Below, one piece after another: positions 1 to 64,000 of a DNA stretch of 64,000 bases; the first letter of the stretch is position 1; the number at the start of each line of letters is the position of its first letter. A program made the translations under genes and the position numbers. Source of the DNA: Glycomyces fuscus (GTDB taxonomy: Bacteria; Actinomycetota; Actinomycetes; Streptosporangiales; Streptosporangiaceae); NCBI GenBank assembly GCA_002529455.1, contig NYMS01000011.1, forward strand, positions 40,126 through 104,125. Direction: 5' to 3'. A model generated the notes under the pieces. That model searched no databases, was not told the DNA's origin, and saw only the letters and a program-made list of their open reading frames with translations.

Positions 1-18
1 AGCGGACACCGGCGGTTC

Positions 19-195
19 TCAGACCGGGGCCGCCTCCAGCGGGCCGCCGCCCCGGTGGGCCCCCTCCCCCGCGGTGGCCCGGTCCAGCTCCAGGCACAGC
101 GCCAGCCTCAGCGCGAAGTCCCCGGGGCGCGTCGCCTCCAGCACCTCCAGCACGGAGGTGATCTCCACGGCGCTCATCTCGTTCAACGGCTTCAC
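19..195 (-). CDS. small hypothetical protein (58 aa)
   Basis: A short reading frame divergent from serS. The GTG start at 195 is preceded by a GAGGGGG-type ribosome binding site; an internal ATG at 177 is a weaker alternative. The product is acidic with a central Glu/Leu-rich helix-like stretch (residues 5-40) and a Gly-rich tail. I recognise no domain. Its promoter must lie in the roughly 110-bp gap shared with serS. It continues close to the left edge of the window, so its downstream context is unknown. Confidence 0.5.
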
Positions 196-306
196 GGTCG
201 TCCCCCTCGTAGGTCTGTCACAGGGGGGACGCCGCCGCCGGGCGTCCATGACGCGGTCGCGGAAAAGATGTCGGGAGGGCGGGGCCCGGGCGGTAACCTG
301 CAAGAC

Positions 307-1578
307 GTGATCGACCTTCGCGCTCTTCGAGAAGACCCCGAACGACTCCGTGCCTCGCAGCGGGCCCGGGGGGAGGACCCCTCCGTCGCCGACAGCCTGC
401 TCGGGCTCGACGCCGACCGCCGCTCCGCGCTGTCCCGGTTCGAGACCCTGCGCGCCGAGCAGAAGAGCGTGGGCAAGTCCGTCTCCAAGGCCTCCCCGGA
501 GGAGCGCGAGGAACTCCTGACCCGCGCCAAGGCGCTGGCCGCCGAGGTCAAGGAGGCCGAGGCCGAGAGCGGCCGTCTCACCGGCGAGCTGGAGTCCCTG
601 CTGGCGGGCGTGCCCAACCTCGTGGAGGAGGACGCGCCCGAGGGCGGCGTGGACGACTTCAGGGTCCTGGAGACCGTCGGCACCCCGCGCTCGTTCGACT
701 TCACCCCGCGCGACCACCTGGAGCTGGGCGAGATGCTCGGCGCCATCGACACCGAGCGCGGCGCCAAGGTCTCCGGCGCCCGGTTCTACTTCCTCACCGG
801 CGTGGGCGCCCAGCTGGAGCTGGCCCTGCTCAACATGGCCATGAACCAGGCCGTCCAGGCGGGTTTCACGCCGATGATCCCGCCGGTGCTGGTCCGGCCC
901 GAGACCATGGAGGGCACCGGGTTCCTCGGCGCGCACGCCGACGAGGTCTACCACCTGCCCGCCGACGACCTCTACCTCGTGGGCACCTCCGAGGTGCCGC
1001 TGGCCGGGTACCACTCGGGGGAGATCCTGCCCGCCGACGCCCTGCCGAACCGCTACATCGGCTGGTCGCCGTGCTTCCGCCGCGAGGCGGGCTCCTACGG
1101 CAAGGACACCCGCGGCATCATCCGCGTGCACCAGTTCAACAAGGTGGAGATGTTCGTCTACACCCACCCGGACCAGGCGCACGAGGAGCACCGGCGGCTG
1201 CTCGCGTGGGAGCGGGAGATGCTGGACAAGCTGGAGCTGCCCTACCGCGTGGTGGACATCGCCGCCGGCGACCTGGGCACCAGCGCCGCCCGCAAGTACG
1301 ACTGCGAGGCGTGGGTCCCCACCCAGGAGACCTACCGGGAGCTGACCTCCACCTCCAACTGCACCGAGTTCCAGGCCCGCCGCCTCAACGTGCGGTTCCG
1401 GGGCGAGGACGGCAAGCCCCGCTTCGCCGCCACCCTCAACGGCACGCTGGCCACCACCCGGTGGATCGTCGCCATCCTGGAGAACCACCAGCGCGAGGAC
1501 GGCTCCGTGGTGGTGCCCGAGGCGCTGCGCCCCTACCTGGGCCGCGACGTCCTGGAGCCGGTCGCCAGGGGCAGGTAG
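307..1578 (+). CDS. serS: seryl-tRNA synthetase
   Basis: Charges tRNA-Ser (and tRNA-Sec where present) with serine in the cytoplasm. The 423-aa product has the usual length. Residues about 30-100 form the Lys/Glu/Ala-rich antiparallel coiled-coil arm that grips the long variable arm of tRNA-Ser. The class II catalytic core follows, with motif 2 ([14 protein letters not shown], about residue 256) and motif 3 (NGTLATTRW, about residue 377). The GTG start gives the family N-terminus (V/M)[10 protein letters not shown]; longer upstream extensions are out of character for the family. A tRNA-Ser(TGA) gene lies in the same window at 18.8 kb. A perfect hairpin follows the stop codon. Confidence 0.97.
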
Positions 1579-1610
1579 GCGGCCCGGACCCCGGTCCCGG
1601 TACACGTACG

Positions 1611-1646
1611 CGCGGAGCCCGCCCCCGGCCGGGGGCGGGCTCCGCG
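1611..1646. terminator. bidirectional intrinsic terminator between serS and bpa
   Basis: A perfect 18-bp GC-rich inverted repeat (CGCGGAGCCCGCCCCCGG and its complement) lies between the convergent serS and bpa genes. The left arm meets the right arm with no spacer, so the RNA loop must open a few base pairs. There is no U-tract, as is common in high-GC actinomycetes. Confidence 0.8.
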
Positions 1647-1653
1647 CTCGTCG

Positions 1654-2199
1654 CTACAGGTACGGGCCGGAGCCGTGCGACTCCTCGCCCAGGCCGCCGG
1701 AAACGCCCTGACCCTGGGCCTGCAGACCCGCGACGCCGGGCGGCAGGGCCTTGCGCATGTTCTCCAGCTGGGCGCGGGCCGCCATCTGCTGGGCGAACAG
1801 GGTGGTCTGGATGCCGTGGAACAGCCCCTCCAGCCAGCCCACCAGCTGCGCCTGCGCGATGCGCAGCTCGGAGTCGCTGGGGGCCGCGCCCTCGGCGAAC
1901 GGCAGCGTCAGCCGCTCCAGCTCCTCGATCAGCTCGGGGGCCAGGCCGTCCTCCAGCTCCTTGATGGACGAGGTGTGGATCTCCTTGAGCCTGGCCCGGC
2001 TCGCCTCGTCCAGCGGAGCGGCCTTGACCTCCTCCAGGAGCTGCCGGATCATGCTGCCGATCCGCATCACCTTGGCGGGCTGCTCCACCATGTCGGCGAG
2101 GGTGCGCGGCTCCTCCGCACCCCCTTCGCCGTCCCCGTCGCGGTCGGATCCCATGACCAGGATCCGAGCCTGTTCCTCCGGGTTCTCTGCGCTGCTCAT
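1654..2199 (-). CDS. bpa: bacterial proteasome activator Bpa/PafE
   Basis: ATP-independent ring-shaped activator that docks on the 20S proteasome and opens its gate for unfolded substrates in actinobacteria. The 181-aa product closely resembles mycobacterial Bpa (Rv3780). The core LVEQPAKVMRIG, then LLEEVKAAPLDEASR, then AQAQLVGWLEGLFHGIQT, then LFAQQMAARAQL are all present. It ends in GPYL, matching the C-terminal proteasome-docking tail (GQYL in Mycobacterium) whose penultimate Tyr is important. The N-terminal 30 residues are acidic and variable. It sits 33 bp downstream of a quinone oxidoreductase on the same strand, so the two are probably co-transcribed. Confidence 0.95.
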   Translation of the reverse strand: MSSAENPEEQARILVMGSDRDGDGEGGAEEPRTLADMVEQPAKVMRIGSMIRQLLEEVKAAPLDEASRARLKEIHTSSIKELEDGLAPELIEELERLTLPFAEGAAPSDSELRIAQAQLVGWLEGLFHGIQTTLFAQQMAARAQLENMRKALPPGVAGLQAQGQGVSGGLGEESHGSGPYL

Positions 2200-2232
2200 C
2201 AGTCCCCTTACGTGGATGTCACCGGCACGCCG

Positions 2233-3207
2233 TCAACGGGTGAGAAGGATCTTTCCGGTGTGCGCGCTCGTTTCCATGACGCGGTGCGCCTCCGCCGCGT
2301 TCCGCATCGGGACCGAGCGGTCGACGACGGGGCGGACGACTCCCTGTTCTACCAACGGCCAGACCTGTTCGAGTACTCCCGAGACGATGGCCGCCTTCTC
2401 CTCCAGGGGACGCGAGCGCAGGGTCGTCGCGTGGACGGAGAGCCTCTTGGCGAGCATACGGCCCAGATCGGCCTCGGCCCGGCGCCCGCCCATCAGCGCG
2501 ATGATCACCAGGCGGCCGTTCGTGGTCAGCGCGCGCAGGTTGGCGTCCAGGTAGGAGCCGCCCATGATGTCGAGGACCAGGTCGGCGCCGCCCGCCTCGC
2601 GCACGCGCTCGGTGAAGTCCTCCTCCTTGTAGTTGACGAGGATCTCCGCGCCCAGCTCGCGGCAGCGCTCCAGCTTCTCCCGGCTGCCCGCCGTGACCGC
2701 CACCCGGGCGCCCAGGGCGCGGGCGAACTGGATCGCGAAGGTGCCGATGCCGCTGCCGCCGCCGTGGACCAGGACGGTCTGCCCGGCGCGCAGGCCGCCG
2801 ACCATCACCAGGTTGGACCACACCGTGCAGGCCACCTCGGGCAGCGCGGCGGCCTCCACCAGGTCCACGCCCGCGGGGACCGGCAGCAGCTGGCCCACCG
2901 GTACGGCGACCTTCTCGGCGTAGCCGCCCCCGGTCAGCAGGGCGCAGACCGGGTCGCCCACGGACCAGCCCGAGTCCTCGGTGCCGGGGCCGAGCGCCGC
3001 GACGGTGCCCGAACACTCCAGCCCGGGGTACTCGGAGGCGCCGGGTGGCGGCGGGTAGTTGCCCTGGCGCTGGGAGACGTCGGCCCGGTTGACCGCGCTC
3101 GCGGCCACGTCCACCAGGACCTCCCCCTCGCCGGGGACGGGATCGGGAACCTCGGTCCAGGCCAGGACCTCGGGTCCGCCCGGTTCGCTGATACGGATCG
3201 CGTGCAT
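2233..3207 (-). CDS. NAD(P)H quinone oxidoreductase, zinc-independent MDR family (PIG3-like)
   Basis: Medium-chain dehydrogenase/reductase that probably reduces quinones with NADPH. The 324-aa protein starts MHAIRISEPGGPEVL and has the quinone reductase fingerprint NRADVSQRQGNYPPPPG (about residues 40-56). The Rossmann glycine motif is GGGSGIGTFA (about 149-158), and the Zn-binding Cys cluster of alcohol dehydrogenases is absent. The PPPPG segment is typical of the PIG3 (TP53I3) subgroup. It is the first gene of a probable two-gene unit with bpa. The physiological substrate cannot be read from sequence. Confidence 0.92.
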   Translation of the reverse strand: MHAIRISEPGGPEVLAWTEVPDPVPGEGEVLVDVAASAVNRADVSQRQGNYPPPPGASEYPGLECSGTVAALGPGTEDSGWSVGDPVCALLTGGGYAEKVAVPVGQLLPVPAGVDLVEAAALPEVACTVWSNLVMVGGLRAGQTVLVHGGGSGIGTFAIQFARALGARVAVTAGSREKLERCRELGAEILVNYKEEDFTERVREAGGADLVLDIMGGSYLDANLRALTTNGRLVIIALMGGRRAEADLGRMLAKRLSVHATTLRSRPLEEKAAIVSGVLEQVWPLVEQGVVRPVVDRSVPMRNAAEAHRVMETSAHTGKILLTR

Positions 3208-3387
3208 GAGCCAGACAGTACCCGGGGAGGTTCCACGTCAGGCAAGGGAGCACTCTGTTCACCTGCCCGTAAGGATGCTTCGGTAGGGCCGGAGGGGTAA
3301 GAGTGATCCCAGGGAGCGGATCCCGTCTCTTCCCCGCTGGGGTATCCCTCCCTCCACAGCACGCCCCCTTCACGCAGGAGAACTCCG

Positions 3388-5505
3388 GTGGCACACCAGG
3401 AACACAACGGGTCGGGTCGAAGCTTTGAGACGGGCACCGGACCCGAGGCCGGGGAGCGCGTCGAACCGGACCGCCCGGCGGGTGAACCGGAGGAGTACGG
3501 CCCGGACGCCGCGGCGCCGGGCCCGGCCGCGCCCGAACCCTCCCCCCACGACCAGTGGTTCGGCGGCTTCGAGGGCGAGGCGCCGCCTCCGCCGCCCTAC
3601 GCACGGCTGCCCGAGGACACGCCGCTGCCGGGGGCGGGGCGGCAGGCACCGCCCCCGGCGGAGGAGTCCCGGGGGCCCGGCGGGGAGCCCGAGCGCTCGG
3701 AGGCCGGTGCTCCCGAGACCTCGGGGGTGTTCGGTTCCCCCGAACCGGAAGGGGTTACGGAGAAGTCCGAGGCTGAGGTTTCCCCCGGGGCTTCTGAGTC
3801 TCCTAGGGTTTTCGGCCCTCCCGAAGCCCCGGAGCCTTCTGAGGATTCTGAGATTCCTGGGGATCCTGGGGCGTCTAATCCGCTTGTACCCCCGCGGCCT
3901 TCGGGTGCCTCCGGACCTTCGGAGTTCCTCGCGGGTCCGGGAACCCCCGAGGTGTCCGACGACGACGCCGACGAAGGCGAGGAGGAGGACGGCACGGTCC
4001 GCCTGCTGCCCGGGATCGCGCGCAGACGCCCGCAGCGGCAGCGCCTCCAGCGACCCGCCCGGCCGGGCGGGGAGGACCCGCTGGCGCCCCGCAGGCTGCG
4101 CCGTGACTCCGACGTGCCCGAACCCGAGCAGCTGCCTCCCCTGGAGACCGAGCACGACGACACCCGGGGCGGCCCGGAGACCGCGGGACCGGGCCCGGCG
4201 GGCCCGGAACCGGGACCGGGCACGCGCCCCGCGCGGGGCCCCGAACCGCGCTTCGTCCGGGGGCCGGACCCGCGTCCCGTCCAGGGGTCCGGCCCGAGCC
4301 CCGGCCAGGGAGCAGACCCGGTCCCCGCCTGGAGGGCCGGGACCCCGGACCCCGCGCCCCGGCCCGCCCGGGGCACGGGTCCGGGCGCGTGGCCGGACGA
4401 GGAGCCCGGCCCCTTCCGGTCCGCGCCGCCACCGGGGGAGTCCGTCCGCCCGGCGCCTGCGCGGACCCCCGAGCCGCCGTCCGCGCTCACCGGGCCCCGC
4501 GCCGACCTCGCGCCGCCACCGGCCCCGTCCGCTCCCCCGGAGCCGTCGGCCCAGCGCGGGCCCGAGCAGGAGCGGCAGACCTCCGACGCGCTCAACGCCG
4601 CCACCCTCGTGCGCAACCGGCGCCAGGGGCCCAGCGGCGGATGGCGCAGGGCCGTGCACGCCGCCACCCTGGGCCTGGTCAACCCGGGGGAGTCCGCCAA
4701 GGTGCTGCGCCGGCGCGAACTGGTGGCCCGCGCGAGCACGCCCGTGGCGGCCGGCCACCACCGGGTGGCCGTGCTCAGCCTCAAGGGCGGGGTCGGCAAG
4801 ACGACCACCACGGTCGCCCTCGGCGCCACGCTGGCGTCCCTGCGCGGCGACCGGGTGCTCGCGGTGGACGCCAACCCCGACCGGGGCACGCTGTCGGACA
4901 AGGTGCGCCTGGAGACCGCCGCGACCATCCGCGACCTGCTCAACGAGCGCCACCTGGTGTCGCGCTACGCCGACATCCGCGGGTTCACCTCGCAGGCGCC
5001 CAGCCGGCTGGAGATCCTGGCCTCCGACCGCGACCCGGCGGTCTCGGAGGCCTTCAGCGACGCCGACTACCGGGAGGTCGCCCGGATCGTCGAGCACTTC
5101 TACTCCATCTGCATCACCGACTGCGGCACCGGTCTGCTGCACTCGGCGATGCGCGGGGTCCTGGGACTGGCCGACCAGGTGGTCCTGGTCAGTTCGGCGT
5201 CCGTGGACGGGGCCCGCAGCGCCAGCGCCACCCTGGACTGGCTGGAGGCGCACGGCCACGGGGGACTCGTCCGCAGCGCCGTGGTGGTGCTGTCCATGGT
5301 GCGCTCCGACAGCAAGAGCAGCGTGGACCTGAACCGGCTGGAGGAGCACTTCGCGGGGCGGTGCCGCGACGTGGTGCGGGTGCCGTGGGACGGGCACCTG
5401 GAGGAGGGCGCCGAGGTGGACCTCGAACGGCTCGCCCCCGCCACGCGGGACGCCTACCTCCAGCTGGCCGCGTCGGTCGGGGAGGCGTTCGCCTGGCAGA
5501 GGTGA
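3388..5505 (+). CDS. ParA/MinD-like ATPase with long Pro/Glu-rich N-terminal region
   Basis: A 705-aa protein. Residues 1 to about 390 are disordered, Pro/Gly/Glu/Arg-rich and acidic. Residues about 455-705 form a SIMIBI-class ATPase with the deviant Walker A KGGVGKTTT (about residues 466-474), the switch region AVDANPDRGTLSDK, and DCGTGLLHS in the Walker B area. The layout recalls the Pro-rich MinD-like proteins found near type VII secretion genes, but no ESX genes are nearby, so the cargo is unknown. The GTG start follows CAGGAG at 8 bp. Codons 110-175 (about 3720-3915) use unusually many T-ending codons for this genome. Confidence 0.85.
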   Translation: MAHQEHNGSGRSFETGTGPEAGERVEPDRPAGEPEEYGPDAAAPGPAAPEPSPHDQWFGGFEGEAPPPPPYARLPEDTPLPGAGRQAPPPAEESRGPGGEPERSEAGAPETSGVFGSPEPEGVTEKSEAEVSPGASESPRVFGPPEAPEPSEDSEIPGDPGASNPLVPPRPSGASGPSEFLAGPGTPEVSDDDADEGEEEDGTVRLLPGIARRRPQRQRLQRPARPGGEDPLAPRRLRRDSDVPEPEQLPPLETEHDDTRGGPETAGPGPAGPEPGPGTRPARGPEPRFVRGPDPRPVQGSGPSPGQGADPVPAWRAGTPDPAPRPARGTGPGAWPDEEPGPFRSAPPPGESVRPAPARTPEPPSALTGPRADLAPPPAPSAPPEPSAQRGPEQERQTSDALNAATLVRNRRQGPSGGWRRAVHAATLGLVNPGESAKVLRRRELVARASTPVAAGHHRVAVLSLKGGVGKTTTTVALGATLASLRGDRVLAVDANPDRGTLSDKVRLETAATIRDLLNERHLVSRYADIRGFTSQAPSRLEILASDRDPAVSEAFSDADYREVARIVEHFYSICITDCGTGLLHSAMRGVLGLADQVVLVSSASVDGARSASATLDWLEAHGHGGLVRSAVVVLSMVRSDSKSSVDLNRLEEHFAGRCRDVVRVPWDGHLEEGAEVDLERLAPATRDAYLQLAASVGEAFAWQR

Positions 5506-5550
5506 GGCGGCCGCGGGAGGGGCGCGGCGCGCGGGCGGCCCCTCCTTCCG

Positions 5551-5599
5551 GTCCCCCTCCCCTGTTTTCCGGGGTCCTCTTCCGGACAGGGGGAGGGAC
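5551..5599. terminator. imperfect stem-loop after the ParA-like gene
   Basis: A C-rich arm (GTCCCCCTCCCCTG) is followed 22 bp later by a partly complementary G-rich arm (CAGGGGGAGGGAC), with one bulge. It lies 45 bp after the stop codon and ends just before the ribosome binding site of the next gene, so it may end the upstream transcript. Confidence 0.4.
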
Positions 5600-5618
5600 G
5601 AGGGGGAAGGGGTAGGGG

Positions 5619-6527
5619 ATGAACGCACAGGAACGTCCGCCCGCGGTCGTGGTCGGCGTGGACGGCACACCCGCCTCCCACGCCGCCCTGGCCTGGGCGA
5701 CCGAGGAGGCGGCCAGGCGCGGTAGGCAGCTGCGGATCGTGCACGGCCTCGGGATGCCGGTGGTGATCGGCGCCTACGGGGCGTCGGGGCGGGTGGCCGT
5801 CGAGGACCAGCGGGAGGCGGGGCGCGACCTGCTCACCGCGGGTGCCGCGTACGCGCACCGGGCCCGGCCCGGACTGGACGTGGCCACCGTCCTGGCGCCG
5901 GAGGACGCGCCCGCGGTCCTGCTCAACGAGGCCCTGCCCGAGGACCTCGTCGTCGTGGGGACGAGGGGGCTGGGCGGGGTCCGGGCGATCATGCTGGGCT
6001 CGGTCAGCGCGCGCACCTCCTCCCACGCCCCCTGTCCCGTGGTGGTGGTCCCCAACCAGGAGAGGCCGCCGCCGCGGCGCGGCCGCGTCGTGGTGGGCGT
6101 GGACGGGTCCGGCTCCTCCCGCCGCGCGCTCCGCCTCGCCCTCCAGGAGGCGCTGGTCAGCGGGTCGCAGGTCGTGGTGGTCAACAGCTGGGAGGAGCCG
6201 CTGCCCGCGGACGCCGTGTCGCTGGCCGCCGACGCCCGGGCCGCGCACGAGGAGGAGTGCGACCGCCGGTCCGAGGAGCTGGTCGCGGGTCTGCTCGCGG
6301 AGGCGGTCGACGACCGGACCGAGCACCTGGAGACGCGTGTGGTCCGCACGCAGGCCAACCCCGTGGACGCCCTCGTGGAGGCGGGGCGGGACGCGGACCT
6401 GCTGGTGGTGGGCTCGCGCGGACGCGGAGGCGTGCGCGGGCTGGTCATGGGCTCGGTCAGCCAGGGGGTGCTGCGGCACGCCACGGTGCCCGTGGCCGTC
6501 CTGCCGCCGCGGCCGGAGGACGGGTGA
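5619..6527 (+). CDS. universal stress protein, two UspA domains
   Basis: A 302-aa tandem UspA protein. Each half begins with VVGVDG (about residues 9 and 156) and ends with the ATP-binding signature: GTRGLGGVRAIMLGSVS in the first half, GSRGRGGVRGLVMGSVSQ in the second. Both G-2x-G-9x-G-(S/T) loops look intact, so ATP binding is expected. Such proteins are linked to dormancy and stress survival in actinobacteria. A close paralogue lies 156 bp downstream in the same direction, suggesting a tandem duplication. Confidence 0.95.
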   Translation: MNAQERPPAVVVGVDGTPASHAALAWATEEAARRGRQLRIVHGLGMPVVIGAYGASGRVAVEDQREAGRDLLTAGAAYAHRARPGLDVATVLAPEDAPAVLLNEALPEDLVVVGTRGLGGVRAIMLGSVSARTSSHAPCPVVVVPNQERPPPRRGRVVVGVDGSGSSRRALRLALQEALVSGSQVVVVNSWEEPLPADAVSLAADARAAHEEECDRRSEELVAGLLAEAVDDRTEHLETRVVRTQANPVDALVEAGRDADLLVVGSRGRGGVRGLVMGSVSQGVLRHATVPVAVLPPRPEDG

Positions 6528-6683
6528 CCGGCCTGGGGGCCCGGGGAAGGGGCGGCTCGCGAGCGGATGGACTGAGGGGGACCGGCGCCCTGCGGGGAGC
6601 GGGCGGCCCGGCGGGGCCCGCGCCGTTCCCGGAGGCGGCCGACCTCCCCGGTGATGACGGACAGCGGTACTGAGGGGGAAACC

Positions 6684-7616
6684 ATGCCAAGCAACGAGGA
6701 GCACTCGTCCAGGGTCGTGGTCGGAGTCGACGGATCCGAGCACTCGCGGGCGGCGCTGGAGTGGGCGGCCGCCGAGGCCGACCGCAGAGGCGTGCCGCTG
6801 CGGGTCGTCCACGCGCTGGGGATGCCGCTGATCGTGTCGGCCGGCTCCGTGCCCGCCCGCTTCGACCCCACCGAGGAGATCTCGGGCCAGGCCGACGAGG
6901 TGCTGACCAGGGCCTCGGAGCACGTGCGCCGCCTGCGGCCGTCGGTGACGGTGGAGACCGAGACCGCCCTGGAGGACGCGCCGCTGGCCCTGCTGAGCCA
7001 CAGCCGGACGCGCGACCTGCTCGTGGTCGGCACGCGGGGCCTGGGCACGTTCGCGTCGGTGTTCGTGGGCTCGGTCAGCGTCCGCGTGGCCGCCCAGGCG
7101 TCGTGCCCCGTCGTGGTGGTGCCCTCGCACGAGGGCAGCCCCGCGACGACCTCGCTGGGCCGGATCGTGGTCGGCGTGGACGGTTCCAGGAACGCCCGCC
7201 GGGCGCTGCACCTGGCCGTGGAGCTGGTGCGGGAGAGCGGCGGCGAACTCGTCGTGGTCAACAGCTGGGAGGTGCCCTACCCCTACGACCCGATCGCGAT
7301 GACCGCCATGGGCTACGAGCCCCAGGAGAGGCTGTTCGACCGCAAGTCCGAGGAGCTGGTGGGCGAGATGCTGCTCGACGTCACCGGCAGGCGGCGCGAG
7401 GACCTCGACTTCGAGGTCAGCGTGGTGCGCACCCAGGACAGCCCGGTCAACGCGCTGACGCGGGCCGCCGAGGGCGCCGACGCGATCGTGGTGGGCTCCC
7501 GGGGCCGGGGAAGCGTGCGCGGGCTGCTCCTGGGCTCGGTCAGCCAGGGCGTGCTGCACCACTCCGAGATCCCGGTGGTGATCCTTCCGCACCACGCGGA
7601 CGCGGAGGAGGAGTAG
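6684..7616 (+). CDS. universal stress protein, two UspA domains (tandem paralogue)
   Basis: A 310-aa two-domain UspA protein paralogous to the gene at 5619. It repeats VVGVDGSEHSRAAL near residue 12 and IVVGVDGSRNARRAL near residue 160, with ATP-loop motifs GTRGLGTFASVFVGSVS and GSRGRGSVRGLLLGSVSQ. The ATG at 6684 is preferred because TGAGGGGGAA sits immediately upstream; an in-frame ATG at 6651 lacks such a site. It is followed at once by a strong hairpin, so it ends the unit. Confidence 0.95.
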   Translation: MPSNEEHSSRVVVGVDGSEHSRAALEWAAAEADRRGVPLRVVHALGMPLIVSAGSVPARFDPTEEISGQADEVLTRASEHVRRLRPSVTVETETALEDAPLALLSHSRTRDLLVVGTRGLGTFASVFVGSVSVRVAAQASCPVVVVPSHEGSPATTSLGRIVVGVDGSRNARRALHLAVELVRESGGELVVVNSWEVPYPYDPIAMTAMGYEPQERLFDRKSEELVGEMLLDVTGRRREDLDFEVSVVRTQDSPVNALTRAAEGADAIVVGSRGRGSVRGLLLGSVSQGVLHHSEIPVVILPHHADAEEE

Positions 7617-7617
7617 C

Positions 7618-7643
7618 GGGGGGCGCCCGTCCGGGCGCCCCCC
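7618..7643. terminator. intrinsic terminator
   Basis: An 11-bp perfect stem (GGGGGGCGCCC and complement) with a 4-nt loop begins two bases after the stop of the second usp gene. It lies between convergent genes and can serve both. Confidence 0.85.
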
Positions 7644-7651
7644 CGGCGGAT

Positions 7652-8026
7652 TCAGGCGTCCCCGGCGGCGTACTCCAGACAGAACGGGTGCCCGGCGGGG
7701 TCGGCGTAGACCCGGAACAGGTCGCGGGGGTCGTCCTCCGCGACCGCGAGCCTGCGCGCCCCGAGCGCCAGCACGCGTTCCTCGGCCGCCTCGATGTCCT
7801 CCACCCAGACGTCGAGGTGCGCCTGCTGCGGCTGCTCGGGGTCCGGCCATGCCGGGGCCTTGTGGTCGGGCGCGTACTGGAAGGCGATCCGCGGCCACTC
7901 CTCGCCGACCACGACCCATCCCTCGCTCCGTTTGCTCACGGGGAGGCCGAGCAGCTCGGAGTAGAAGGCCGCGAGCGCGTCGGGGTCGGGACAGTCCAGG
8001 GCGATGGTGTGCAGTCGTCCGATCAT
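7652..8026 (-). CDS. VOC-family (glyoxalase/bleomycin-resistance fold) protein
   Basis: A 124-aa single-module vicinal oxygen chelate protein. It shows the opening beta strand plus helix (IGRLHTIALDCPDPDALAAFY) and a second beta-alpha module ending DPAGHPFCLEY, the usual C-terminal signature. His6 and Glu120 sit in positions that often bind a metal, but the pair is incomplete for a confirmed glyoxalase. The substrate is unknown. An in-frame ATG at 8035 (MPSMIGRL) is an equally reasonable start with a GGTGGGCAGG site closer to it. Confidence 0.85.
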   Translation of the reverse strand: MIGRLHTIALDCPDPDALAAFYSELLGLPVSKRSEGWVVVGEEWPRIAFQYAPDHKAPAWPDPEQPQQAHLDVWVEDIEAAEERVLALGARRLAVAEDDPRDLFRVYADPAGHPFCLEYAAGDA

Positions 8027-8115
8027 GGATGGCATCCTGCCCACCTGGGCCGAAACGATGCGGCGACATGTCGACACGTCGATGGGGCCCGGGGCCCGGA
8101 GCACGGGGCGTCCGG

Positions 8116-8319
8116 TCAGTGGCCGCAGCGGGGTCTCCTCGGCCCGGTGCGGTCGCGGACGGCGAACCCCAGGCAGACCGACCAGGTGATGAGGACGTCC
8201 CAGGCGAGGAAGGTCACCACGCCGCCCAGGTCGGGGCCCAGCGCGATCCACGCGGCACTACACGCGACGAGGGCGGTGCTGAGGAGCAGGAACCAGGGGC
8301 GCGGTCGCTCAGGTCGCAT
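8116..8319 (-). CDS. small membrane protein (67 aa)
   Basis: Two hydrophobic segments (about residues 8-28 and 33-55) separated by a short GPDLGG turn predict a hairpin membrane protein with an Arg-rich tail. Its ATG lies 11 bp inside the end of the upstream GntR gene, so the two are translationally coupled and probably form an operon under that regulator. No family is recognised. Regulator plus small membrane protein resembles YtrA-type operons, but the ABC transporter genes of that system are missing. Confidence 0.7.
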   Translation of the reverse strand: MRPERPRPWFLLLSTALVACSAAWIALGPDLGGVVTFLAWDVLITWSVCLGFAVRDRTGPRRPRCGH

Positions 8320-8551
8320 GCCGTGGGGACTCCCGGACGGTGGACCCGATCCCCGGTTCGGTACGCGTCAACCCCCGGTCGCGCAGCCCGGAGAGCGCCT
8401 TCTGCGCCGTCGCGGAGGCCACCTGGAACTCGTCCATGAGCTTGAGCACCGACGGGACGCGGCTCCCGGGCGGGTACTCGCCCTCCCGGATGCGTCGTTC
8501 CAGTTCGTCCGCTATCTGCACCCACCGGGGCAGGCCCTCACGCCACTCCAT
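8309..8551 (-). CDS. GntR-family transcriptional regulator, YtrA-like (80 aa)
   Basis: A short GntR regulator made of the winged helix-turn-helix only: WVQIADELERRIREGEYPPG, then SVLKLMDEFQVASATAQKAL, then GLTRTEPGIGSTV. There is no effector-binding domain. The ATG at 8551 gives the family N-terminus. The promoter region contains three copies of CCTAGC/GCTAGG, which I infer to be its operator. It is divergent from the small-protein pair at 8708-9297 and is followed by an overlapping small membrane protein gene. Confidence 0.88.
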   Translation of the reverse strand: MEWREGLPRWVQIADELERRIREGEYPPGSRVPSVLKLMDEFQVASATAQKALSGLRDRGLTRTEPGIGSTVRESPRHAT

Positions 8552-8556
8552 GCCAG

Positions 8557-8607
8557 GCACGCTAGGAACCACAAGAACACCTAGCAATGCTGGCATGCCT
8601 AGCGTGC
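8557..8607. promoter_or_regulatory. probable GntR operator (CCTAGC boxes)
   Basis: A 10-bp inverted repeat (GCACGCTAGG at 8557-8566 and CCTAGCGTGC at 8598-8607) flanks a third CCTAGC at 8580-8585. It lies immediately upstream of the GntR start and between it and the divergent small genes. The stretch to 8640 is also AT-richer than its surroundings. Autoregulation and control of both directions is an inference from position and symmetry. Confidence 0.6.
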
Positions 8608-8707
8608 TATAGCTGAACTGGTCTATTATCGGAAACTGACCATAAGGCGGCCCGGTGGTGCGGCGAACACCCCGGGCCCAGTCCACCTGGTGAAAGCAGG
8701 CAGACAA

Positions 8708-9067
8708 GTGCACATCGTAACGGCCCTGGTGGCCGTCCTCCTTCGTTGCCTCCGCCCGGCGCGGGGCCTCCACGCGGCACCGCGCGTCCTCGCCGGAGAA
8801 CTGCGCGCCGAGGCCCGCAGGCGCCGCGCCTCCCGGGTGCGCCGCTACGCCGCCGAGCCCGGCACGGTCGCGAACGCACCGACCCCTCTCCCGCCGGTCC
8901 CCGCTCCGCGACCGGCGGCCGACGGCACCCGGCGCGAGCCGCTGCTCCCGGCCGATCCGCCGGAGACCCTCGTGCGCGGTTACTACCTGGCGCACGAGTC
9001 GCGGCGTCGGAGTTGCGGCCACCACGGAGGCGCGGACCTCCTGACGGGACTGGGGGCGGTCTCATGA
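8708..9067 (+). CDS. small hypothetical protein (119 aa), coupled to next gene
   Basis: The start is taken as GTG 8708 because AAAGCAGG lies 7 bp upstream; GTG 8690 is an alternative. The N-terminus is hydrophobic (HIVTALVAVLLRCL), followed by a basic Arg-rich stretch, a Pro-rich linker and a Cys/His-containing tail. No domain is recognised. Its stop overlaps the next start as ATGA. The same leader sequence (GAAAGCAGGC) and the same pair arrangement recur at 17,736-18,520 after another GntR gene, which supports it as a real gene. Confidence 0.55.
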   Translation: MHIVTALVAVLLRCLRPARGLHAAPRVLAGELRAEARRRRASRVRRYAAEPGTVANAPTPLPPVPAPRPAADGTRREPLLPADPPETLVRGYYLAHESRRRSCGHHGGADLLTGLGAVS

Positions 9068-9297
9068 GCACGCCGCTTCCGCCAGGCCCCCTCGAAGCCG
9101 TGCCCGGACCGGACACCGCCACGGACCTGTACGACTCGCTGTCCGAGGCGTTGCGGACCCGCCCCCGCCACGCCGGCGAGGCCTATGAGGCGTTGTACGA
9201 GGCCGACCGGCTGCTGTCACTGCTGGACGCACACCTGCGCGAGGGCGGCTCCCTGCCTGAGCCGTGGCGGTCCGCTGCCTCCGGACACCACGGGTAG
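9064..9297 (+). CDS. small hypothetical protein (77 aa)
   Basis: Acidic, helical protein with no recognised domain (notable run DLYDSLSEALRTRPRHAGEA, then YEALYEADRLLSLLDAHL). The ATG overlaps the stop of the preceding gene by four bases (ATGA), indicating translational coupling. It is probably controlled together with its partner by the divergent GntR regulator. Confidence 0.6.
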   Translation: MSTPLPPGPLEAVPGPDTATDLYDSLSEALRTRPRHAGEAYEALYEADRLLSLLDAHLREGGSLPEPWRSAASGHHG

Positions 9298-9430
9298 GAA
9301 GCGGACACGGAGAAGCAAGCATGGCCGGGAACCGCGATCGGCGGCTTTCCGGCCATGCAGATTCCGGGAGAACACGCGCTCACGGGAGCTGCGGACGCTC
9401 AGTCCCGGACGGAGGTCGCTGAGGACCCGG

Positions 9431-9673
9431 TCAGCGTCCTCGGTCCGTTCCCGGCGAGGACGAGCCGTAGTGCCGCCTCAACCCGCGCAGGCCCCACAGC
9501 GTGAACATCGTCCCGTTGAAGACCCACAGCCAGTTGAAGAGGTCCGGGGTCTCCCCCGCCATCCACAGCCTGACGATGACGGCGACGTGCAGCACGACCG
9601 TGAGCGAACCGGAGACCACCAGGCCCCACAACAACAGGTGGTGGACACCGTAGGGCCTGTTCCGCGTGGGCAC
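9431..9673 (-). CDS. small membrane protein (80 aa)
   Basis: Two hydrophobic segments (about residues 10-34 and 43-62), with a basic Arg-rich end. The GTG start at 9673 lies only 4 bp after the stop of the upstream small membrane gene, so they form a pair. Family unknown; the protein resembles the many short two-helix membrane proteins of actinomycetes. Confidence 0.65.
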   Translation of the reverse strand: MPTRNRPYGVHHLLLWGLVVSGSLTVVLHVAVIVRLWMAGETPDLFNWLWVFNGTMFTLWGLRGLRRHYGSSSPGTDRGR

Positions 9674-9677
9674 CGGT

Positions 9678-9917
9678 CTAGGGTTTCTCGGACTGGCGGA
9701 CGGAGCGGTGGCGCCGTTGCCGGTACAGCAGGATCAGTATGTATACCTGGAACCCCAGCGCAACCAGAACGATCAGGGCGCAGACCACCAGAAGCCCGTG
9801 GTTCCCGTTCACGTACGCCGAGGCGCCGCCGGACAGCACGGCCAGCATGCCCAGGAACGGGCTGAGCAGGTGCACTGGTCGCACCCTGCCGTGGGAGTTG
9901 TCAGCGATGGTCCTCAC
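9678..9917 (-). CDS. small membrane protein (79 aa)
   Basis: The start is GTG 9917, preceded by GGAAGG at 5 bp. Two hydrophobic segments are visible (LLSPFLGMLAVLSGGASAY and LLVVCALIVLVALGFQVYIL) and a basic tail RQRRHRSVRQ. It is the first gene of a two-gene unit with the membrane protein at 9431. No function is recognised. Confidence 0.65.
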   Translation of the reverse strand: MRTIADNSHGRVRPVHLLSPFLGMLAVLSGGASAYVNGNHGLLVVCALIVLVALGFQVYILILLYRQRRHRSVRQSEKP

Positions 9918-10227
9918 GGAGCCTTCCGTGGTCGTTGTCGGTACGGTCCAGTGCTGACCCGGGAGGGAAGGGCAGGGTCGATCCTTTGTCCCCCGGCCCG
10001 TGGGGCCGCTGAACGGACCGCCGCCGACGAGGGGGCGTGCATCCGGTCGTTCTCCATGAGACTTGCCTGTCCCCGTCCGGACCAAACCGGGACCGCCCTT
10101 CCGACAAGGGGGCGCGCTCCGTCCTCGCCGTCCGGTTCCGTTTCTCACCGGGTGGACTCGTCCCGGCCCCACGAACGCCGGTGGCCGCGGGCCGCGCCAT
10201 GGCCCGGGCCCACCTGTCCCCGGCTTC

Positions 10228-10302
10228 TGCGGAGGGTGTGGGATTCGAACCCACGAAGCCCCGTTGTGCCGAGGGGGCGTGGCGACCTGTCGACAAACCG
10301 AC
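10228..10302 (-). repeat. tRNA-Ser 3'-end copy 1 (putative att site)
   Basis: Read on the minus strand it ends in a T arm (GTGGG-TTCGAAT-CCCAC) and the acceptor strand ACCCTCCGC of tRNA-Ser, but the 5' half of a tRNA is missing. It matches the copy at 11,759 over 75 bp with five differences. It matches the intact tRNA at 18,732 from the 3' end up to the variable loop. Confidence 0.75.
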
Positions 10303-10355
10303 CAACTGCGTCGTGGCGTCCGGTCCGATCAGGTGGAACCTTGAGCAGAACGCCT

Positions 10356-10391
10356 ATCCATCAAAGTTTCTACCCTTATCCTTTGATGGAT
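10356..10391. promoter_or_regulatory. inverted repeat upstream of the Fic gene (candidate operator)
   Basis: A perfect 11-bp inverted repeat (ATCCATCAAAG, 14-bp spacer, CTTTGATGGAT) ends 26 bp before the Fic start codon, in an AT-rich stretch. It is a likely binding site for a dimeric regulator. The winged-helix-like C-terminus of the Fic protein itself is one candidate for that regulator. Confidence 0.55.
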
Positions 10392-10417
10392 GCCGGTCCG
10401 ATGAAAGGAAAAGACTC

Positions 10418-11710
10418 ATGGCCGCATGGGAGGAGGCGCACTGGGAGTCCAGTGTCGACTCCGGGGTTCCGCGCTCCGCACGGCTCTCGGGGCCCTACCG
10501 CCGCTACGTTCCCGACCTTGTCGACGGCTTCCCCCTGGCGGTCGACGGCGATCTCTCACGACGTGTCGGCGCGGTCGAGCGCAGCATGCGCGCGCTCAAC
10601 GGCCCGAACGCCGAGAACCTGGCCGGTATCGCACGCTTCCTCCTGCGCTCGGAGGCCATCGCCAGTTCCCGGATCGAGGGCATCGCACCATCAGCGCAAC
10701 AGGTCGCGCTGGCCGAGCTCGGCCAATCCGAAGCCGTTCGCGGGGTGAGCGAACAGGCCCGGCTCGTGGCCAACAACATGACGGTCGTGCGCCGGTCAAC
10801 GACCGAACTCGTCGAAGCGGACATGCTGACGGTCGACCACATCGTCGAACTCCACCGGTCGCTGCTCCCCGACCAGGCTCACCACCACGGGCTGCGCACG
10901 GCACAGAACTGGATCGGCGGCTCGAACTGGCACCCCATCGACGCAGACTTCGTCCCCCCGGACCCCGACCAGGTCCCCGCGCTGATGTCCGACCTCGTCG
11001 ACTACGTGAATGGCGCGGCCCACGCCTCGTTGGTCCAGGCCGCCATCGTTCACGCCCAGTTCGAGACGATCCACCCGTTCACCGACGGCAACGGGCGCGT
11101 GGGCCGCGCCCTCATCCATACGGTTCTGGCACGTCGCGGGCTCACCGAGGACGCGGTCCTCCCGATCAGCCTTGTGCTCGCCACCCTGCGGGACCGCTAC
11201 GTCGACGGGCTCGGTGCCTATCGACACGACGCACCGGCGGGGAGCACTGAGGCGAGCGCAGCGGTCAACGCGTGGTTGGAGACCTTCGTCCATGCCTGCG
11301 CCGTCGCCGTCGAACAGTCTGTGGCGCTCATGGGTCAGATAGAGGACCTCCGCTCCGCATGGAACGATCGCCTGTCCGCTCATCGCACGTCCCTGGGGTT
11401 GCGTGCGGTACCCCGGACGGATTCGGCTGTCGCACGCCTGCTGGCACGGCTTCCCGAAGCTCCAGTGGTCACCGCGACGACCCTGTCGAGAATCCTCGGT
11501 GTCTCGTTCCCGGCGGCGAGCGCGGCCCTGGATGAGTTGTGCCGGGCGGAGATCCTCCAGACCAGGTCGATCGAACGCGGTGCCACCGCCTACCTGGCCC
11601 GTGAGGTGCTCGATCTCATCACCCTGGCGGAGCGCGCCTTGGCGAGTACGAGGTTCGACACCAGGGTCTCCACACCGAATCGTCCGGTCCCAGCGCGTCC
11701 GCAGGGCTGA
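10418..11710 (+). CDS. Fic-family protein (class II, N-terminal inhibitory helix)
   Basis: Fic proteins transfer AMP or similar groups from nucleotides to target hydroxyls. The 430-aa product has the full active-site motif HPFTDGNGRVGR at residues 219-230 (catalytic His219). An inhibitory motif S-x-x-x-E-G lies at residues 83-88 (Glu87), so self-inhibition by an N-terminal helix is expected. Residues about 340-420 look like a winged helix DNA-binding domain. The ATG at 10418 has AAGGAAAAG upstream and follows an 11-bp inverted repeat. The gene is bracketed by the two tRNA-Ser-derived repeats, suggesting it arrived as its own cassette. The target is unknown. Confidence 0.9.
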   Translation: MAAWEEAHWESSVDSGVPRSARLSGPYRRYVPDLVDGFPLAVDGDLSRRVGAVERSMRALNGPNAENLAGIARFLLRSEAIASSRIEGIAPSAQQVALAELGQSEAVRGVSEQARLVANNMTVVRRSTTELVEADMLTVDHIVELHRSLLPDQAHHHGLRTAQNWIGGSNWHPIDADFVPPDPDQVPALMSDLVDYVNGAAHASLVQAAIVHAQFETIHPFTDGNGRVGRALIHTVLARRGLTEDAVLPISLVLATLRDRYVDGLGAYRHDAPAGSTEASAAVNAWLETFVHACAVAVEQSVALMGQIEDLRSAWNDRLSAHRTSLGLRAVPRTDSAVARLLARLPEAPVVTATTLSRILGVSFPAASAALDELCRAEILQTRSIERGATAYLAREVLDLITLAERALASTRFDTRVSTPNRPVPARPQG

Positions 11711-11758
11711 CCCGGGGAGTGGTATCCGGGGCAGCCCGAGCCCACCGGCCCCGGGCAT

Positions 11759-11833
11759 TGCGGAGGGTGTGGGATGTGAACCCACGAAGTCCCGTTGTGC
11801 CGAGGGGACTTGGCGACCTGTCGACAAACCGAC
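11759..11833 (-). repeat. tRNA-Ser 3'-end copy 2 (putative att site)
   Basis: A 75-bp near-copy of the repeat at 10,228. The first 37 bp match the intact tRNA-Ser 3' end with one mismatch. Similarity resumes beyond a longer variable loop at GGACTTGG. The variable-arm stem is complementary here (AAGTCCC with GGGACTT), while the 10,228 copy has changes on both sides that mostly keep pairing. Confidence 0.75.
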
Positions 11834-11918
11834 GAAACGCCTTGTGACCTGCACGGATGTTCTGAGGGCTTCCCAGCGCTTCCGGCCCCTTCCCGGAGCC
11901 GTGTGCGATGAATGTGCG

Positions 11919-12128
11919 ATGCGGTGGGGTGCGCTGCTGCGGTCCTGGCGGGCACAGACGTTCGTTCCTTGGGGTTTGGTCGGCGTAGCGTGCGTGGGCG
12001 GGACCGTGTTCATTTTGCTCGCCTCAACCACGACTACAGAAACCATCTGGAACCAAGTACCACGGTTCCGGGCCGAGGTGCCCGTCAGCGCTGGAGTCGG
12101 TCCCCCCAAGACGGTCGTAGCCCGCTGA
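11919..12128 (+). CDS. possible small membrane protein (69 aa), doubtful
   Basis: A short frame with one clear hydrophobic segment (about residues 14-34, VPWGLVGVACVGGTVFILLA) lies between the repeat at 11,759 and the RT operon. No convincing ribosome binding site precedes the ATG. It may be a gene remnant. Confidence 0.25.
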   Translation: MRWGALLRSWRAQTFVPWGLVGVACVGGTVFILLASTTTTETIWNQVPRFRAEVPVSAGVGPPKTVVAR

Positions 12129-12425
12129 CGGGTGCCTCGGGACAGGTGAGCACATCCGTCCGTTTCGGGACCAAAAGCTCTGACATATACGCAGGTCATC
12201 GGGCACGATGGCCTGACTCGGTCAGTTCTGGCCCCCGCTCTGTCGGGCTCGTCCGAGAGAAGTCATCTGATGTGTGGCCTATGGGCACGCTCGGGACCGG
12301 GCGGCAGCCCGCAGCCCGAGCGGCGGCCGAAGGCCGTTGCGACGGCGCTTGCGCCGTCGCCTTGATCTCATACAGCCGAATTCGGCAGAGGCGCTATGAA
12401 GGCTCAAAAAATAGGAATACCTTGA
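12129..12425 (+). other. structured leader region upstream of the RT operon
   Basis: Non-coding DNA preceding the first RT gene. It has GGGC-GGCA-GCCC near 12,300-12,311, then CGGCC-GAA-GGCCG at 12,324-12,336, then a perfect 10-bp stem GCGACGGCGC/GCGCCGTCGC at 12,339-12,360. The last 60 bp become AT-rich and carry the AGGA site for the RT start. It could hold a terminator, the operon promoter or part of a structured RNA. Confidence 0.4.
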
Positions 12426-13769
12426 ATGTCTTTCGATCAAAGTTTCTCTTCGCGAAATATGCGCCGGATCTGGGAGCTGCAAACAAGGAAAGGTATTAAC
12501 CTCGCTGGTTTTTTTGGCGAAGTGAAAAAGAAGCAATATCTGCTTCGTGAATATCGCAAGCAGATCCTAGATGGAAAGAAGAAGGGGAAGTACTCCAGTG
12601 AGCAAGTAAAAAAGGCTTATAAGTGGATCGCCGAGCAAAAGTCTGATCTGGATAAGGAGATCAACAAGGCTTTGGAGCAGACAAGTGAAAAGTTGGCATC
12701 CCTCCTAACGAGCCAGACTTTTGCTTGGGGTTTAAGGTACGAGGGGGACAGGGAGGGTCGACCTCTCTATGGGATAGAGCGCACCCCTGAGGTTTATTTT
12801 GCTGACAAGCAGTTGCAGAGGAACGTTTCTTCTGCAACTGCTAGTCAGCAAAATTCTCGGAGTTCAGCCATATCAGGGCTCGCACAGGCATTGAACAATG
12901 ATATGCCCAAGATGGTAGTGCGAACAGATATCAGATCTTTTTATGAAAGCATAAGTCATGATCTACTGTTCGATTCTATGTCGAGATCTAGTCTAAGTTC
13001 AACATCGCGCTACCTGGTGGAGGGGCTGATTAATGAATATGCTCAAATAACTGGAAGGGATGTTGGCCTTCCAATGGGAGTGGGGGTCAGCTCCCAGTTG
13101 AGCGAGTTATTTATCAGTCAGATAGACCCGCTATTCAAAGTTCAAGAGAATGTCATCTACTATGCTCGCTATGTGGATGACATAGTCCTAGTGTTGGGGC
13201 GTGATGCTAATGAAAAGATTGTAGAGCCCGCAGAGCTGCGAGGTATGAAAAGCGTACTCTCTGAGATGAATCTGTCGATTAGCGAGAACAAGACAGGATG
13301 GACCTCATTTCCTACCGCTGGGAAGTCGACAGTCGATTTTTTGGGTTACACGATTTCCAAAGAGGAAAAAAAGGGGCTGAAGATATGCCTCTCTGCTCGC
13401 CGGGAGAGACTAATCTTGGAGCGTTTGAACAGATCTTTCTCCGCATGGGAAAAATATGGACCAGACAACCATGGCAGAAGGCGTTTGTTGATTGACAGGA
13501 TCAAGTTCTTGACCGGAAACACTCGCCTGGTAAACAATAAGAGGAATGCTATGGTTGGCATCTATTTCTCCAACCCGCATCTAACTGACTTTGAGGCATT
13601 GGAGCGCTTGGATAAGCACTTGCGTAGCTGTATGCAGCAGTACAACCTTCCTCCCGATTTGCGCAAAAAGATTGAGCATATGTCCTTTGAGAAAGGCTTC
13701 AAAGAGCGCCTATTCAATAGGTTTAGTCGGAAACAGCTGAAAGAAATGAAGGGGACATGGAATGCCTAG
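12426..13769 (+). CDS. drt3a: reverse transcriptase, Drt3a-like (first RT of a DRT3-type defence operon)
   Basis: A 447-aa reverse transcriptase. Motif A is VRTDIRSFYESIS (metal-binding Asp168), motif B is GLPMGVGVSSQLSE, and motif C is YARYVDDIVLVLG with YVDD at residues 249-252, so the catalytic aspartates are intact. An N-terminal Lys-rich helical region (residues 25-85) precedes the palm. No group II intron maturase domain or retron RNA was seen. It overlaps a second, larger RT gene by 8 bp. This two-RT arrangement matches DRT3 (UG3 plus UG8 RTs), known as an anti-phage system. Base composition is strongly AT-rich for the host. Assignment to UG3 is by architecture and needs a profile search. 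Confidence 0.85.
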   Translation: MSFDQSFSSRNMRRIWELQTRKGINLAGFFGEVKKKQYLLREYRKQILDGKKKGKYSSEQVKKAYKWIAEQKSDLDKEINKALEQTSEKLASLLTSQTFAWGLRYEGDREGRPLYGIERTPEVYFADKQLQRNVSSATASQQNSRSSAISGLAQALNNDMPKMVVRTDIRSFYESISHDLLFDSMSRSSLSSTSRYLVEGLINEYAQITGRDVGLPMGVGVSSQLSELFISQIDPLFKVQENVIYYARYVDDIVLVLGRDANEKIVEPAELRGMKSVLSEMNLSISENKTGWTSFPTAGKSTVDFLGYTISKEEKKGLKICLSARRERLILERLNRSFSAWEKYGPDNHGRRRLLIDRIKFLTGNTRLVNNKRNAMVGIYFSNPHLTDFEALERLDKHLRSCMQQYNLPPDLRKKIEHMSFEKGFKERLFNRFSRKQLKEMKGTWNA

Positions 13770-15804
13770 AAAGAAGATCAAGGTCCACAAGGGTGACTCA
13801 CGGGTGTTGCTCAGCGACGTACTTCCTTATGAGTTGCCGCCGAGCTACAACAACCTGGGGATGTACCGCTTCTTTAACGAGTGCAAAATCCAATATAGGG
13901 AAGACGGAATATACGCCAAGAAAATAGATTTTTCTACTGATGTGTACCTGTCAATTGTCCTTGGGCGAGTAGTGAAATTTCCTCCAGATTCTCGCGTTGG
14001 CTGCTTTTATAGGGTCACTAGTGCCAAAGATGCACGGGCGGGGACTATCCCATTCCTCTTTACCGTCCGCCATAGAGATAAAGGCTTTCGGACTCTTGCT
14101 GTTCCTCATCCGGCTGCGCAGTTAGAAATAGTAGATTTCTATAGTAGATTTTCAGAGATGATTCTATATCACACATCGAAAAGCCAGTTTTCTTTGAGGC
14201 ATCCGTCTAAGATTGCTCGGTATAGCATGGTGCGTGATGTCCTTTTCGATGATGATCGCGGAGGGGAGGATCTAGTTGAGAATGACCGCAAAGAGTACGA
14301 GTGGCTCCGCTCCTACTTTTCATATAGAAGATACACCAATGTTTATTATTTTTATGATTCAAAAGAATATCGCGAACTTGAGCGCAGGTTTGGTTACTTA
14401 GTCAAAGCGGACATAGCAAAATGTTTCGATAGTATATATACTCATTCTATTGAGTGGGCGACTCACGGAAGGCGGCTTGCCAAGAACAATTTGGGAAGAA
14501 AGTCTAGCGGGAGCTTTGGGAGCGAATTTGATGGGTTGATGCAGCGTCTCAACTATAATGAGACTAGCGGCATAACTATCGGCTCTGAGGTATCTCGTAT
14601 ATTTTCCGAGATAATTCTTCAGGCTATTGATGTGGAGCTTAGGCGAAAGCTCTCTTCATTGGGCATGGAATCCGGATATGATTATAGGATCTTGCGCTAT
14701 GTGGACGACTATTTTATTTTCATGGCGGATCCGAAAAAGCGCCTAGTGATCTTGGAGCAATTGTCCAGATGCCTTCGTGCTTACAAGCTTCATTTGAACA
14801 CCTCCAAAGAAGAGGGGAAATCAACTCCCTGGCTCTCTCCGTTGAGCGTTGCAAAGCATGAAGTGAATGAACTAATCCAACGGGGGGCTGCAATATTTTT
14901 GGAGGACAGTGGTGTATCTTCAGTGCCTCGGGCCTTTGCGAAAGCCAACCAGCTGGTAACGCTGTATAAGGGTGTATTGATAGATACGGGCGTTGAGCAT
15001 TATGACCTTGCTAACTACACCCTGGCGCGATGCGAGCGGGCGATCGAAAAAGTTGTCAAGCGCACAAAAAATATCCTTAGGAAGAAGGATATAGCGTACT
15101 CTCATGCTGTGGAAGTTTCCAGGTCTGCTACAGTCACGGTATTGAATTTTCTTGAGTTTATGTTTTTCGCTTATTCGGGTGCCCCCAGGATGAGCCCAAC
15201 AGTCAAGTTGGCGCGTGCTATAAGCCTCGTCCTCCGCTATTCAAGACTTAAAGGGGTGCCAAAACATGACAAGGAAGAGATTGAGGTCTTTTTTCGTGAA
15301 GAGCTGACCGCACAACTAAGGAGGGTTAGTCAGACACAAACACCGGACGCTGTTACAGCTACACTAGTTGATTGCTTTACTGATCTCGGTACAGATTTTT
15401 TGCTGTCAGAAAATGAGCTATCTAGATTTTTTGGTTTTCTTGAAGACGGAGGAGGCGAGATTGCTTACCCGGATGAAATGAATTCTATAATCCTCTTCAG
15501 TATTCTATTGCATATCCGCGATGCGGAGGGTTATGAATTTTTGCGCAAGGCTTGCGAAAAATGGATATGGGATATTCAAGTTAGGGGCCCAAGGGATGGA
15601 GAGTTGGCCATTGTGAATCTAAATATTATATCGTGTCCCTATGTTCCGGATTCTCTCAAGGCTGGGATTCTGAGGAGTTATAATATTTTCGACCGCGGCG
15701 TAGTCGGGAATATCATTTCTCAAGGCAAAGGGTGGAATGTCTCTTGGCGAGACTTTGACCTCTACGCGACGCTTCAGCGTAAGCGGATGCATGATGTATA
15801 CTGA
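13762..15804 (+). CDS. drt3b: reverse transcriptase, Drt3b-like (second RT of a DRT3-type defence operon)
   Basis: A 680-aa protein. The RT palm is visible from about residue 90 to 350: motif A is VKADIAKCFDSIY (Asp217), and motif C is RYVDDYFIFMA with YVDD at residues 313-316. A C-terminal region of about 330 residues without recognised domain follows, rich in helices. The ATG lies inside the end of the first RT gene (GAAGGGGACATGGA upstream), so translation is coupled. In the known DRT3 systems both RTs and a non-coding RNA are required. The stop codon is followed directly by a structured segment containing CACACAC. AT-rich codons mark it as acquired. Confidence 0.85.
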   Translation: MPRKKIKVHKGDSRVLLSDVLPYELPPSYNNLGMYRFFNECKIQYREDGIYAKKIDFSTDVYLSIVLGRVVKFPPDSRVGCFYRVTSAKDARAGTIPFLFTVRHRDKGFRTLAVPHPAAQLEIVDFYSRFSEMILYHTSKSQFSLRHPSKIARYSMVRDVLFDDDRGGEDLVENDRKEYEWLRSYFSYRRYTNVYYFYDSKEYRELERRFGYLVKADIAKCFDSIYTHSIEWATHGRRLAKNNLGRKSSGSFGSEFDGLMQRLNYNETSGITIGSEVSRIFSEIILQAIDVELRRKLSSLGMESGYDYRILRYVDDYFIFMADPKKRLVILEQLSRCLRAYKLHLNTSKEEGKSTPWLSPLSVAKHEVNELIQRGAAIFLEDSGVSSVPRAFAKANQLVTLYKGVLIDTGVEHYDLANYTLARCERAIEKVVKRTKNILRKKDIAYSHAVEVSRSATVTVLNFLEFMFFAYSGAPRMSPTVKLARAISLVLRYSRLKGVPKHDKEEIEVFFREELTAQLRRVSQTQTPDAVTATLVDCFTDLGTDFLLSENELSRFFGFLEDGGGEIAYPDEMNSIILFSILLHIRDAEGYEFLRKACEKWIWDIQVRGPRDGELAIVNLNIISCPYVPDSLKAGILRSYNIFDRGVVGNIISQGKGWNVSWRDFDLYATLQRKRMHDVY

Positions 15805-15910
15805 AGGTGCGCCCGAGCATCCCTCTAAGGGGCACACACCAGCGCGTAGCGGAAGGCTCGGTAGACCGCTGTTTCGGCGGGGAATCGCCAGATTCCCCGC
15901 CGGGGCGAAA
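15805..15910 (+). ncRNA. candidate DRT3 non-coding RNA with CACACAC segment
   Basis: Immediately downstream of the second RT gene. Possible pairing: CCGAGC 15813-15818 with GCTCGG 15856-15861, enclosing a small hairpin CCCT-CTA-AGGG at 15821-15831 and then unpaired CACACAC at 15833-15839. A perfect 11-bp stem with a 6-nt loop (15875-15902) closes the 3' side and may act as terminator. My recollection is that in characterised DRT3 systems an ACACAC stretch of the ncRNA templates poly(GT) synthesis. If that holds, this is the template. Ends are approximate and no expression evidence exists here. Confidence 0.6.
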
Positions 15911-15963
15911 ATTCATCAGGCGGATCCATGGTACTAGCTTTCTGGTCATGTTCACAGGCTGGC

Positions 15964-16419
15964 CTACCATGTAGAGGTCAGCTGCACGCCGTTATGTGTT
16001 CGGACATGCGGAGCTGCAGGGCTGTGTGCGTCGAGCAGTCGAATCGCGTAGGCCTCTGACATACGGTCTGATGCCTGTGCGGAAGTGATCCATTCGACGG
16101 CTGCGGACTCCGAGGTTGTTAGCTCTACACCGCCGGATGGCTTGCATCGGAAGACGAGGGCGACGATTCCGCGGGCCATGTTCTTGTAAACGCCCGTAAG
16201 CTGCTCCACCTCGACGCGGATGCCGGTCTCCTCCAGGACCTCGCGGACAACACCCTCCTGCGGGGTCTCGTTCAACTCCAGTACGCCGCCTGGCGGCTCC
16301 CAGTTGCCGTTGTCCCTGCGCTTGATCACCAGCATCCGTCCGTCCTCGCGGATGACGGCTCCCGCCACGGACACGGAGTGCAGCGGCGTTGACGGCTTGT
16401 CTCCGGTGCTGTTACTCAT
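15964..16419 (-). CDS. NUDIX hydrolase (Pif-like position next to GntR)
   Basis: A 151-aa NUDIX protein. The Nudix box reads GGVLELNETPQEGVVREVLEETGI (shown in parts: GGVLELNETPQEG, then REVLEETGI), an intact GX5EX7REUXEEXGU pattern that binds Mg2+ for diphosphate hydrolysis. It is divergent from a HutC-type GntR regulator. The same pairing (Nudix Pif and GntR KorSA) controls the integrative element pSAM2, so this may be an element-maintenance or immunity gene; that is inference. An alternative ATG lies at 16431. Neither start has a Shine-Dalgarno sequence, so the message may be leaderless. Confidence 0.85.
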   Translation of the reverse strand: MSNSTGDKPSTPLHSVSVAGAVIREDGRMLVIKRRDNGNWEPPGGVLELNETPQEGVVREVLEETGIRVEVEQLTGVYKNMARGIVALVFRCKPSGGVELTTSESAAVEWITSAQASDRMSEAYAIRLLDAHSPAAPHVRTHNGVQLTSTW

Positions 16420-16429
16420 GTGCAGGAGC
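16414..16429. promoter_or_regulatory. degenerate GntR operator overlapping the NUDIX start
   Basis: ACTCAT-GTGC-AGGAGC has one perfect and one 4-of-6 half-site of the ACTCAT-N4-ATGAGT motif found twice at 17,280-17,330. It covers the NUDIX start codon and lies 21 bp upstream of the GntR start, consistent with autoregulation. Confidence 0.4.
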
Positions 16430-16449
16430 ATAGGAGGAACAGAAGGACT

Positions 16450-17229
16450 ATGGCGAGCACTGTAGGGGCGCGGTCCGCGAAGCCCCGGTACCTCCAGATC
16501 GCGGACGACATCGAAGAGCAGATCAGAGCCGGGCGGCTGGCTCCTGCTGAGGAGATCCCGAGTGAGACCGCGCTGATGGAGCGCTACGGCGTCTCCTCGG
16601 GCACGGTCCGCAAGGCCGTGGCCCAGCTCCGCACGACCGGCCTGGTGGAGACCTACCAGGGCAAGGGCTCCTTCGTGAAGTCCCGGCCTCCGGTCACCCG
16701 CAAGTCCTCCGACCGTTTCCGGCGCTCACACCGCCGTGCGGGCAAGGCGGCCTACATCGCCGAGACCGAACAGGCCGGGGTCAAGCCCACCGTTCAGGTC
16801 CTCTCCATCGGGCCCGTTCCCGCTCCCGCCGAGATCGCTGAGCGCTTGGGCGTGGACGAGGGCGACAAGGTGCTTGCCCGCCGTCGCCTCTACTTCAGCG
16901 ACGGCACCCCCGCCGAGGAAGCGACCTCCTATCTGCCGTGGGGCGTGGCGCGGGACATCCCCGAACTCTTCGAGGAAAACCCCGGCGGTGGTGGCATCTA
17001 TGCCCGGCTGGAGGAACACGGGCACGAGTTCGCCGAGTACACCGAGACCGTGCGGGCGCGCCTGGCCACCAAGCAGGAGGCAAGTGCCCTGAGCCTGAGC
17101 CCCGGCTCCGCGATCATCCATCTGACGCGCAACGCCGTGACGACGGTCGGCCGTGTGGTGGAGGTGTGCGACACGATCATGGCCGCTGACCAGTTCGTGC
17201 TCGACTACCGCATCCCCGCCACGGACTGA
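16450..17229 (+). CDS. GntR-family regulator, HutC/UTRA subfamily (KorSA-like)
   Basis: A 259-aa protein. The winged helix domain covers residues 12-80 (PRYLQIADDIEEQIRAGRL, SETALMERYGVSSGTVRKAV, TYQGKGSFV). A UTRA ligand-binding domain covers about 105-255 (VLARRRLYFSDGTPAEEATSYLP, and SPGSAIIHLTRNAV). The start at 16450 follows AGAAGG and AGGAGG. HutC-type GntR proteins repress transfer genes in actinomycete integrative elements. The palindromes ACTCAT-N4-ATGAGT downstream of this gene are its likely operators. The ligand is unknown. Confidence 0.9.
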   Translation: MASTVGARSAKPRYLQIADDIEEQIRAGRLAPAEEIPSETALMERYGVSSGTVRKAVAQLRTTGLVETYQGKGSFVKSRPPVTRKSSDRFRRSHRRAGKAAYIAETEQAGVKPTVQVLSIGPVPAPAEIAERLGVDEGDKVLARRRLYFSDGTPAEEATSYLPWGVARDIPELFEENPGGGGIYARLEEHGHEFAEYTETVRARLATKQEASALSLSPGSAIIHLTRNAVTTVGRVVEVCDTIMAADQFVLDYRIPATD

Positions 17230-17279
17230 GGCATCCAGCTCCTGCCTCCTCGGGCAAGCTTCTGTGCTCCAAAAGGTTG

Positions 17280-17330
17280 ACTCATGTACATGAGTGAGGC
17301 AACCTAATCTCACAACTCATATAAATGAGT
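17280..17330. promoter_or_regulatory. two GntR-type operators (ACTCAT-N4-ATGAGT)
   Basis: Two sites with identical half-sites: ACTCAT-GTAC-ATGAGT (17280-17295, perfect palindrome) and ACTCAT-ATAA-ATGAGT (17315-17330), 35 bp apart centre to centre. The first overlaps a possible -35 element TTGACT (17277-17282). The second contains the ATG of the next small gene. This suggests the upstream GntR protein represses a leaderless promoter here. Confidence 0.65.
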
Positions 17331-17606
17331 GCATGTGACGAGCCTATGTATAGGGGATGTTCTGTGGTCCGTTGGTGTGAGCGGCGTGCTGGCCACCTGG
17401 CGAAGCGGCGCGCCACATGTCCCCCTGGAGCGTGCTTGGTGGATGCCGCCGTCTCTGAACCGAAGCGGTGCAGGTCCTGTCGTGGACGCGGACGCAAAAC
17501 CGTCCGCTCTCGGCGATTGGTAGTGCTGCGCTCCTCGACCACACGGGAACCGGCGACACGCGTCGTGGCGCGCACCGCGTGCCGGGGGACCGGTACGGAC
17601 TCCTGA
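17325..17606 (+). CDS. small Cys/Arg-rich protein (93 aa)
   Basis: The frame begins at the ATG inside the second operator, so translation would be leaderless. It contains CRSCRGRGRK (CxxCxGxG, as in a DnaJ-type zinc-binding half-site) and several other Cys (positions 4, 12, 18, 32, 36). The C-terminal half is basic. I do not recognise a family; a nucleic-acid-binding zinc protein is conceivable. Coding status rests on operator position and the CxxCxGxG motif. Confidence 0.45.
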   Translation: MSACDEPMYRGCSVVRWCERRAGHLAKRRATCPPGACLVDAAVSEPKRCRSCRGRGRKTVRSRRLVVLRSSTTREPATRVVARTACRGTGTDS

Positions 17607-17735
17607 CGCACAAGGGCGGAGAACGCTCCGGCCGGATGGCTACCGGTCATCGGAGCAACCGCCTACAGACAACTGACCCCCGCGACGCGGGCTAGGCATC
17701 CGGGGGCGCGGCCAACCTGAGGAAAGCAGGCTGAC

Positions 17736-18092
17736 GTGAGCGACCTTATCGCCCTGATTCGGGCTTGGGTGACTCTGATTCGACCGACACGACACGGCAG
17801 GCACCACCGCACCGGCCCCCGGCCCTACTACCTGCCCACACCAGCGCGGGTGGAGCTGTGGCCCGCACCGGACCCCATCGTGATGGACACGGGCGACCCC
17901 CGCGCCTACTCCCTCCAACGCGGCCCCTACACCCACCTGGAGAACCGGCGCCGCGCACAGCGGGCCGAACGGGACCGGCGGGGGATCGACCTGCTGGTGC
18001 AGATCGCGCGTTCGACTCCCGCCCTCGACGACATGGCCGAGTTGCGTGACCTGGTGCGCACAGCCATCGCGGTCGGCGCGGTGCGGCGATGA
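17736..18092 (+). CDS. small hypothetical protein (118 aa), coupled to next gene
   Basis: GTG start with GAGGAAAGCAGG upstream. The N-terminal 20 residues are amphipathic and hydrophobic (LIALIRAWVTLIRPTRHGRH). A Pro/Tyr segment and an Arg-rich helix (RRRAQRAERDRRG) follow. The stop overlaps the next ATG (ATGA). The arrangement parallels 8708-9067, including the GAAAGCAGGC leader. Function unknown. Confidence 0.6.
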   Translation: MSDLIALIRAWVTLIRPTRHGRHHRTGPRPYYLPTPARVELWPAPDPIVMDTGDPRAYSLQRGPYTHLENRRRAQRAERDRRGIDLLVQIARSTPALDDMAELRDLVRTAIAVGAVRR

Positions 18093-18520
18093 CCACCGAA
18101 TCCTCCACACCGATCGCCGACCGGGAGACCCTGACCGCCTGGGCAGGGGAACAGGGCGTGCGGGTGCGCGTCTCCGCCGAGGACTGGGACTCCATCACCT
18201 ACGAAGCCCTCTCCATCGGCCCGGACGGAACCCCGCTGGTGGAGCGGTACCGGTGCGTGCTGCCCGTGTCCCTCGCGCTGCGGCGTCTGCGGCTGACCTA
18301 CGTCGTCGGGCTCTGCCACGACGCGGGCGGGGCGGCGTGCAACCACGTCCGCCGGGTCGTGCCCCCGGTGCTCTCGGCCCCTGACAAGGCCGCCCGTCAT
18401 GACGTGGCGCTGGTCGCGGCGGCACTGGTGGAGTCCGAACGCCGGGCGGTGTGCGGGGCGACGGTGGACAACCTCACCGTCTACACCGTCCAGCGCGCCC
18501 AGGACTGGCAACCCTTCTGA
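18089..18520 (+). CDS. small hypothetical protein (143 aa)
   Basis: ATG overlaps the preceding stop. The sequence has a mixed alpha/beta look, two Cys in the segment LCHDAGGAACNHVRR and one further on (RRAVCGAT). No family is recognised. It is the last gene of the island before a cruciform-type repeat and tRNA-Ser, and is probably controlled by the KorSA-like regulator. Confidence 0.65.
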   Translation: MTTESSTPIADRETLTAWAGEQGVRVRVSAEDWDSITYEALSIGPDGTPLVERYRCVLPVSLALRRLRLTYVVGLCHDAGGAACNHVRRVVPPVLSAPDKAARHDVALVAAALVESERRAVCGATVDNLTVYTVQRAQDWQPF

Positions 18521-18548
18521 GGGGCCTTCCCACGGCGCTTCGTAAACC

Positions 18549-18598
18549 CCCGCGTGCCCTGATGTCTCTTCGAGACCACGGGGCCCAGGGCACGCGGG
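18549..18598. terminator. long inverted repeat (terminator or cruciform) near island end
   Basis: A 13-bp perfect outer stem (CCCGCGTGCCCTG with CAGGGCACGCGGG) encloses a second hairpin GTCTC-TTC-GAGAC. It lies 28 bp after the last small gene and before the tRNA, and probably terminates that unit. Confidence 0.6.
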
Positions 18599-18731
18599 CC
18601 CACTCCGGGCCGGGAACACCGAAGGCCGGTGGCTACCCGGGCTGTGTGCGACCAACGTGCCACGGGCCCGGACCACCGGCCCTCGCCGTGTTCCGTGGAA
18701 GGCTCCCACCTGGGGAAACTCCCTGGTTCTG

Positions 18732-18820
18732 CGGAGGGTGTGGGATTTGAACCCACGAAGTCCCGTCAAGGACTTGGTGCTTTTCAAGAGCACTGCACTC
18801 GGCCGCTATGCGAACCCTCC
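18732..18820 (-). tRNA. tRNA-Ser (anticodon TGA)
   Basis: An 89-nt class II tRNA. The acceptor is GGAGGGT/ACCCTCC with discriminator G. The anticodon arm is GTGCT-CTTGAAA-AGCAC, giving TGA. There is a long variable arm (AGTCC/GGGACT) and a T arm GTGGG-TTCAAAT-CCCAC. CCA is not encoded. Its 3' end faces the island and is duplicated in part at 11,759 and 10,228. Confidence 0.95.
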
Positions 18821-18953
18821 CCGCGGAGAGCGACTCTCCGCCCCGTCATGGTAGCCCACACCCCCGCGCTCGTGCGGCCCGCCCGGGAACCCGTTTCCCC
18901 TCCCGGGACACGGGGGTGGCGCCTCCAGGTTACTCGGCAGTAACATGGGGGCC

Positions 18954-19421
18954 ATGGCACACATGAACGCCGAGACGGCGGAGACGGTCAAGTCCGGCTT
19001 CCTGGCCGCGGTCCCCTTCGTCCGGACCCTCGGCCTGACCTTCACCGACCTGGACCACGGGCGCGCCGTCATGCGCCTGCCCGACAACGCCGACCACCAC
19101 AACCACGTCGGCGGCCCCCACGCGGGCGCCATGTTCACCCTGGCCGAGTCCGCCTCCGGGGCCGTCATCATCGCCACCTTCGGCGACCAGCTCGACCGGG
19201 CCGTGCCCCTGCCGACCACCTCCACGATCGACTTCCTCAGGATCGCGACGGGCGACCTGACCGCCGAGGCCGTCCTGGGCCGCCCGCGCGAGGAGATCGT
19301 CGCCGAGCTGGACGAGGGCAGGCGCCCCGAGTTCCCCGTCAACGTCGAACTGCGCACCGAGGACGGCACCGTCACCGGCCGCATGAGCATCACCTGGACC
19401 CTGCGCCCCAACCGCAAGTAG
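18954..19421 (+). CDS. hotdog-fold protein, DUF4442/PaaI-like thioesterase
   Basis: A 155-aa hotdog-fold protein. The central helix segment (HNHVGGPHAGAMFTLAESASG) resembles the HGG-A-L-A-E pattern of PaaI-type thioesterases, with Glu in the expected catalytic region. An acyl-CoA thioesterase activity is plausible but unproven. Starts at 18945, 18954 and 18963 are all possible; 18954 is chosen for the G-rich stretch just upstream. Confidence 0.8.
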   Translation: MAHMNAETAETVKSGFLAAVPFVRTLGLTFTDLDHGRAVMRLPDNADHHNHVGGPHAGAMFTLAESASGAVIIATFGDQLDRAVPLPTTSTIDFLRIATGDLTAEAVLGRPREEIVAELDEGRRPEFPVNVELRTEDGTVTGRMSITWTLRPNRK

Positions 19422-19679
19422 CGCACCCGGCGTCACATCCGCCACATCCGCCACGTTCCCGGTCGGGTTTGCCCGCCCCCACCGCTCGGCCGGAACCCTC
19501 CCCGGTTTCGGCCCCCTCGTCGGCCTCCGACCCCGTCCTCCGCGGGTCGGGCCCGTTCAGCGTCCCGTCGTGCCTTTCCCCTGGTCGGACCCCACTCGCG
19601 GGTTCGGCCGGAGGAAGGGCGAATGTCGTCGCCGCTGGGTACGTTGTCGGCAACGACAGCGCTACGAGGAGGCCTCACC

Positions 19680-20834
19680 GTGAAACTTCGAGTGGACCGC
19701 GACGCGTTCGCCGAGGCGGTCGCCTGGACGGCCCGGGCCCTTCCCACCCGGCCCGCCGTCCCGGTGCTCTCGGGGATCCGCATGGAGCTCTCCCCGGACG
19801 GCTCCTCCCTGCACCTGTCGGGTTTCGACTACGAGGTCTCCACCCGCGCCTCGGTGGAGGTCCTCTCCGAGGAGTCCGGCGCCGCCCTCGTCCCCGGCCG
19901 CCTCCTGGCCGAGATCGTGCGCAACCTGCCGTCCGGCTCGGTGCACATCGACAGCGACGGCCCCAAGCTGCGCGTCGTCGGCGGTGCGGCGCGCTTCACC
20001 CTCATCACCATGCCGCTGGAGGACTACCCCACCCTGCCCGGCATGCCCGGACGCATCGGCTCCGTCGCCTCGGACGCCTTCGCGGCGGCCGTGCGCCAGG
20101 TGACCCCGGCGGCCAGCCGCGACGACACCCTGCCCATGCTCACCGGCGCCTACCTCGACTTCAGCGGCGACACCCTGAGCCTGGTCGCCACCGACCGCTA
20201 CCGCATCGCCGTGCGCGAACTGTGGTGGAGCCCCGAGGACCAGGGCCTGGACGCGGCGGCCCTGGTGCCCGCGCGCACGCTGAGCGAGACCGTGCGCGGC
20301 CTGCTCGCCAAGTCCAACGTGGACATCGCCCTGGCCACGGCCGGCGGCGGGGAGGGCGGCGGCCTCTCCCCGGGCGAGGGCATGATCGGCTTCGAGAACG
20401 GCGAGCGCCGCACCACCGCCCGGCTGATCGACAGCGAGTTCGTCAAGTACGCCGCCTGGTTCCCCAAGGAGTTCTCCGCGCGCGCCGAGGTGGCCGTGAC
20501 GCCGCTGGCGGAGGCGGTCAAGCGCGTGGCGCTGGTCGCCGACCGCAACACCCCGCTGCGGCTGGCCTTCTCCGAGGGAGAGGTCGTGCTGGAGGCGGGC
20601 TCGGGCGAGGACGCCCAGGCCGTGGAGGCGATCGAGGTCGGCTACGAGGGCGAGCCCCTGCGGCTGGCCTTCCGCCCCGACTACCTCATGGACGGGCTGG
20701 CGGGCGTGGAGACCGACACCGCCTACCTCAACTTCACCGAGCCGACCAAACCCGCCGTGTTCACCGACGTGCCGGTCAAGGAGGGCGAGAACCCCTCCTT
20801 CCGCTACCTGGTTCAGCCTTTGCGGGTGTCCTGA
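19680..20834 (+). CDS. DNA polymerase III beta subunit (sliding clamp) paralogue
   Basis: A 384-aa beta clamp. Family features: KLRVDRDAFAEAVAWTARAL at the N-terminus, SGFDYEVSTRA, RFTLITMPLEDYP, DDTLPMLTGAYLDF, ATDRYRIAVREL, and the C-terminal FRYLVQPLR. It lies beside no dnaA or recF, so it is probably a second clamp rather than the canonical dnaN. The segment around residues 220-275 (AGGGEGGGLSPGEGMIGFENG, then EFVKYAAWFPKEFSA) departs from what I expect of dnaN. The GTG start gives the normal N-terminus. A cluster of DnaA boxes follows. Confidence 0.9.
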   Translation: MKLRVDRDAFAEAVAWTARALPTRPAVPVLSGIRMELSPDGSSLHLSGFDYEVSTRASVEVLSEESGAALVPGRLLAEIVRNLPSGSVHIDSDGPKLRVVGGAARFTLITMPLEDYPTLPGMPGRIGSVASDAFAAAVRQVTPAASRDDTLPMLTGAYLDFSGDTLSLVATDRYRIAVRELWWSPEDQGLDAAALVPARTLSETVRGLLAKSNVDIALATAGGGEGGGLSPGEGMIGFENGERRTTARLIDSEFVKYAAWFPKEFSARAEVAVTPLAEAVKRVALVADRNTPLRLAFSEGEVVLEAGSGEDAQAVEAIEVGYEGEPLRLAFRPDYLMDGLAGVETDTAYLNFTEPTKPAVFTDVPVKEGENPSFRYLVQPLRVS

Positions 20835-20871
20835 AAGGGGTTATGGCCCCTTTCTCTACCGGGCCGCCACG

Positions 20872-21029
20872 TTATCCACAGAGTTATCCACAGGACGTCC
20901 CCCTTCCTGTGGATAACCCCGGGTAATCACCCCCAGGAACGCCCGAACCGCCCCGGTTGAACCCCTGTATTTCCGCTCTGACATGGGAAAACAGCAATCG
21001 GGGCGGTTCTGTGTACAACCTGTGGACAA
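20872..21029. promoter_or_regulatory. cluster of DnaA boxes
   Basis: Perfect TTATCCACA at 20872-20880 and 20884-20892 (12-bp phasing). TGTGGATAA (reverse) at 20908-20916, near-match TGTGTACAA at 21010-21018, and TGTGGACAA (reverse TTGTCCACA, the actinomycete form) at 21021-21029. This gap lies between the clamp gene and the convergent DUF2786 gene. It could titrate DnaA or mark an origin-like site. No dnaA gene is visible. Confidence 0.75.
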
Positions 21030-21045
21030 CTTCGCGGAGAGAGGC

Positions 21046-21873
21046 CTACTCGCCCTCGTTCAGCACGGAAGAACCGCCGCTTCCCACCGGCGTGTCCAGT
21101 CCCAGCTCGGCCTGGCGCCCCCGCCGGTAGCCCGCCCGATATCCCGCCGCACTGTGCGTGCGCTCGGGCCGGTGCTTGCGCAACTGCGGGAACTGCTTCT
21201 GGAACTCCTCGCCCACCCGGTGCACGTCGTCCCGCAGCACCAGCTCCGCGCCGCGCCCGGAGTCCACGCTCTCCCCCGCTCCGCCGGAGCCGTCCGGGGA
21301 GGCCATCTCCTGCAGCCGCGCCCGGAACTCCCGGATGCGCTCGGCCACCGCCTGCCCGTAGGCGCGCACGAACGACCGGTAGTAGCGCTTGCGCTCGGTC
21401 TCCAGCTCCGAGCGCGTGTAGTTGCGCAGCTCCCGGATGTCGGCCACGTGCGACGAGCTCATGAACTTCGCCGACGCCTCCATCTGCATGGAGATCGACG
21501 GCAGCAGCATCCGCAGCGCGTCCAGCGCGCTCACCGTGCCCACGAGGATCATGACGCGTTCGGTGTTCTCGGAGTTGTTGCCCCGTACCGCGGACTGGCA
21601 GCCGTAGGCGGCGGAGATGTCGGCCAGCGCGCGCACCCGTGCCTTGCCGTGGCCGCCCACCCCCGAGACGGTGTAGTCCATGCGGCTGATCGCGTCCGGC
21701 TCCTCGCCCCTCTCGGCGCGGGCCTCGGCCTCCGCGATCGCGTGGCGGGTCATCAGCTCGGCGGCCTTGGCGGTGAACGCCTGGCTCTCGGCATCAGTAA
21801 CCGCGGGGTCCTCCGCCATGCGGAGGAGCCCGCGGACCCGCTCGACCATCTTCTGACGAGCAGATTCAGTCAT
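21046..21873 (-). CDS. DUF2786 domain protein
   Basis: A 275-aa protein beginning with the DUF2786 signature (VERVRGLLRMAEDPAVTDAE, then SQAFTAKAAELMTRHAI, residues 10-50). A helical middle domain and a charged C-terminus with RAGYRRGRQAELG follow. DUF2786 proteins are common in actinobacteria and phages and have no established function. The gene faces a DnaA-box cluster, and a 4-TM membrane protein gene lies 64 bp upstream on the same strand. Confidence 0.85.
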   Translation of the reverse strand: MTESARQKMVERVRGLLRMAEDPAVTDAESQAFTAKAAELMTRHAIAEAEARAERGEEPDAISRMDYTVSGVGGHGKARVRALADISAAYGCQSAVRGNNSENTERVMILVGTVSALDALRMLLPSISMQMEASAKFMSSSHVADIRELRNYTRSELETERKRYYRSFVRAYGQAVAERIREFRARLQEMASPDGSGGAGESVDSGRGAELVLRDDVHRVGEEFQKQFPQLRKHRPERTHSAAGYRAGYRRGRQAELGLDTPVGSGGSSVLNEGE

Positions 21874-21937
21874 CGGCGCCCGGTCGTCTCCCCTAGGTGA
21901 GTATCTGGCTTTCCACCATCGGCGGAAGATACCGAGC

Positions 21938-22357
21938 CTAGGCGTTCTTGTTGCCGACCACCATCGCGATGAGGCCGACGGTGATCCAGATCGCCGCCGC
22001 GACGAACAGCCCGCCGAACAGGCCGCCGATGATCGAGCCCGTGAAGATGCTGACGAGGGCGTACCCCGCACCGCCGATTCCGGCGGGCACGGCCGCGTAC
22101 CGGAACGGGTAGGTGGCGGCGTAGCGCTTGCCCCGGCGGTCGGCCTTGCGGCTCATCACGCCGCCCACGCCGCCGATCAGCGAGAAGAAGATCACCGCGG
22201 CGGTCAGCCCGGAGGGGATGGCGGCCAGGCCCGAGCCCAGGTTGAGGAGGAAGAAGAGGGCACCACCGGCGGCACCCCCCAGCACCGAGGTGGTCCAGGG
22301 CCAGATCATCGTCGCCGAGGCGACGGGAGTGAATGCGTTACCGCGCTCCAGCGTCAT
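21938..22357 (-). CDS. four-helix membrane protein (139 aa)
   Basis: Four hydrophobic segments, at about residues 18-36, 42-62, 88-108 and 112-136, with a basic cytoplasmic loop SRKADRRGKRY between the second and third. ATG 22357 is preferred over GTG 22363 because GGAG lies 8 bp before it. No family recognised. It probably shares a transcript with the DUF2786 gene. Confidence 0.75.
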   Translation of the reverse strand: MTLERGNAFTPVASATMIWPWTTSVLGGAAGGALFFLLNLGSGLAAIPSGLTAAVIFFSLIGGVGGVMSRKADRRGKRYAATYPFRYAAVPAGIGGAGYALVSIFTGSIIGGLFGGLFVAAAIWITVGLIAMVVGNKNA

Positions 22358-22553
22358 GTCCACTGCTCCAGTCGAATAGCGTGACGACCGCTCTTCGCCG
22401 GGCCGTCCCCTTCAGCATGCGGGGCCGGAGCCCGGAGCGCATCAGGGATCCGTCCCTGACATTCCCCCGAGGCCGCCCTCCGGCACCCTCCCCGGCTCCC
22501 GGGTCCGGTCCGGGGGACGGGTGCGCGAAAGGCCCCTGCACGGGGTCCAACGC

Positions 22554-23066
22554 TCAAACGGCCGGAGAAGTGCCCGGACCGTGGCCGTTCTTCGAGGAGG
22601 CCGCGGCCAGGTTCGCGTACAGGTGCGGCCACGCGGCGCGGAACGGCGGCAGCAGCGGGAGCGAGTCGGCGGAGTCCACCGGCACCCAGCGCACCTCCTT
22701 GCTCTCGGAGTTGCCCGGCCGGAAGGGCGTCAGCCCCGGCAGGCTCGCCATGAACGTGTCGTAGCGCCACACGGTCAGGTCCTGCTCGTGGACGCCCAGC
22801 AGGGTGTACCCGTCCAGGTCCCCCTCGACCTCCTCCTCGAACTCGCGCACGGCGGCCTCCAGGGGTGTCTCGTCCCGGTTGCGCGCGCCCCCGGGGATGC
22901 CCCAGGTGCCCCCCATGTGGGTCCAGCCCGCCCGGTGCTGGAGCAGCACATGGCCGGCCCCGGAGGCGTCGGTGGCGTACAGCAGCAGCCCCGCCGCGCC
23001 GTAGAGTCCCCACCTGCGGCTTCCGTCCGGCAGGCTCACCCAGCCGTTTCCGTCGCCCTCCAGCAT
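22554..23066 (-). CDS. NUDIX hydrolase
   Basis: A 170-aa NUDIX protein. The Nudix box is present: GGARNRDETPLEAAVREFEEEVEG has the GX5EX7REUXEE pattern, though the last position is V-E-G rather than the usual hydrophobic-Gly pair. Preceding strand motif: HVLLQHRAGWTHMGGTWGIPGG. It probably hydrolyses a nucleoside diphosphate derivative. The ATG at 23066 has GGAGG 5 bp upstream. Confidence 0.88.
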   Translation of the reverse strand: MLEGDGNGWVSLPDGSRRWGLYGAAGLLLYATDASGAGHVLLQHRAGWTHMGGTWGIPGGARNRDETPLEAAVREFEEEVEGDLDGYTLLGVHEQDLTVWRYDTFMASLPGLTPFRPGNSESKEVRWVPVDSADSLPLLPPFRAAWPHLYANLAAASSKNGHGPGTSPAV

Positions 23067-23934
23067 CACGTCCTCCAACTTCGCGCCCTCCGGGACCGCC
23101 GGTGCCGTCCGATCGCGGCATGCTCTCTAGCAACCTACGGCCCGGACCCCGGCTTCCGCAGCCCTCCGCCCGGTGTACGTGCCCGGTCCCACAGGGAGTT
23201 CACGGCCCACGGCGTACGTGCTCGGGACGCGGTGGCCGTCCGGGCGCGTCCGCCCCTTCGGGGGACGCGCCGGTCCGGGGGCGTTCCGCGCACCGCTGGA
23301 GAAAGAGCGCAAGAGGCCCGAAAGGCTTCGAAAGAGAACGCCCGCGGCGTCCGGGCCGCGGGCCTCCCGGGAGGGCGGCGCGATCGCGCCCCCCGAGGCC
23401 GGTGATTTCCCCGATTTCGGGGGGCGGGGGGAACGACCGGTTGACGTCCTTCGTTTCCCGGAAGGCCGGAAGGGGTGCGGCCTCCCGGCCCGCCGGAGGA
23501 CGTTTCCCCTGTTCGGCGCCCTGTCCTGTGCGCGGGGGTGCGCGGGGCACGGCGCCGTCGCACGCCACGTGAACGGGCTCTGACCGTCCGCAACCGGCCA
23601 ACCGCTGGCTTCGGCGGACCCCGCCGGTTAAGGATGGCGTGGCCCCCGGACCGCCTTCGCCACACCGATTTCGGCGCTGAAAGAAGACTGAAAGCGGAGT
23701 GGAAGAGGATCTCTCTAGTGTGGAACACGTTCGACGCGTTCGGACCCGCGAGAGGACGGCTTGCGGGTCCGGCAGAGTGCGACGTTCGTTGGACACATGC
23801 CACCCGTGGTGTGCTTTGAGGCGGAACCCGCCACGGGTGGCCAGTCCGCCGGAAGGCGGGTTCCCTTGATGCTTCGTAGACGACGTAGGGCTACCTTGCG
23901 GCTCTACGCGAGTGCCGTGAGAAGAGGAGTCCGA
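23067..23934. other. 868-bp intergenic region without a clear gene
   Basis: Several short frames on both strands lack ribosome binding sites and family features. The right half (about 23,650-23,930) is AT-richer and probably holds the promoter of the peptide gene at 23,935. A possible GAAC-ACGTTC element sits near 23,724. I see nothing else that can be supported. Confidence 0.5.
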
Positions 23935-24120
23935 GTGCCGAAGATGCTGACCATGGACGCGGAGTTCGAGGCGATCGTCGCCGGCGTCGCCCCCGAGGCG
24001 AAGGCGGTCCCCTACCAGGAGCCGAGCCCGGTCAACCCCGTGCCCGCTGAGACGAGCCCCGAGAAGGCCGCGCCCGCCGAGGCCGCGCCCGCCGAGGAGA
24101 AGCCCGCTCAGGAGGAGTAA
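23935..24120 (+). CDS. 61-aa Ala/Pro/Glu-rich peptide upstream of SARP regulator
   Basis: GTG start with GAGGAG 8 bp upstream. The product begins PKMLTMDAEFEAIVAGV, then carries a Pro/Ala/Glu-rich tail with short repeats (PAETSPEKAAPAEAAPAEEK). No signal peptide, Cys residues or obvious modification core. The gene ends just before a large stem-loop and an AfsR-like regulator. It may be a small partner or signal of that regulator, but this is speculation. Confidence 0.55.
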   Translation: MPKMLTMDAEFEAIVAGVAPEAKAVPYQEPSPVNPVPAETSPEKAAPAEAAPAEEKPAQEE

Positions 24121-24137
24121 CTCCTTTTCGGTGCAGT

Positions 24138-24188
24138 CCAACGGTGACTCCGAGTACCTGGGTGGAGGGGGGTACTCGGAGCCGTTGG
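24138..24188. terminator. 18-bp stem-loop between peptide gene and SARP gene
   Basis: An outer 7-bp stem (CCAACGG/CCGTTGG) and inner 11-bp stem (CTCCGAGTACC/GGTACTCGGAG), separated by a 3-nt bulge, have a 12-nt G-rich loop. It lies 17 bp after the peptide stop and 52 bp before the regulator start. It may be a terminator or attenuator. Confidence 0.7.
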
Positions 24189-24240
24189 CATGCCCGTATT
24201 CCCTATTTCGTGCGAATGGCCCTTGCTAGGGTTGCTGCTT

Positions 24241-27240
24241 GTGGAATTCGGCGTGCTCGGCCCCATCACTGTCTGGGCGGACGGCCGGCCTGTGCAGGTC
24301 GGTGGTCCGCGCCAGCTCTGTGTGCTGGGAGCGCTGCTGGTCCACCTGGGCCGCGAGGTCACCATCGAGCAGCTCATCGGCTACCTCTGGAGCGACGACC
24401 CGCCCCGTACCGCCCGGTCCGTGATCCAGGTGCAGATCTCCCATCTGCGCAGGGCGTTCCCGGGCAGCATCTCCACGACATCCGGGGGCTACACACTCGA
24501 GGTCGACCCGGACTCCGTCGACCTGCACCGCTTCCGCAGGCTCCGGGACAGAGCCGCCGCGGCTGAGCCCAAGGCGGCCGTCGAACTACTGGAACAGGCG
24601 CTGGAGTGCTGGCGCGGCACCCCCTTCTCCGGTGTCGGCTCGGAGTACCTGGACTACACCGTCGTGGCCCCCCTGCGTGAGGAGCGCTGGTCCTGCGTGA
24701 TCGCCTGGGCCAACTGCGCCCTGGAGTTGGGCCGGCACTCCGACGTGGTCACACGGCTGACGTCCCTGGCCAGTGAGGAACCCTTCGGTGAGCGCCTGCA
24801 CCACCTGCTCATCACGGCCCTGTGGCGCGGCAACGAACGGGCCAGGGCGCTCTCCGTCTACGAGGACTTCCGGGCCAGGCTCGCCGATGAGCTGGGCGTC
24901 GACCCCGGGCCGGAGCTGACCGCCCTGCACACCCGCATCCTTCAGGAGGACCTTCCCGAGGAGGCGGCGGAGGACCGGTCCGAGGAGGAGGCCGGAGAAC
25001 GCTTCGTGGTACGCAACGACCTTCCCCGGGACCTGCCCGACTTCACCGGCCGCCACGAATCGCTGCGTCAGCTGGACGAGGCGGCCCGTGCCGGGGAGGA
25101 CCGCGCCCAGGTCTGCGTCATCACGGGCAGCGGCGGTGAGGGGAAGACGACCACCGCGGTCCGCTTCGGTTACGAGGCGGCCAAGCGCTACCCCGACGGG
25201 CAGCTGTTCATCGACCTGTACGGCTACACGACGGACAGGGAGCCGCTCGACGCCACGTCCGCGCTCGGCGCCCTGCTGCGCGCCGTCGGCGTCGAGCCCG
25301 AGGCCGTGCCCGAGTCCCTCGATGAACGGTCGGCGTTGTGGCGGGCCACCCTCATGGGGCGCCGCGTCCTGGTCATCCTCGACAACGCGTTGAGCTACGC
25401 CCAGGTCAGCCCGCTCCTGCTGTCCTCCCCGGGGTCGATGACCCTCATCACGACCCGCAACGAGCTCTCCGGCCTCAGCGGTGCCCGTTTCTTCTCCCTC
25501 GGGGTGTTCGACGAACACTCCTCCCTGGAACTGCTCGGGCGTGTCCTGGGTGACGAACGCGTACGGCGGGAGCTGGAGCACGCGCGCGAGATCATCCGGA
25601 TCTGCGGCGGCCTCCCCCTCGCCCTGCGCGTGGTGGCCGGACGTATGCTCAGCCGCCCCAAGTGGTCGTTCGCGCACGTCGCACGCCGACTCGGCGAACA
25701 GAACCGGAGGTTCCACGAGCTCCAGGTCGAGGGGCAGAGCGTCGAGGCCGCCATCGACCTGTCCTTCCAGAGCCTCAACCGGAACCAGAGCCGTACGTTC
25801 CTCCTGCTGGGCCTGATGATCGGCAACACGATCGACCTCGGCGGCGCGTCCGCCCTCCTGGACATGTCCGTGGAGGACGCGGACGACATCCTCCAGGAGC
25901 TGGTCGGGGTGTGCCTGCTGGAGGAGCCCCAGGGGGACGTGTACCGCCTGCACGACCTCATCGGCGCCTTCTCCCGCGACCGCGCGGCCACGGTCCTGAG
26001 CGGCGGGGAGATAGAGGCGGCTCGGCTCCGCCTCGCGGAGCAGTACATGGCGACCGCCCAGCAGGCCGCCGACCTCATGGGTCCGCGCGCGCATGACGAT
26101 GTCGAGGTGAACCCCGGTTACCGCATCGAGTTGTCCGGAAGGGAGGACGCGGAGAACTGGTTCACCCTCCACCAGGAGAACCTGTCGGAAACGATCGAGT
26201 ACTTCGCCTCGCAGGACAACGGCGAGTACGCCTGGCGGATGGCCGACGCGGTGTGGCGCTTCTACGCCCTCCACGGCCAGATGGGCCTGTTGATCAGTTC
26301 TCATCAGCGAGTACTCCAGATCAGCGACAAGCAGGGAAACCGGCGCGGACGCGCGGTGACCCTCATCGGGCTCGGTATCGCCTACTGCCTCTCAGGGCGC
26401 TTCGAGGAGTCCCTGGGGCTCCTCACCGAGGCCAGGGACCTGCTCACGGCCATCGGCGACAGCAGAGGGACCATCCGGGCGCTGGCCAACCTGGGTGTGG
26501 TCTACGAGCGCGTCGGACGCCTCGCGGACGCCGCCGAGGCCTTCGAGGGAGTGCTCGACCACGCGATCCAGCTGGGGGACGCCCGGCTGGAGGCGTTGCA
26601 GTGGGGCAACCTCGCCCTCGTGAAGCAGTCACTCGGGAGGTACGCGGAGGCGTTGCACTGCGCCGGGCAGGCCGCCGCGAAGGTCGTCGGTGAGGACCAG
26701 AACGAGGCCAGGATCCAGGCGAAGCGCATCATGGGAGAGGCCCGTACCGGCCTGGGAGAGCTGGAGGCCGCCTTCTCGGACCTGAACGAGGCGCTGGAAC
26801 TGTCCGTGCGTCTGCACCTGGTGAGCAACCAGATCTACGTGCACAACGCCCTGGGCATAGCCCACCGGGCGGCGCAGGCCTGGGACGAGGCCGTCGAGTC
26901 CCACGTCGAGGCCCTCTCGCTCGCGGAGAAGTCGGGCCACCGCAGCGGCGACGCGGAGATCCGCACCGACCTGGGGATGACCTACGCGGCCGCCGGACGC
27001 CACGGCGAGGCCCTGTCCGAGCTGGAGGGGGCCCACGCCATCGCGGTGGAGCGCAGCGAGCGCTACATGGTCGCCCGCGCCGCGCTCGCCCTCGGGCACC
27101 TGCCCGAACCGGCCATGGCGGCGGACCGGGCGCGGGACTTCCTCCGCGAGGCCGAGGAGATCTTCACCGAGCTGGGGCTGCCCGAGGCGGAACAGGCCAG
27201 GAAGGCCCTGAAGGACAACCCGCCCGGGCCCCTCGGCTGA
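24241..27240 (+). CDS. AfsR/SARP-family regulator with NB-ARC and TPR domains
   Basis: A 999-aa signal-integrating activator. Residues 1-90 are an OmpR-like winged helix (VEFGVLGPITVWADGRPVQ, then PRQLCVLGALLVHLG). Residues 95-240 form the bacterial transcriptional activation domain (ALELGRHSDVVTRLTSLASE, then PFGERLHHLLITALW). Residues about 265-560 are an NB-ARC ATPase with P-loop GSGGEGKTT (Lys302) and GGLPLALRVVAG. From about residue 690 a TPR array follows. The same layout occurs in AfsR of Streptomyces, where it controls secondary metabolism. GTG 24241 gives the usual SARP N-terminus; an upstream ATG at 24190 would add 17 residues. No biosynthetic cluster is adjacent. Confidence 0.93.
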   Translation: MEFGVLGPITVWADGRPVQVGGPRQLCVLGALLVHLGREVTIEQLIGYLWSDDPPRTARSVIQVQISHLRRAFPGSISTTSGGYTLEVDPDSVDLHRFRRLRDRAAAAEPKAAVELLEQALECWRGTPFSGVGSEYLDYTVVAPLREERWSCVIAWANCALELGRHSDVVTRLTSLASEEPFGERLHHLLITALWRGNERARALSVYEDFRARLADELGVDPGPELTALHTRILQEDLPEEAAEDRSEEEAGERFVVRNDLPRDLPDFTGRHESLRQLDEAARAGEDRAQVCVITGSGGEGKTTTAVRFGYEAAKRYPDGQLFIDLYGYTTDREPLDATSALGALLRAVGVEPEAVPESLDERSALWRATLMGRRVLVILDNALSYAQVSPLLLSSPGSMTLITTRNELSGLSGARFFSLGVFDEHSSLELLGRVLGDERVRRELEHAREIIRICGGLPLALRVVAGRMLSRPKWSFAHVARRLGEQNRRFHELQVEGQSVEAAIDLSFQSLNRNQSRTFLLLGLMIGNTIDLGGASALLDMSVEDADDILQELVGVCLLEEPQGDVYRLHDLIGAFSRDRAATVLSGGEIEAARLRLAEQYMATAQQAADLMGPRAHDDVEVNPGYRIELSGREDAENWFTLHQENLSETIEYFASQDNGEYAWRMADAVWRFYALHGQMGLLISSHQRVLQISDKQGNRRGRAVTLIGLGIAYCLSGRFEESLGLLTEARDLLTAIGDSRGTIRALANLGVVYERVGRLADAAEAFEGVLDHAIQLGDARLEALQWGNLALVKQSLGRYAEALHCAGQAAAKVVGEDQNEARIQAKRIMGEARTGLGELEAAFSDLNEALELSVRLHLVSNQIYVHNALGIAHRAAQAWDEAVESHVEALSLAEKSGHRSGDAEIRTDLGMTYAAAGRHGEALSELEGAHAIAVERSERYMVARAALALGHLPEPAMAADRARDFLREAEEIFTELGLPEAEQARKALKDNPPGPLG

Positions 27241-27255
27241 CGGTCCCGGCCGGCC

Positions 27256-28101
27256 CTAGCCGACGGCTCCGCCCGCCCCCTGGCGTGGACCCGGACCCGA
27301 ACGGCGCCGCGGCGGTCCCAGCCAGCGCGGCCCCAGGGTCCCGCGCCGCATGGTCCACAGGCACAGCGTGGCGGGCAGGACCCGCACCGGCCGGGGGACG
27401 TACGGGTAGACCGCGCGGGTCGTCCGCACGATCCGGTCGAAGCGGCGCTGACGCGCCTTCGACCACGGGATCGCGAACCGCTCGCGCAGGTCCGGCGGGA
27501 GCAGCCCGCCGGTGAGCAGGAGCTGGACCCGCATCAGCGGGCGCAGGGGCGCGCTCGCCGGGTGGAACAGCTGCCCGGTGATGTCGCGGGCCTCCTCTCC
27601 CACGTCCAACCGGGCCAACGCCTTGTCCCAGTAGGCGGCGAACTCCTCGGGGGAGGCGGGCCACCTCTCCTCGGGCAGGCCCAGGGCGGTGGCGAACACC
27701 GACGCCTCGCGCAGGTGGAGGGCGCGCTCCTCCTCGCCGAGCTCGCCGAACACCATCGCGTGCAGGCGCGAGGCGGACTGGAACAGGGTGGCGGCCACCC
27801 ACAGCAGGAGGTCGTCGTCCAGGGCCCGGTAGCCGGGGCCGTTCACCTTGCGGTGCAGCGCGCGCACGATGGCGTGCAGGCGCCTCCTCTCCTCCTCGGT
27901 GCCGTAGACCGTGCCGTACACGAAGTAGAGGGTGCCGAGCAGGCGTTCGAACGGCCGGGAGGAGAAGTTGCTGTGGTCGTACACCCCGCGGGCGACGCCG
28001 GGGTGGGCGATCTGGAGCAGGACGGCGTACCCCGCGCCGCCGAGGACGCAGGCCTCCGCGCTGATCCGTCGCAGGGGTGACTGGTCGGAGGGTCGGCCCA
28101 T
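27256..28101 (-). CDS. DUF2236 (MpaB/latex-clearing-like) oxygenase family protein
   Basis: A 281-aa protein of the ER-bound oxygenase MpaB/DUF2236 group. Visible features: QIAHPGVARGVYDHSNF near residue 29 (His of QIAHPGVA is a candidate haem ligand), FVYGTVYGTEEERRR, and the VWVA-like segment LLLWVAATLFQSASRLH. Members bind b-type haem and oxidise hydrophobic substrates; the substrate is unknown here. It precedes nothing on the same strand within 16 bp and converges with the SARP gene. Confidence 0.85.
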   Translation of the reverse strand: MGRPSDQSPLRRISAEACVLGGAGYAVLLQIAHPGVARGVYDHSNFSSRPFERLLGTLYFVYGTVYGTEEERRRLHAIVRALHRKVNGPGYRALDDDLLLWVAATLFQSASRLHAMVFGELGEEERALHLREASVFATALGLPEERWPASPEEFAAYWDKALARLDVGEEARDITGQLFHPASAPLRPLMRVQLLLTGGLLPPDLRERFAIPWSKARQRRFDRIVRTTRAVYPYVPRPVRVLPATLCLWTMRRGTLGPRWLGPPRRRSGPGPRQGAGGAVG

Positions 28102-28203
28102 GCCTGGGATCGTACGGCACCCCGCCCGCCCGGGCGGAGGGGCACGCCTCCGCGGGGCGCGTACCCGTCCGCCGGCCCGGACACGCACCGGCGCGGGTAC
28201 GGC

Positions 28204-29259
28204 TCACGGCCCCAGGGAGCGGAACACCTCCGGCCGGGTCAGCGCGTCGGTGCTGTCCGCGAACTGGTCGACCGCCCCCACCGGCGGCCGTGCGGCCAGT
28301 TCCGGGTCGGTGATCCCCGCCAGCAGGGCCCGGGTGAACCGGGCCGCGTCCAGCACCGGCCAGGGGCGTTCGTGGAACGGCCGGGGCCGGGTGTCCAGGG
28401 CGGCGGCGAGGCCGGTCCGGTTCTGCCGGTCCGCCACCAGGGAGGACGCCTCGGCGAGGGCCCCGGCGTCCGCGTCCAGCGCCCGCGCCAGGAGCGGGGT
28501 CAGCTCCGCTGCTCCGGGCAGGCGGGCGAAGGCGCTCCCCAGCCACTTGGAGTAGGGCGGGTAGCGGCGTTCCAGCAGCAGGGCCAGGCGCATGAGGTCG
28601 CGGACCACCCGGGCCGCGACCACCCGCGCGCCCAGGCGGTCGCCCACCTCCGCGCAGCGGCCGACGAACGCCTCCTCCTGGGACACGCGCTGCCACTGGC
28701 AGGCCAGTACGTACCGCCACACGTCGTCGGGGTACCAGGCCAGACGCTTCCTGGCCCGGGTGATCGCGCCGACGCCGTCGTGGAAGACGGCTCCGCCCAC
28801 CACCTCGGCCAGCCGCTGGGTGGGCGTGGCGAGCCAGTCGGCGGTCCCCACCGCCTCACCCGGGTCGAAGCCGAGCCGGTGCCGCAGCCAGTCGCCGGCT
28901 CCGGTGACCTCCACCCGGTGGCGGCCGTCGGGCGCGTCGGCGTCGGGCCGCCAGGACTGGGGAGGGCCCCCGTCCGGGCCGAACCGGACCGGCCAGCCGC
29001 GCACCCGCTCGGGGAGGCCTCCGGCGAGCAGCTCCAGGACGCGGTCGCGCCGGCCGGGACCGTCCACGAAGACCTGGAGGCGCGGACCCCAGCCGTGGTC
29101 GGTGGAGCGCTCGGTGTCCAGTCCGAGGACCTCGGACCCGGCGCCGAGCAGCGCGGCGGCGTGCGGGACGGGCCGGGGCCCGCGGGTGAGCAGCGGCGCG
29201 ACCGCGTCCGTGTACAGGGCCCGGGACAGTTCCAGGCCGGGGAGGAAGGGCGGGGGCAT
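28204..29259 (-). CDS. DUF4037 nucleotidyltransferase-like protein
   Basis: A 351-aa protein. The N-terminal segment AALLGAGSEVLGLDTERSTDHGWGPRLQVFV (in parts: LLGAGSEVLGLDTERS and DHGWGPRLQVF) has the GS-x-D-x-x-x-S/T-D-D/H pattern of a nucleotidyltransferase-like fold. DUF4037 occupies about residues 130-240 (TPTQRLAEVVGGAVFHD, WYPDDVWRYVLACQWQRVSQEE). No activity is established. It is followed by the DUF2236 gene 102 bp downstream on the same strand. Confidence 0.85.
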   Translation of the reverse strand: MPPPFLPGLELSRALYTDAVAPLLTRGPRPVPHAAALLGAGSEVLGLDTERSTDHGWGPRLQVFVDGPGRRDRVLELLAGGLPERVRGWPVRFGPDGGPPQSWRPDADAPDGRHRVEVTGAGDWLRHRLGFDPGEAVGTADWLATPTQRLAEVVGGAVFHDGVGAITRARKRLAWYPDDVWRYVLACQWQRVSQEEAFVGRCAEVGDRLGARVVAARVVRDLMRLALLLERRYPPYSKWLGSAFARLPGAAELTPLLARALDADAGALAEASSLVADRQNRTGLAAALDTRPRPFHERPWPVLDAARFTRALLAGITDPELAARPPVGAVDQFADSTDALTRPEVFRSLGP

Positions 29260-29820
29260 GCCGGGAGCCTAGGGCCACATCCCGGACGCGGCCACGGGTT
29301 TTCCGGTGCGCGGGCCGCGGCCGGACCGTGGTCGGGCCGCCTCGGGCCGCCTCAGCCAGGGGAAGGCAAATCTATCCTTCAGGTTAGGTCCGGTTCGGTC
29401 GGCGGTTCGGTGGGACAGTGGTCTACAACGTTTTACTACAGACCAGGAGTTGCTACTGTAAGGTGTCTTTCCAGTTCGTGGCACAAATGGCGGGGGAAGG
29501 GGCGCCAGTACCAGTAACGCAAAGCGTCCGACTGGTTTTCCCGCCGGTACGGTGGTACGCCGTCCCCCTGCACAGCAGGGGTATTGACGTGTGGTGACGG
29601 GGTCTTTACGGTCTACCGACAACAGGTGGAAGGAAATTCCGGGGACGCCCGGCAATTTCCGGGACGACGCCGTCCGGTGCCTGCGGGGGATATATCGGAG
29701 CCCCTGCGGGCGCACTCCGCCGCCTGGGCCGGAAACGGCCCGGGTCACCCCGCTGCGAATCCCCCGCACCGCGCCGCGGTGCCGGACGGGATCGTGACCC
29801 GCGAAGAAGGGCCCCGTTCA
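29260..29820. other. 561-bp upstream region of the LPMO gene
   Basis: Intergenic DNA between divergent genes. It contains an AT-richer block (29,370-29,480) with the TGGTCT/AGACCA repeat and another TGGT-containing stretch near 29,527. No open frame with a credible start is present. Confidence 0.5.
29419..29445. promoter_or_regulatory. TGGTCT-N15-AGACCA inverted repeat (possible DasR-type control)
   Basis: Half-sites TGGTCT (29419-29424) and AGACCA (29440-29445) match those of DasR-type operators, which read TGGTCTAGACCA in Streptomyces chitin-metabolism genes, but they are spread by 15 bp. It lies about 375 bp upstream of a chitin-active LPMO gene. Confidence 0.4.
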
Positions 29821-30339
29821 ATGAAGACCCTCAGAAGGATCCGCTCCGCCTCGGCCGTCGCCGCGGCCACCGCTCTGATCTTCACCCTCATGCCCACCAG
29901 CGCCGCCAGCGCGCACGGCTACGTCTCCGCCCCCATGAGCCGCCAGGCGCAGTGCGCGGCGATCATGGTCCAGTGCGGCGGCATCCAGTGGGAGCCGCAG
30001 AGCGTGGAGGGCCCCAAGGGCCTGATGAGCTGCTCCGGCGGCAACGGCCGGTTCTCCGAGCTCGACGACGACAACCACGGCTGGCACGTCACCCAGGTCG
30101 GCACCTCGCTGACCTTCACCTGGACCCTGACCGCCATGCACTCCACCGCCAACTGGGAGTACTTCATCGGCGGCCAGCGCATCGCCAACTTCGAGGACCA
30201 CGGGGCCCGCCCGCCGTCGACCGTCCGGCACAACGTGGACCTGTCCGGCTACAACGGCCGCCACACGATCCTGGCCCGCTGGAACGTCGCCGACACCGGG
30301 AACGCCTTCTACTCCTGCGTGGACGTGAACATCCGCTAG
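29821..30339 (+). CDS. secreted AA10 lytic polysaccharide monooxygenase (chitin-binding type)
   Basis: A 172-aa copper oxidase that cleaves chitin or cellulose chains. The Sec signal peptide (residues 1-31) has a Lys/Arg start, a hydrophobic core and the cleavage site ASA-HGYV. Cleavage leaves His1, half of the copper histidine brace. The second brace His is probably in EDHGARPPSTVRHNVDLSG, and the C-terminus has the family motif NAFYSCVDVNI. There is no carbohydrate-binding module, so it is the minimal form. Monocistronic; a TGGTCT/AGACCA repeat lies upstream. Confidence 0.92.
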   Translation: MKTLRRIRSASAVAAATALIFTLMPTSAASAHGYVSAPMSRQAQCAAIMVQCGGIQWEPQSVEGPKGLMSCSGGNGRFSELDDDNHGWHVTQVGTSLTFTWTLTAMHSTANWEYFIGGQRIANFEDHGARPPSTVRHNVDLSGYNGRHTILARWNVADTGNAFYSCVDVNIR

Positions 30340-30493
30340 GACACCCCGTCCTCCCCCGGCCCGGTCCCGCACCCGGGCCGGGGGAGCGGCGTTTGCCCGG
30401 CCCTTCCCGCAGGGAGGCCTCCCGGGGCGCCGCCGCGGAGGCGGCGCCCTCCGGAAACGACGAGGGCCGGTCCCGTAGGACCGGCCCTCGTGC

Positions 30494-30570
30494 TGGTCGG
30501 GGTGGCGGGATTTGAACCCACGACCTCTTCGTCCCGAACGAAGCGCGCTGCCAAGCTGCGCTACACCCCG
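30494..30570 (-). tRNA. tRNA-Pro (anticodon CGG)
   Basis: Acceptor CGGGGTG/CACCCCG with discriminator A and an encoded CCA (unlike the tRNA-Ser here). The anticodon arm CTTCG-TTCGGGA-CGAAG gives CGG, and the T arm is complete (GTGGG-TTCAAAT-CCCGC). 77 nt including CCA. Confidence 0.95.
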
Positions 30571-30643
30571 AAGCAACGTCCACAAGTCTAGCGGACGCCG
30601 GGAGTGCTCGCGCACGCTTTCGCGACCGGAGCGCGCGGGAGGG

Positions 30644-31564
30644 TCAGGAGGAGGCCACGAGGTCCAGCAGGGAGGCCTCCGGACGGCAGCAGAACCGCAC
30701 CGGAGCGTACGGGGAGGTGCCCAGGCCGCCGGACACGTGCAGCCACGCGTCCCCGTACTCGTGCAGCCCCCAGGCGCGCCTGCGGTCGATCCCGCAGTTG
30801 GTGACCAGCGTCCCGTAGAACGGCAGGCACAGCTGGCCTCCGTGCGTGTGCCCGGCCAGGAGCAGCTGGTAGCCGTCGGCCGAGAACCGGTCCAGGTTGG
30901 ACGGCTCCGGCGAGTGCAGCACACCCAGACGCAGGTCCGCCGACGGGTCGGCGGGCCCGGCGACCTCCTCGTACCTGTCCAGCTTGATGTGCGAGTCGTG
31001 CACCCCGGCCAGGGCGATGTCGAGGCCTCCCGCCTCCAGCCCGCCCCTGCGGTTGTTCAGGTCCAGCCACCCGGCCCCGGACATGGCCTCGCCCAGCTCG
31101 CGCCAGGGCAGGTCCGGCACCCGGCGCTTGCTGTAGTCGTTCTTGCTGGTCCGCCACAGGTAGCGGGCCGGGTTCTTCGGCTGCGGGGAGAACAGGTCGT
31201 TGGACCCGTACACGAACGCGCCGGGCCGGTCCAGCAGCGGCCCCAGCGCCTCGGTGAACGGCCCCACCGCGTCCGGGTGCGCCAGCGAGTCCCCCGTGTT
31301 GACCACCAGGTCCGGCTCGTGGGCCTCCAGCCCCCGGATCCACTCGATGAGCATCTTCCGGTCCGGTGTCAGGTGCGCGTCGGACAGGTGCAGGATGCGC
31401 AGCCGCGGGCTGCCGGGGGGCAGCAGGGGCAGCTCGTAGCGGCGCAGTCGGAACCAGTTGCGCTCGATGACCGAGGCGTAGACCAGTCCCGCTGCTCCGA
31501 CGGCGCCCGTGATCGCGGCCGCGCGCCCCACCCGGCGCAGGATTCGTCTGTTGTCGGCGCCCAT
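30644..31564 (-). CDS. membrane-anchored calcineurin-like metallophosphoesterase
   Basis: A 306-aa protein. An N-terminal hydrophobic segment (about residues 14-33) anchors a phosphoesterase domain. Metal motifs in order: LHLSDAHLT (D-x-H), VVNTGDSLAHP (GD), GSNDLF (GN-like with SND), and LLLAGHTHGGQLCLP (GHTHGG). The GSND replacement of GNHD/E is notable but occurs in this subgroup. The substrate is unknown. Adjacent to the YqeY-like gene, which is divergent. Confidence 0.88.
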   Translation of the reverse strand: MGADNRRILRRVGRAAAITGAVGAAGLVYASVIERNWFRLRRYELPLLPPGSPRLRILHLSDAHLTPDRKMLIEWIRGLEAHEPDLVVNTGDSLAHPDAVGPFTEALGPLLDRPGAFVYGSNDLFSPQPKNPARYLWRTSKNDYSKRRVPDLPWRELGEAMSGAGWLDLNNRRGGLEAGGLDIALAGVHDSHIKLDRYEEVAGPADPSADLRLGVLHSPEPSNLDRFSADGYQLLLAGHTHGGQLCLPFYGTLVTNCGIDRRRAWGLHEYGDAWLHVSGGLGTSPYAPVRFCCRPEASLLDLVASS

Positions 31565-31661
31565 CGCCCTCCTTCGTTGTCACAGCGATCGTCGCAGATC
31601 CACGGCGCCCGCGCGCGCAGACCGTTGGTGGCCCCGCGGCGCCCGGCCGTAGGATCGGCTC

Positions 31662-32117
31662 ATGTCCGAACTCAAAGACCGCCTCAAGAACGACCTGACC
31701 ACCGCCATCAAGGCGCGTGACAAGGTGCGCACCGGCACCCTGCGCATGGTCCTGGCCGCCATCTCCACCGAGGAGGCCGCCGGCAGCACCTCGCGCTCCC
31801 TCGGGGACGACGAGATCATCCGTCTGCTCACCCGGGAGGCCAAGAAGCGCCGCGAGGCCGCCGAGGCGTTCGACAAGGGCGACCGGCCCGAGCAGGCCGC
31901 GGCCGAGCGGGCCGAGAGCGAGGTCATCTCCGAGTACCTGCCCAAGCAGCTCACCGACGAGGAGCTCTCCTCACTGGTGGCCGGGGCCGTCGCCGAGACC
32001 GGCGCCGAGGGCCCCCGCGCCATGGGCCAGGTCATGAAGGTCGTCAACCCCAAGGTCGCCGGCCGGGCCGAGGGCGCCCGCGTGGCCGCCGAGGTCAAGC
32101 GCCAGCTCGCCGGATGA
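31662..32117 (+). CDS. GatB/YqeY domain protein
   Basis: A 151-aa all-helical protein with SELKDRLKNDLTTAIKARDK at the start, then TLRMVLAAI, and AAERAESEVISEYLPKQL, typical of YqeY. The C-terminal half matches the tail domain of GatB, the tRNA-dependent amidotransferase subunit. The role is unknown; tRNA binding is proposed from the domain. It ends before a strong bidirectional terminator. Confidence 0.9.
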   Translation: MSELKDRLKNDLTTAIKARDKVRTGTLRMVLAAISTEEAAGSTSRSLGDDEIIRLLTREAKKRREAAEAFDKGDRPEQAAAERAESEVISEYLPKQLTDEELSSLVAGAVAETGAEGPRAMGQVMKVVNPKVAGRAEGARVAAEVKRQLAG

Positions 32118-32154
32118 CCTGACCGGGCCCGGTCAGGGTTCGGCGGGAACGCGA

Positions 32155-32186
32155 AGGGGCGGCGGTGCAGGCACCGCCGCCCCTTC
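32155..32186. terminator. bidirectional intrinsic terminator
   Basis: A perfect 15-bp stem (AAGGGGCGGCGGTGC and complement) with a 2-nt spacer lies between the convergent YqeY-like and PBP genes. A smaller palindrome CTGACCGGGCCCGGTCAG precedes it at about 32,120. Confidence 0.9.
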
Positions 32187-32201
32187 CTCACGCGTTGGGC
32201 C

Positions 32202-34586
32202 TCAGTCGTCGTCCCTGCCGGGGGAGTTCGACGCGGGCGCGACCGGGAACCAGTCCTCGTCGTCCTCGGGGCCGCTGGCGGTCCCGCCGCCGCTGCTGAG
32301 GAACACGTTGACCGTGGCCCCCTCCGGCAGCCGCGTCCCCGGGTCCGGGTTGACCGCGGCCACCGCGCCCTCGGGCTCGGGGGAGCGGACCCGGGTCGAG
32401 GACACGTTCACCGTGTAGCCCGCGCCCTCCAGCGCGCTCACCGCGTCCGCCTCGGACCGGCCGACCACGTCCGGCACGCCGCCGTCGTCACTGGCCGGGC
32501 TGGCGTCCTCGTCCGAACGCGGGGCCGAGGTCGAGCCGAACTGCGACGGGGGCGACGGCAGCTGCTCGACGTCCAGGCCCTCGTGGGCGCCGACCATGGT
32601 CTCCTCCCAGATCGGGCCCGGGATCGTCGCCCCGTAGACCACCGGGAAGTAGCGGTCGCCGATGGTGACGTTGCGCAGCGGGTACTGCTGCGGGCCGCGC
32701 GGGTCGCCGACGAAGACCGCACCGGCCATCTGCGGGGTGAACCCGGCGAACCAGGCCGCGGCCGAGCCGTCGGTGGTACCGGTCTTGCCCGCCGCCGGGC
32801 GGCCGATGTGCAGGTTGGCCGCGGTGCCGCCGTTGAAGGGCTGCGTCAGCAGGTAGCTGACCCCGTCGGCGACCTCCTCGTCGATCACCCGCTCGCACTC
32901 GGGCTCGATCTCGATCGTCTCGTTCGCGTGCTGGTCGACGATCTTGGTGATGGCCTGCGGCTCGCACAGCATCCCGCCCGAGGCGAAGACCGCGTAGGCG
33001 TTGGCCACCCGCAGCGGGGAGACCTCCTCGCTGCCCAGGGTGAAGCTGCTGTTGGCCAGTGACCGCTCGTTCTCGGTGAACAGCGTGCCGTCCGCGCGCC
33101 GCAGCCCCAGGGTCTCCGCCATCTCCATCACGTCGCAGATGCCCACCCGCGCCTGGAGCTGCGCGAAGTAGGTGTTGGACGAGGCCCTCGTCCCGGTCAT
33201 CATGTTGTGCGTGGTGTTGGAGTTGGTGTCACCGGAGTTGCTGGGCGACCAGGGACTCAGGGTGCCGCCGTTGCAGCTGCGCTGCCCGCTGACGGTCACG
33301 CTGGTCGGGGAGTTGAACGCGGTGCCGAACGGCAGGCCCTCGTCCAGCGCCGCGGCCAGGGTGATCGCCTTGAACGTGGACCCCGCCTGGAAGCCGCTGC
33401 TGCCTCCCCGGTCCGCGTCGGTGGCGAAGTTGATGGAGGTCTCGCCGAGCTTGCTCTCGTCGGGCCCGTAGTTGCGGCTCTGCACCATGCCCAGGATGTG
33501 GCCGGTGCCCGGCTCGATGACCACCTCGGCGGCCACCTTGCGGGACTCGTTCTCGCGCGGGACCCACTTGTCCACGGCGTCCTGCGCCGACCCCTGGGTC
33601 TGCGGGTCGAGCGTGGTGTGGATCTGGAGCCCGGCGGTGCGCAGCCACCGCGCCCGCTCGGTCTCGTTCTGGCCGAAGCGCTCGTCCTTCTCGATCTCCT
33701 GGACCACGTAGTCGCAGAAGAACGGCTGGTCGCTGGGCACGCACCCGTTGGGCGGGGTGGAGACCTCCACCTCCATCGGGATCTGCTTGGCCTCCTCGGC
33801 CTCCGCCTCCGTGATCGCGCCGGTGACCACCATGCGGTCGAGTACGACGTTGCGGCGGTCGGTGGTCTGCTCGGGGAAGAATCGGGGGTTGTAGAGGTAG
33901 GGGTAGCGCACCAGGCCCGCGATGGTGGCGGCCTGGTGCAGCTCCAGGTCGCTGGCGGGCACCTGGAAGAAGTGCTGCGCGGCGGACTCGACCCCGTAGG
34001 CGCCGTCGCTGAAGTAGGCGATGTTGAGGTAGCCCTCGAGGATCTCGTCCTTGGTCATCCGCTGTTCCAGGGCGACGGCGTAGCGCAGCTCCCGGATCTT
34101 GCGGGCGACCGTGGTCTCGGAGGCCTCCTCCAGTTCCTCCTGGGTGGTGGCCGCCTCGATCTGGACGTTCTTGACGTACTGCTGGGTGATGGAGGACGCG
34201 CCCTGGGTGTTGCCGTTGAGCGTGCGGACCGCGGCGCGCAGCGTGCCCGACACGTCCATGCCGCCGTGCTCGTAGAAGTGGGCGTCCTCGATGGCGAGGA
34301 TCGCGTCGACCATGACCGGAGAGATGTCCTCGAGTTCGACGAGTTCGCGGTTCTGGTCGAAGATCTCCGCGATGACGCCGCCCTCGCTGTCATAGATCGT
34401 CGACCTCTGAGGAGGCGGCGGAGTCTCCAGGTTGCTGGGCATCTCAAGGAAGCCGCTGGCCACGTTGCGCGCCGTGATGCCCAGTCCCCCCACGGCGGGA
34501 AGGGCGAGCGCGGCGACGAGGAGTCCCGCGACGACGCCGACGACGACCAGTTGGCTGATTCTCTGAAGCAATGTCCCCTGACCCAC
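32202..34586 (-). CDS. bifunctional penicillin-binding protein (class A) with C-terminal PASTA domain
   Basis: A 794-aa peptidoglycan synthase. Order: short cytoplasmic end, TM helix (about 12-33), GT51 glycosyltransferase (about 60-240, with EDAHFYEHGGMD and QGASSITQQYVKN), linker, transpeptidase (about 330-640) with SxxK at STFK, SxN at SSN and KTGT at GKTGTT. One PASTA domain (about 700-765, VPDVVGRSEADAVSALEGAGY) and a Gly/Ser/Asp tail follow. GTG start at 34586. Its position next to wblA is conserved in Streptomyces, supporting the core role. Confidence 0.95.
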   Translation of the reverse strand: MGQGTLLQRISQLVVVGVVAGLLVAALALPAVGGLGITARNVASGFLEMPSNLETPPPPQRSTIYDSEGGVIAEIFDQNRELVELEDISPVMVDAILAIEDAHFYEHGGMDVSGTLRAAVRTLNGNTQGASSITQQYVKNVQIEAATTQEELEEASETTVARKIRELRYAVALEQRMTKDEILEGYLNIAYFSDGAYGVESAAQHFFQVPASDLELHQAATIAGLVRYPYLYNPRFFPEQTTDRRNVVLDRMVVTGAITEAEAEEAKQIPMEVEVSTPPNGCVPSDQPFFCDYVVQEIEKDERFGQNETERARWLRTAGLQIHTTLDPQTQGSAQDAVDKWVPRENESRKVAAEVVIEPGTGHILGMVQSRNYGPDESKLGETSINFATDADRGGSSGFQAGSTFKAITLAAALDEGLPFGTAFNSPTSVTVSGQRSCNGGTLSPWSPSNSGDTNSNTTHNMMTGTRASSNTYFAQLQARVGICDVMEMAETLGLRRADGTLFTENERSLANSSFTLGSEEVSPLRVANAYAVFASGGMLCEPQAITKIVDQHANETIEIEPECERVIDEEVADGVSYLLTQPFNGGTAANLHIGRPAAGKTGTTDGSAAAWFAGFTPQMAGAVFVGDPRGPQQYPLRNVTIGDRYFPVVYGATIPGPIWEETMVGAHEGLDVEQLPSPPSQFGSTSAPRSDEDASPASDDGGVPDVVGRSEADAVSALEGAGYTVNVSSTRVRSPEPEGAVAAVNPDPGTRLPEGATVNVFLSSGGGTASGPEDDEDWFPVAPASNSPGRDDD

Positions 34587-35011
34587 CCCATCAGACTAGG
34601 TGACCACGAACGTGCGAAGTGGCCCGATGTGGAACGGATAGTGCGCGAACGCGCGGAAATGACCCGCCTACCGCGGGCTGTGCCCCCATGCCATCTTTTC
34701 ATGCCTATCGCAGGCCGGACGCTGTCCGGTTCGGCGGCGCGGCAGGCCCGCCCCGACCGGCGCGGAGAGCCCTCGGCCCCCGCGCAATGGCCCGAGCGGG
34801 CCATATCGGTGGGACGTGAGGGGGGTCGATCGGGTTCTGTTGGCGCGGCAATCGAATCCGTAACTTCTAGGCAACAGGGGTGGGCGTCGACCACCGCACC
34901 CCACGCGACAGCGGGAGCCCACCGTGTTCTCCCCTCCGGCCGGGGCACGCGCGTGCCCCGTGTCCCGGATCCGCTGGCGCGGGGACCGGGTGCGCACAGG
35001 GGAGTAGAGGC
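34587..35011. promoter_or_regulatory. wblA upstream region with a 20-bp palindrome
   Basis: A 425-bp gap between divergent PBP and wblA genes. It contains a perfect palindrome CGGGGCACGC/GCGTGCCCCG at 34941-34960, only 52 bp before the wblA start. A candidate -10-like stretch TAACTTCTAGGC lies near 34,860. The palindrome is a plausible operator or 5'-UTR hairpin. Confidence 0.5.
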
Positions 35012-35335
35012 ATGTGGACCGACCAGTGGACGACCAGGGCGCTGTGCCGGCGGGTGGACCCCGACGCGCTGTTCGTCCAGGGCGCGGCGCAGCAGCGCGC
35101 CAAACGCATCTGCCAGGAGTGCCCGGTACGCACCGACTGCCTGACCGACGCCCTCGACAACCGGGTCGAGTTCGGCGTCTGGGGCGGGATGACCGAGCGC
35201 GAGCGCCGCGCCCTCCTGCGCAAGCACCCCGGCGTCACCAGCTGGGGCCCGCTCCTGGAGGAGGCCCTCAGGGAGGGTGACGCCGACCTCGCCAGCTACG
35301 CGGCCGAGCACGCCGAGCGCACCTCGGCGGCCTAG
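35012..35335 (+). CDS. wblA: WhiB-family iron-sulfur regulator WblA
   Basis: A 107-aa WhiB-like [4Fe-4S] protein that works with the principal sigma factor. The four cluster cysteines appear as LCRRVDPDALF, then ICQECPVRTDC (C-x2-C-x5-C), and the beta-turn motif GVWGGMTERERR. In Streptomyces WblA delays or controls sporulation and represses antibiotic pathways. The gene order with PBP and two ArsA ATPases is the same there, which supports the symbol. ATG 35012 follows GGAGTAGAGG. It overlaps the convergent ATPase gene by 4 bp. Confidence 0.93.
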   Translation: MWTDQWTTRALCRRVDPDALFVQGAAQQRAKRICQECPVRTDCLTDALDNRVEFGVWGGMTERERRALLRKHPGVTSWGPLLEEALREGDADLASYAAEHAERTSAA

Positions 35336-36483
35336 GTGTGCGGCTCCCGGCCCGCCAGCTCCTCGCCGATGCCGCGCAGTCCCGCGAGGTCGTGCACGTC
35401 CTCCGGAAGGGCGGCCACCTCGGCCACGCGCACACCGCCGTGCGCCGACAGCAGCGTGTCCCGCAGCCGGGTCTCGCGCCCGCGCGTGCGGACCCTCTCC
35501 GCGTGCAGCCGCAGGGCCGCCGAGGCCGGGGTCCGCGCCCCCGTACGCTCCAGCGACTCCGCCGCGGCGACCGCCTCACGCGCGTCCAGGGACCCGCCCG
35601 CCCCCTCGGGCAGCGGATGCGTCCGGTTGACCACCAGCCCGGCCAACGGCATGCCGTCGGTGGCCAGCCGCTCCACGAAGTAGGCCGCCTCGCGCATCGC
35701 GTCCGTGTCCGGCACGGCCACCACCACGAAGGCCGTCCCCGGTGCCTGGAGCAGCCGGTAGGTGCGCTCCGCGCGCTTCTGGAAGCCGCCGAACACCGTG
35801 TCGAACGCGGCCACGAAGGACCGCAGGTCGTCGAGGAGCTGGGCGCCCACGACCCTGCCGATCGCCGAGGTCACCAGGTTGAACCCGGCGCCGAGCAGCC
35901 GGAACGCCCCCGTGCTGGCCGGGGCGCTCAGGAAGCGGATCAGGCGCCCGTCCAGGAAGCGTCCGAGCCTCTTGGGCGCGTCCAGGAAGTCCAGGGCGGA
36001 CCGGCTGGGCGGGGTGTCCACCACGATCAGGTCCCAGTCCCCCGACTGGCGCAGCTGGCCCAGCTTCTCCATGGCCATGTACTCCTGCGTGCCGGAGAAG
36101 CTCGTGGAGAGGGTCTGGTAGAAGGGGTTGGCCAGGATCTGCCGGGCCCGCTCGGGGTCCGCGTGCTCCCTGACGACCTCGTCGAAGGTCCGCTTCATGT
36201 CGAGCATCATCGCGTGCAGGCTGCCGCCCGCCCCCCCGGGCAGCGGGACCGGGCGCGGTGTGTCGTCCAGCGCGTCCAGCCCGAGGGACTGGGCCAGCCG
36301 CCGCGCCGGGTCCACGGTGATCACCACGGTCCGCCGTCCGCGCTCGGCGGCGCGCAGCCCCAGCGCCGCGGCCGTGGTGGTCTTGCCGACCCCGCCGGCG
36401 CCGCAGCACACGATGATCCGCGTACCGGGATCGTCCAGGAGGGCGTCCACGTCCAGGCGCCCGGCCCCCACCGCCGCGGTCAC
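35332..36483 (-). CDS. ArsA/GET3-like ATPase (second of pair)
   Basis: A 383-aa SIMIBI ATPase with P-loop CCGAGGVGKTTTAAAL (about 27-41), VVDTPPSRSALDFLDAP (switch II, Walker B), and TVDPARRLAQSLG. GET3-like proteins deliver tail-anchored membrane proteins in eukaryotes; the actinobacterial pair has no proven role. The GTG start overlaps the stop of the first ATPase (GTGA). Convergent with wblA, overlapping by 4 bp. Confidence 0.9.
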   Translation of the reverse strand: MTAAVGAGRLDVDALLDDPGTRIIVCCGAGGVGKTTTAAALGLRAAERGRRTVVITVDPARRLAQSLGLDALDDTPRPVPLPGGAGGSLHAMMLDMKRTFDEVVREHADPERARQILANPFYQTLSTSFSGTQEYMAMEKLGQLRQSGDWDLIVVDTPPSRSALDFLDAPKRLGRFLDGRLIRFLSAPASTGAFRLLGAGFNLVTSAIGRVVGAQLLDDLRSFVAAFDTVFGGFQKRAERTYRLLQAPGTAFVVVAVPDTDAMREAAYFVERLATDGMPLAGLVVNRTHPLPEGAGGSLDAREAVAAAESLERTGARTPASAALRLHAERVRTRGRETRLRDTLLSAHGGVRVAEVAALPEDVHDLAGLRGIGEELAGREPHT

Positions 36484-37526
36484 AGCCGCACCCCCCGCTC
36501 GACCATCAGCCGCGCCAGGGAGTCCAGGGCGGCGCGGTCCACCCCGCCCTCCAGCAGCGGCAGCTCCAGCAGCGGGCGGCCCAGGTCCTCCAGGCCCGAG
36601 CGCATCCGGCGCTCCAGCCGCACCCGCAGCGCGTGGGAGCGCAACTCGCCGGCGAGCGCCGCCGCGAGCTCCCGCGCGTCCTCCAGGCGCGCCTCCTTCA
36701 ACCCGGTTGCCAGAGCGTCCAGGTCGGTCCGCCCCTCCGCGGCGGCGGCCAGGTCGGCCTCGTCCAGCAGCGGCGGCCGCACCATGTTCACCAGCACCAT
36801 GCCCACGTTGAGCCCCAGTCCGCCGACCTCGGCGATCCCGTCCCGGGTCTCCTGGACGGGCATCTCCTCCAGCAGGGACACGAGGTGCACCCGGGTCTGC
36901 CCCGAGCGGATGACCTCCATGACCCGGTCGGCGTGGTTGCGGATCGGCCCCACGCGGGCCAGCCCCGCCACCTCGGAGTTCACGTTGAGGAACTGGGCGA
37001 TCCGCCCGGTGGGCGGCGCGTCCATCACCACCGCGTCGTAGTGGAAGGGCGCCGCCGACGCGCCCTCGGAGGGCCTGCGGCGACCGCCCCGGCGGCGCCG
37101 CACCGCCTCGGTGGCCTTGCCGGTGAGCAGGACGTCGCGCAGCCCGGGGGCGATGGTGGTGGCGAAGTCCACGGCGCCCATCCTGTTGAGCGCCTGGCCC
37201 GCCCGGCGCATCCCGTAGAACATCTCCAGGTACTCCAGCAGAGCCGCCTCGGCGTCGGCCGCCAGCACGCTCACGCTGCCGCCGCCGGGCGCGGCCATCA
37301 TCTCCCGCTCCTCGTAGGGAAGCGGCGGGCTGCCGAGGAGGGTGGCGATGCCCTGGCGGCCCTCCACCTCGACCAGCAGCACCCTCGCGCCGCCGGTGGC
37401 CAGTGCCAGCGCCAGCGCGGCGGCCGTGGTGGTCTTGCCGGTCCCGCCCTTGCCGGTGACGATGTGCAGTCGTGCTCCCGCGCAGGCCTCTCCCGGAGGC
37501 TTGGGTCCGTGCTCGCTCTCGCTCAC
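36480..37526 (-). CDS. ArsA/GET3-like ATPase (first of pair)
   Basis: A 348-aa paralogue of the downstream ATPase. P-loop VTGKGGTGKTTTAAAL (about 23-38), Walker B region YDAVVMDAPPTGRIAQFL, and the LVEVEGRQGIATLLG switch. An Arg-rich insert (RRRRGGRRRPSEG) lies near residue 150. GTG start at 37526. Cotranscribed with the second ATPase; the pair may work as a heterodimer, an inference from tandem coupling. Confidence 0.9.
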   Translation of the reverse strand: MSESEHGPKPPGEACAGARLHIVTGKGGTGKTTTAAALALALATGGARVLLVEVEGRQGIATLLGSPPLPYEEREMMAAPGGGSVSVLAADAEAALLEYLEMFYGMRRAGQALNRMGAVDFATTIAPGLRDVLLTGKATEAVRRRRGGRRRPSEGASAAPFHYDAVVMDAPPTGRIAQFLNVNSEVAGLARVGPIRNHADRVMEVIRSGQTRVHLVSLLEEMPVQETRDGIAEVGGLGLNVGMVLVNMVRPPLLDEADLAAAAEGRTDLDALATGLKEARLEDARELAAALAGELRSHALRVRLERRMRSGLEDLGRPLLELPLLEGGVDRAALDSLARLMVERGVRL

Positions 37527-37678
37527 CCCAGGCAGTCTATGCGGGCGTTCCGGGGAGGGTCCGGGATCGGCGCCGCGGTGGGCGCGGGAAGGCGCGCGGA
37601 TGAGTAGGGTGGCGGCGTTGACGTGCGGCGCCCCGCCGTGGGGCGGGGCGCCGGTGACCGAGCAGGGGTGAGGGACGT

Positions 37679-37852
37679 ATGAGCAAGTGGGAGTACCAGA
37701 GCGTGGCGCTGCTGTCGCACGCCACCAAGCAGATCCTGGACAACTGGGGCGCCGACGGCTGGGAGCTCGTCTCCGTCGTGCCCGCACCGCTGCCGGAGGG
37801 TACCGACCCCCGCAACCAGCAGTACGTCGCGTACATGAAGCGGGAGCTGTGA
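37679..37852 (+). CDS. DUF4177 domain protein (57 aa)
   Basis: A short protein, SKWEYQSVALLSHATKQILDN then WGADGWELVSVVPAPLPEG, matching the DUF4177 pattern (W-E-Y ... L-N-x-x-G-x-x-G-W-E-L-V). No function is known. The stop overlaps the next ATG (TGATG), so it is coupled to ridA-type translation. The same small gene precedes RidA in related actinomycetes. Confidence 0.85.
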   Translation: MSKWEYQSVALLSHATKQILDNWGADGWELVSVVPAPLPEGTDPRNQQYVAYMKREL

Positions 37853-38313
37853 TGGCCACCCCCGAGGAGCGGATCGCCGAGCTGGGCCTGGCCCTGCCCG
37901 AGGTGGCCGCGCCCGTCGCGTCGTACACGCCGGCGGTGCGCAGCGGGAACCACGTGTACGTGTCCGGCCAGCTGCCGTTCGTGGAGGGGAGGCTCCCCGC
38001 CACGGGCAAGGTCGGCGCGGAGGTCAGCCCGGAGACGGCCAAGGAGCTGGCCGCGCTGTGCGCGCTGAACGCGGTCGCCGCCGTGCGCGCCGAGATCGGC
38101 GAGCTGTCCGGCGTGGTCCGCGTGGTGAAGGTGGGCGGCTTCGTGGCCAGCACCCCCGACTTCACGGGACAGCCCGGCGTGGTGAACGGGGCCAGCGACC
38201 TGCTGGCCCGGGTCTTCGGCGACGCCGGTGTCCACGCCCGCGCCGCCGTGGGCGTGGCGGCCCTGCCGTTGGACGCTCCGGTCGAGGTTGAGATGATCGT
38301 CGAGGTCCGCTGA
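37852..38313 (+). CDS. RidA family protein (YjgF/UK114)
   Basis: A 153-aa RidA-like protein that probably hydrolyses reactive enamine/imine intermediates. Features: SYTPAVRSGNHVYVSGQLPF near residue 25, NAVAAVRAEIGEL, and the C-terminal RAAVGVAALPLDAPVEVEMIV, whose R-x-x-V-x-V-x-x-L-P-x-x-x-x-V-E pattern includes the substrate-binding Arg. Coupled to the DUF4177 gene. Confidence 0.92.
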   Translation: MATPEERIAELGLALPEVAAPVASYTPAVRSGNHVYVSGQLPFVEGRLPATGKVGAEVSPETAKELAALCALNAVAAVRAEIGELSGVVRVVKVGGFVASTPDFTGQPGVVNGASDLLARVFGDAGVHARAAVGVAALPLDAPVEVEMIVEVR

Positions 38314-38386
38314 GCGGTCCGCCCTCTTTTCGGGGGCGGTGGCCCTCGTTTCGCGGAGCTCTGTTCCCGAGGAGGAGGGTGCGCCG

Positions 38387-39274
38387 ATGCACGACGACCC
38401 GGCACGCGACGGCACCGTGCGCGAGGACGCGGCGCGGAGCGGCCCGGCGTCCGCCGCCGCTCCCCGCCCGGCCGCCACGGTCATGCTCCTGCGGCCCTCC
38501 GGCGGCGTCCGGGACGGGGGCGCGGACGGCCCCATGGAGGTCCTGCTCATGCGCAGGGTCCGCTCCATGGGGTTCGCGCCGGGCGCCTTCGTCTTCCCCG
38601 GCGGCGGCGTGGACGCGCGCGACGCCGACGGCGACCTGCCCTGGACCGGCCCCGGCCCGGGGGAGTGGGCGCGCACGCTGGGCACCGACGTGCGCATGGC
38701 CCGGGCGCTGGTGTGCGCCGCGGTCCGCGAGACCTTCGAGGAGACCGGCGTCCTGCTGGCCAGCGAGCCCGAGCACGCCGACGAGGAGGCCATCACCCTC
38801 GACACCTCCTCCGAGGAGTGGGAGCGGGACCGGCTGGGGCTGATCGACCGCTCCCGCTCCTTCACCGAGGTGCTGTCCCGGCGCGGCCTCGTGCTGCGCT
38901 CGGAGTGGCTGCGCGCGTGGTCGCGCTGGATCACCCCGAGGGCCGAGCCGCGCCGCTACGACACCTGGTTCTTCGCGGCCGAGCTCCCGCCGGGGCAGGC
39001 TTCGCGCGACGTGGGCGGCGAGGCCGACCTCACCCGGTGGACCGATCCCGCCGAGGTCCGGGGCGAGTGGGAGGCGGGCCGCATGCCGATGCTGCCGCCC
39101 ACGGTGGCGGCCTGCGCCGAACTCGCGGACTGCCGGACCCTCCGGGGGGTACGGGAGGCCCGACGGGATATCGTCCCCATTGAGCCGGTCGTCCGGGAGA
39201 TCGGCGGCCAGATGCGCGTCGTCACGCCGAACGGGGTGGACTACCCTCTTCCGAAGCCCGACGCGAACCCCTGA
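38387..39274 (+). CDS. NUDIX hydrolase family protein
   Basis: A 295-aa protein. The N-terminal 40 residues are variable. The Nudix core has LLMRRVRSMGFAPGAFVFPGG, and the helix ARALVCAAVRETFEETGVLLA supplies R-E-x-x-E-E-x-G. The separation between GG and RE is large because of a 40-residue insert, as in the NUDT19-like/CoA-type group. The C-terminal region is ill-defined. ATG 38387 follows GAGGAGGAG. Likely cotranscribed with RidA and the MBL gene downstream. Confidence 0.85.
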   Translation: MHDDPARDGTVREDAARSGPASAAAPRPAATVMLLRPSGGVRDGGADGPMEVLLMRRVRSMGFAPGAFVFPGGGVDARDADGDLPWTGPGPGEWARTLGTDVRMARALVCAAVRETFEETGVLLASEPEHADEEAITLDTSSEEWERDRLGLIDRSRSFTEVLSRRGLVLRSEWLRAWSRWITPRAEPRRYDTWFFAAELPPGQASRDVGGEADLTRWTDPAEVRGEWEAGRMPMLPPTVAACAELADCRTLRGVREARRDIVPIEPVVREIGGQMRVVTPNGVDYPLPKPDANP

Positions 39275-39349
39275 GGGCCGCCGGGGCACGGGCCGCGTAC
39301 CGGCCCCCGGCCGCTCCCCGGTCCGGTTCGGCGAGCGAAGCGAGGTGCG

Positions 39350-40156
39350 ATGAGGATCGACGGTTCCGGGACACTGCGCGCCAGCTGCGTGCTGTGCCCC
39401 AATCCCGGCCCGATGACGCTGGAGGGCACCAACACCTGGATCCTGCGGGAGCCGGGCGCGCGCGGGGTCGTGGTCGTCGACCCCGGCCCCCACGACGAGC
39501 GCCACCTGGAGCGCGTGGCGCGGACGGTGCAGGAGCAGGGCGCCCAGGTCCTGATGGCCGTGGTGACCCACCGCCACCCCGACCACGGGGAGGGCGCCCG
39601 GTACTTCTCGGAGCTGACCGGCGCCCCCGTGCACGCGGTCGACCCCGGGACGAGGGTCGGCGGACGCGGCCTGTCCGACGGCGAGGTCCTGGAGGCCGAC
39701 GGCCTGCGGGTGCGGGTGATCGCCACCCCCGGCCACACGGAGGACTCCGTCTGCCTGATGGTGGAGGCCGACAACACCATCCTGACCGGCGACACGGTCC
39801 TGGGCCACGGCACCACGGTGATCGACGGCGACGACGGGCTGGGCCCCTACATGGAGTCGCTGTACCGGCTGCGCGCCCTCGTGCGCGAGCACGACGTGCG
39901 CACCCTGCTGCCCGGCCACGGTCCCATCATCACGTCCCCGTCCACGGTGCTGGACTCCTACGTCGACCACCGCGAGTCGCGCCTGGGGCAGGTCCTGGAC
40001 GCGGTGCGCGCGGGGGCGACCGGGGTCGAGCAGATCGTCGACCGCGTCTACCCCGACGTCACCGAGCAGATCCGGTTCGCGGCGGCCTCGTCGGTGCGCG
40101 CCCAGCTGCGCTACCTCTCGGCGCGCGGCGACCTGCCCGAGGGCGTCGAGGCCTAG
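39350..40156 (+). CDS. MBL-fold metallo-hydrolase (LACTB2-like)
   Basis: A 268-aa metallo-beta-lactamase-fold enzyme. Motifs: LEGTNTWIL near residue 24, HRHPDHGEGA (zinc site HxHxDH at about 74-79), TPGHTEDSV, LTGDTVLGHGTT, and LLPGHGPI. A C-terminal winged-helix-like extension (about 210-268) fits the LACTB2 subgroup, whose human member is a ribonuclease. Substrate uncertain. Confidence 0.9.
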   Translation: MRIDGSGTLRASCVLCPNPGPMTLEGTNTWILREPGARGVVVVDPGPHDERHLERVARTVQEQGAQVLMAVVTHRHPDHGEGARYFSELTGAPVHAVDPGTRVGGRGLSDGEVLEADGLRVRVIATPGHTEDSVCLMVEADNTILTGDTVLGHGTTVIDGDDGLGPYMESLYRLRALVREHDVRTLLPGHGPIITSPSTVLDSYVDHRESRLGQVLDAVRAGATGVEQIVDRVYPDVTEQIRFAAASSVRAQLRYLSARGDLPEGVEA

Positions 40157-40493
40157 GGAGCGTGTGGCGGTGTCCTTCGGGACCTCCGCCTCACCCCGGC
40201 TCCTGCCCGGGCGCCCGGGCCACACCCCGCGGGTCCGGGGTCCACCCGGCACAACACCATGCGGACTCCCCGGCCTCCGGCGGGCCCGGAGGCGCGGCCC
40301 ACGCGGTGACGGCCACGCCGCCCGGACGGCCCCGCCAGGGCCGCGCCGGCAGGCGTGGGCGTGAACGGCCGCGGACACGGCTGTGGCCGCCCACCCCGCG
40401 GGGGAGAGCGGCCACACAGCTTTCGGACCCGGGGTGCCCCGGTGCGGGCGCGGACGTCGACACCCCCGGGGAACCCTGTTCGAGGAGCACGAC
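40157..40493. other. intergenic region without a recognised feature
   Basis: 337 bp between the convergent MBL and crp genes. Several short GC-rich inverted segments can be drawn, none with the length of the other terminators here. No frame with a credible start. Confidence 0.5.
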
Positions 40494-41177
40494 CTAGCGG
40501 GCGCGGCGGCGCATCCGCTCGACGTCGAGCAGGACGACGGCCTTGGCCTCGATCCGCAGCCAGCCGCGCAGGGCGAACTCGGCGAGGGCCTTGTTGACCG
40601 TCTCACGGGAGGCGCCGACCAGCTGGGCGAGCTCCTCCTGGGTGAGGTCGTGGTGGACGTGCAGTCCGTCCTCGCCCTCCTTGCCGAACTTGTCGGCCAG
40701 CTCCAGCAGGGCCTTGGCGACGCGGCCGGGCACGTCGGTGAAGACGAGGTCGGCCATCACGTCGTTGGTCCGGCGCAGGCGGGCGGCCAGCGCCTTGAGC
40801 AGCTGGAGCGACACGTGCGGGCGGCTGGACAGGAACGGGCGCAGGTCGTCGTGGCCCAGGCCCGCGAGCACCGAGTCGGTGACCGCGACGGCGCTCGCGG
40901 TGCGCGGGCGCGGGTCGAACAGCGACAGCTCGCCGAACATCTCGCTGGGGCCGAGCACCCCGAGCAGGTTCTCGCGGCCGTCCACGGCCGTGCGGGTCAG
41001 CTTCACCTTCCCGCTGAGGATGACGTACAGGCGGTCGCCCTCGTCACCCTCGTTGAACAGGGTCTGACCGCGGCCGAGACGCACCTCGTTCACCGAGGAG
41101 CGGAGTGCGGCCGTGTCCTCCTCGTCCAGCGCCTCGAACAGAGGGGCCTTCCGCAGCACCTCGTTGATCTCGTCCAC
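40494..41177 (-). CDS. crp: Crp/Fnr-family transcriptional regulator
   Basis: A 227-aa cAMP receptor-type regulator. Residues 20-130 form the cyclic nucleotide-binding beta roll, with GDRLYVILSGKVKL and the phosphate-binding segment MFGELSLFDPRPRTASAVA. Residues 165-220 are a winged helix with recognition helix ASRETVNKALAEF. The closest known protein by sequence is Streptomyces Crp, a regulator of germination and antibiotic synthesis. GTG 41177 is 7 bp from AGGAGG; GTG 41180 is the alternative. Divergent from nth, as in Streptomyces. Confidence 0.94.
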   Translation of the reverse strand: MDEINEVLRKAPLFEALDEEDTAALRSSVNEVRLGRGQTLFNEGDEGDRLYVILSGKVKLTRTAVDGRENLLGVLGPSEMFGELSLFDPRPRTASAVAVTDSVLAGLGHDDLRPFLSSRPHVSLQLLKALAARLRRTNDVMADLVFTDVPGRVAKALLELADKFGKEGEDGLHVHHDLTQEELAQLVGASRETVNKALAEFALRGWLRIEAKAVVLLDVERMRRRAR

Positions 41178-41470
41178 CACACGTCCTCCTAAAACCTGAC
41201 CGCCAACAGTGTGACGTATATCGCACCCGGGTGTGAAACCAGGTCGTGGTCCCGGCTTGTCCGCCGAGAGACAACTGCCCACAACAGCCGACGTCAGCCC
41301 CTGCGATCCTAGCCGTCATCAGTTCTGTACCAGGGCTGTCCGCGCCGCGCCACCGGACATTGGTTACATAGCCCCGTCCGCCGGCCGCGGTGCCCCCCGT
41401 TTCCGGCGGGCGGGCGGACACGGTCGGCGGGCGCGGTCCGCCCCGCCACCGGGACGCCTACCCTGTGACG

Positions 41471-42214
41471 ATGCCCCGTGACACACCCGACGCGACCGAG
41501 CGGACGGCCACGCCCACCGGTGAGAGCCGGCTCGCGCTGGTCCGCCGCGCCCGCAAGATGTACCGGGAGCTCGTCGAGCTGTACCCGGACGCCCACTGCG
41601 AACTGAACTTCACGACCCCGCTGGAACTGCTGGTCGCGACGATCCTGTCCGCCCAGTGCACGGACAAGCGGGTCAACCAGGTCACCCCCGCCCTCTTCGC
41701 CCGCTACCCCGACGCTGAGGCCTACGCCTCGGCGCGGCGGGAGGAGCTGGAGGAGATGATCCGCTCGACCGGCTTCTTCCGGGCCAAGGCCAACAGCCTC
41801 ATCGGGCTCGGGCAGGAACTGTGCGAACGGCACGGTGGAGAGGTTCCGAGGAAACTCTCCGACCTGGTCAAACTACCCGGTGTAGGACGAAAGACCGCAA
41901 ACGTACTGCTCGGTAACGCCTTCGATGTGCCCGGTATCACTGTTGACACCCATTTCGGGCGGCTTGTCCGCCGTTTCGGATGGACCGACGGGGAGGACCC
42001 GGTGAAGGTCGAGCACGAGATCGGCGAGCTCTTCCCGCGCAGGGACTGGACGATGCTCTCCCACCGCGTCATCTGGCACGGCCGCCGGGTCTGCCACTCC
42101 CGCAAACCCGCGTGCGGCGCCTGCGGGCTGGCCCGCCTGTGCCCCTCCTTCGGAGAGGGTCCCACGGACACCGCCACCGCCACCAAGCTGCTGCGGATGC
42201 GCTCCTTCTCCTGA
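41471..42214 (+). CDS. nth: endonuclease III (DNA glycosylase/AP lyase)
   Basis: Base-excision repair of oxidised pyrimidines. The 247-aa protein has the helix-hairpin-helix [14 protein letters not shown] with catalytic Lys141, [10 protein letters not shown] with Asp159, and the iron-sulfur loop C208-x6-C215-x2-C218-x5-C224. An N-terminal extension of about 20 residues precedes the family core. ATG 41471 is preferred; a GTG six bases earlier is possible. Confidence 0.96.
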
Positions 42215-42514
42215 ACCGCGCGTCCGGGCGCCCGGGGCGGACCTCGGGAGCACGCGCCGGAGGTTTGTACCCTGAGCACGTGAGTGTGCGCACATCGGCC
42301 CCGTCGCGGGCATCCCGGTCCGCGACGCCCCGTGTGACGGCGGTACCCCCGCCCACCGGCGCCGGGGAAGGTCCGACGACGTGACGACTTCCCAGGGGCG
42401 CGCGCCCGCGCGCGGCGCCGCCCCGGACGCGGGCCCCACGGCCCTCCGAGAAGTCGGGCGCACGGTCCCTCCGTCCCACCGACCGCGCGACAACCCCCGG
42501 AACAGGTTCCCCGT
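42215..42514. other. gap between nth and CoA-type NUDIX gene
   Basis: Two short GTG frames chain through it, 42280-42384 and 42381-42518. They overlap as GTGA, and the second overlaps the next gene as ATGA. Both encode Arg/Pro/Ala-rich sequence without recognisable features. They may be real leader peptides or GC-driven accidents. Confidence 0.3.
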
Positions 42515-43168
42515 ATGAACTCGATCCCGCTCTGGCTGGCCGCGCTCGCGGACGCCGCCGAGACGATGACCGTGCCGCCGCCCATGCGGCCGCCCGCCGA
42601 GGGAGGACGCGAGTCCGCGGTCCTCGTCCTCTTCGGCGAGGGGCCCGCAGGTCCCGACCTCCTCCTCATCCAGCGCAGCGAGGGCCTGCGCCGCCACGCC
42701 GGACAGCCCGCCTTCCCCGGGGGCCGGATCGAGCCCACCGACGCCTCCCCCGAGGCCGCGGCGCTCCGCGAGGCCGCGGAGGAGACCGGTCTGCTCCCCG
42801 AGGGGGTCGACGTGGTCGGCCGCCTCCCCGAGCTGTACCTGAGCTTCAGCGACTTCCGGGTGGTGCCCGTCCTGGGCTGGTGGCGCGAGCCCAGCGAGGT
42901 GCGGCCGACCGACCTGGGCGAGGTCGCCGCGGTCTCCCGCGTGCCGGTCGCCGACCTCGCCGACCCGGCCAACAGGGTCAAGGTGCGCTACGGGGGCGGA
43001 CCCCGCTGGGGCCCGGGCTTCCGGGTGGACGGCATGCTCGTGTGGGGCTTCACCGGCGCGGTGGTCGACAGCCTGCTCGCCCTGGGCGGCTGGGAACTTC
43101 CCTGGCACGACGAGGGTCTCACCGACGTGTTCGAAGCCACCCCGCAGGGCCTGCGGCCGGTCGGGTAG
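42515..43168 (+). CDS. NUDIX hydrolase, CoA pyrophosphatase type (NudL-like)
   Basis: A 217-aa protein with LLIQRSEGLRRHAGQPAFPGG then GRIEPTDASPEAAALREAAEETGL (in parts: GRIEPTDASPEAAALREAAE and EETGL). The LRRHAGQxAFPGG run is the UPF0035/CoA signature directly before the Nudix box, so coenzyme A pyrophosphatase activity is expected. It is 21 bp upstream of the MarP-like gene and probably cotranscribed with it. Confidence 0.93.
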   Translation: MNSIPLWLAALADAAETMTVPPPMRPPAEGGRESAVLVLFGEGPAGPDLLLIQRSEGLRRHAGQPAFPGGRIEPTDASPEAAALREAAEETGLLPEGVDVVGRLPELYLSFSDFRVVPVLGWWREPSEVRPTDLGEVAAVSRVPVADLADPANRVKVRYGGGPRWGPGFRVDGMLVWGFTGAVVDSLLALGGWELPWHDEGLTDVFEATPQGLRPVG

Positions 43169-43189
43169 CGCTCACTCTTGGAGGCCAAT

Positions 43190-44368
43190 GTGCTCGACGT
43201 GATCCTGGTCGTCCTGTTGCTGCTGTTCGCGGTGACGGGGTACCGGCAGGGCTTCATCGTCGGTGTCTTCAGCTTCGCGGGCTTCGTCGGAGGGGGCGTC
43301 CTCGCCGCCCTGACGGCTCCGGAGCTCATCCAGGAGTGGGTGGACGACCCCGGCAGACAGGCGCTGTTGGCGATCGCCGTGGTGTTCCTGTCAGCGGCGC
43401 TCGGCCAGTTCCTGCTCTCCTACATGGGCACCTTCGTCCGCAACAAGGTGACGTGGGACTCGGCCCGGGTCATGGACGCCATCGGCGGCGCCGTGATCAG
43501 CGGGCTGTCGGTGCTGCTGGTGGCCTGGTTCATCGGCAGCACGGTCGCCAACTCGGCGCTTCCCTTCGTCGCCGGCCAGGTCAGGGACTCGCGCATCCTC
43601 CACTCGGTGGACACGCTGATGCCCGAGGCCGCCCACAACGGCTTCTCCACCTTCCGCCGGATCGTGGACCAGAGCGCCTTCCCGCAGGTGTTCAGCGGTC
43701 TGGGCACCGGTGAGCTGGCCGAGGTGGCGCCGCCGGACCCGGACGTGCTCACCACCCGGGAGCTGATCGAGTCGAGCCGCAGCGTGGTGAAGGTGCTGGG
43801 CACCGCGCCCTCCTGCCAGCGCCGTGTGGAGGGGACCGGCTTCGTGTACGCGCAGGACCGGATCATGACCAACGCGCACGTGGTCGCCGGGGTCACCGAC
43901 GACCTGCGGGTGGTCACCCGGGAGGGCTACCAGCTCGACGCCACGCTGGTGCTCTTCGACGCCCAGCAGGACCTGGCCGTGCTGCACGTGCCGGGTCTGG
44001 ACCTGGAGCCGCTGGAGTTCGACCACGAGGCCCCGCAGGGCGGTGACGCGGTCGTGGCGGGCTTCCCGCGCAACAGCGGCTTCACGGCCGTCCCCGCGCG
44101 CGTCCGCGCCCGCCAGACGGCGCAGGGGCCGGACTTCTACCACTCGCAGCAGGTGAGCCGGGAGATCTACCAGGTGCGCGCCGTGGTGCGCCCGGGCAAC
44201 TCCGGCGGCCCGCTGCTGTCGCCGGACGGCACCGTGTACGGGGTGGTGTTCGCCGCCGCCACGAACGAGCCCGAGACGGGTTACGTGCTCACCGCCGACG
44301 AGATCGCGGACAACGCCCGGAGGGGCCTGGAGACCAGCGAGCAGGTCTCCTCCCAGGTCTGCGACTGA
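43190..44368 (+). CDS. MarP-like membrane serine protease
   Basis: A 392-aa protein resembling mycobacterial MarP (Rv3671c), which protects against acid stress. Four TM helices fill residues 1-130 (colicin V production-type: VLDVILVVLLLLFAVTGYRQGF). A trypsin-like periplasmic domain has the catalytic triad His230 (TNAHVVAG), Asp261 (QQDLAVLH) and Ser338 (GNSGGPLL). Two Cys (CQRR near 207 and the C-terminal CD) could form the disulfide seen in MarP. GTG 43190 is chosen because GGAGG lies 5 bp upstream. Confidence 0.93.
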   Translation: MLDVILVVLLLLFAVTGYRQGFIVGVFSFAGFVGGGVLAALTAPELIQEWVDDPGRQALLAIAVVFLSAALGQFLLSYMGTFVRNKVTWDSARVMDAIGGAVISGLSVLLVAWFIGSTVANSALPFVAGQVRDSRILHSVDTLMPEAAHNGFSTFRRIVDQSAFPQVFSGLGTGELAEVAPPDPDVLTTRELIESSRSVVKVLGTAPSCQRRVEGTGFVYAQDRIMTNAHVVAGVTDDLRVVTREGYQLDATLVLFDAQQDLAVLHVPGLDLEPLEFDHEAPQGGDAVVAGFPRNSGFTAVPARVRARQTAQGPDFYHSQQVSREIYQVRAVVRPGNSGGPLLSPDGTVYGVVFAAATNEPETGYVLTADEIADNARRGLETSEQVSSQVCD

Positions 44369-44454
44369 CCGCGGGGCCCCGGCCCCGCCGTCCACAGCCC
44401 GGGGCCGGGCCCTGCGACCGCGCTGGGTTCCGCGCACCGGGCCCTGAGACGCAC

Positions 44455-44486
44455 CGAGGGCGCCTCCCCGCGGGGAGGCGCCCTCG
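44455..44486. terminator. bidirectional intrinsic terminator
   Basis: A 15-bp perfect stem (CGAGGGCGCCTCCCC and complement) with a 2-nt centre lies between the convergent protease and anti-sigma genes. Confidence 0.88.
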
Positions 44487-44514
44487 TGGGCGTCGGGTGC
44501 CGCCCGAGCCGGCC

Positions 44515-45063
44515 CTAGTTGGAACTCGGGTCGGGCGAGTGCTCCGTGGCGAGCGGCCAACTCATCCGCACCACGGTCCCCCGGTCGCTGGGGTCGATCT
44601 TCACCTCGTCGGCCAGGCCCGTGATGACCGCCAGGCCCAGGCCCGGCGAGAACCCGGAGATCCCGCCGGGAGGGGTGTCCTCGCCGTCCAGGAAGAGCCC
44701 GTCGAGCAGGGACGGGGTGGCGGTCTCCTCCGTGTCCTTGGCGGGGGCACGGTCGGAGACGACGACCTCGAAACGTTGCGTCGCGCTCCCGTTGGCGCGC
44801 AGGATGCTGCTCGTGGCGTCGGTGCGGGACTCCGACGCCGGATCAGGCCCGCTGCCGTCGATCAGCTGGAGCAGGATCGGCTGTGTGGGGCAGTGCAGCT
44901 TGTGCGCCGCCACCGCCCGGGAACACGCCTCACCGACCGCCAGCCTGATCTCGTCGATCGCTGAGGCGGCGATACCCGCCCGCCGTGCCACGGTGGCGGC
45001 CATGAGCCGTGCCGTGCGCACGTGAGCGGGGAGCGCGCTGATCGTGAGCGTGATGGTTGCCAT
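44515..45063 (-). CDS. RsbW-like anti-sigma factor (GHKL ATPase)
   Basis: A 182-aa kinase/anti-sigma protein. The N-box is IDEIRLAVGEACSRAV (about 37-52), and the G-box is GFSPGLGLAVITGLADEV (about 137-154). A long insertion (about 72-130) interrupts the two. It is 13 bp downstream of the bldG antagonist, the usual partner-switching pair. The target sigma factor is not encoded here. Confidence 0.9.
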   Translation of the reverse strand: MATITLTISALPAHVRTARLMAATVARRAGIAASAIDEIRLAVGEACSRAVAAHKLHCPTQPILLQLIDGSGPDPASESRTDATSSILRANGSATQRFEVVVSDRAPAKDTEETATPSLLDGLFLDGEDTPPGGISGFSPGLGLAVITGLADEVKIDPSDRGTVVRMSWPLATEHSPDPSSN

Positions 45064-45076
45064 CGCTCGCTCGGGG

Positions 45077-45424
45077 CTACTTCGCGGAACGCTTGTCGAT
45101 GGCTTCCTGCACCGAGTCGTGGATACCGAAGACCTTGGTCAGACCGGTGATCCGGAAGATCTTCAGGATGCGCTCCTGGGTGCAGACCAGGTCGAGGGTC
45201 CCGTCGTGGGCCCGGACGCGCTTGAGCCCGCCCACGAGTACACCGAGGCCCGTCGAGTCCAGGAACTCCACCTTCTCCATGTTGACCACGAGGTGGAAGT
45301 TGCCCTTGTTGACCAGGTCGATCAGCAGCTCGCGGAGCCGGGGCGCGGTATAGACATCGATCTCACCCTCAACGACGACGATCTCGGTGTCGCCCTCGGT
45401 GTAATGATCAAGCTTCAAGTCCAC
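45077..45424 (-). CDS. bldG: anti-sigma factor antagonist BldG
   Basis: A 115-aa STAS-domain protein. Motifs: [20 protein letters not shown] and the phosphorylation loop [18 protein letters not shown] (Ser58 is the expected phospho-Ser). In Streptomyces BldG is needed for aerial growth and antibiotic production and controls sigma factors through its adjacent anti-sigma partner. GTG 45424 has GGAGG 4 bp upstream. The symbol rests on synteny with the anti-sigma and helicase genes. Confidence 0.93.
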
Positions 45425-45656
45425 TAGTCCTCCAGCGCCGAACCGCGAAAAACGCGAATGATCTCTGCCGGGCGTTACCCCACCAGCACGCATTCAACCA
45501 CGCGTGTCGAGTGCGTCTTCCTGTGATGCACAGAAAAACCGTGACACCGCGCCACTGTTCCCTCAGATGTCACACTGAAACCAATGTCCCAGTGCTCCAC
45601 CCTTGGTAGGAGGCGCCTGCGGGCCTCGAACGCGTACCAGTGAGGAGGGGTCTCGG

Positions 45657-47951
45657 ATGAGGCGACCGGAGCCCGTGCTTCCCGGTGTGTGGCGTGACGA
45701 TACCCGGTACCCACAGGTGACCCACATCGAGCACGTGGCCCGCAACGACGGGGTGAGCGGGGAGTGGCCTGCGTGGACCGCGCCCCACCTGGTCGAACGG
45801 CTCGCCGACAGGGGGATCACCAGGCCGTGGTCCCACCAGGCCGAAGCCGCCGACCTCGCACGTTCGGGCCGTGATGTGATCATAGCCACGGGTACCGCCT
45901 CGGGAAAGTCACTCGCCTTCCTCCTACCCGCTGCGGACGCGGTTGACGCGGGCGGAACCGTGCTCTACCTCTCCCCGACCAAGGCGCTCGCCCAGGACCA
46001 GCTGCGGTGGATAACGGACCTCTCCCTGCCGGGGATGCGGTCAGCCGTCTATGACGGTGACACTCCGTCCGAGGAGCGCTCCTGGGTGCGCGAGCACGGC
46101 AACTACGTCCTGACCAACCCGGACATGCTGCACCACGGCATCCTGCCCCGCCACGGGGCGTGGGCGCGCTTCCTGCGTCGGCTGCGCTACGTGGTGATCG
46201 ACGAGGCGCACCGATACCGGGGGGTTTTCGGCTCGCACGTCGCACAGATCCTGCGTCGGCTGCGCCGCGTGTGCGCCCGCTACCGGTCGCGTCCGGTGTT
46301 CGTGCTCGCGTCGGCCACCTCCGGCAGCCCGGCCGAGAGCGCCACCCGGCTGACCGGCGTGCCCGTCACGGCGATCAGCCGGGACGGCTCCCCGCGTCCG
46401 GGGATGTCCGTGGCGCTGGTGGAGCCGGAGCTGACCGACCTGACCGGCGAGCACGGCGCGCCGGTCCGCAGGACGGCGCCCTCGCAGGCCGCCGAGATGC
46501 TCGCCGACCTGGTACGCGACGGCGTGCGCACCCTGGTGTTCGTCCGCTCCCGGCAGGGCGCGGAGGTGGTCGCGCTGACCACCCAGCGCCTGCTGTCCGA
46601 GCGCGGCGACCACGCCCTGGCCGCGAGGGTGGCCGCCTACAGGGGCGGATACCTGGCCTCGGAGCGCCGGGAGCTGGAGGAGGCGTTGCGTTCGGGGGAG
46701 ATCCTGGGCCTGGCCAGCACCAACGCCCTGGAACTGGGGGTGGACATCAGCGGTCTGGACGCGGTGCTCATCGCCGGGTGGCCGGGGACGCTGGCGTCGC
46801 TGTGGCAGCAGGCGGGCCGTGCCGGACGGCGGGGGGAGGACGCGCTGGCGGTGTTCATCGCCCGGGACGATCCTCTGGACACCTATCTGGCCCACCACCC
46901 GGAGGCCATTTTCGGCCGGTCCGTAGAAGCGACCGTCCTTGACCCGGAAAACCCGCACATCCTGGGGCCGCACCTGTGCGCGGCAGCCCAGGAACTGCCG
47001 ATCACCAAGGACGACTTCGACCTCTTCGGAGCGACGACCGAGGAGCGGCTCGGCGAACTCGTCGAGCGCCGCCTGCTGCGCAGGCGCCCACGGGGCTGGT
47101 TCTGGACGAGCAATGAACGGGCCAGCGACCTAGCCGATATCCGCGGGTCAGGTGGTCCGCCCGTACAGATCGTCGACACGGGGAGCGGCCAGCTGCTCGG
47201 CGAGGTGGACGAGCCCGCCGCCCACGGCACCGTCCACCCGGGCGCGGTGTACCTGCACCAGGGGTACACGTACCTGGTCGACGACCTCGACCTCGACGAG
47301 GGCGTCGCCCTGGTCCGCGCCGAGGAGCCGCCCTACAGCACCTGGGCGCGCGACACCACCGACATCACCGTCCGGTCCGTGCTGCGCCAGGAGGAGTGGC
47401 CGAGCGGGGCCACCGTGTACTTCGGCGAGGTGCAGGTGGTGCGCCGGGTGGTGGGGTTCCTGCGCAGGGACGTGCGCACCGGTTCGGTGCTGGGGGAGCA
47501 GCCGCTGGACCTGCCCGAGCGCACCCTCGACACCCGCGCGGTGTGGTGGACGCTGCCGGCCGAGGGCGAGGAGCGGCTGCGCGGGGAGGACGTGGGGCTG
47601 CTGGGCGCCGCCCACGCCGCCGAGCACGCCGCGATCGGACTGCTGCCGCTGCTGGCGACCTGTGACCGCTGGGACATCGGCGGGGTGTCCACCTCCCTGC
47701 ACGGCGACACGGGCAGGCTGACGGTGTTCGTCTACGACGGCTACGAGGGCGGCGCGGGCTTCGCCGAACGGGGGTACGCGGCGGCGCGCGAGTGGCTGTC
47801 CGCGACCCGCGCGGCCATCGCCGGCTGCGAGTGCGACCAGGGCTGCCCGTCGTGCATCCAGTCGCCCAAGTGCGGCACCGGCAACGAGCCGTTGAGCAAG
47901 GCCGGTGCTCTGCGCCTGCTGGACGAGGTGCTCAGGGACGGCAGGGACTGA
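45657..47951 (+). CDS. DEAD/DEAH-box helicase with DUF1998 domain (MrfA/YprA type)
   Basis: A 764-aa DNA helicase. RecA-like domain 1 has Walker A ATGTASGKSLAF (about 79-90) and box II IDEAHRYRG (about 182). Domain 2 has ATNALELGVDISGLDAV-like SxNALELGVDISG and QQAGRAGRRG. The C-terminal DUF1998 domain carries a four-Cys zinc site (GCECDQGCPSCIQSPKCG). Bacillus MrfA of this family acts in mitomycin C damage repair, so a repair role is likely. ATG 45657 follows GAGGAGGGG. Divergent from bldG, as in Streptomyces. Confidence 0.93.
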   Translation: MRRPEPVLPGVWRDDTRYPQVTHIEHVARNDGVSGEWPAWTAPHLVERLADRGITRPWSHQAEAADLARSGRDVIIATGTASGKSLAFLLPAADAVDAGGTVLYLSPTKALAQDQLRWITDLSLPGMRSAVYDGDTPSEERSWVREHGNYVLTNPDMLHHGILPRHGAWARFLRRLRYVVIDEAHRYRGVFGSHVAQILRRLRRVCARYRSRPVFVLASATSGSPAESATRLTGVPVTAISRDGSPRPGMSVALVEPELTDLTGEHGAPVRRTAPSQAAEMLADLVRDGVRTLVFVRSRQGAEVVALTTQRLLSERGDHALAARVAAYRGGYLASERRELEEALRSGEILGLASTNALELGVDISGLDAVLIAGWPGTLASLWQQAGRAGRRGEDALAVFIARDDPLDTYLAHHPEAIFGRSVEATVLDPENPHILGPHLCAAAQELPITKDDFDLFGATTEERLGELVERRLLRRRPRGWFWTSNERASDLADIRGSGGPPVQIVDTGSGQLLGEVDEPAAHGTVHPGAVYLHQGYTYLVDDLDLDEGVALVRAEEPPYSTWARDTTDITVRSVLRQEEWPSGATVYFGEVQVVRRVVGFLRRDVRTGSVLGEQPLDLPERTLDTRAVWWTLPAEGEERLRGEDVGLLGAAHAAEHAAIGLLPLLATCDRWDIGGVSTSLHGDTGRLTVFVYDGYEGGAGFAERGYAAAREWLSATRAAIAGCECDQGCPSCIQSPKCGTGNEPLSKAGALRLLDEVLRDGRD

Positions 47952-47954
47952 GGC

Positions 47955-48000
47955 CGTCCACAGCCTGTGGACGAAGCGCCGGGCGAGGAGTTGTCCACAG
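47955..48000. promoter_or_regulatory. DnaA-box-like group after the helicase gene
   Basis: A 9-bp inverted repeat CGTCCACAG-C-CTGTGGACG (47955-47973) is followed by TTGTCCACAG (47991-48000). These match the core TGTCCACA of DnaA boxes. The repeat could equally be a terminator stem. Confidence 0.4.
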
Positions 48001-48089
48001 GCTGGGGAAGGGTCTTCCGCGCCGGCTCCGGCCCGCCGAACCTGGAAGCAGAGGGCCGGAGCAGACGGCCCCCGACCAGGAAGGCCGCC

Positions 48090-48281
48090 ATGTCCGCTCC
48101 CGTGTCCCCGCCCGCCGCCGCGCCGTCCCCGCCGGACGCCGGCATGACGACCTCCGAGTACGCCTTCTGCACCATCGCCGCGGTCGCCTTCGCCGGGGTC
48201 CTCTACGCCGTGCTCACCAGCGGTGCGGTCGAGGGCGTCCTCACCGACCTCGTCGTCAATGCGCTCGGCTCGGGTTTTTGA
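48090..48281 (+). CDS. DUF4244 small pilin-like protein (63 aa)
   Basis: The short TTSEYAFCTIAAVAFAGVLYAVL segment (in parts: GMTTSEYAFCTIAAVAFAG and VLYAVL) resembles Flp-type pilins, with a conserved Glu at the start of a hydrophobic helix. A Pro-rich leader precedes it. Belongs to the Tad-associated set; it overlaps the next gene. A structural subunit role is likely. Confidence 0.8.
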   Translation: MSAPVSPPAAAPSPPDAGMTTSEYAFCTIAAVAFAGVLYAVLTSGAVEGVLTDLVVNALGSGF

Positions 48282-48609
48282 CCGGGGCTCGGCCACCGCG
48301 GAGGCGGCGATGGTGCTGCCCGCCCTGCTGCTCGTCCTGGGCGTGGCCCTCGGCGCTGTCCAGGCCGCGTCGGCCCAGCTCTCCTGCGCCGACGCGGCAC
48401 GCGTGGGCGCCCGGGCGCTGGCCCGCGGCGAACCCCACGACCGGGCCCGCGCCCTGGCGCTGAGCGCGGCTCCCGCCGGAGCGGACGTCCGCCTGGCCGA
48501 GGACGGGGGCATGGCCCGCGTCACGGTCCGGGCCGAACCCCTGCTCGGTCCGGGGATCCCCCTGCCGGTGGACGGCAGCGCCGCCGTCCCCCTCGAACCC
48601 GGGAGCTGA
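48259..48609 (+). CDS. TadE-like minor pseudopilin
   Basis: A 116-aa TadE-family protein. Pattern FDRGSATAEAAMVLPALLLVL with Glu at +5 of the mature helix, a TM helix (about 16-38), and a soluble C-terminal domain. It overlaps the DUF4244 gene by 23 bp, which suggests coupling. TadE proteins are minor pilins of Flp pili. Confidence 0.85.
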   Translation: MRSARVFDRGSATAEAAMVLPALLLVLGVALGAVQAASAQLSCADAARVGARALARGEPHDRARALALSAAPAGADVRLAEDGGMARVTVRAEPLLGPGIPLPVDGSAAVPLEPGS

Positions 48610-48614
48610 TCCCG

Positions 48615-48971
48615 GTGCGCTCCGACTCCGGTTCCGCCACCGTCTGGTGGGCCGCCCTGGGCGCGCTGCTCTGGTTCGCGACCCTCGCCGTCCTCGCGAC
48701 GGCCGCGGCACGGCTCGACAGGGACCGCGCCACCACCGCGGCCGACCTGGCCGCGCTCGCGGCCGCCGCCGGGGCCGTCCACGGAACCGAACGGGCCTGC
48801 GCCCAGGCCCGGGACACCGCCGAGGCCAACCGGGCCTTCCTCGAGTCCTGCGTCCTCACCGGTGCCACCGTCGAGGTGGTGGTCTCGGTCCCCTCGTCCC
48901 TCATCGACCGGTCCGTCCCGGCGCGCTCCCGCGCCGGACCGGCCGCCGTCTCCTCCGAGGAAGTGGAATGA
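48615..48971 (+). CDS. TadE-like / Rv3654c-type membrane protein
   Basis: A 118-aa protein starting RSDSGSATVWWAALGALLWFAT (hydrophobic helix), then DRDRATTAADLAALAAAAGAV, typical of the helicase-neighbourhood TadE-like group (Rv3654c family). GTG start 5 bp after the previous stop. Its stop overlaps the next start by ATGA. Confidence 0.85.
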   Translation: MRSDSGSATVWWAALGALLWFATLAVLATAAARLDRDRATTAADLAALAAAAGAVHGTERACAQARDTAEANRAFLESCVLTGATVEVVVSVPSSLIDRSVPARSRAGPAAVSSEEVE

Positions 48972-49639
48972 GTCCTGCCCCCCTCTCCGCGCTGATGTGC
49001 GCCCTCCTGCTGGGAGCCTCCGCCCAGCCCGGGGGCGCACCACCCTGTCCCGCCACGCCCGCGCCGCACACCGCGGGTCCCGCCGACCCCGCCCACTCCG
49101 CCGTTCCCGAGGACTCCGCACACGTCTCCGGTTCCGCCGCTCCCAGCCGCTCCGTCGGTTTCCAGGACGCCCCGCACGCCACCGGGCCAGAGGATGTCGC
49201 TCATTCCGCGTACTCCGCCGAACCCGCACACTCCGCCGAACCGGAGCGTTCCGGCCTCCTCGCACGCCCAAGCGACCCCGTGCGCTCCGAAGCCCCGGGG
49301 CGCTCCCCCGAACCGGTACCCTCCGGTGGCCCCGAGCCGTGCGCCGATCCGTCCCCGGTGCCCGCCTCCGCCTCGCCGGAACCGCCCGGTCCCGCCCGGG
49401 ACGGCCCGCGCGACCCGACGGGCTCCCCCTCACCCCTCGACCGGCCGGTGGTGTACCGCACGGCCGCCGCCCCGACCCCGACCGGTACGGCGTTCCGGAT
49501 CGTCGGCAACGTCTCGACCGGGATCCTGGCGTTGCTGTGCGCCGTGGTGCCGGCGCTGCGCCTGTCCGTCGGCTGGCCCCGCTTCCCCGTCCCCTACGAG
49601 GGCCGGCGGCGGCGCGGCTCCGGCGGCGAGGGCCCCTGA
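48968..49639 (+). CDS. hypothetical secreted/membrane Pro/Ser/Ala-rich protein (223 aa)
   Basis: ATG overlaps the preceding stop (ATGA). The N-terminus resembles a signal peptide (SPAPLSALMCALLLGASAQP). Residues 20-155 are low-complexity, rich in Pro, Ala, Ser and Glu with repeated AHSAxPED/EP units. A TM segment (about 178-197) and Arg-rich end follow. No family recognised; probably part of the Tad-linked set. High GC makes a chance frame possible. Confidence 0.55.
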   Translation: MSPAPLSALMCALLLGASAQPGGAPPCPATPAPHTAGPADPAHSAVPEDSAHVSGSAAPSRSVGFQDAPHATGPEDVAHSAYSAEPAHSAEPERSGLLARPSDPVRSEAPGRSPEPVPSGGPEPCADPSPVPASASPEPPGPARDGPRDPTGSPSPLDRPVVYRTAAAPTPTGTAFRIVGNVSTGILALLCAVVPALRLSVGWPRFPVPYEGRRRRGSGGEGP

Positions 49640-49680
49640 CGGCCACCGCGCCGCCGCGCGTGCGGCCGGGCCCGGGAGCC

Positions 49681-50391
49681 TCAACCGCCCAGGGCCCGGG
49701 ACAGCAGCTCGGCGGCCATCGGCACGATGCCGATCAGCACGAACGCGGGCAGGAAGCACAGCCCCAGGGGCGCCACCACCAGCACGCCCAGCCGCTCCAC
49801 CCGGGCCGTTCCCCGCGCTCGCAGGGCCCGGCGCAGGTCGGTCGCGTGCCGGTCCAGGAGGTCGGCCACCGGCGCCCCGGTGTCGGCGGCCCGCGCCAGG
49901 TCGCGTCCCACCGCGACGAGGGGCAGGGGCAGCGCCGGACGCCGCCACGCGTCGGCGGGAGCGGCGCCCAGGCGCAGCCGCTCGGCCACCGCCGCCAGCT
50001 CCGCCCCCAGTTCTCCCCGCGTCGCCCGGGACACCGCCGTGAGGCAGGCGGGTACCGTCGCCCCGGCGCGGATCCCCGAGGCGAGCAGACCGATCACCAC
50101 GGGCAGGTCGGCGGTCACCGGAAGCCGGTCGGAACGGGAGCCGGAGCCCACGCGGGCGCGCACCCACAGGGCCGCGCACACCCCGGCCGCGACAACGCCC
50201 CCGACCACGCCGAACAGGGCCACCGCGACGGTCAGCGAGAACGTCCCCGCCAGCGTCGGTCCCAGCAGCCGGACCGGCAGCCGCGGCCCGGCCGGAGCAC
50301 GGGAGGGCAGGCGCAGCCGGTGCGCCCGTCCCCCGCCCAGCAGTACCCACGCACACGCGGCTCCCAGAACCGCGGCGGCCGTCAGGAACAT
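49681..50391 (-). CDS. TadC-like type II secretion F-domain protein
   Basis: A 236-aa inner-membrane protein. It has TM helices near residues 2-20, 48-80 and 205-230. The central cytoplasmic T2SSF domain includes LPVVIGLLASGIRAGATVPACL, then LAAVAERLRLGAAPADAW and LARAADTGAPVADLLDRHA. It would pair with TadB as the platform of the Tad machine. Last gene of the minus-strand Tad unit. Confidence 0.88.
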   Translation of the reverse strand: MFLTAAAVLGAACAWVLLGGGRAHRLRLPSRAPAGPRLPVRLLGPTLAGTFSLTVAVALFGVVGGVVAAGVCAALWVRARVGSGSRSDRLPVTADLPVVIGLLASGIRAGATVPACLTAVSRATRGELGAELAAVAERLRLGAAPADAWRRPALPLPLVAVGRDLARAADTGAPVADLLDRHATDLRRALRARGTARVERLGVLVVAPLGLCFLPAFVLIGIVPMAAELLSRALGG

Positions 50392-50553
50392 CCGTCCTCC
50401 CCTTCCTCGTGCTCCGCCACCGTGGCCGAAGCGATCCCCGTCGCGCTCGGCCCTTCTTCCCTCCGGTCTTCGCTGCCCCGGGGACGCGTCCGGCCGGGGC
50501 CGACGGCTCCCCGGCCCGGGGCCCGTCGGCCGGGCCCGCCGCCGGAGGACCCG

Positions 50554-51222
50554 TCAGGGAAAGGCGGTCGCCGAGCGCACCATGCGCAGCGTCCACCAGG
50601 TTCCGAGAGCGTCCAGGGCCGCCCCGCCCACCAGGCAGGCCAGTCCCAGCGGGGTGGTGAACAGGAACGCCAGCGGTGACCCGCCCAGGCCCGAGGACAG
50701 CAGCAGTCCGACAGCAGGCAGGGCGGCCAGCACGATCGCGGTGGTGCGCGGGCCGGTGGTGCGCGCGGCGGCCTCGGCGCGCTGCTCCTCCTGCTCGGTG
50801 AGGTTCGCCGCCAGGGCGTCCACCACCTCGGCCAGGCCCGCCCCGGTGTCCGCGGCCACCTCCCAGCACACCGCCAGGTAGGCCAGCGCCCACAGGTCCG
50901 GCTCGCGTTCGGCCTCGCGGCGCAACGACGCCGCGTCGGTCACCGCGCCCACCAGCGGGCCCGCCTCGGCGGCGGAGATCCGCAGGGCCTCCTCCGGCGG
51001 CTGGCCGGCACGCAGCTCGGCGGCCAGCACCCGGCACAACACCACCACCGCGCCGCGGCGCCGGGCGCCCTCACCGGTGCGGGACGCCAGGGCCCTCCAC
51101 TCCACGGGCCGCGGCACCGTGCGCCGGGGGCGGGGGAGGAGGGCCGCCAGCCGGCTGCGCCGCGCACCGGGAACCAGGCACAGCAGCACCAGACTCCCGG
51201 AACAGGCCACCAGCGCGGTCAC
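50554..51222 (-). CDS. TadB-like type II secretion F-domain protein
   Basis: A 222-aa platform protein. TM segment near residues 3-20, T2SSF region with LAAELRAGQPPEEALRISA, WEVAADTGAGLAEVVDALAANL, and paired C-terminal TM helices (about 160-205). GTG 51222 overlaps the stop of the ATPase gene (GTGA). TadB and TadC together form the membrane core. Confidence 0.88.
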   Translation of the reverse strand: MTALVACSGSLVLLCLVPGARRSRLAALLPRPRRTVPRPVEWRALASRTGEGARRRGAVVVLCRVLAAELRAGQPPEEALRISAAEAGPLVGAVTDAASLRREAEREPDLWALAYLAVCWEVAADTGAGLAEVVDALAANLTEQEEQRAEAAARTTGPRTTAIVLAALPAVGLLLSSGLGGSPLAFLFTTPLGLACLVGGAALDALGTWWTLRMVRSATAFP

Positions 51223-52370
51223 CACCGGCGCCACCCCCCGCCCAGCCGGGCCGCCACCTCGTCCGCCCCCTGGTGCTCCCGGCGGGTGCCGTCGGCGCCG
51301 AAGGACACCGCCGGCGCCGCGTGCACCAGCCCGTCCGGACCGCGTCGCAGCACCCGCAGCTCGGCCAGGCGCCGCCCGCCGGAGTCCCGGACCAGGTGCA
51401 CGACCATGACCCTGGTGGCGGCCAGCTGGCTGTGCACGGCGGCCCGGTCCAGCCCGGCCGCGCACCCCAGCGCCTCCACCCGCGCGGGCACGTCGCCCGC
51501 GCCGTTGGCGTGCAGGGTCCCCGCGCCGCCCTCGTGCCCGGTGTTCAGGGCGCCGAGCAGTGACACGATCTCCGGCCCGCGCGCCTCGCCCACCACCAGC
51601 CGGTCCGGACGCATCCGCAGCGCCTGCCGCACCAGGGACTCCAGCGACACCTCGCCGCTGCCCTCGATGTTGGGCGGACGGGTCTGGAGGCGGACCACGT
51701 GCGGGTGCTCGGGCCGCAGCTCGGGGGAGTCCTCGGCCAGGACGATCCGCTCCCCCGGATCCACCAGGGAGAGCAGGCACGACAGCAGGGTGGTCTTGCC
51801 CGTGCCGGTGCCCCCGCTGACCAGGAACGGCACCCGCGAGGCCACCAGGGACCGCAGCAGCGCGGCCCCGCAGGGGGTGACCGTCCCCCGTTCGGCCAGC
51901 CGCTCCAGGGTGAACACCCGACGGGGAGGAAGCCGCAGCGACACGCACGCCCCGGCGGGCGCCACCGGCGGCAGCACCGCGTGCAGCCGTGCGCCGCTCG
52001 GAAGCCGGGCGTCCACGTACGGCACGGCCGCGTCCAGCCGCCGCCCCGCCTGCGCCGCCAGCCGCTGGGCCAGACGGCGCACCGCGTCCGCGGACTCGAA
52101 GCGCACCCGCACCCGGCGCAGGCCCCCGCCGTCGTCCACCCACACCTCGTCGGGGCCGTTGACGAGGATGTCGGTGACCCCCGACGTCATGAGCTCCTCC
52201 AGCGGCCCCGCCCCGGACAGGTCGGCGGCCAGGCGGCGGGTCATGGACAGCACCTCGGTGTCGCCCAACAGGCCTCCCTCGGCGCGCAGCGCCGCCGCGA
52301 CGCTCGACGGGCTCACCGGTACCCCGGACGCCACCAGACGGTTGCGCACGGCCTCCACCAGAGGGCTCAC
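51219..52370 (-). CDS. TadA/CpaF secretion ATPase
   Basis: A 383-aa secretion ATPase. Walker A GGTGTGKTTLLSCLL (about 190-204), Asp box LAEDSPELRPEHPHVVRL, and the His box GHEGGAGTLHAN. The N-terminal part holds DILVNGPDEVWVDDGGGLRR. It powers Flp pilus assembly or a Tad-type secretion system. The GTG start overlaps the CpaE-like stop (GTGA). Confidence 0.93.
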   Translation of the reverse strand: MSPLVEAVRNRLVASGVPVSPSSVAAALRAEGGLLGDTEVLSMTRRLAADLSGAGPLEELMTSGVTDILVNGPDEVWVDDGGGLRRVRVRFESADAVRRLAQRLAAQAGRRLDAAVPYVDARLPSGARLHAVLPPVAPAGACVSLRLPPRRVFTLERLAERGTVTPCGAALLRSLVASRVPFLVSGGTGTGKTTLLSCLLSLVDPGERIVLAEDSPELRPEHPHVVRLQTRPPNIEGSGEVSLESLVRQALRMRPDRLVVGEARGPEIVSLLGALNTGHEGGAGTLHANGAGDVPARVEALGCAAGLDRAAVHSQLAATRVMVVHLVRDSGGRRLAELRVLRRGPDGLVHAAPAVSFGADGTRREHQGADEVAARLGGGWRRW

Positions 52371-53686
52371 CGGACCTTCTCCGGTGAGGGCAGGCCCGCC
52401 ACGAACCGGTCGGCGAACCGGGCCAGGGGCGAGCGGGGATGGCGGGCGGGCACGTCCCCGGCGGCCAGCAGCCGGGCCAACCCCGGCTCGGACGGCAGGT
52501 CCGCGCCCAGGTCCACCCCCAACGCCCTGGACACCACGTCCGCGCTCAGATCGCCCCGGGCGCCGCGCACCACCAGCCGCACGGCCCGGGCCTCCTCCCG
52601 CAGCCGGGCGACCATCCTGGTCGCCGCCACCACCGAGGGCACGTCCGCCGGGACGACCACGAGTACCAGGTCGGAGCGGTTGAGGAACACGGTGGTGGCG
52701 GGGTCGAAGGAGCGCGGCAGATCGGCCACCACCAGGTCGGTGCCGTCCCTGGCCGAGGACAGGACCGCGCGCACGGCGCCCACCGGAAGGGGGCCCGTCG
52801 GCTCCCGGCCGCGCGTCCAGGTCAGCACCGACACCCGGGAGGTCCCCGGCAGTCCGGCGCGCAGGTCGCGCCAGCGCACCCGGCCGCGCCTGCGCAGGAG
52901 GTCGCCCCAGCCGGTCCACCGCTCCGGGTCGGGGGAGGCCCCGCGGTCGCACCCGAGGTAGACGTCGCAGCCGCACCCGAGCGGGTCGGCGTCGAGCAGG
53001 GCGGTGGAGCGTCCCGCGCGCTCACCGGCCAGGGCGAGGGCCACCGCGAGCAGGCTGGCCCCGGCGCCGCCCCGGCCGCCGACCACCGACACCGTGGGCG
53101 CCGGTGCCCGGCCGGGAGCCGAGGCCCTCGCGAGCAGGTCGACCAGCAACGCCTCGTCCCGGGGCAGCAGGAGGAGGCGTGCCTCCCCGGCCCCGTGCCG
53201 GTCCCCCCGCGCGGGAACGCCCGGCGGGGGACCCTCCGGGAGGACATCCGGCGGGGAACCCTCCGCGGGGAGGCCCGGTGGCGGGTCCCCGCCCGGCGGC
53301 CCCGTCCGGCGACCCGGCGCGGGAGCGTCCGGGAAGGGGCGCCCCTCGGCGGCGGCGGGCCGGTACCCCTGCGCGGGGACGCGGGGCCGGGGCACCGCGG
53401 CGGCCGGTGGCCCGGCCCCCTCCCCCGGCGGGGGCTCACCGGCGGCGGCCTCCCGGGGGTCCCGGGCCACGACCACGTGGCGGCCCGGCGGAGGGTCGGC
53501 GGCCCGCAGGGGTACGCACAGGTCGGCGCCGACCACGACGAGCGGGGCGTGCGGCCACAGGCTCAGGGCCCGGTCGAGCGTGTGGGCGACGGCGACCTCG
53601 GTGGAGGCGGCGGTGGCCAGTCTGAGCAGGTCGTCGAGGAGGAGGGGGTCGGCGGTCGCGAGCAGGGGCCGGTGCCGGGCGTCCAT
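52367..53686 (-). CDS. CpaE-like ParA/MinD family protein
   Basis: A 439-aa protein. The N-terminal 65 residues resemble a receiver-like domain without clear phospho-site. A Pro/Gly linker (about 75-190) follows. The ATPase-like domain has VVGGRGGAGASLLAVALAL in place of KGGxGKT: the P-loop lacks the catalytic Lys-Thr pair, as is common in CpaE (TadZ) proteins. It positions Tad machinery in other bacteria. First gene of the minus-strand Tad operon. Confidence 0.88.
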   Translation of the reverse strand: MDARHRPLLATADPLLLDDLLRLATAASTEVAVAHTLDRALSLWPHAPLVVVGADLCVPLRAADPPPGRHVVVARDPREAAAGEPPPGEGAGPPAAAVPRPRVPAQGYRPAAAEGRPFPDAPAPGRRTGPPGGDPPPGLPAEGSPPDVLPEGPPPGVPARGDRHGAGEARLLLLPRDEALLVDLLARASAPGRAPAPTVSVVGGRGGAGASLLAVALALAGERAGRSTALLDADPLGCGCDVYLGCDRGASPDPERWTGWGDLLRRRGRVRWRDLRAGLPGTSRVSVLTWTRGREPTGPLPVGAVRAVLSSARDGTDLVVADLPRSFDPATTVFLNRSDLVLVVVPADVPSVVAATRMVARLREEARAVRLVVRGARGDLSADVVSRALGVDLGADLPSEPGLARLLAAGDVPARHPRSPLARFADRFVAGLPSPEKVR

Positions 53687-54594
53687 GGGTTCCTCCGGGT
53701 CGAGGGGCTTTCCTCGACCTTCGCCGACCGGGCGCGACAGCGAAAGCCCCGATCCGAGGCTGTGGACAACCTCGGCGGGGCTCGGACGGGTGCAGGGGGC
53801 GGGCGCGTCGGCGGCCCGCGGTCCGGTTCACCTGACGGGCGGGATGCGTATACGGGGGCGGATACGCACCCCCGCCCGACAGGCGAGAGAAGCGGACGCG
53901 TGGACCCGCCTCCACAGGGGGTAGCGAAGGCCGCCACGCGGAATTCCGGTCCCGGGGGGTAGGACCGGGTCCGCTCTCTGGTGAGGGTCTGCGGAGAGAC
54001 ATGCTCCCGCGACCACCGGAAGGTACACGGACGTCATCCGAAGAAGAGGGATACCACCGGAACGCGAAATGGGGCGCGTACGGCGGAGGCGCGAAGCGGG
54101 CCTACCCTTCTGGGAACGACGGGAGAGACGTTACCACGTGACGCTCCGTATCGGTTCTGGAATCAAGGGCAAAAATTCGGGTCAACCGTCTTTTCGGCGC
54201 CGGAACATCGGCGTAGAAAGAAAGCAGTCGGTGGCTGAGAACCACCCTGACACGACAACCGGGAACCCACGCGCCACTTGGCCCCGTGAGGCCCGTCTGG
54301 ACCGGACAGGCTGATGTCCTGCCTGGTCAGACTAGGGAAATGGACGCCTGCTAACCCGGCGGGACGTGTCGGAGGCGGCGCCTCGGGAAGCAGAACGGGG
54401 CGCCGTCCGACCTGTGTGCCCGGAAGGGCCGCCCGGTCGCCGTTCCCTTGCGGAACCGGGAAGCGTGACCGAACCGATACTTTTCCCGGGCCTGCCGGTC
54501 GGTAATAAACGGTCGGCGTTCAACCTTTTGGTCGCGCACAGTTGTCACCCGTCAAAAGTTGTTCCCCTTTCGCGGCTTCCCGTGCGCCCCGCGC
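53687..54594. other. 908-bp intergenic region upstream of the Tad operon
   Basis: The segment from about 53,990 to 54,560 is less GC-rich than its neighbours. A single DnaA-like TGTGGACAA sits at 53,761. A 27-codon frame begins at GTG 54,230 (VAENHPDTTTGNPRATWPRE...). I see no confident gene and no strong inverted repeat. The promoter for the Tad operon must lie in the left part. Confidence 0.45.
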
Positions 54595-55407
54595 TCATCC
54601 GCGCTTGAGGGCCTCGCAGGTGGCCAAGGAGTCCTGCGCCCCCGCGCGGACCGCGCGGCAGCAGTACGCCACCCACTCGGCGACGCCCTCCGGAGTGCCG
54701 CCCATGTACCCGCGCAGCGCCGGTCCGTACTCGTCCCGCAACGTCCGGTGCCCCAGCTCGGACGGCACCAGGGACTTGGGGTCCAGGCCCCGCTCCACCA
54801 GCGTCAACCGCTCCGCGGCGCGCGCCACCAGCCCGTCGCCCCACCCGAACGGCCGGACCGCCATCAGCTCTCCGTGCACCAGGGCCGACATCACCAGCGC
54901 CGGAACCGACGTGCGCGCGCCCAGCAGCGAGTACAGACCCTCCAGCCGGGCCATCGCCACCTCCGGAGCCGGGGCCGGCCCCAGTCCCAGCGGGTCCTCG
55001 ACCCGCTCCCCGGCCGTCCTCGGGCGGCCCAGCGCGTCCGCGGACACCGCGTCCGCCGCGGCGAGCGTGTGCAGCCGGGCCAGGGCCTGGCGCGGAGCCC
55101 TCGGCCAGGTGTCCACCAGGCTCCCCAGCTCTCCGGACACCCGCAGGGCGCCCTTGACGCGCGTGTCGTACACGTGCCCCTCGCGGATCTCCTCCATCGA
55201 GACCTCGGCGCCCTCCAGCGCCGCCGACGCGACCGCGCCGCGCAGCGCGGACTCCATGGACACGTCACTGCTGCGGCGGCGCAGCACGCGGTGCCCCAGC
55301 AGGCGGTCGACCAGGGTCCGGGTCTCGGCGACCGCGTCGGCCACACCGGGCAGCTCGGCGATCCGGGCCAGCGGGTCGGACGCGGAGGAAGAAGTCGGTT
55401 CGCTCAC
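54595..55407 (-). CDS. Fic/DOC-fold protein with degenerate active site
   Basis: A 270-aa helical protein. The segment AVRPFGWGDGLVARAAERL (about 190-208) aligns with the Fic motif HPFxDGNGRxxR, but His is replaced by Arg and the NG pair is altered (GDGLV). Transferase activity is therefore doubtful. The GTG start 55407 follows within an A-rich stretch. An equivalent protein adjoins acs in Streptomyces, suggesting a conserved role of unknown nature. Function not assigned. Confidence 0.75.
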   Translation of the reverse strand: MSEPTSSSASDPLARIAELPGVADAVAETRTLVDRLLGHRVLRRRSSDVSMESALRGAVASAALEGAEVSMEEIREGHVYDTRVKGALRVSGELGSLVDTWPRAPRQALARLHTLAAADAVSADALGRPRTAGERVEDPLGLGPAPAPEVAMARLEGLYSLLGARTSVPALVMSALVHGELMAVRPFGWGDGLVARAAERLTLVERGLDPKSLVPSELGHRTLRDEYGPALRGYMGGTPEGVAEWVAYCCRAVRAGAQDSLATCEALKRG

Positions 55408-55623
55408 GGAAAACAACACTACGCGCCGGTAACACGGGAGGCCCACGCGGGCGGCGCCGCGCCGACCGGTTCCCGCGACCGCTCGTCGCGGCCGGGCGAC
55501 CGTTCACCGCCCGTTCGTCGCGCGCCCGGCCTTCCCCGCCGCTGGACGCCGCCCCGCCTGTTCACGGGGTGTCGCACCACATGATTAATTGGGTGTGAAC
55601 CAGCCTACGTAAGGAGAATCACA

Positions 55624-57594
<1,971 letters not shown>

Positions 57595-57640
57595 GCGGAG
57601 GGGCCCTCCGCCGCGCGCGGAGGCCCCTCGTCCACCGGTG

Positions 57641-57667
57641 AACGGCGCCCCGGTCCGGGGCGCCGTT
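57641..57667. terminator. intrinsic terminator after acs
   Basis: A perfect 13-bp stem (AACGGCGCCCCGG and complement) with a 1-nt centre is followed by CGCTTTT. A weaker hairpin lies just upstream at about 57,597-57,629. Confidence 0.88.
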
Positions 57668-57836
57668 CGCTTTTCCCCGCCCCGGGGACCGCGACCGTCG
57701 CCGGGCCCGACGCTCACCCGTGTGACGGAACGCGGCGGCGCCGTTGTGCGTGCCGTGAGAGACGTCCGAGGCGGGGTATGTGCAAGGATGCGGAGGATCA
57801 TCCGTGCGTTCTGACCGAGAGAAGGGAACCTCCACG

Positions 57837-58322
57837 ATGGCGGAGAAGCCGGGTACCGGTGCACCTGGCGCCCCCAGGGACACCGACCGTTCCATCACCG
57901 AACTGGTCTCAGACGCCACGGGCAACATCTCCCGTCTGGTCAGCCTGGAGATCAAGCTGGCCAAGCTGGAGGCCAAGGCCGACGCGGCCAAGATCGGCAA
58001 GGGCGTGGCCGGTTTCGCCGTGGTGGGGGTCCTCGCCCACATCTTCGTCATCCTCCTCTCGGTGACCGCGGCCTTCGTCCTGTACGAGGTCGCCGGACTC
58101 CCCGGCTGGGCCAGCTTCGGCATCGTCACCCTCGTCTACCTGCTGCTCGCCGCGGCCGTCGCGCTGTACGCGATCGTCACCCTCCGCAAGCGGGAGGGCC
58201 TCCAGCGCACCGCGCTGACCACCTCCCGCCTCGCCGGCATCCTGCGCGGTGACATCCGCCCGCCCTCGAGCGCCGTCGAGACCGCCGACTCCGCCGAGGC
58301 GTCCGCCCCCGCGGCCCGGTAG
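57837..58322 (+). CDS. phage-holin-III-like / DUF1469 membrane protein
   Basis: A 161-aa protein with an N-terminal amphipathic helical region (SITELVSDATGNISRLVSLE, then IKLAKLEAKADAAK) and two TM helices (about 62-88 and 96-118), matching the putative actinobacterial holin-X/YqjE group. No phage genes surround it, so holin is a family name only. GAAGGGAA precedes the ATG. Confidence 0.85.
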   Translation: MAEKPGTGAPGAPRDTDRSITELVSDATGNISRLVSLEIKLAKLEAKADAAKIGKGVAGFAVVGVLAHIFVILLSVTAAFVLYEVAGLPGWASFGIVTLVYLLLAAAVALYAIVTLRKREGLQRTALTTSRLAGILRGDIRPPSSAVETADSAEASAPAAR

Positions 58323-58331
58323 GTCCGCGCG

Positions 58332-59816
58332 TTGTTGGACGACTCGGCCGCCTACGTCGACGGCCCCTGGACCCACAAGACCGTCAGCGCGGCGGGAGCC
58401 CGGTTCCACGTCGCCGAGGCCGGCGACGGGCCGCTGGTGCTCCTCCTCCACGGCTTCCCCCAGTTCTGGTGGGCCTGGCGCGCCCAGCTGGCCGCGCTCG
58501 CCGACGCCGGCTACCGCGCGGTCGCCGTCGACCTGCGCGGCTACGGAGCCAGTGACAAGACCCCGCGCGGCTACGACCTCGTCACCCTCGCCCAGGACGC
58601 CGCCGGACTGGTCCGCGCCCTCGGGTCACAGGACGCGGCCGTGGTCGGGCACGGCGTGGGCGGCCTCGTCGCCTGGACGATGACCGCCTACCACCCCGGC
58701 ACCGTACGCGCCCTGGCCGCGGTGTCGGCGCCGCACCCGCTGCGCGCGGCCCGCGTCCTGGCCTCCGGCGGCCCCGGCGTCCGCCACATGCTCCGGGCGC
58801 AGCTGCCGATCCTTCCCGAGCACCGCCTGCTGAGCGACGGGTGCGTGCGGGTGGGCGACCTGATTCGGGAGTGGGCGGGGCCCGGCTGGCCGGACACCGA
58901 GGCCGAGGAGCGCTACCGGCGCGCCTTCGCCATCCCCAAGGTCTCCCACTGCTCCCTGGAGAGCCACCGCTGGATCTTCCGGTCGCGGTGGCGCACGGAC
59001 GGCCTCCGCTACAACGCGCGGATGCGCCGCGCCCCCGTACGCGTCCCGGTGCTCCAACTCCACGGGACCCTCGACCCGGTGTGCCCTCCCGGGCCGGCAC
59101 GCGCCTCGCGGAGCATGGTGGCGGGGGCCTACCGTTGGAGGCAGGTTCACGGCGCGGGCCACTTCCCGCACGAGGAACGACCGGAGGAGGTCTCCCGCGC
59201 GCTCGTCGAGTGGCTCGCGGAGGTCTCGGCGGGGAGGCGGACGGAGCCCTCGCGGACGAGGGGGAACGGCGGTGAGGCACTGATGGCGACGGAGACCGCG
59301 GACGGGCACCGGGAGCCCGGGGGCCGTGGAGGCGGGCGGGACCGCAACGAGACCGGGCGGGCGCAGAACCAGCGCCCCCGGGACCGGTACGGGCGCCCGA
59401 TGCCGCACGGCAGCGAGGGCGAGGTCGAGCGGGTCCCCGACGACGCCGAGTTCTCCGCCGAGGAAGGTCTGGAAGAGGCCCAGCGGCTGCTCGACGCGGG
59501 GTACGCTTTCACCGCCCACGAAGTCCTCGAAGCCGTGTGGAAGTCCTCGCCCGACCCGGAGCGGGAGCTGTGGCGCGGCCTCGCCCAGACGGCCGTGGGG
59601 GTCACCCACGCGCAGCGCGGCAACATGGTCGGCGCGGCCCGCCTGCTGAGGCGGGGCGCGGACCGCGTGGAGCCGTTCGGACCGGACGCCCCCCACGGGG
59701 TGGACGTGGCGGGGGTGGCGGCGTTCGCCCGCGCCCTGGCCGACGACCTCGACTCCGGCCGCGCCCGTCCGGGTGACGGGATCGACCCGTCGGGGATGCG
59801 CCTGCTCGGCGGGTAG
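58332..59816 (+). CDS. alpha/beta-hydrolase fused to DUF309 domain
   Basis: A 494-aa frame. Residues 1-310 form an epoxide-hydrolase-like alpha/beta fold: oxyanion HGFPQFWWAW, DLRGYGASDKTP, and a C-terminal HGAGHFPHEERPEE with the His. The nucleophile elbow reads VVGHGVGGL: Gly108 occupies the Ser/Asp position, so hydrolase activity is doubtful. Residues about 318-370 are a charged linker. Residues 375-494 are DUF309 (EEGLEEAQRLLDAGYAFTAH, EVLEAVWKSS). No stop separates the halves; an internal ATG at 59283 could start a separate DUF309 product. TTG start at 58332 or 58335 is uncertain. Confidence 0.8.
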   Translation: MLDDSAAYVDGPWTHKTVSAAGARFHVAEAGDGPLVLLLHGFPQFWWAWRAQLAALADAGYRAVAVDLRGYGASDKTPRGYDLVTLAQDAAGLVRALGSQDAAVVGHGVGGLVAWTMTAYHPGTVRALAAVSAPHPLRAARVLASGGPGVRHMLRAQLPILPEHRLLSDGCVRVGDLIREWAGPGWPDTEAEERYRRAFAIPKVSHCSLESHRWIFRSRWRTDGLRYNARMRRAPVRVPVLQLHGTLDPVCPPGPARASRSMVAGAYRWRQVHGAGHFPHEERPEEVSRALVEWLAEVSAGRRTEPSRTRGNGGEALMATETADGHREPGGRGGGRDRNETGRAQNQRPRDRYGRPMPHGSEGEVERVPDDAEFSAEEGLEEAQRLLDAGYAFTAHEVLEAVWKSSPDPERELWRGLAQTAVGVTHAQRGNMVGAARLLRRGADRVEPFGPDAPHGVDVAGVAAFARALADDLDSGRARPGDGIDPSGMRLLGG

Positions 59817-60345
59817 CCGACGGGGCACGCCTCGTCCGAGCCCCGCCGCGGTCCGGTGCCGGATCCCGCGGAGGGGTTCGTGCCACCAGCACCTCCTGTG
59901 GCCAGTGAGACCTGTGTGACCCGTGGGCCCCATTCCCTTTTTATGCGCTTATGCACGCTTTAGCGTTAACATCGCATTGCGGCATTATGCGACGTTATAT
60001 AAGCCGAGTATCGCCGAAAAAGGTATTTATCCTTTTCCTGAGATCACCGAAAGATCACATCTTCGGATTTTCTTGAAGAATGGCGGTCCTGGCTCTCACC
60101 TTTCTTTGTCGCCGTGCGTAGACTCCCCGGATCACCGCCCGTGAACATGCGGCACGGGCAGTACGCACCACAACCAAAGGTGGCACCGCTTCGACCCCGC
60201 CAAGCGTGCCGTCGGGCCAGCTCAGGCTCCTTCCGGACGGCGGTACGTCCACAGCCGCGAGGACCGGCGCCCACAGGGCGAACCGTTCCGCGCGTTCTCC
60301 CGTGGACGGGGCCGAAAAGGTCGTGCCCGTCTCAAGGAGGACGGA
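59817..60345. other. 529-bp upstream region of hppA with AT-rich block
   Basis: About 59,935-60,080 is strongly AT-rich for this genome and contains three TTATGC repeats (59941, 59949, 59985) plus GTTATATAAG. Near 60,119 TAGACT could be a -10 element. I see no c-di-AMP riboswitch pattern. The right part is normal GC. Confidence 0.5.
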
Positions 60346-62802
<2,457 letters not shown>

Positions 62803-62817
62803 GCAGCGGCACCTCCG

Positions 62818-62846
62818 CGGCCGTCCGGGTACCCCCCGGGCGGCCG
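62818..62846. terminator. intrinsic terminator after hppA
   Basis: A 12-bp stem (CGGCCGTCCGGG with CCCGGGCGGCCG, one G-T pair) and a 5-nt loop starts 16 bp after the hppA stop. Confidence 0.8.
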
Positions 62847-62909
62847 TGCCCGTGTCCGGGCGGGGCCTAACCTGGGACCACAGCCGAGCGAGCGAAGGGG
62901 TGGTCCCCG

Positions 62910-63002
62910 GTGTCCGGGATGAAGGGACTGTTCGTCGTCGTGGGTGTCATGGTGGCGTTCATCGTGGCCCTGTCCATCGTCGCGACGGTGGTGTCCCCGT
63001 GA
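62910..63002 (+). CDS. 30-aa single-pass membrane peptide
   Basis: GTG frame encoding SGMKGLFVVVGVMVAFIVAL then SIVATVVSP: one TM helix with a Lys at the cytoplasmic end. Its stop overlaps the next GTG start (GTGA), so the two are translationally coupled. Too short for ordinary gene finding, but the hydrophobicity and overlap support it. AAGGGG lies about 10 bp upstream. Confidence 0.55.
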   Translation: MSGMKGLFVVVGVMVAFIVALSIVATVVSP

Positions 63003-63472
63003 GCGGCGCGCGGACGCTGCTGCTGATGCGGCACGCCCAGGCCGAGAACGGGTTCGAGGACTTCGAGCGCGGCCTCACCGACCGGGGCCGGAGCCAGGCG
63101 GAGGCGGTCGGACGCCTGCTCGCCGGACGGGGGTACGTGCCCGACCACGTCATCTGCTCCGCGGCCAGGCGCACGCGGCAGACGCTGGACGGTGTGCTCG
63201 GGACCATGGAACCGGAGAACCGCCCCGAGGTGGACTACTCCGAGGCGGCGTACTCGGCGGGGGTGGACACGCTCCTGGAACTGGTGAACCGGGTGGACCC
63301 CGACGCGGGGACGGTCCTGGTCGTCGCGCACAACCCGACGGTGGCCCAGCTGGCCGGGTCCTTCCTGGGGAACCTGACGGCCTACCCGCCGGCCACCGTC
63401 GCGGCCGTCGAGCTGGAGGTGGAGTGGCTGTACGCCGCCCCGGGAACCGGCTCCGGCACGCTGCTGAACTAG
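62999..63472 (+). CDS. SixA-like phosphohistidine phosphatase
   Basis: A 157-aa histidine phosphatase. The phospho-accepting RHG-type motif is LLLMRHAQAENG (RHA), followed by DRGRSQAEAVGRLLAGRG, ICSAARRTRQTL, and the second catalytic His in VVAHNPTVAQLAG. SixA acts on phosphohistidine in phosphorelays; the target here is unknown. Coupled to the upstream membrane peptide. Confidence 0.9.
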   Translation: MSGARTLLLMRHAQAENGFEDFERGLTDRGRSQAEAVGRLLAGRGYVPDHVICSAARRTRQTLDGVLGTMEPENRPEVDYSEAAYSAGVDTLLELVNRVDPDAGTVLVVAHNPTVAQLAGSFLGNLTAYPPATVAAVELEVEWLYAAPGTGSGTLLN

Positions 63473-64000
63473 TGTGACCCAGGACATGCTGCCTTCGGGT
63501 TGCCAGACCCCCCGGCCGCGGGTAATGTTCTCCGAGTCGCCTCCGAACGGCCCAGGGCCGCGAGGGAGTGCGACACCCCTTCCGAGCGAAACGAACGCGA
63601 ATGTGCGCGGGCGTGCCGGATACCCCCTTCTCCTTCCAACCGAGCCGGTTCGAGTACTGCTCTGAATCGGATAGGCTTCGGGAGAAGCGAAACGGGCTTT
63701 ACCCCGATCAGAAACACCGCAAACCGCCGATTTGGCGGGGCGCGGAACACCTGATAAAGTAAAGACACAACAAAGCGGAAACGCACAACGCCTTCGGCGG
63801 AAAAGCCCACACGGGCTCGTAAGCGAAGAGCGGTTGTTTCTTGAGAACTCAACAGCGCGTGTTTGATTTTCTTTAAGCCATGTTTGTTTTGGCCCCGTCA
63901 CACGCAACCTCACGGTTCGTGTGCAGGGTTCCTTTGATTGGCCGGGGAGACCCGGTTGGTCAGGATTACTTCTAGGTTCACCCGCCCGACCCGTCGGGCA
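63473..64000 (+). promoter_or_regulatory. rRNA operon promoter and leader region
   Basis: No gene. Three promoter-like pairs with 17-bp spacing: TTGCCA/TAATGT (63500, 63523), TTCGAG/TAGGCT (63649, 63672) and TTGGCG/TAAAGT (63732, 63755). A leader follows with TTGAGAACTCAACAGCGCGTG (in parts TTGAGAACTCAACAG and CGCGTG) at about 63,841, typical of the region before actinobacterial 16S genes. The 16S 5' end itself is outside the window, so the assignment is inferred. Confidence 0.75.

Follow-up and report, generated by a model that had tools for sequence, protein, structure and literature searches.

The window analysed here, a 64,000-nt stretch of Glycomyces fuscus DNA, contains two overlapping reverse transcriptase (RT) genes followed by a structured non-coding segment (Table 1), and positions 12426-15804 are read as a DRT3 operon. 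For this reading as a whole (that is, the genes, the RNA template, the pseudoknot and a predicted defence through poly(TG)/poly(CA) double-stranded DNA) a probability of around 80% is estimated. The two open reading frames, which overlap by 8 nt, have the lengths reported in the initial annotation of the stretch, and both active sites are intact, as had also been claimed, with YVDD at residues 249-252 of Drt3a and 313-316 of Drt3b and the motif A Asp at D168 and D217, respectively. The AT-rich insertion in which they had been placed is equally apparent (45.6% GC in the operon vs 67-68% in the flanks), and RVT_1 is the sole Pfam match in each of the proteins.

Table 1. Position of the features described in the text (window coordinates).
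Feature	Position	Strand	Basis or remark
Left end of the element	11734-12387		blastn; common in blocks to the elements of two same-genus relatives
Cargo segment (DRT3, its RNA, last bases of the NUDIX gene)	12388-16027		blastn
drt3a	12426-13769	+	Class 2 (UG3) RT, 447 aa, YVDD; NF041747, PADLOC, nearest fold DRT9
drt3b	13762-15804	+	Class 1 (UG8) RT, 680 aa, YVDD; NF041748, solved-chain alignment, residue census
Predicted ncRNA of DRT3 (core plus 3' hairpin)	15809-15907	+	Fold score, helix end, covariation; RNA ends predicted
P1, 5' strand (GCGC)	15809-15812	+	Pairs with 15842-15845; compensatory changes limited to non-actinobacterial loci
Pseudoknot, 5' strand (CCGAGC)	15813-15818	+	Pairs with 15856-15861; pairing tests, covariation
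P2 hairpin	15820-15832	+	Immediately 5' of the template, of which it is the proposed boundary element
CACACAC, predicted Drt3a template for poly(dTdG)	15833-15839	+	Sequence motif; transcription predicted only
P1, 3' strand (GCGC)	15842-15845	+	Covariation sets
P3 hairpin, loop with pseudoknot 3' strand GCTCGG (15856-15861)	15848-15870	+	Pairing tests, covariation
P4, 17-bp G+C-rich hairpin	15870-15907	+	No U tract; first base overlaps P3 by one
NUDIX hydrolase	15964-16431	-	Element backbone
GntR/UTRA regulator	16420-17229	+	Element backbone
tRNA-Ser(TGA)	18731-18820	-	2.9 kb downstream of the operon

As for the proposed UG3+UG8 (DRT3) architecture, the profile search that had been suggested as a check gives 297.3 bits for Drt3a (curated NCBIfam cut-off of 200) and 527 bits for Drt3b, encoded by the adjoining gene (curated cut-off of 350), and Drt3a and Drt3b are also the best PADLOC profiles for the first (E 4e-94) and the second RT. 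The structure prediction of each protein, suggested as well, places Drt3a closest to DRT9 and Drt3b closest to DRT4, DRT6, UG15 and AbiK, in all cases with modest TM-scores, and on these models Drt3a and Drt3b belong to separate RT classes. The identity is accepted because both proteins exceed the curated cut-offs and none of the outcomes named beforehand as contrary to it (best matches to group II intron, retron or DGR RTs, or a single non-DRT clade for the two) was observed. Furthermore, a Nocardiopsis protein 99% identical to Drt3a already has this name at NCBI, and a 99%-identical pair exists in a record other than the window's own.

The initial annotation had recognised the operon with its structured downstream segment but had missed the RNA template, and it is the CACACAC motif, together with the predicted pseudoknotted RNA, that is added here. 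The motif is separated from the drt3b stop codon by 28 nt. Within 300 nt of that stop, an AC run 6 nt or longer is found in 100/100 DRT3 loci (the window included, and not independent of each other), as well as in 6/6 further actinobacterial loci, vs 10.5% of shuffles, and control stretches contain it in 9/90 cases upstream and in 2/97 at 300-600 nt downstream. These loci come from an initial 124 (L001, from the window's own genome, 80 from a genome search and 43 from a second search), after leaving out L101-L124, with less than 300 bits or no Drt3b match, and L001, so that 99 and the window remain. In 83 of the 100 the run lies within 100 nt of the stop (the short layout), a share that is biased upward given that those taken from the genome search are the best 80 of 361 for a query near the window.

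The segment downstream of drt3b folds better than 200/200 shuffles (z -3.8). The final helix reaches 15907, close to the 15910 that had been annotated. The order P1, pseudoknot 5' strand, P2, template and P1 3' strand, with the pseudoknot partner in the loop of the downstream hairpin, is present in the window, and the paired letters covary across relatives, for which the template is predicted to lie inside a compact pseudoknot. P4 is likely the 3' end or a terminator; a terminator scan yielded nothing beyond chance, and a promoter scan gave 5 sites vs 3.8 expected, no more than chance. The non-actinobacterial alignment (A4) comprises 71 of these 83 short-layout loci, once 6 actinobacterial loci (the window included), 3 atypical ones (L023, L031 and L080) and 3 duplicate sequences were excluded. 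In it, 92.8% of the cells of P1 and P2 are paired, and 80 cells are changed on both sides vs 21 in shuffles; the P2 helix is supported in these 71 relatives, was read by eye in the window and is uncounted in the actinobacterial set. With 69 of these loci (2 more were dropped for a gap in the P1 column), 0/10000 permutations reach the observed pseudoknot score, and again 0/10000 when one locus is taken for each of 28 motifs, while for 11 actinobacterial loci the figure is 2/10000, or 6/10000 without the near-copy L003. A first automatic test (81/83 short-layout loci, 0/2000 permutations) was replaced because P1 had been mis-set in several loci, including L004 and L013.

Among the alternatives, it could be argued that the system is DRT3 but that its RNA contains nested hairpins only, CCGAGC and GCTCGG being a plain long stem without P1 and P3 that leaves the template unknotted. 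That nested form is the minimum-energy fold, which, obtained by a method in which a knot is impossible, uses the pseudoknot helix and not P1, and P1 is nearly invariant in actinobacteria, where it has no compensatory change and where the number of pair types is not above chance (111/500 shuffles as high). Nor is the window's RNA recognised by the covariance model R1, built on the core without actinobacteria: no match was obtained at this RNA over the 64-kb window, its local score is 2.7 bits (fourth rank), and, of 11 other actinobacterial loci, 4 were found at E 0.03-0.08 and one at 0.35, 6 being missed. Its grouping with the short-type core is based on layout and position, not on R1. However, in the actinobacterial alignment (A5, without L152), double changes occur in 3/5 pairs of P3 and 4/6 pairs of the pseudoknot helix, two helices that cross each other, and the pseudoknot pair count over 10 loci gives a covariation of 0.268 vs 0.124, with 0/500 shuffles as high, counts that understate the pseudoknot since MAFFT misregisters it in L005, L151 and L153; the alignment-free pseudoknot test is independent of that registration. 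Against nested hairpins there are also the double changes in 4/5 pairs of P1 and the crossing pairing that beats all permutations, both in the non-actinobacterial set, and they are regarded as unlikely. The pseudoknot, which is preferred here, is absent in L152, and L154, examined separately (its Drt3b is below the cut-off and does not end in VY), has no clear one.

Regarding the genomic setting, the tRNA-Ser placement described in the initial annotation is borne out: integration likely took place at this gene, whose 3' end is repeated at 10219-10264 and 11759-11795. The operon likely occupies a cargo slot in a pSAM2-like element at this tRNA gene. For the cargo segment, blastn gives no match in the corresponding elements of the two same-genus relatives, and other cargo is found at that slot in related elements. 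With pSAM2-type integrative elements the window's element shares the tRNA site with a repeated tRNA 3' end and the NUDIX and GntR genes, but the integrase, replication (RepSA) and transfer (FtsK-like) genes are absent from the window copy, which is therefore taken as a likely remnant and not as a mobile member; the missing block corresponds to positions 10636-17154 of L180, a related element that has all three. No close relative appeared in a plasmid search (all 207 matching records below 60% identity, 5 of them covering 80% of the query) or in a phage search (all 9 below 60%, 0 covering 80%). This cargo-slot setting represents one way in which such operons may reach actinobacteria. A decaying passenger, whose mobility genes were lost too recently for the DRT3 cargo to have degraded as well, would be in line with the absence of the genes present in L180 and with a 28-nt palindrome inside drt3a, but both frames are open, the key residues and the RNA template are all intact and the 99%-identical pair lies in a different record (its contig, of 6.81 Mb, exceeds the 6.56 Mb of the window's whole assembly), which makes it quite improbable. 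Finally, another RT system (a retron, a group II intron or a DGR pair), with an AC run that follows it by coincidence, is hardly credible: retrons and group II introns had already been considered unlikely, the weak secondary matches to group II and retron RT models are far below their cut-offs (for group II introns, only 72 and 38 bits vs 300), a search of 10000-19000 gave no RNA family of retron (msr/msd) or intron type, and a 6-nt AC run at 25-60 nt occurs in 79/100 loci vs 1.2% of shuffles.

The DRT3 reading can be compared with systems already solved. PDB 9z6y/9z6z, which we take to be the E. coli DRT3 of Deng et al. 2026, is recognised in the alignment by E26 and R253, positions that are E24 and R279 in the window; it has the same two families in the same order and an AC template downstream of drt3b, and its Drt3b is about 28% identical to the window's (through L087). 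Likewise, EcoDRT3 of PMC13174585 is presumably PDB 26cz, judging by its residue numbering, and the identity of its Drt3b to the window's is about 30% (through L094). In the loci of the two solved Drt3b proteins the template lies farther from the gene: counted from the first base of the drt3b stop, the AC run is at 126 nt in L087 (whose Drt3b matches the 9z6y chain over its full length, 1332 bits) and at 131 nt in L094 (with the same kind of match to 26cz, 1488 bits), vs 31 nt in the window. All of E22, R71, D182, F187, R241, YVDD and Y666 of EcoDRT3 have window counterparts, E24, R110 and R279 occupying the places of E22, R71 and R241 (alignment to the solved Drt3b chains and residue census), and Y680 that of Y666, in an invariant C-terminal tyrosine column. 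Among 97 uninterrupted Drt3b ORFs (the window included; L093, L099 and L100, with interrupted frames, were excluded), the R71, D182, F187, R241 and Y666 positions are kept in all, and that of E22 is E in 95 and D in 2, so that R at 241 coincides with E or D at 22 in 97/97. The two E-to-D loci (L095 and L098) still have the AC template, and no other template repeat tracking E22/R241 changes was found among the 100 DRT3 loci. This joint conservation of the RNA template and the protein-template residues in the loci examined suggests that the RNA half and the protein half may be locked to one repeat.

The mechanism of the family is that of the E. coli DRT3 (PMC13174585), and its membership criteria include an alternating GT/AC double-stranded DNA product, a 6:6:6 complex and phage protection; the system of Deng et al. 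2026 is described in PMC13314766 and PMC13213688. For the window's operon we infer, by analogy, a defence function in which the two RTs would counter phages through the synthesis of poly(TG)/poly(CA) double-stranded DNA. Following the E. coli work, Drt3a would copy CACACAC from its 3' end, stop at hairpin P2, re-anneal and repeat, giving poly(dTdG), while Drt3b would start on Tyr680 and alternate dC and dA with its own side chains as the likely template, and both strands would anneal. In DRT3, a DNA sequence is set by a protein instead of a nucleic acid. The guard in the E. coli system is RecBCD (PMC13174585), but the RecC profile has no match in the window's genome (the E. coli control being positive), and a tandem UvrD and PDDEXK_1 pair, AdnAB-like, is present; hence, a model with RecBCD as the guard cannot, in its literal form, apply to this host. 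The product might instead be removed by an AdnAB-like helicase-nuclease, and if a phage interfered with that enzyme the duplex would accumulate and growth would be arrested. Since no RecC match was found in 12/17 DRT3 hosts examined, the RecBCD guard model becomes testable in RecBCD-free cells.

There is about an even chance that a large DRT3 branch, spanning Actinomycetota, Pseudomonadota and Bacteroidota, relies on a compact RNA in which a telomerase-like pseudoknot, beginning just after the drt3b stop, clamps the dinucleotide template, unlike the solved long-type RNA, and is policed by AdnAB- or AddAB-type nucleases in RecBCD-free hosts. Telomerase RNAs use a stem-loop or a pseudoknot as template boundary, according to PMC12632851. 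DRT10 (PMC12632851) and telomerase RNA resemble the window's RNA in having a short repeat template, a stem-loop boundary directly 5' of it and repeat copying, a resemblance of layout only; the RT family, the template and the gene set are different. Next to them, the compact pseudoknotted RNA could provide a small testable model of short-template repetition by bacterial RTs.

With respect to the host, which had been considered unusual, this view does not stand: the DRT3 family is sparse in actinobacteria, though not unusual. Scores above the cut-off are found in 1/396 genomes of the phylum and 1/298 of the window's family (in both cases the window's own genome), in 5/398 of the family of Herbiconiux and in 2/245 and 1/221 of two other families, and NCBI names Drt3a or Drt3b in Leifsonia, Paraoerskovia, Agromyces, Cellulosimicrobium, Nocardiopsis and other genera.

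Both overlapping reverse transcriptase (RT) genes of the initial annotation, which had assigned them to a DRT3 operon, are borne out, at 447 and 680 aa; in the profile search both products score above the curated NCBIfam cut-offs for Drt3a and Drt3b, PADLOC gives the same names, and RVT_1 is the sole Pfam domain in each. The annotation had also argued against a retron or group II intron, and indeed the RT models for these two types score far below their cut-offs on both proteins and 10000-19000 contains no Rfam match to a retron or intron RNA. The closest proteins among the matches listed are 99% copies, one of which NCBI names 'antiviral reverse transcriptase Drt3a [Nocardiopsis sp. HUAS JQ3]', so this operon type is already annotated in the genus. 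The single-protein structure prediction that had been proposed as a check places Drt3b closest to DRT4, DRT6, UG15 and AbiK and Drt3a closest to DRT9 (among the 50 matches listed); since the best TM-scores are modest (0.39-0.56), these predicted folds agree with two separate RT classes at class level only. The 50 fold matches listed, from a library that ends in April 2026, do not include the E. coli Drt3b structures 9z6y and 26cz.

Features of the DRT3 locus and of the nuclease pair in the same genome
Feature	Position	Strand	Remarks
drt3a	12426-13769	+	reverse transcriptase, 447 aa; Drt3a in NCBIfam and PADLOC
drt3b	13762-15804	+	reverse transcriptase, 680 aa; Drt3b in NCBIfam and PADLOC; overlaps drt3a
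Pseudoknot 5' segment (predicted), CCGAGC	15813-15818		complementary to GCTCGG at 15856-15861
Predicted template, CACACAC	15833-15839		28 nt between run and drt3b stop codon
Pseudoknot 3' strand (predicted), GCTCGG	15856-15861		in loop of hairpin directly after P1
17-bp hairpin	15870-15907		3' of the knot-loop hairpin
Two adjacent UvrD + PDDEXK_1 proteins	contig C31, 23500-33500 (L185)		own genome (G000); profile search

DRT3 family membership and mechanism are already known; the new part would be the RNA architecture, as predicted from sequence comparison. DRT3 loci were drawn from species-genome and viral collections, the former contributing the best 80 of 361. In this sample, an alternating AC run of 6 nt or more lies within 300 nt of the stop codon in 100/100 loci with a Drt3b above 300 bits versus 10.5% of dinucleotide shuffles, and at 25-60 nt in 79/100 versus 1.2%; the controls, on loci that likewise include the best 80 of 361, give such a run in 9/90 cases upstream of drt3a (3/90 at 25-60 nt) and in 2/97 at 300-600 nt downstream (0/97 at the equivalent of 25-60 nt). 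In six more actinobacterial loci (L150-L154 and L159) the run is likewise present, 6 or 7 nt long.

Relative to the first base of the drt3b stop codon, the longest run starts at 31 nt in the window, and at less than 100 nt in 83 of the 100 loci (best 80 of 361 included) and farther in 17, in a sample that favours relatives of the window. The far layout is home to both Drt3b proteins of known structure: those of L087 (run at 126) and L094 (run at 131) match 9z6y and 26cz end to end, with 1332 and 1488 bits. A tree of 38 Drt3b proteins places the seven far-layout loci that it includes on one side of a branch with full support; the same holds for the 11 actinobacterial loci if the comparison is limited to these two groups, with L152, on its long branch, drawn outside the other ten. 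L038 (Bacteroidota), whose run starts at 133, clusters with short-layout relatives, and therefore layout cannot be read cleanly from distance alone. The actinobacterial Drt3b proteins of L152 and L153 diverge strongly, on terminal branches of 2.8 and 2.5. A short-layout DRT3 RNA also occurs on an E. coli plasmid (CP083496, L186), with CACACAC 44 nt from the first stop base and a drt3b region annotated as two separate genes.

In the short layout, the predicted core runs from the P1 5' strand (GCGC) through a segment of 6-8 nt, hairpin P2, the AC template and the P1 3' strand (GCGC) to several hairpins, the loop of one of which is complementary to the segment. P1 and P2 are paired in 92.8% of cells across 71 non-actinobacterial cores (from loci including the best 80 of 361), and both partners are changed in 80 cells versus 21 in shuffles. 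For the crossing pairing, each segment was scored against its own loop zone and, by permutation, against those of other loci: the mean is 15.1 versus 12.3 (sd 0.27) in 69 non-actinobacterial loci and 14.4 versus 10.9 when each of 28 segment motifs is represented by a single locus, and none of 10000 permutations is as high in either case. A run of at least five pairs, G-U allowed, is found in 66/69 (for instance UCAUUC/GAAUGA in L049, UCAUCC/GGAUGA in L053 and UUCGCUU/AAGCGAA in L029). The word pseudoknot is absent from the main text of PMC13174585, and a title-level literature search, with subscription journals mostly outside it, found no description of one in DRT3 RNA.

The actinobacterial RNA, that of the window included, is by layout and predicted pairing a divergent form, since R1, a covariance model from which actinobacteria were excluded, misses the window RNA and finds 5/11 other actinobacterial loci only weakly. 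Knot pairing with at least four Watson-Crick pairs is seen in 10/11 actinobacterial loci tested (CCAGGC/GCCTGG, CTCTCGGG/CCCGAGAG and ATGACGC/GCGTCAT among them); the sole exception, L152, keeps ACACAC, L153 keeps both run and pseudoknot, and a twelfth locus, L154, has no clear knot. Only 2/10000 permutations of the 11 reach the observed score (6/10000 without the near-copy L003). Over the aligned pairs of the ten loci other than L152, covariation is 0.268 versus 0.124, with 0/500 shuffles as high, and pair types are no more numerous than expected by chance (111/500). P3 and the pseudoknot helix cross, with double changes at 3/5 and 4/6 pairs in these ten loci, and P1 has none.

In E. coli Drt3b, according to PMC13174585, the dA/dC alternation requires E22 and R241, assisted by R71, and Y666 is the primer residue. 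E24, R110 and R279 of the window protein align to E22, R71 and R241, and its C-terminal Y680 sits in the invariant tyrosine column of Y666. Among 97 Drt3b ORFs (window in, three interrupted ORFs out; loci including the best 80 of 361), the positions of R71, D182, F187, R241 and Y666 are invariant, and at that of E22 95 ORFs have E and two have D. Going by PMC13174585 and by what PMC12632851 says on DRT10, Drt3a would copy CACACAC toward its 5' end, with P2 as a putative stop; the TG product may slip back for another round of extension, Drt3b would prime from Tyr680 and add dC and dA in turn, and the two strands would anneal into a duplex whose accumulation would arrest the cell.

PMC13174585 also describes how RecBCD nuclease holds the DRT3 product low in E. 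coli and phage Gam triggers defence. The RecC profile PF04257 has no match in the window's genome nor in 7/8 other actinobacterial DRT3 hosts (G695 has one), and matches in 4/4 gammaproteobacterial and 0/4 other hosts. The tandem pair of UvrD + PDDEXK_1 proteins of the genome has an AdnAB-like make-up, and given this pair and the missing RecC match, the guard in this host, if any, is more likely AdnAB.

The 3' end of tRNA-Ser is copied at 10219-10264 and 11759-11795; its region matches in 31/31 genomes of the genus (own included), and in five of these (G570, G631, G634, G672 and G681) the tRNA end is found once more 11.8-13.3 kb off on the same contig. Of the left end (11734-12387), the window has blocks in common with two of three relatives compared (L180 and L181), the third (L182) being nearly empty at the site; the right module (16028-18601), which holds NUDIX and GntR genes, is common to the window and L181, and its part 17669-18601 to the window and L180. 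Between them, 12388-16027, which spans the DRT3 operon with its RNA and the terminal bases of the NUDIX gene, has no match in L180 or L181; at that position L180 encodes, among others, a GmrSD_N-type protein and L181 an AAA ATPase, the latter element also with an AspBHI/Mrr-type restriction enzyme nearby. By Pfam, L180 carries genes for a tyrosine integrase, RepSA and an FtsK-like protein; L181 has ORFs that resemble these in length and, on visual comparison, almost match them in sequence. The window is without this block, probably through loss in the window rather than gain elsewhere. At the junction 18594-18601, where the window is without 6.5 kb of L180 with the integrase, RepSA and FtsK-like genes, two alignments overlap by 8 nt, as a microhomology deletion would leave. 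L180 4551-17330 and L181 2111-14870, both at this tRNA-Ser, are integrative elements related to each other, with a backbone otherwise common and defence-like cargo that differs: GmrSD_N/NsnA-like in L180, an AAA ATPase and an AspBHI-like methyl-directed restriction enzyme in L181. A Fic gene (SoFic in PADLOC, Fic in Pfam) within 10218-11846, flanked by the two tRNA-Ser 3'-end copies, can be seen as a further small cargo stacked next to the DRT3 element.

Within drt3a, a palindrome at 12796-12854 with 28-nt arms, 93% perfect, is the sole hairpin with arms of at least 20 nt that the hairpin scan found across the 64-kb window, and 0/98 other drt3a genes (from loci including the best 80 of 361) have arms above 15 nt. 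It looks like a template-switch (quasipalindrome) event, because the first arm codes a conserved motif and the second is a variable stretch of unchanged length.
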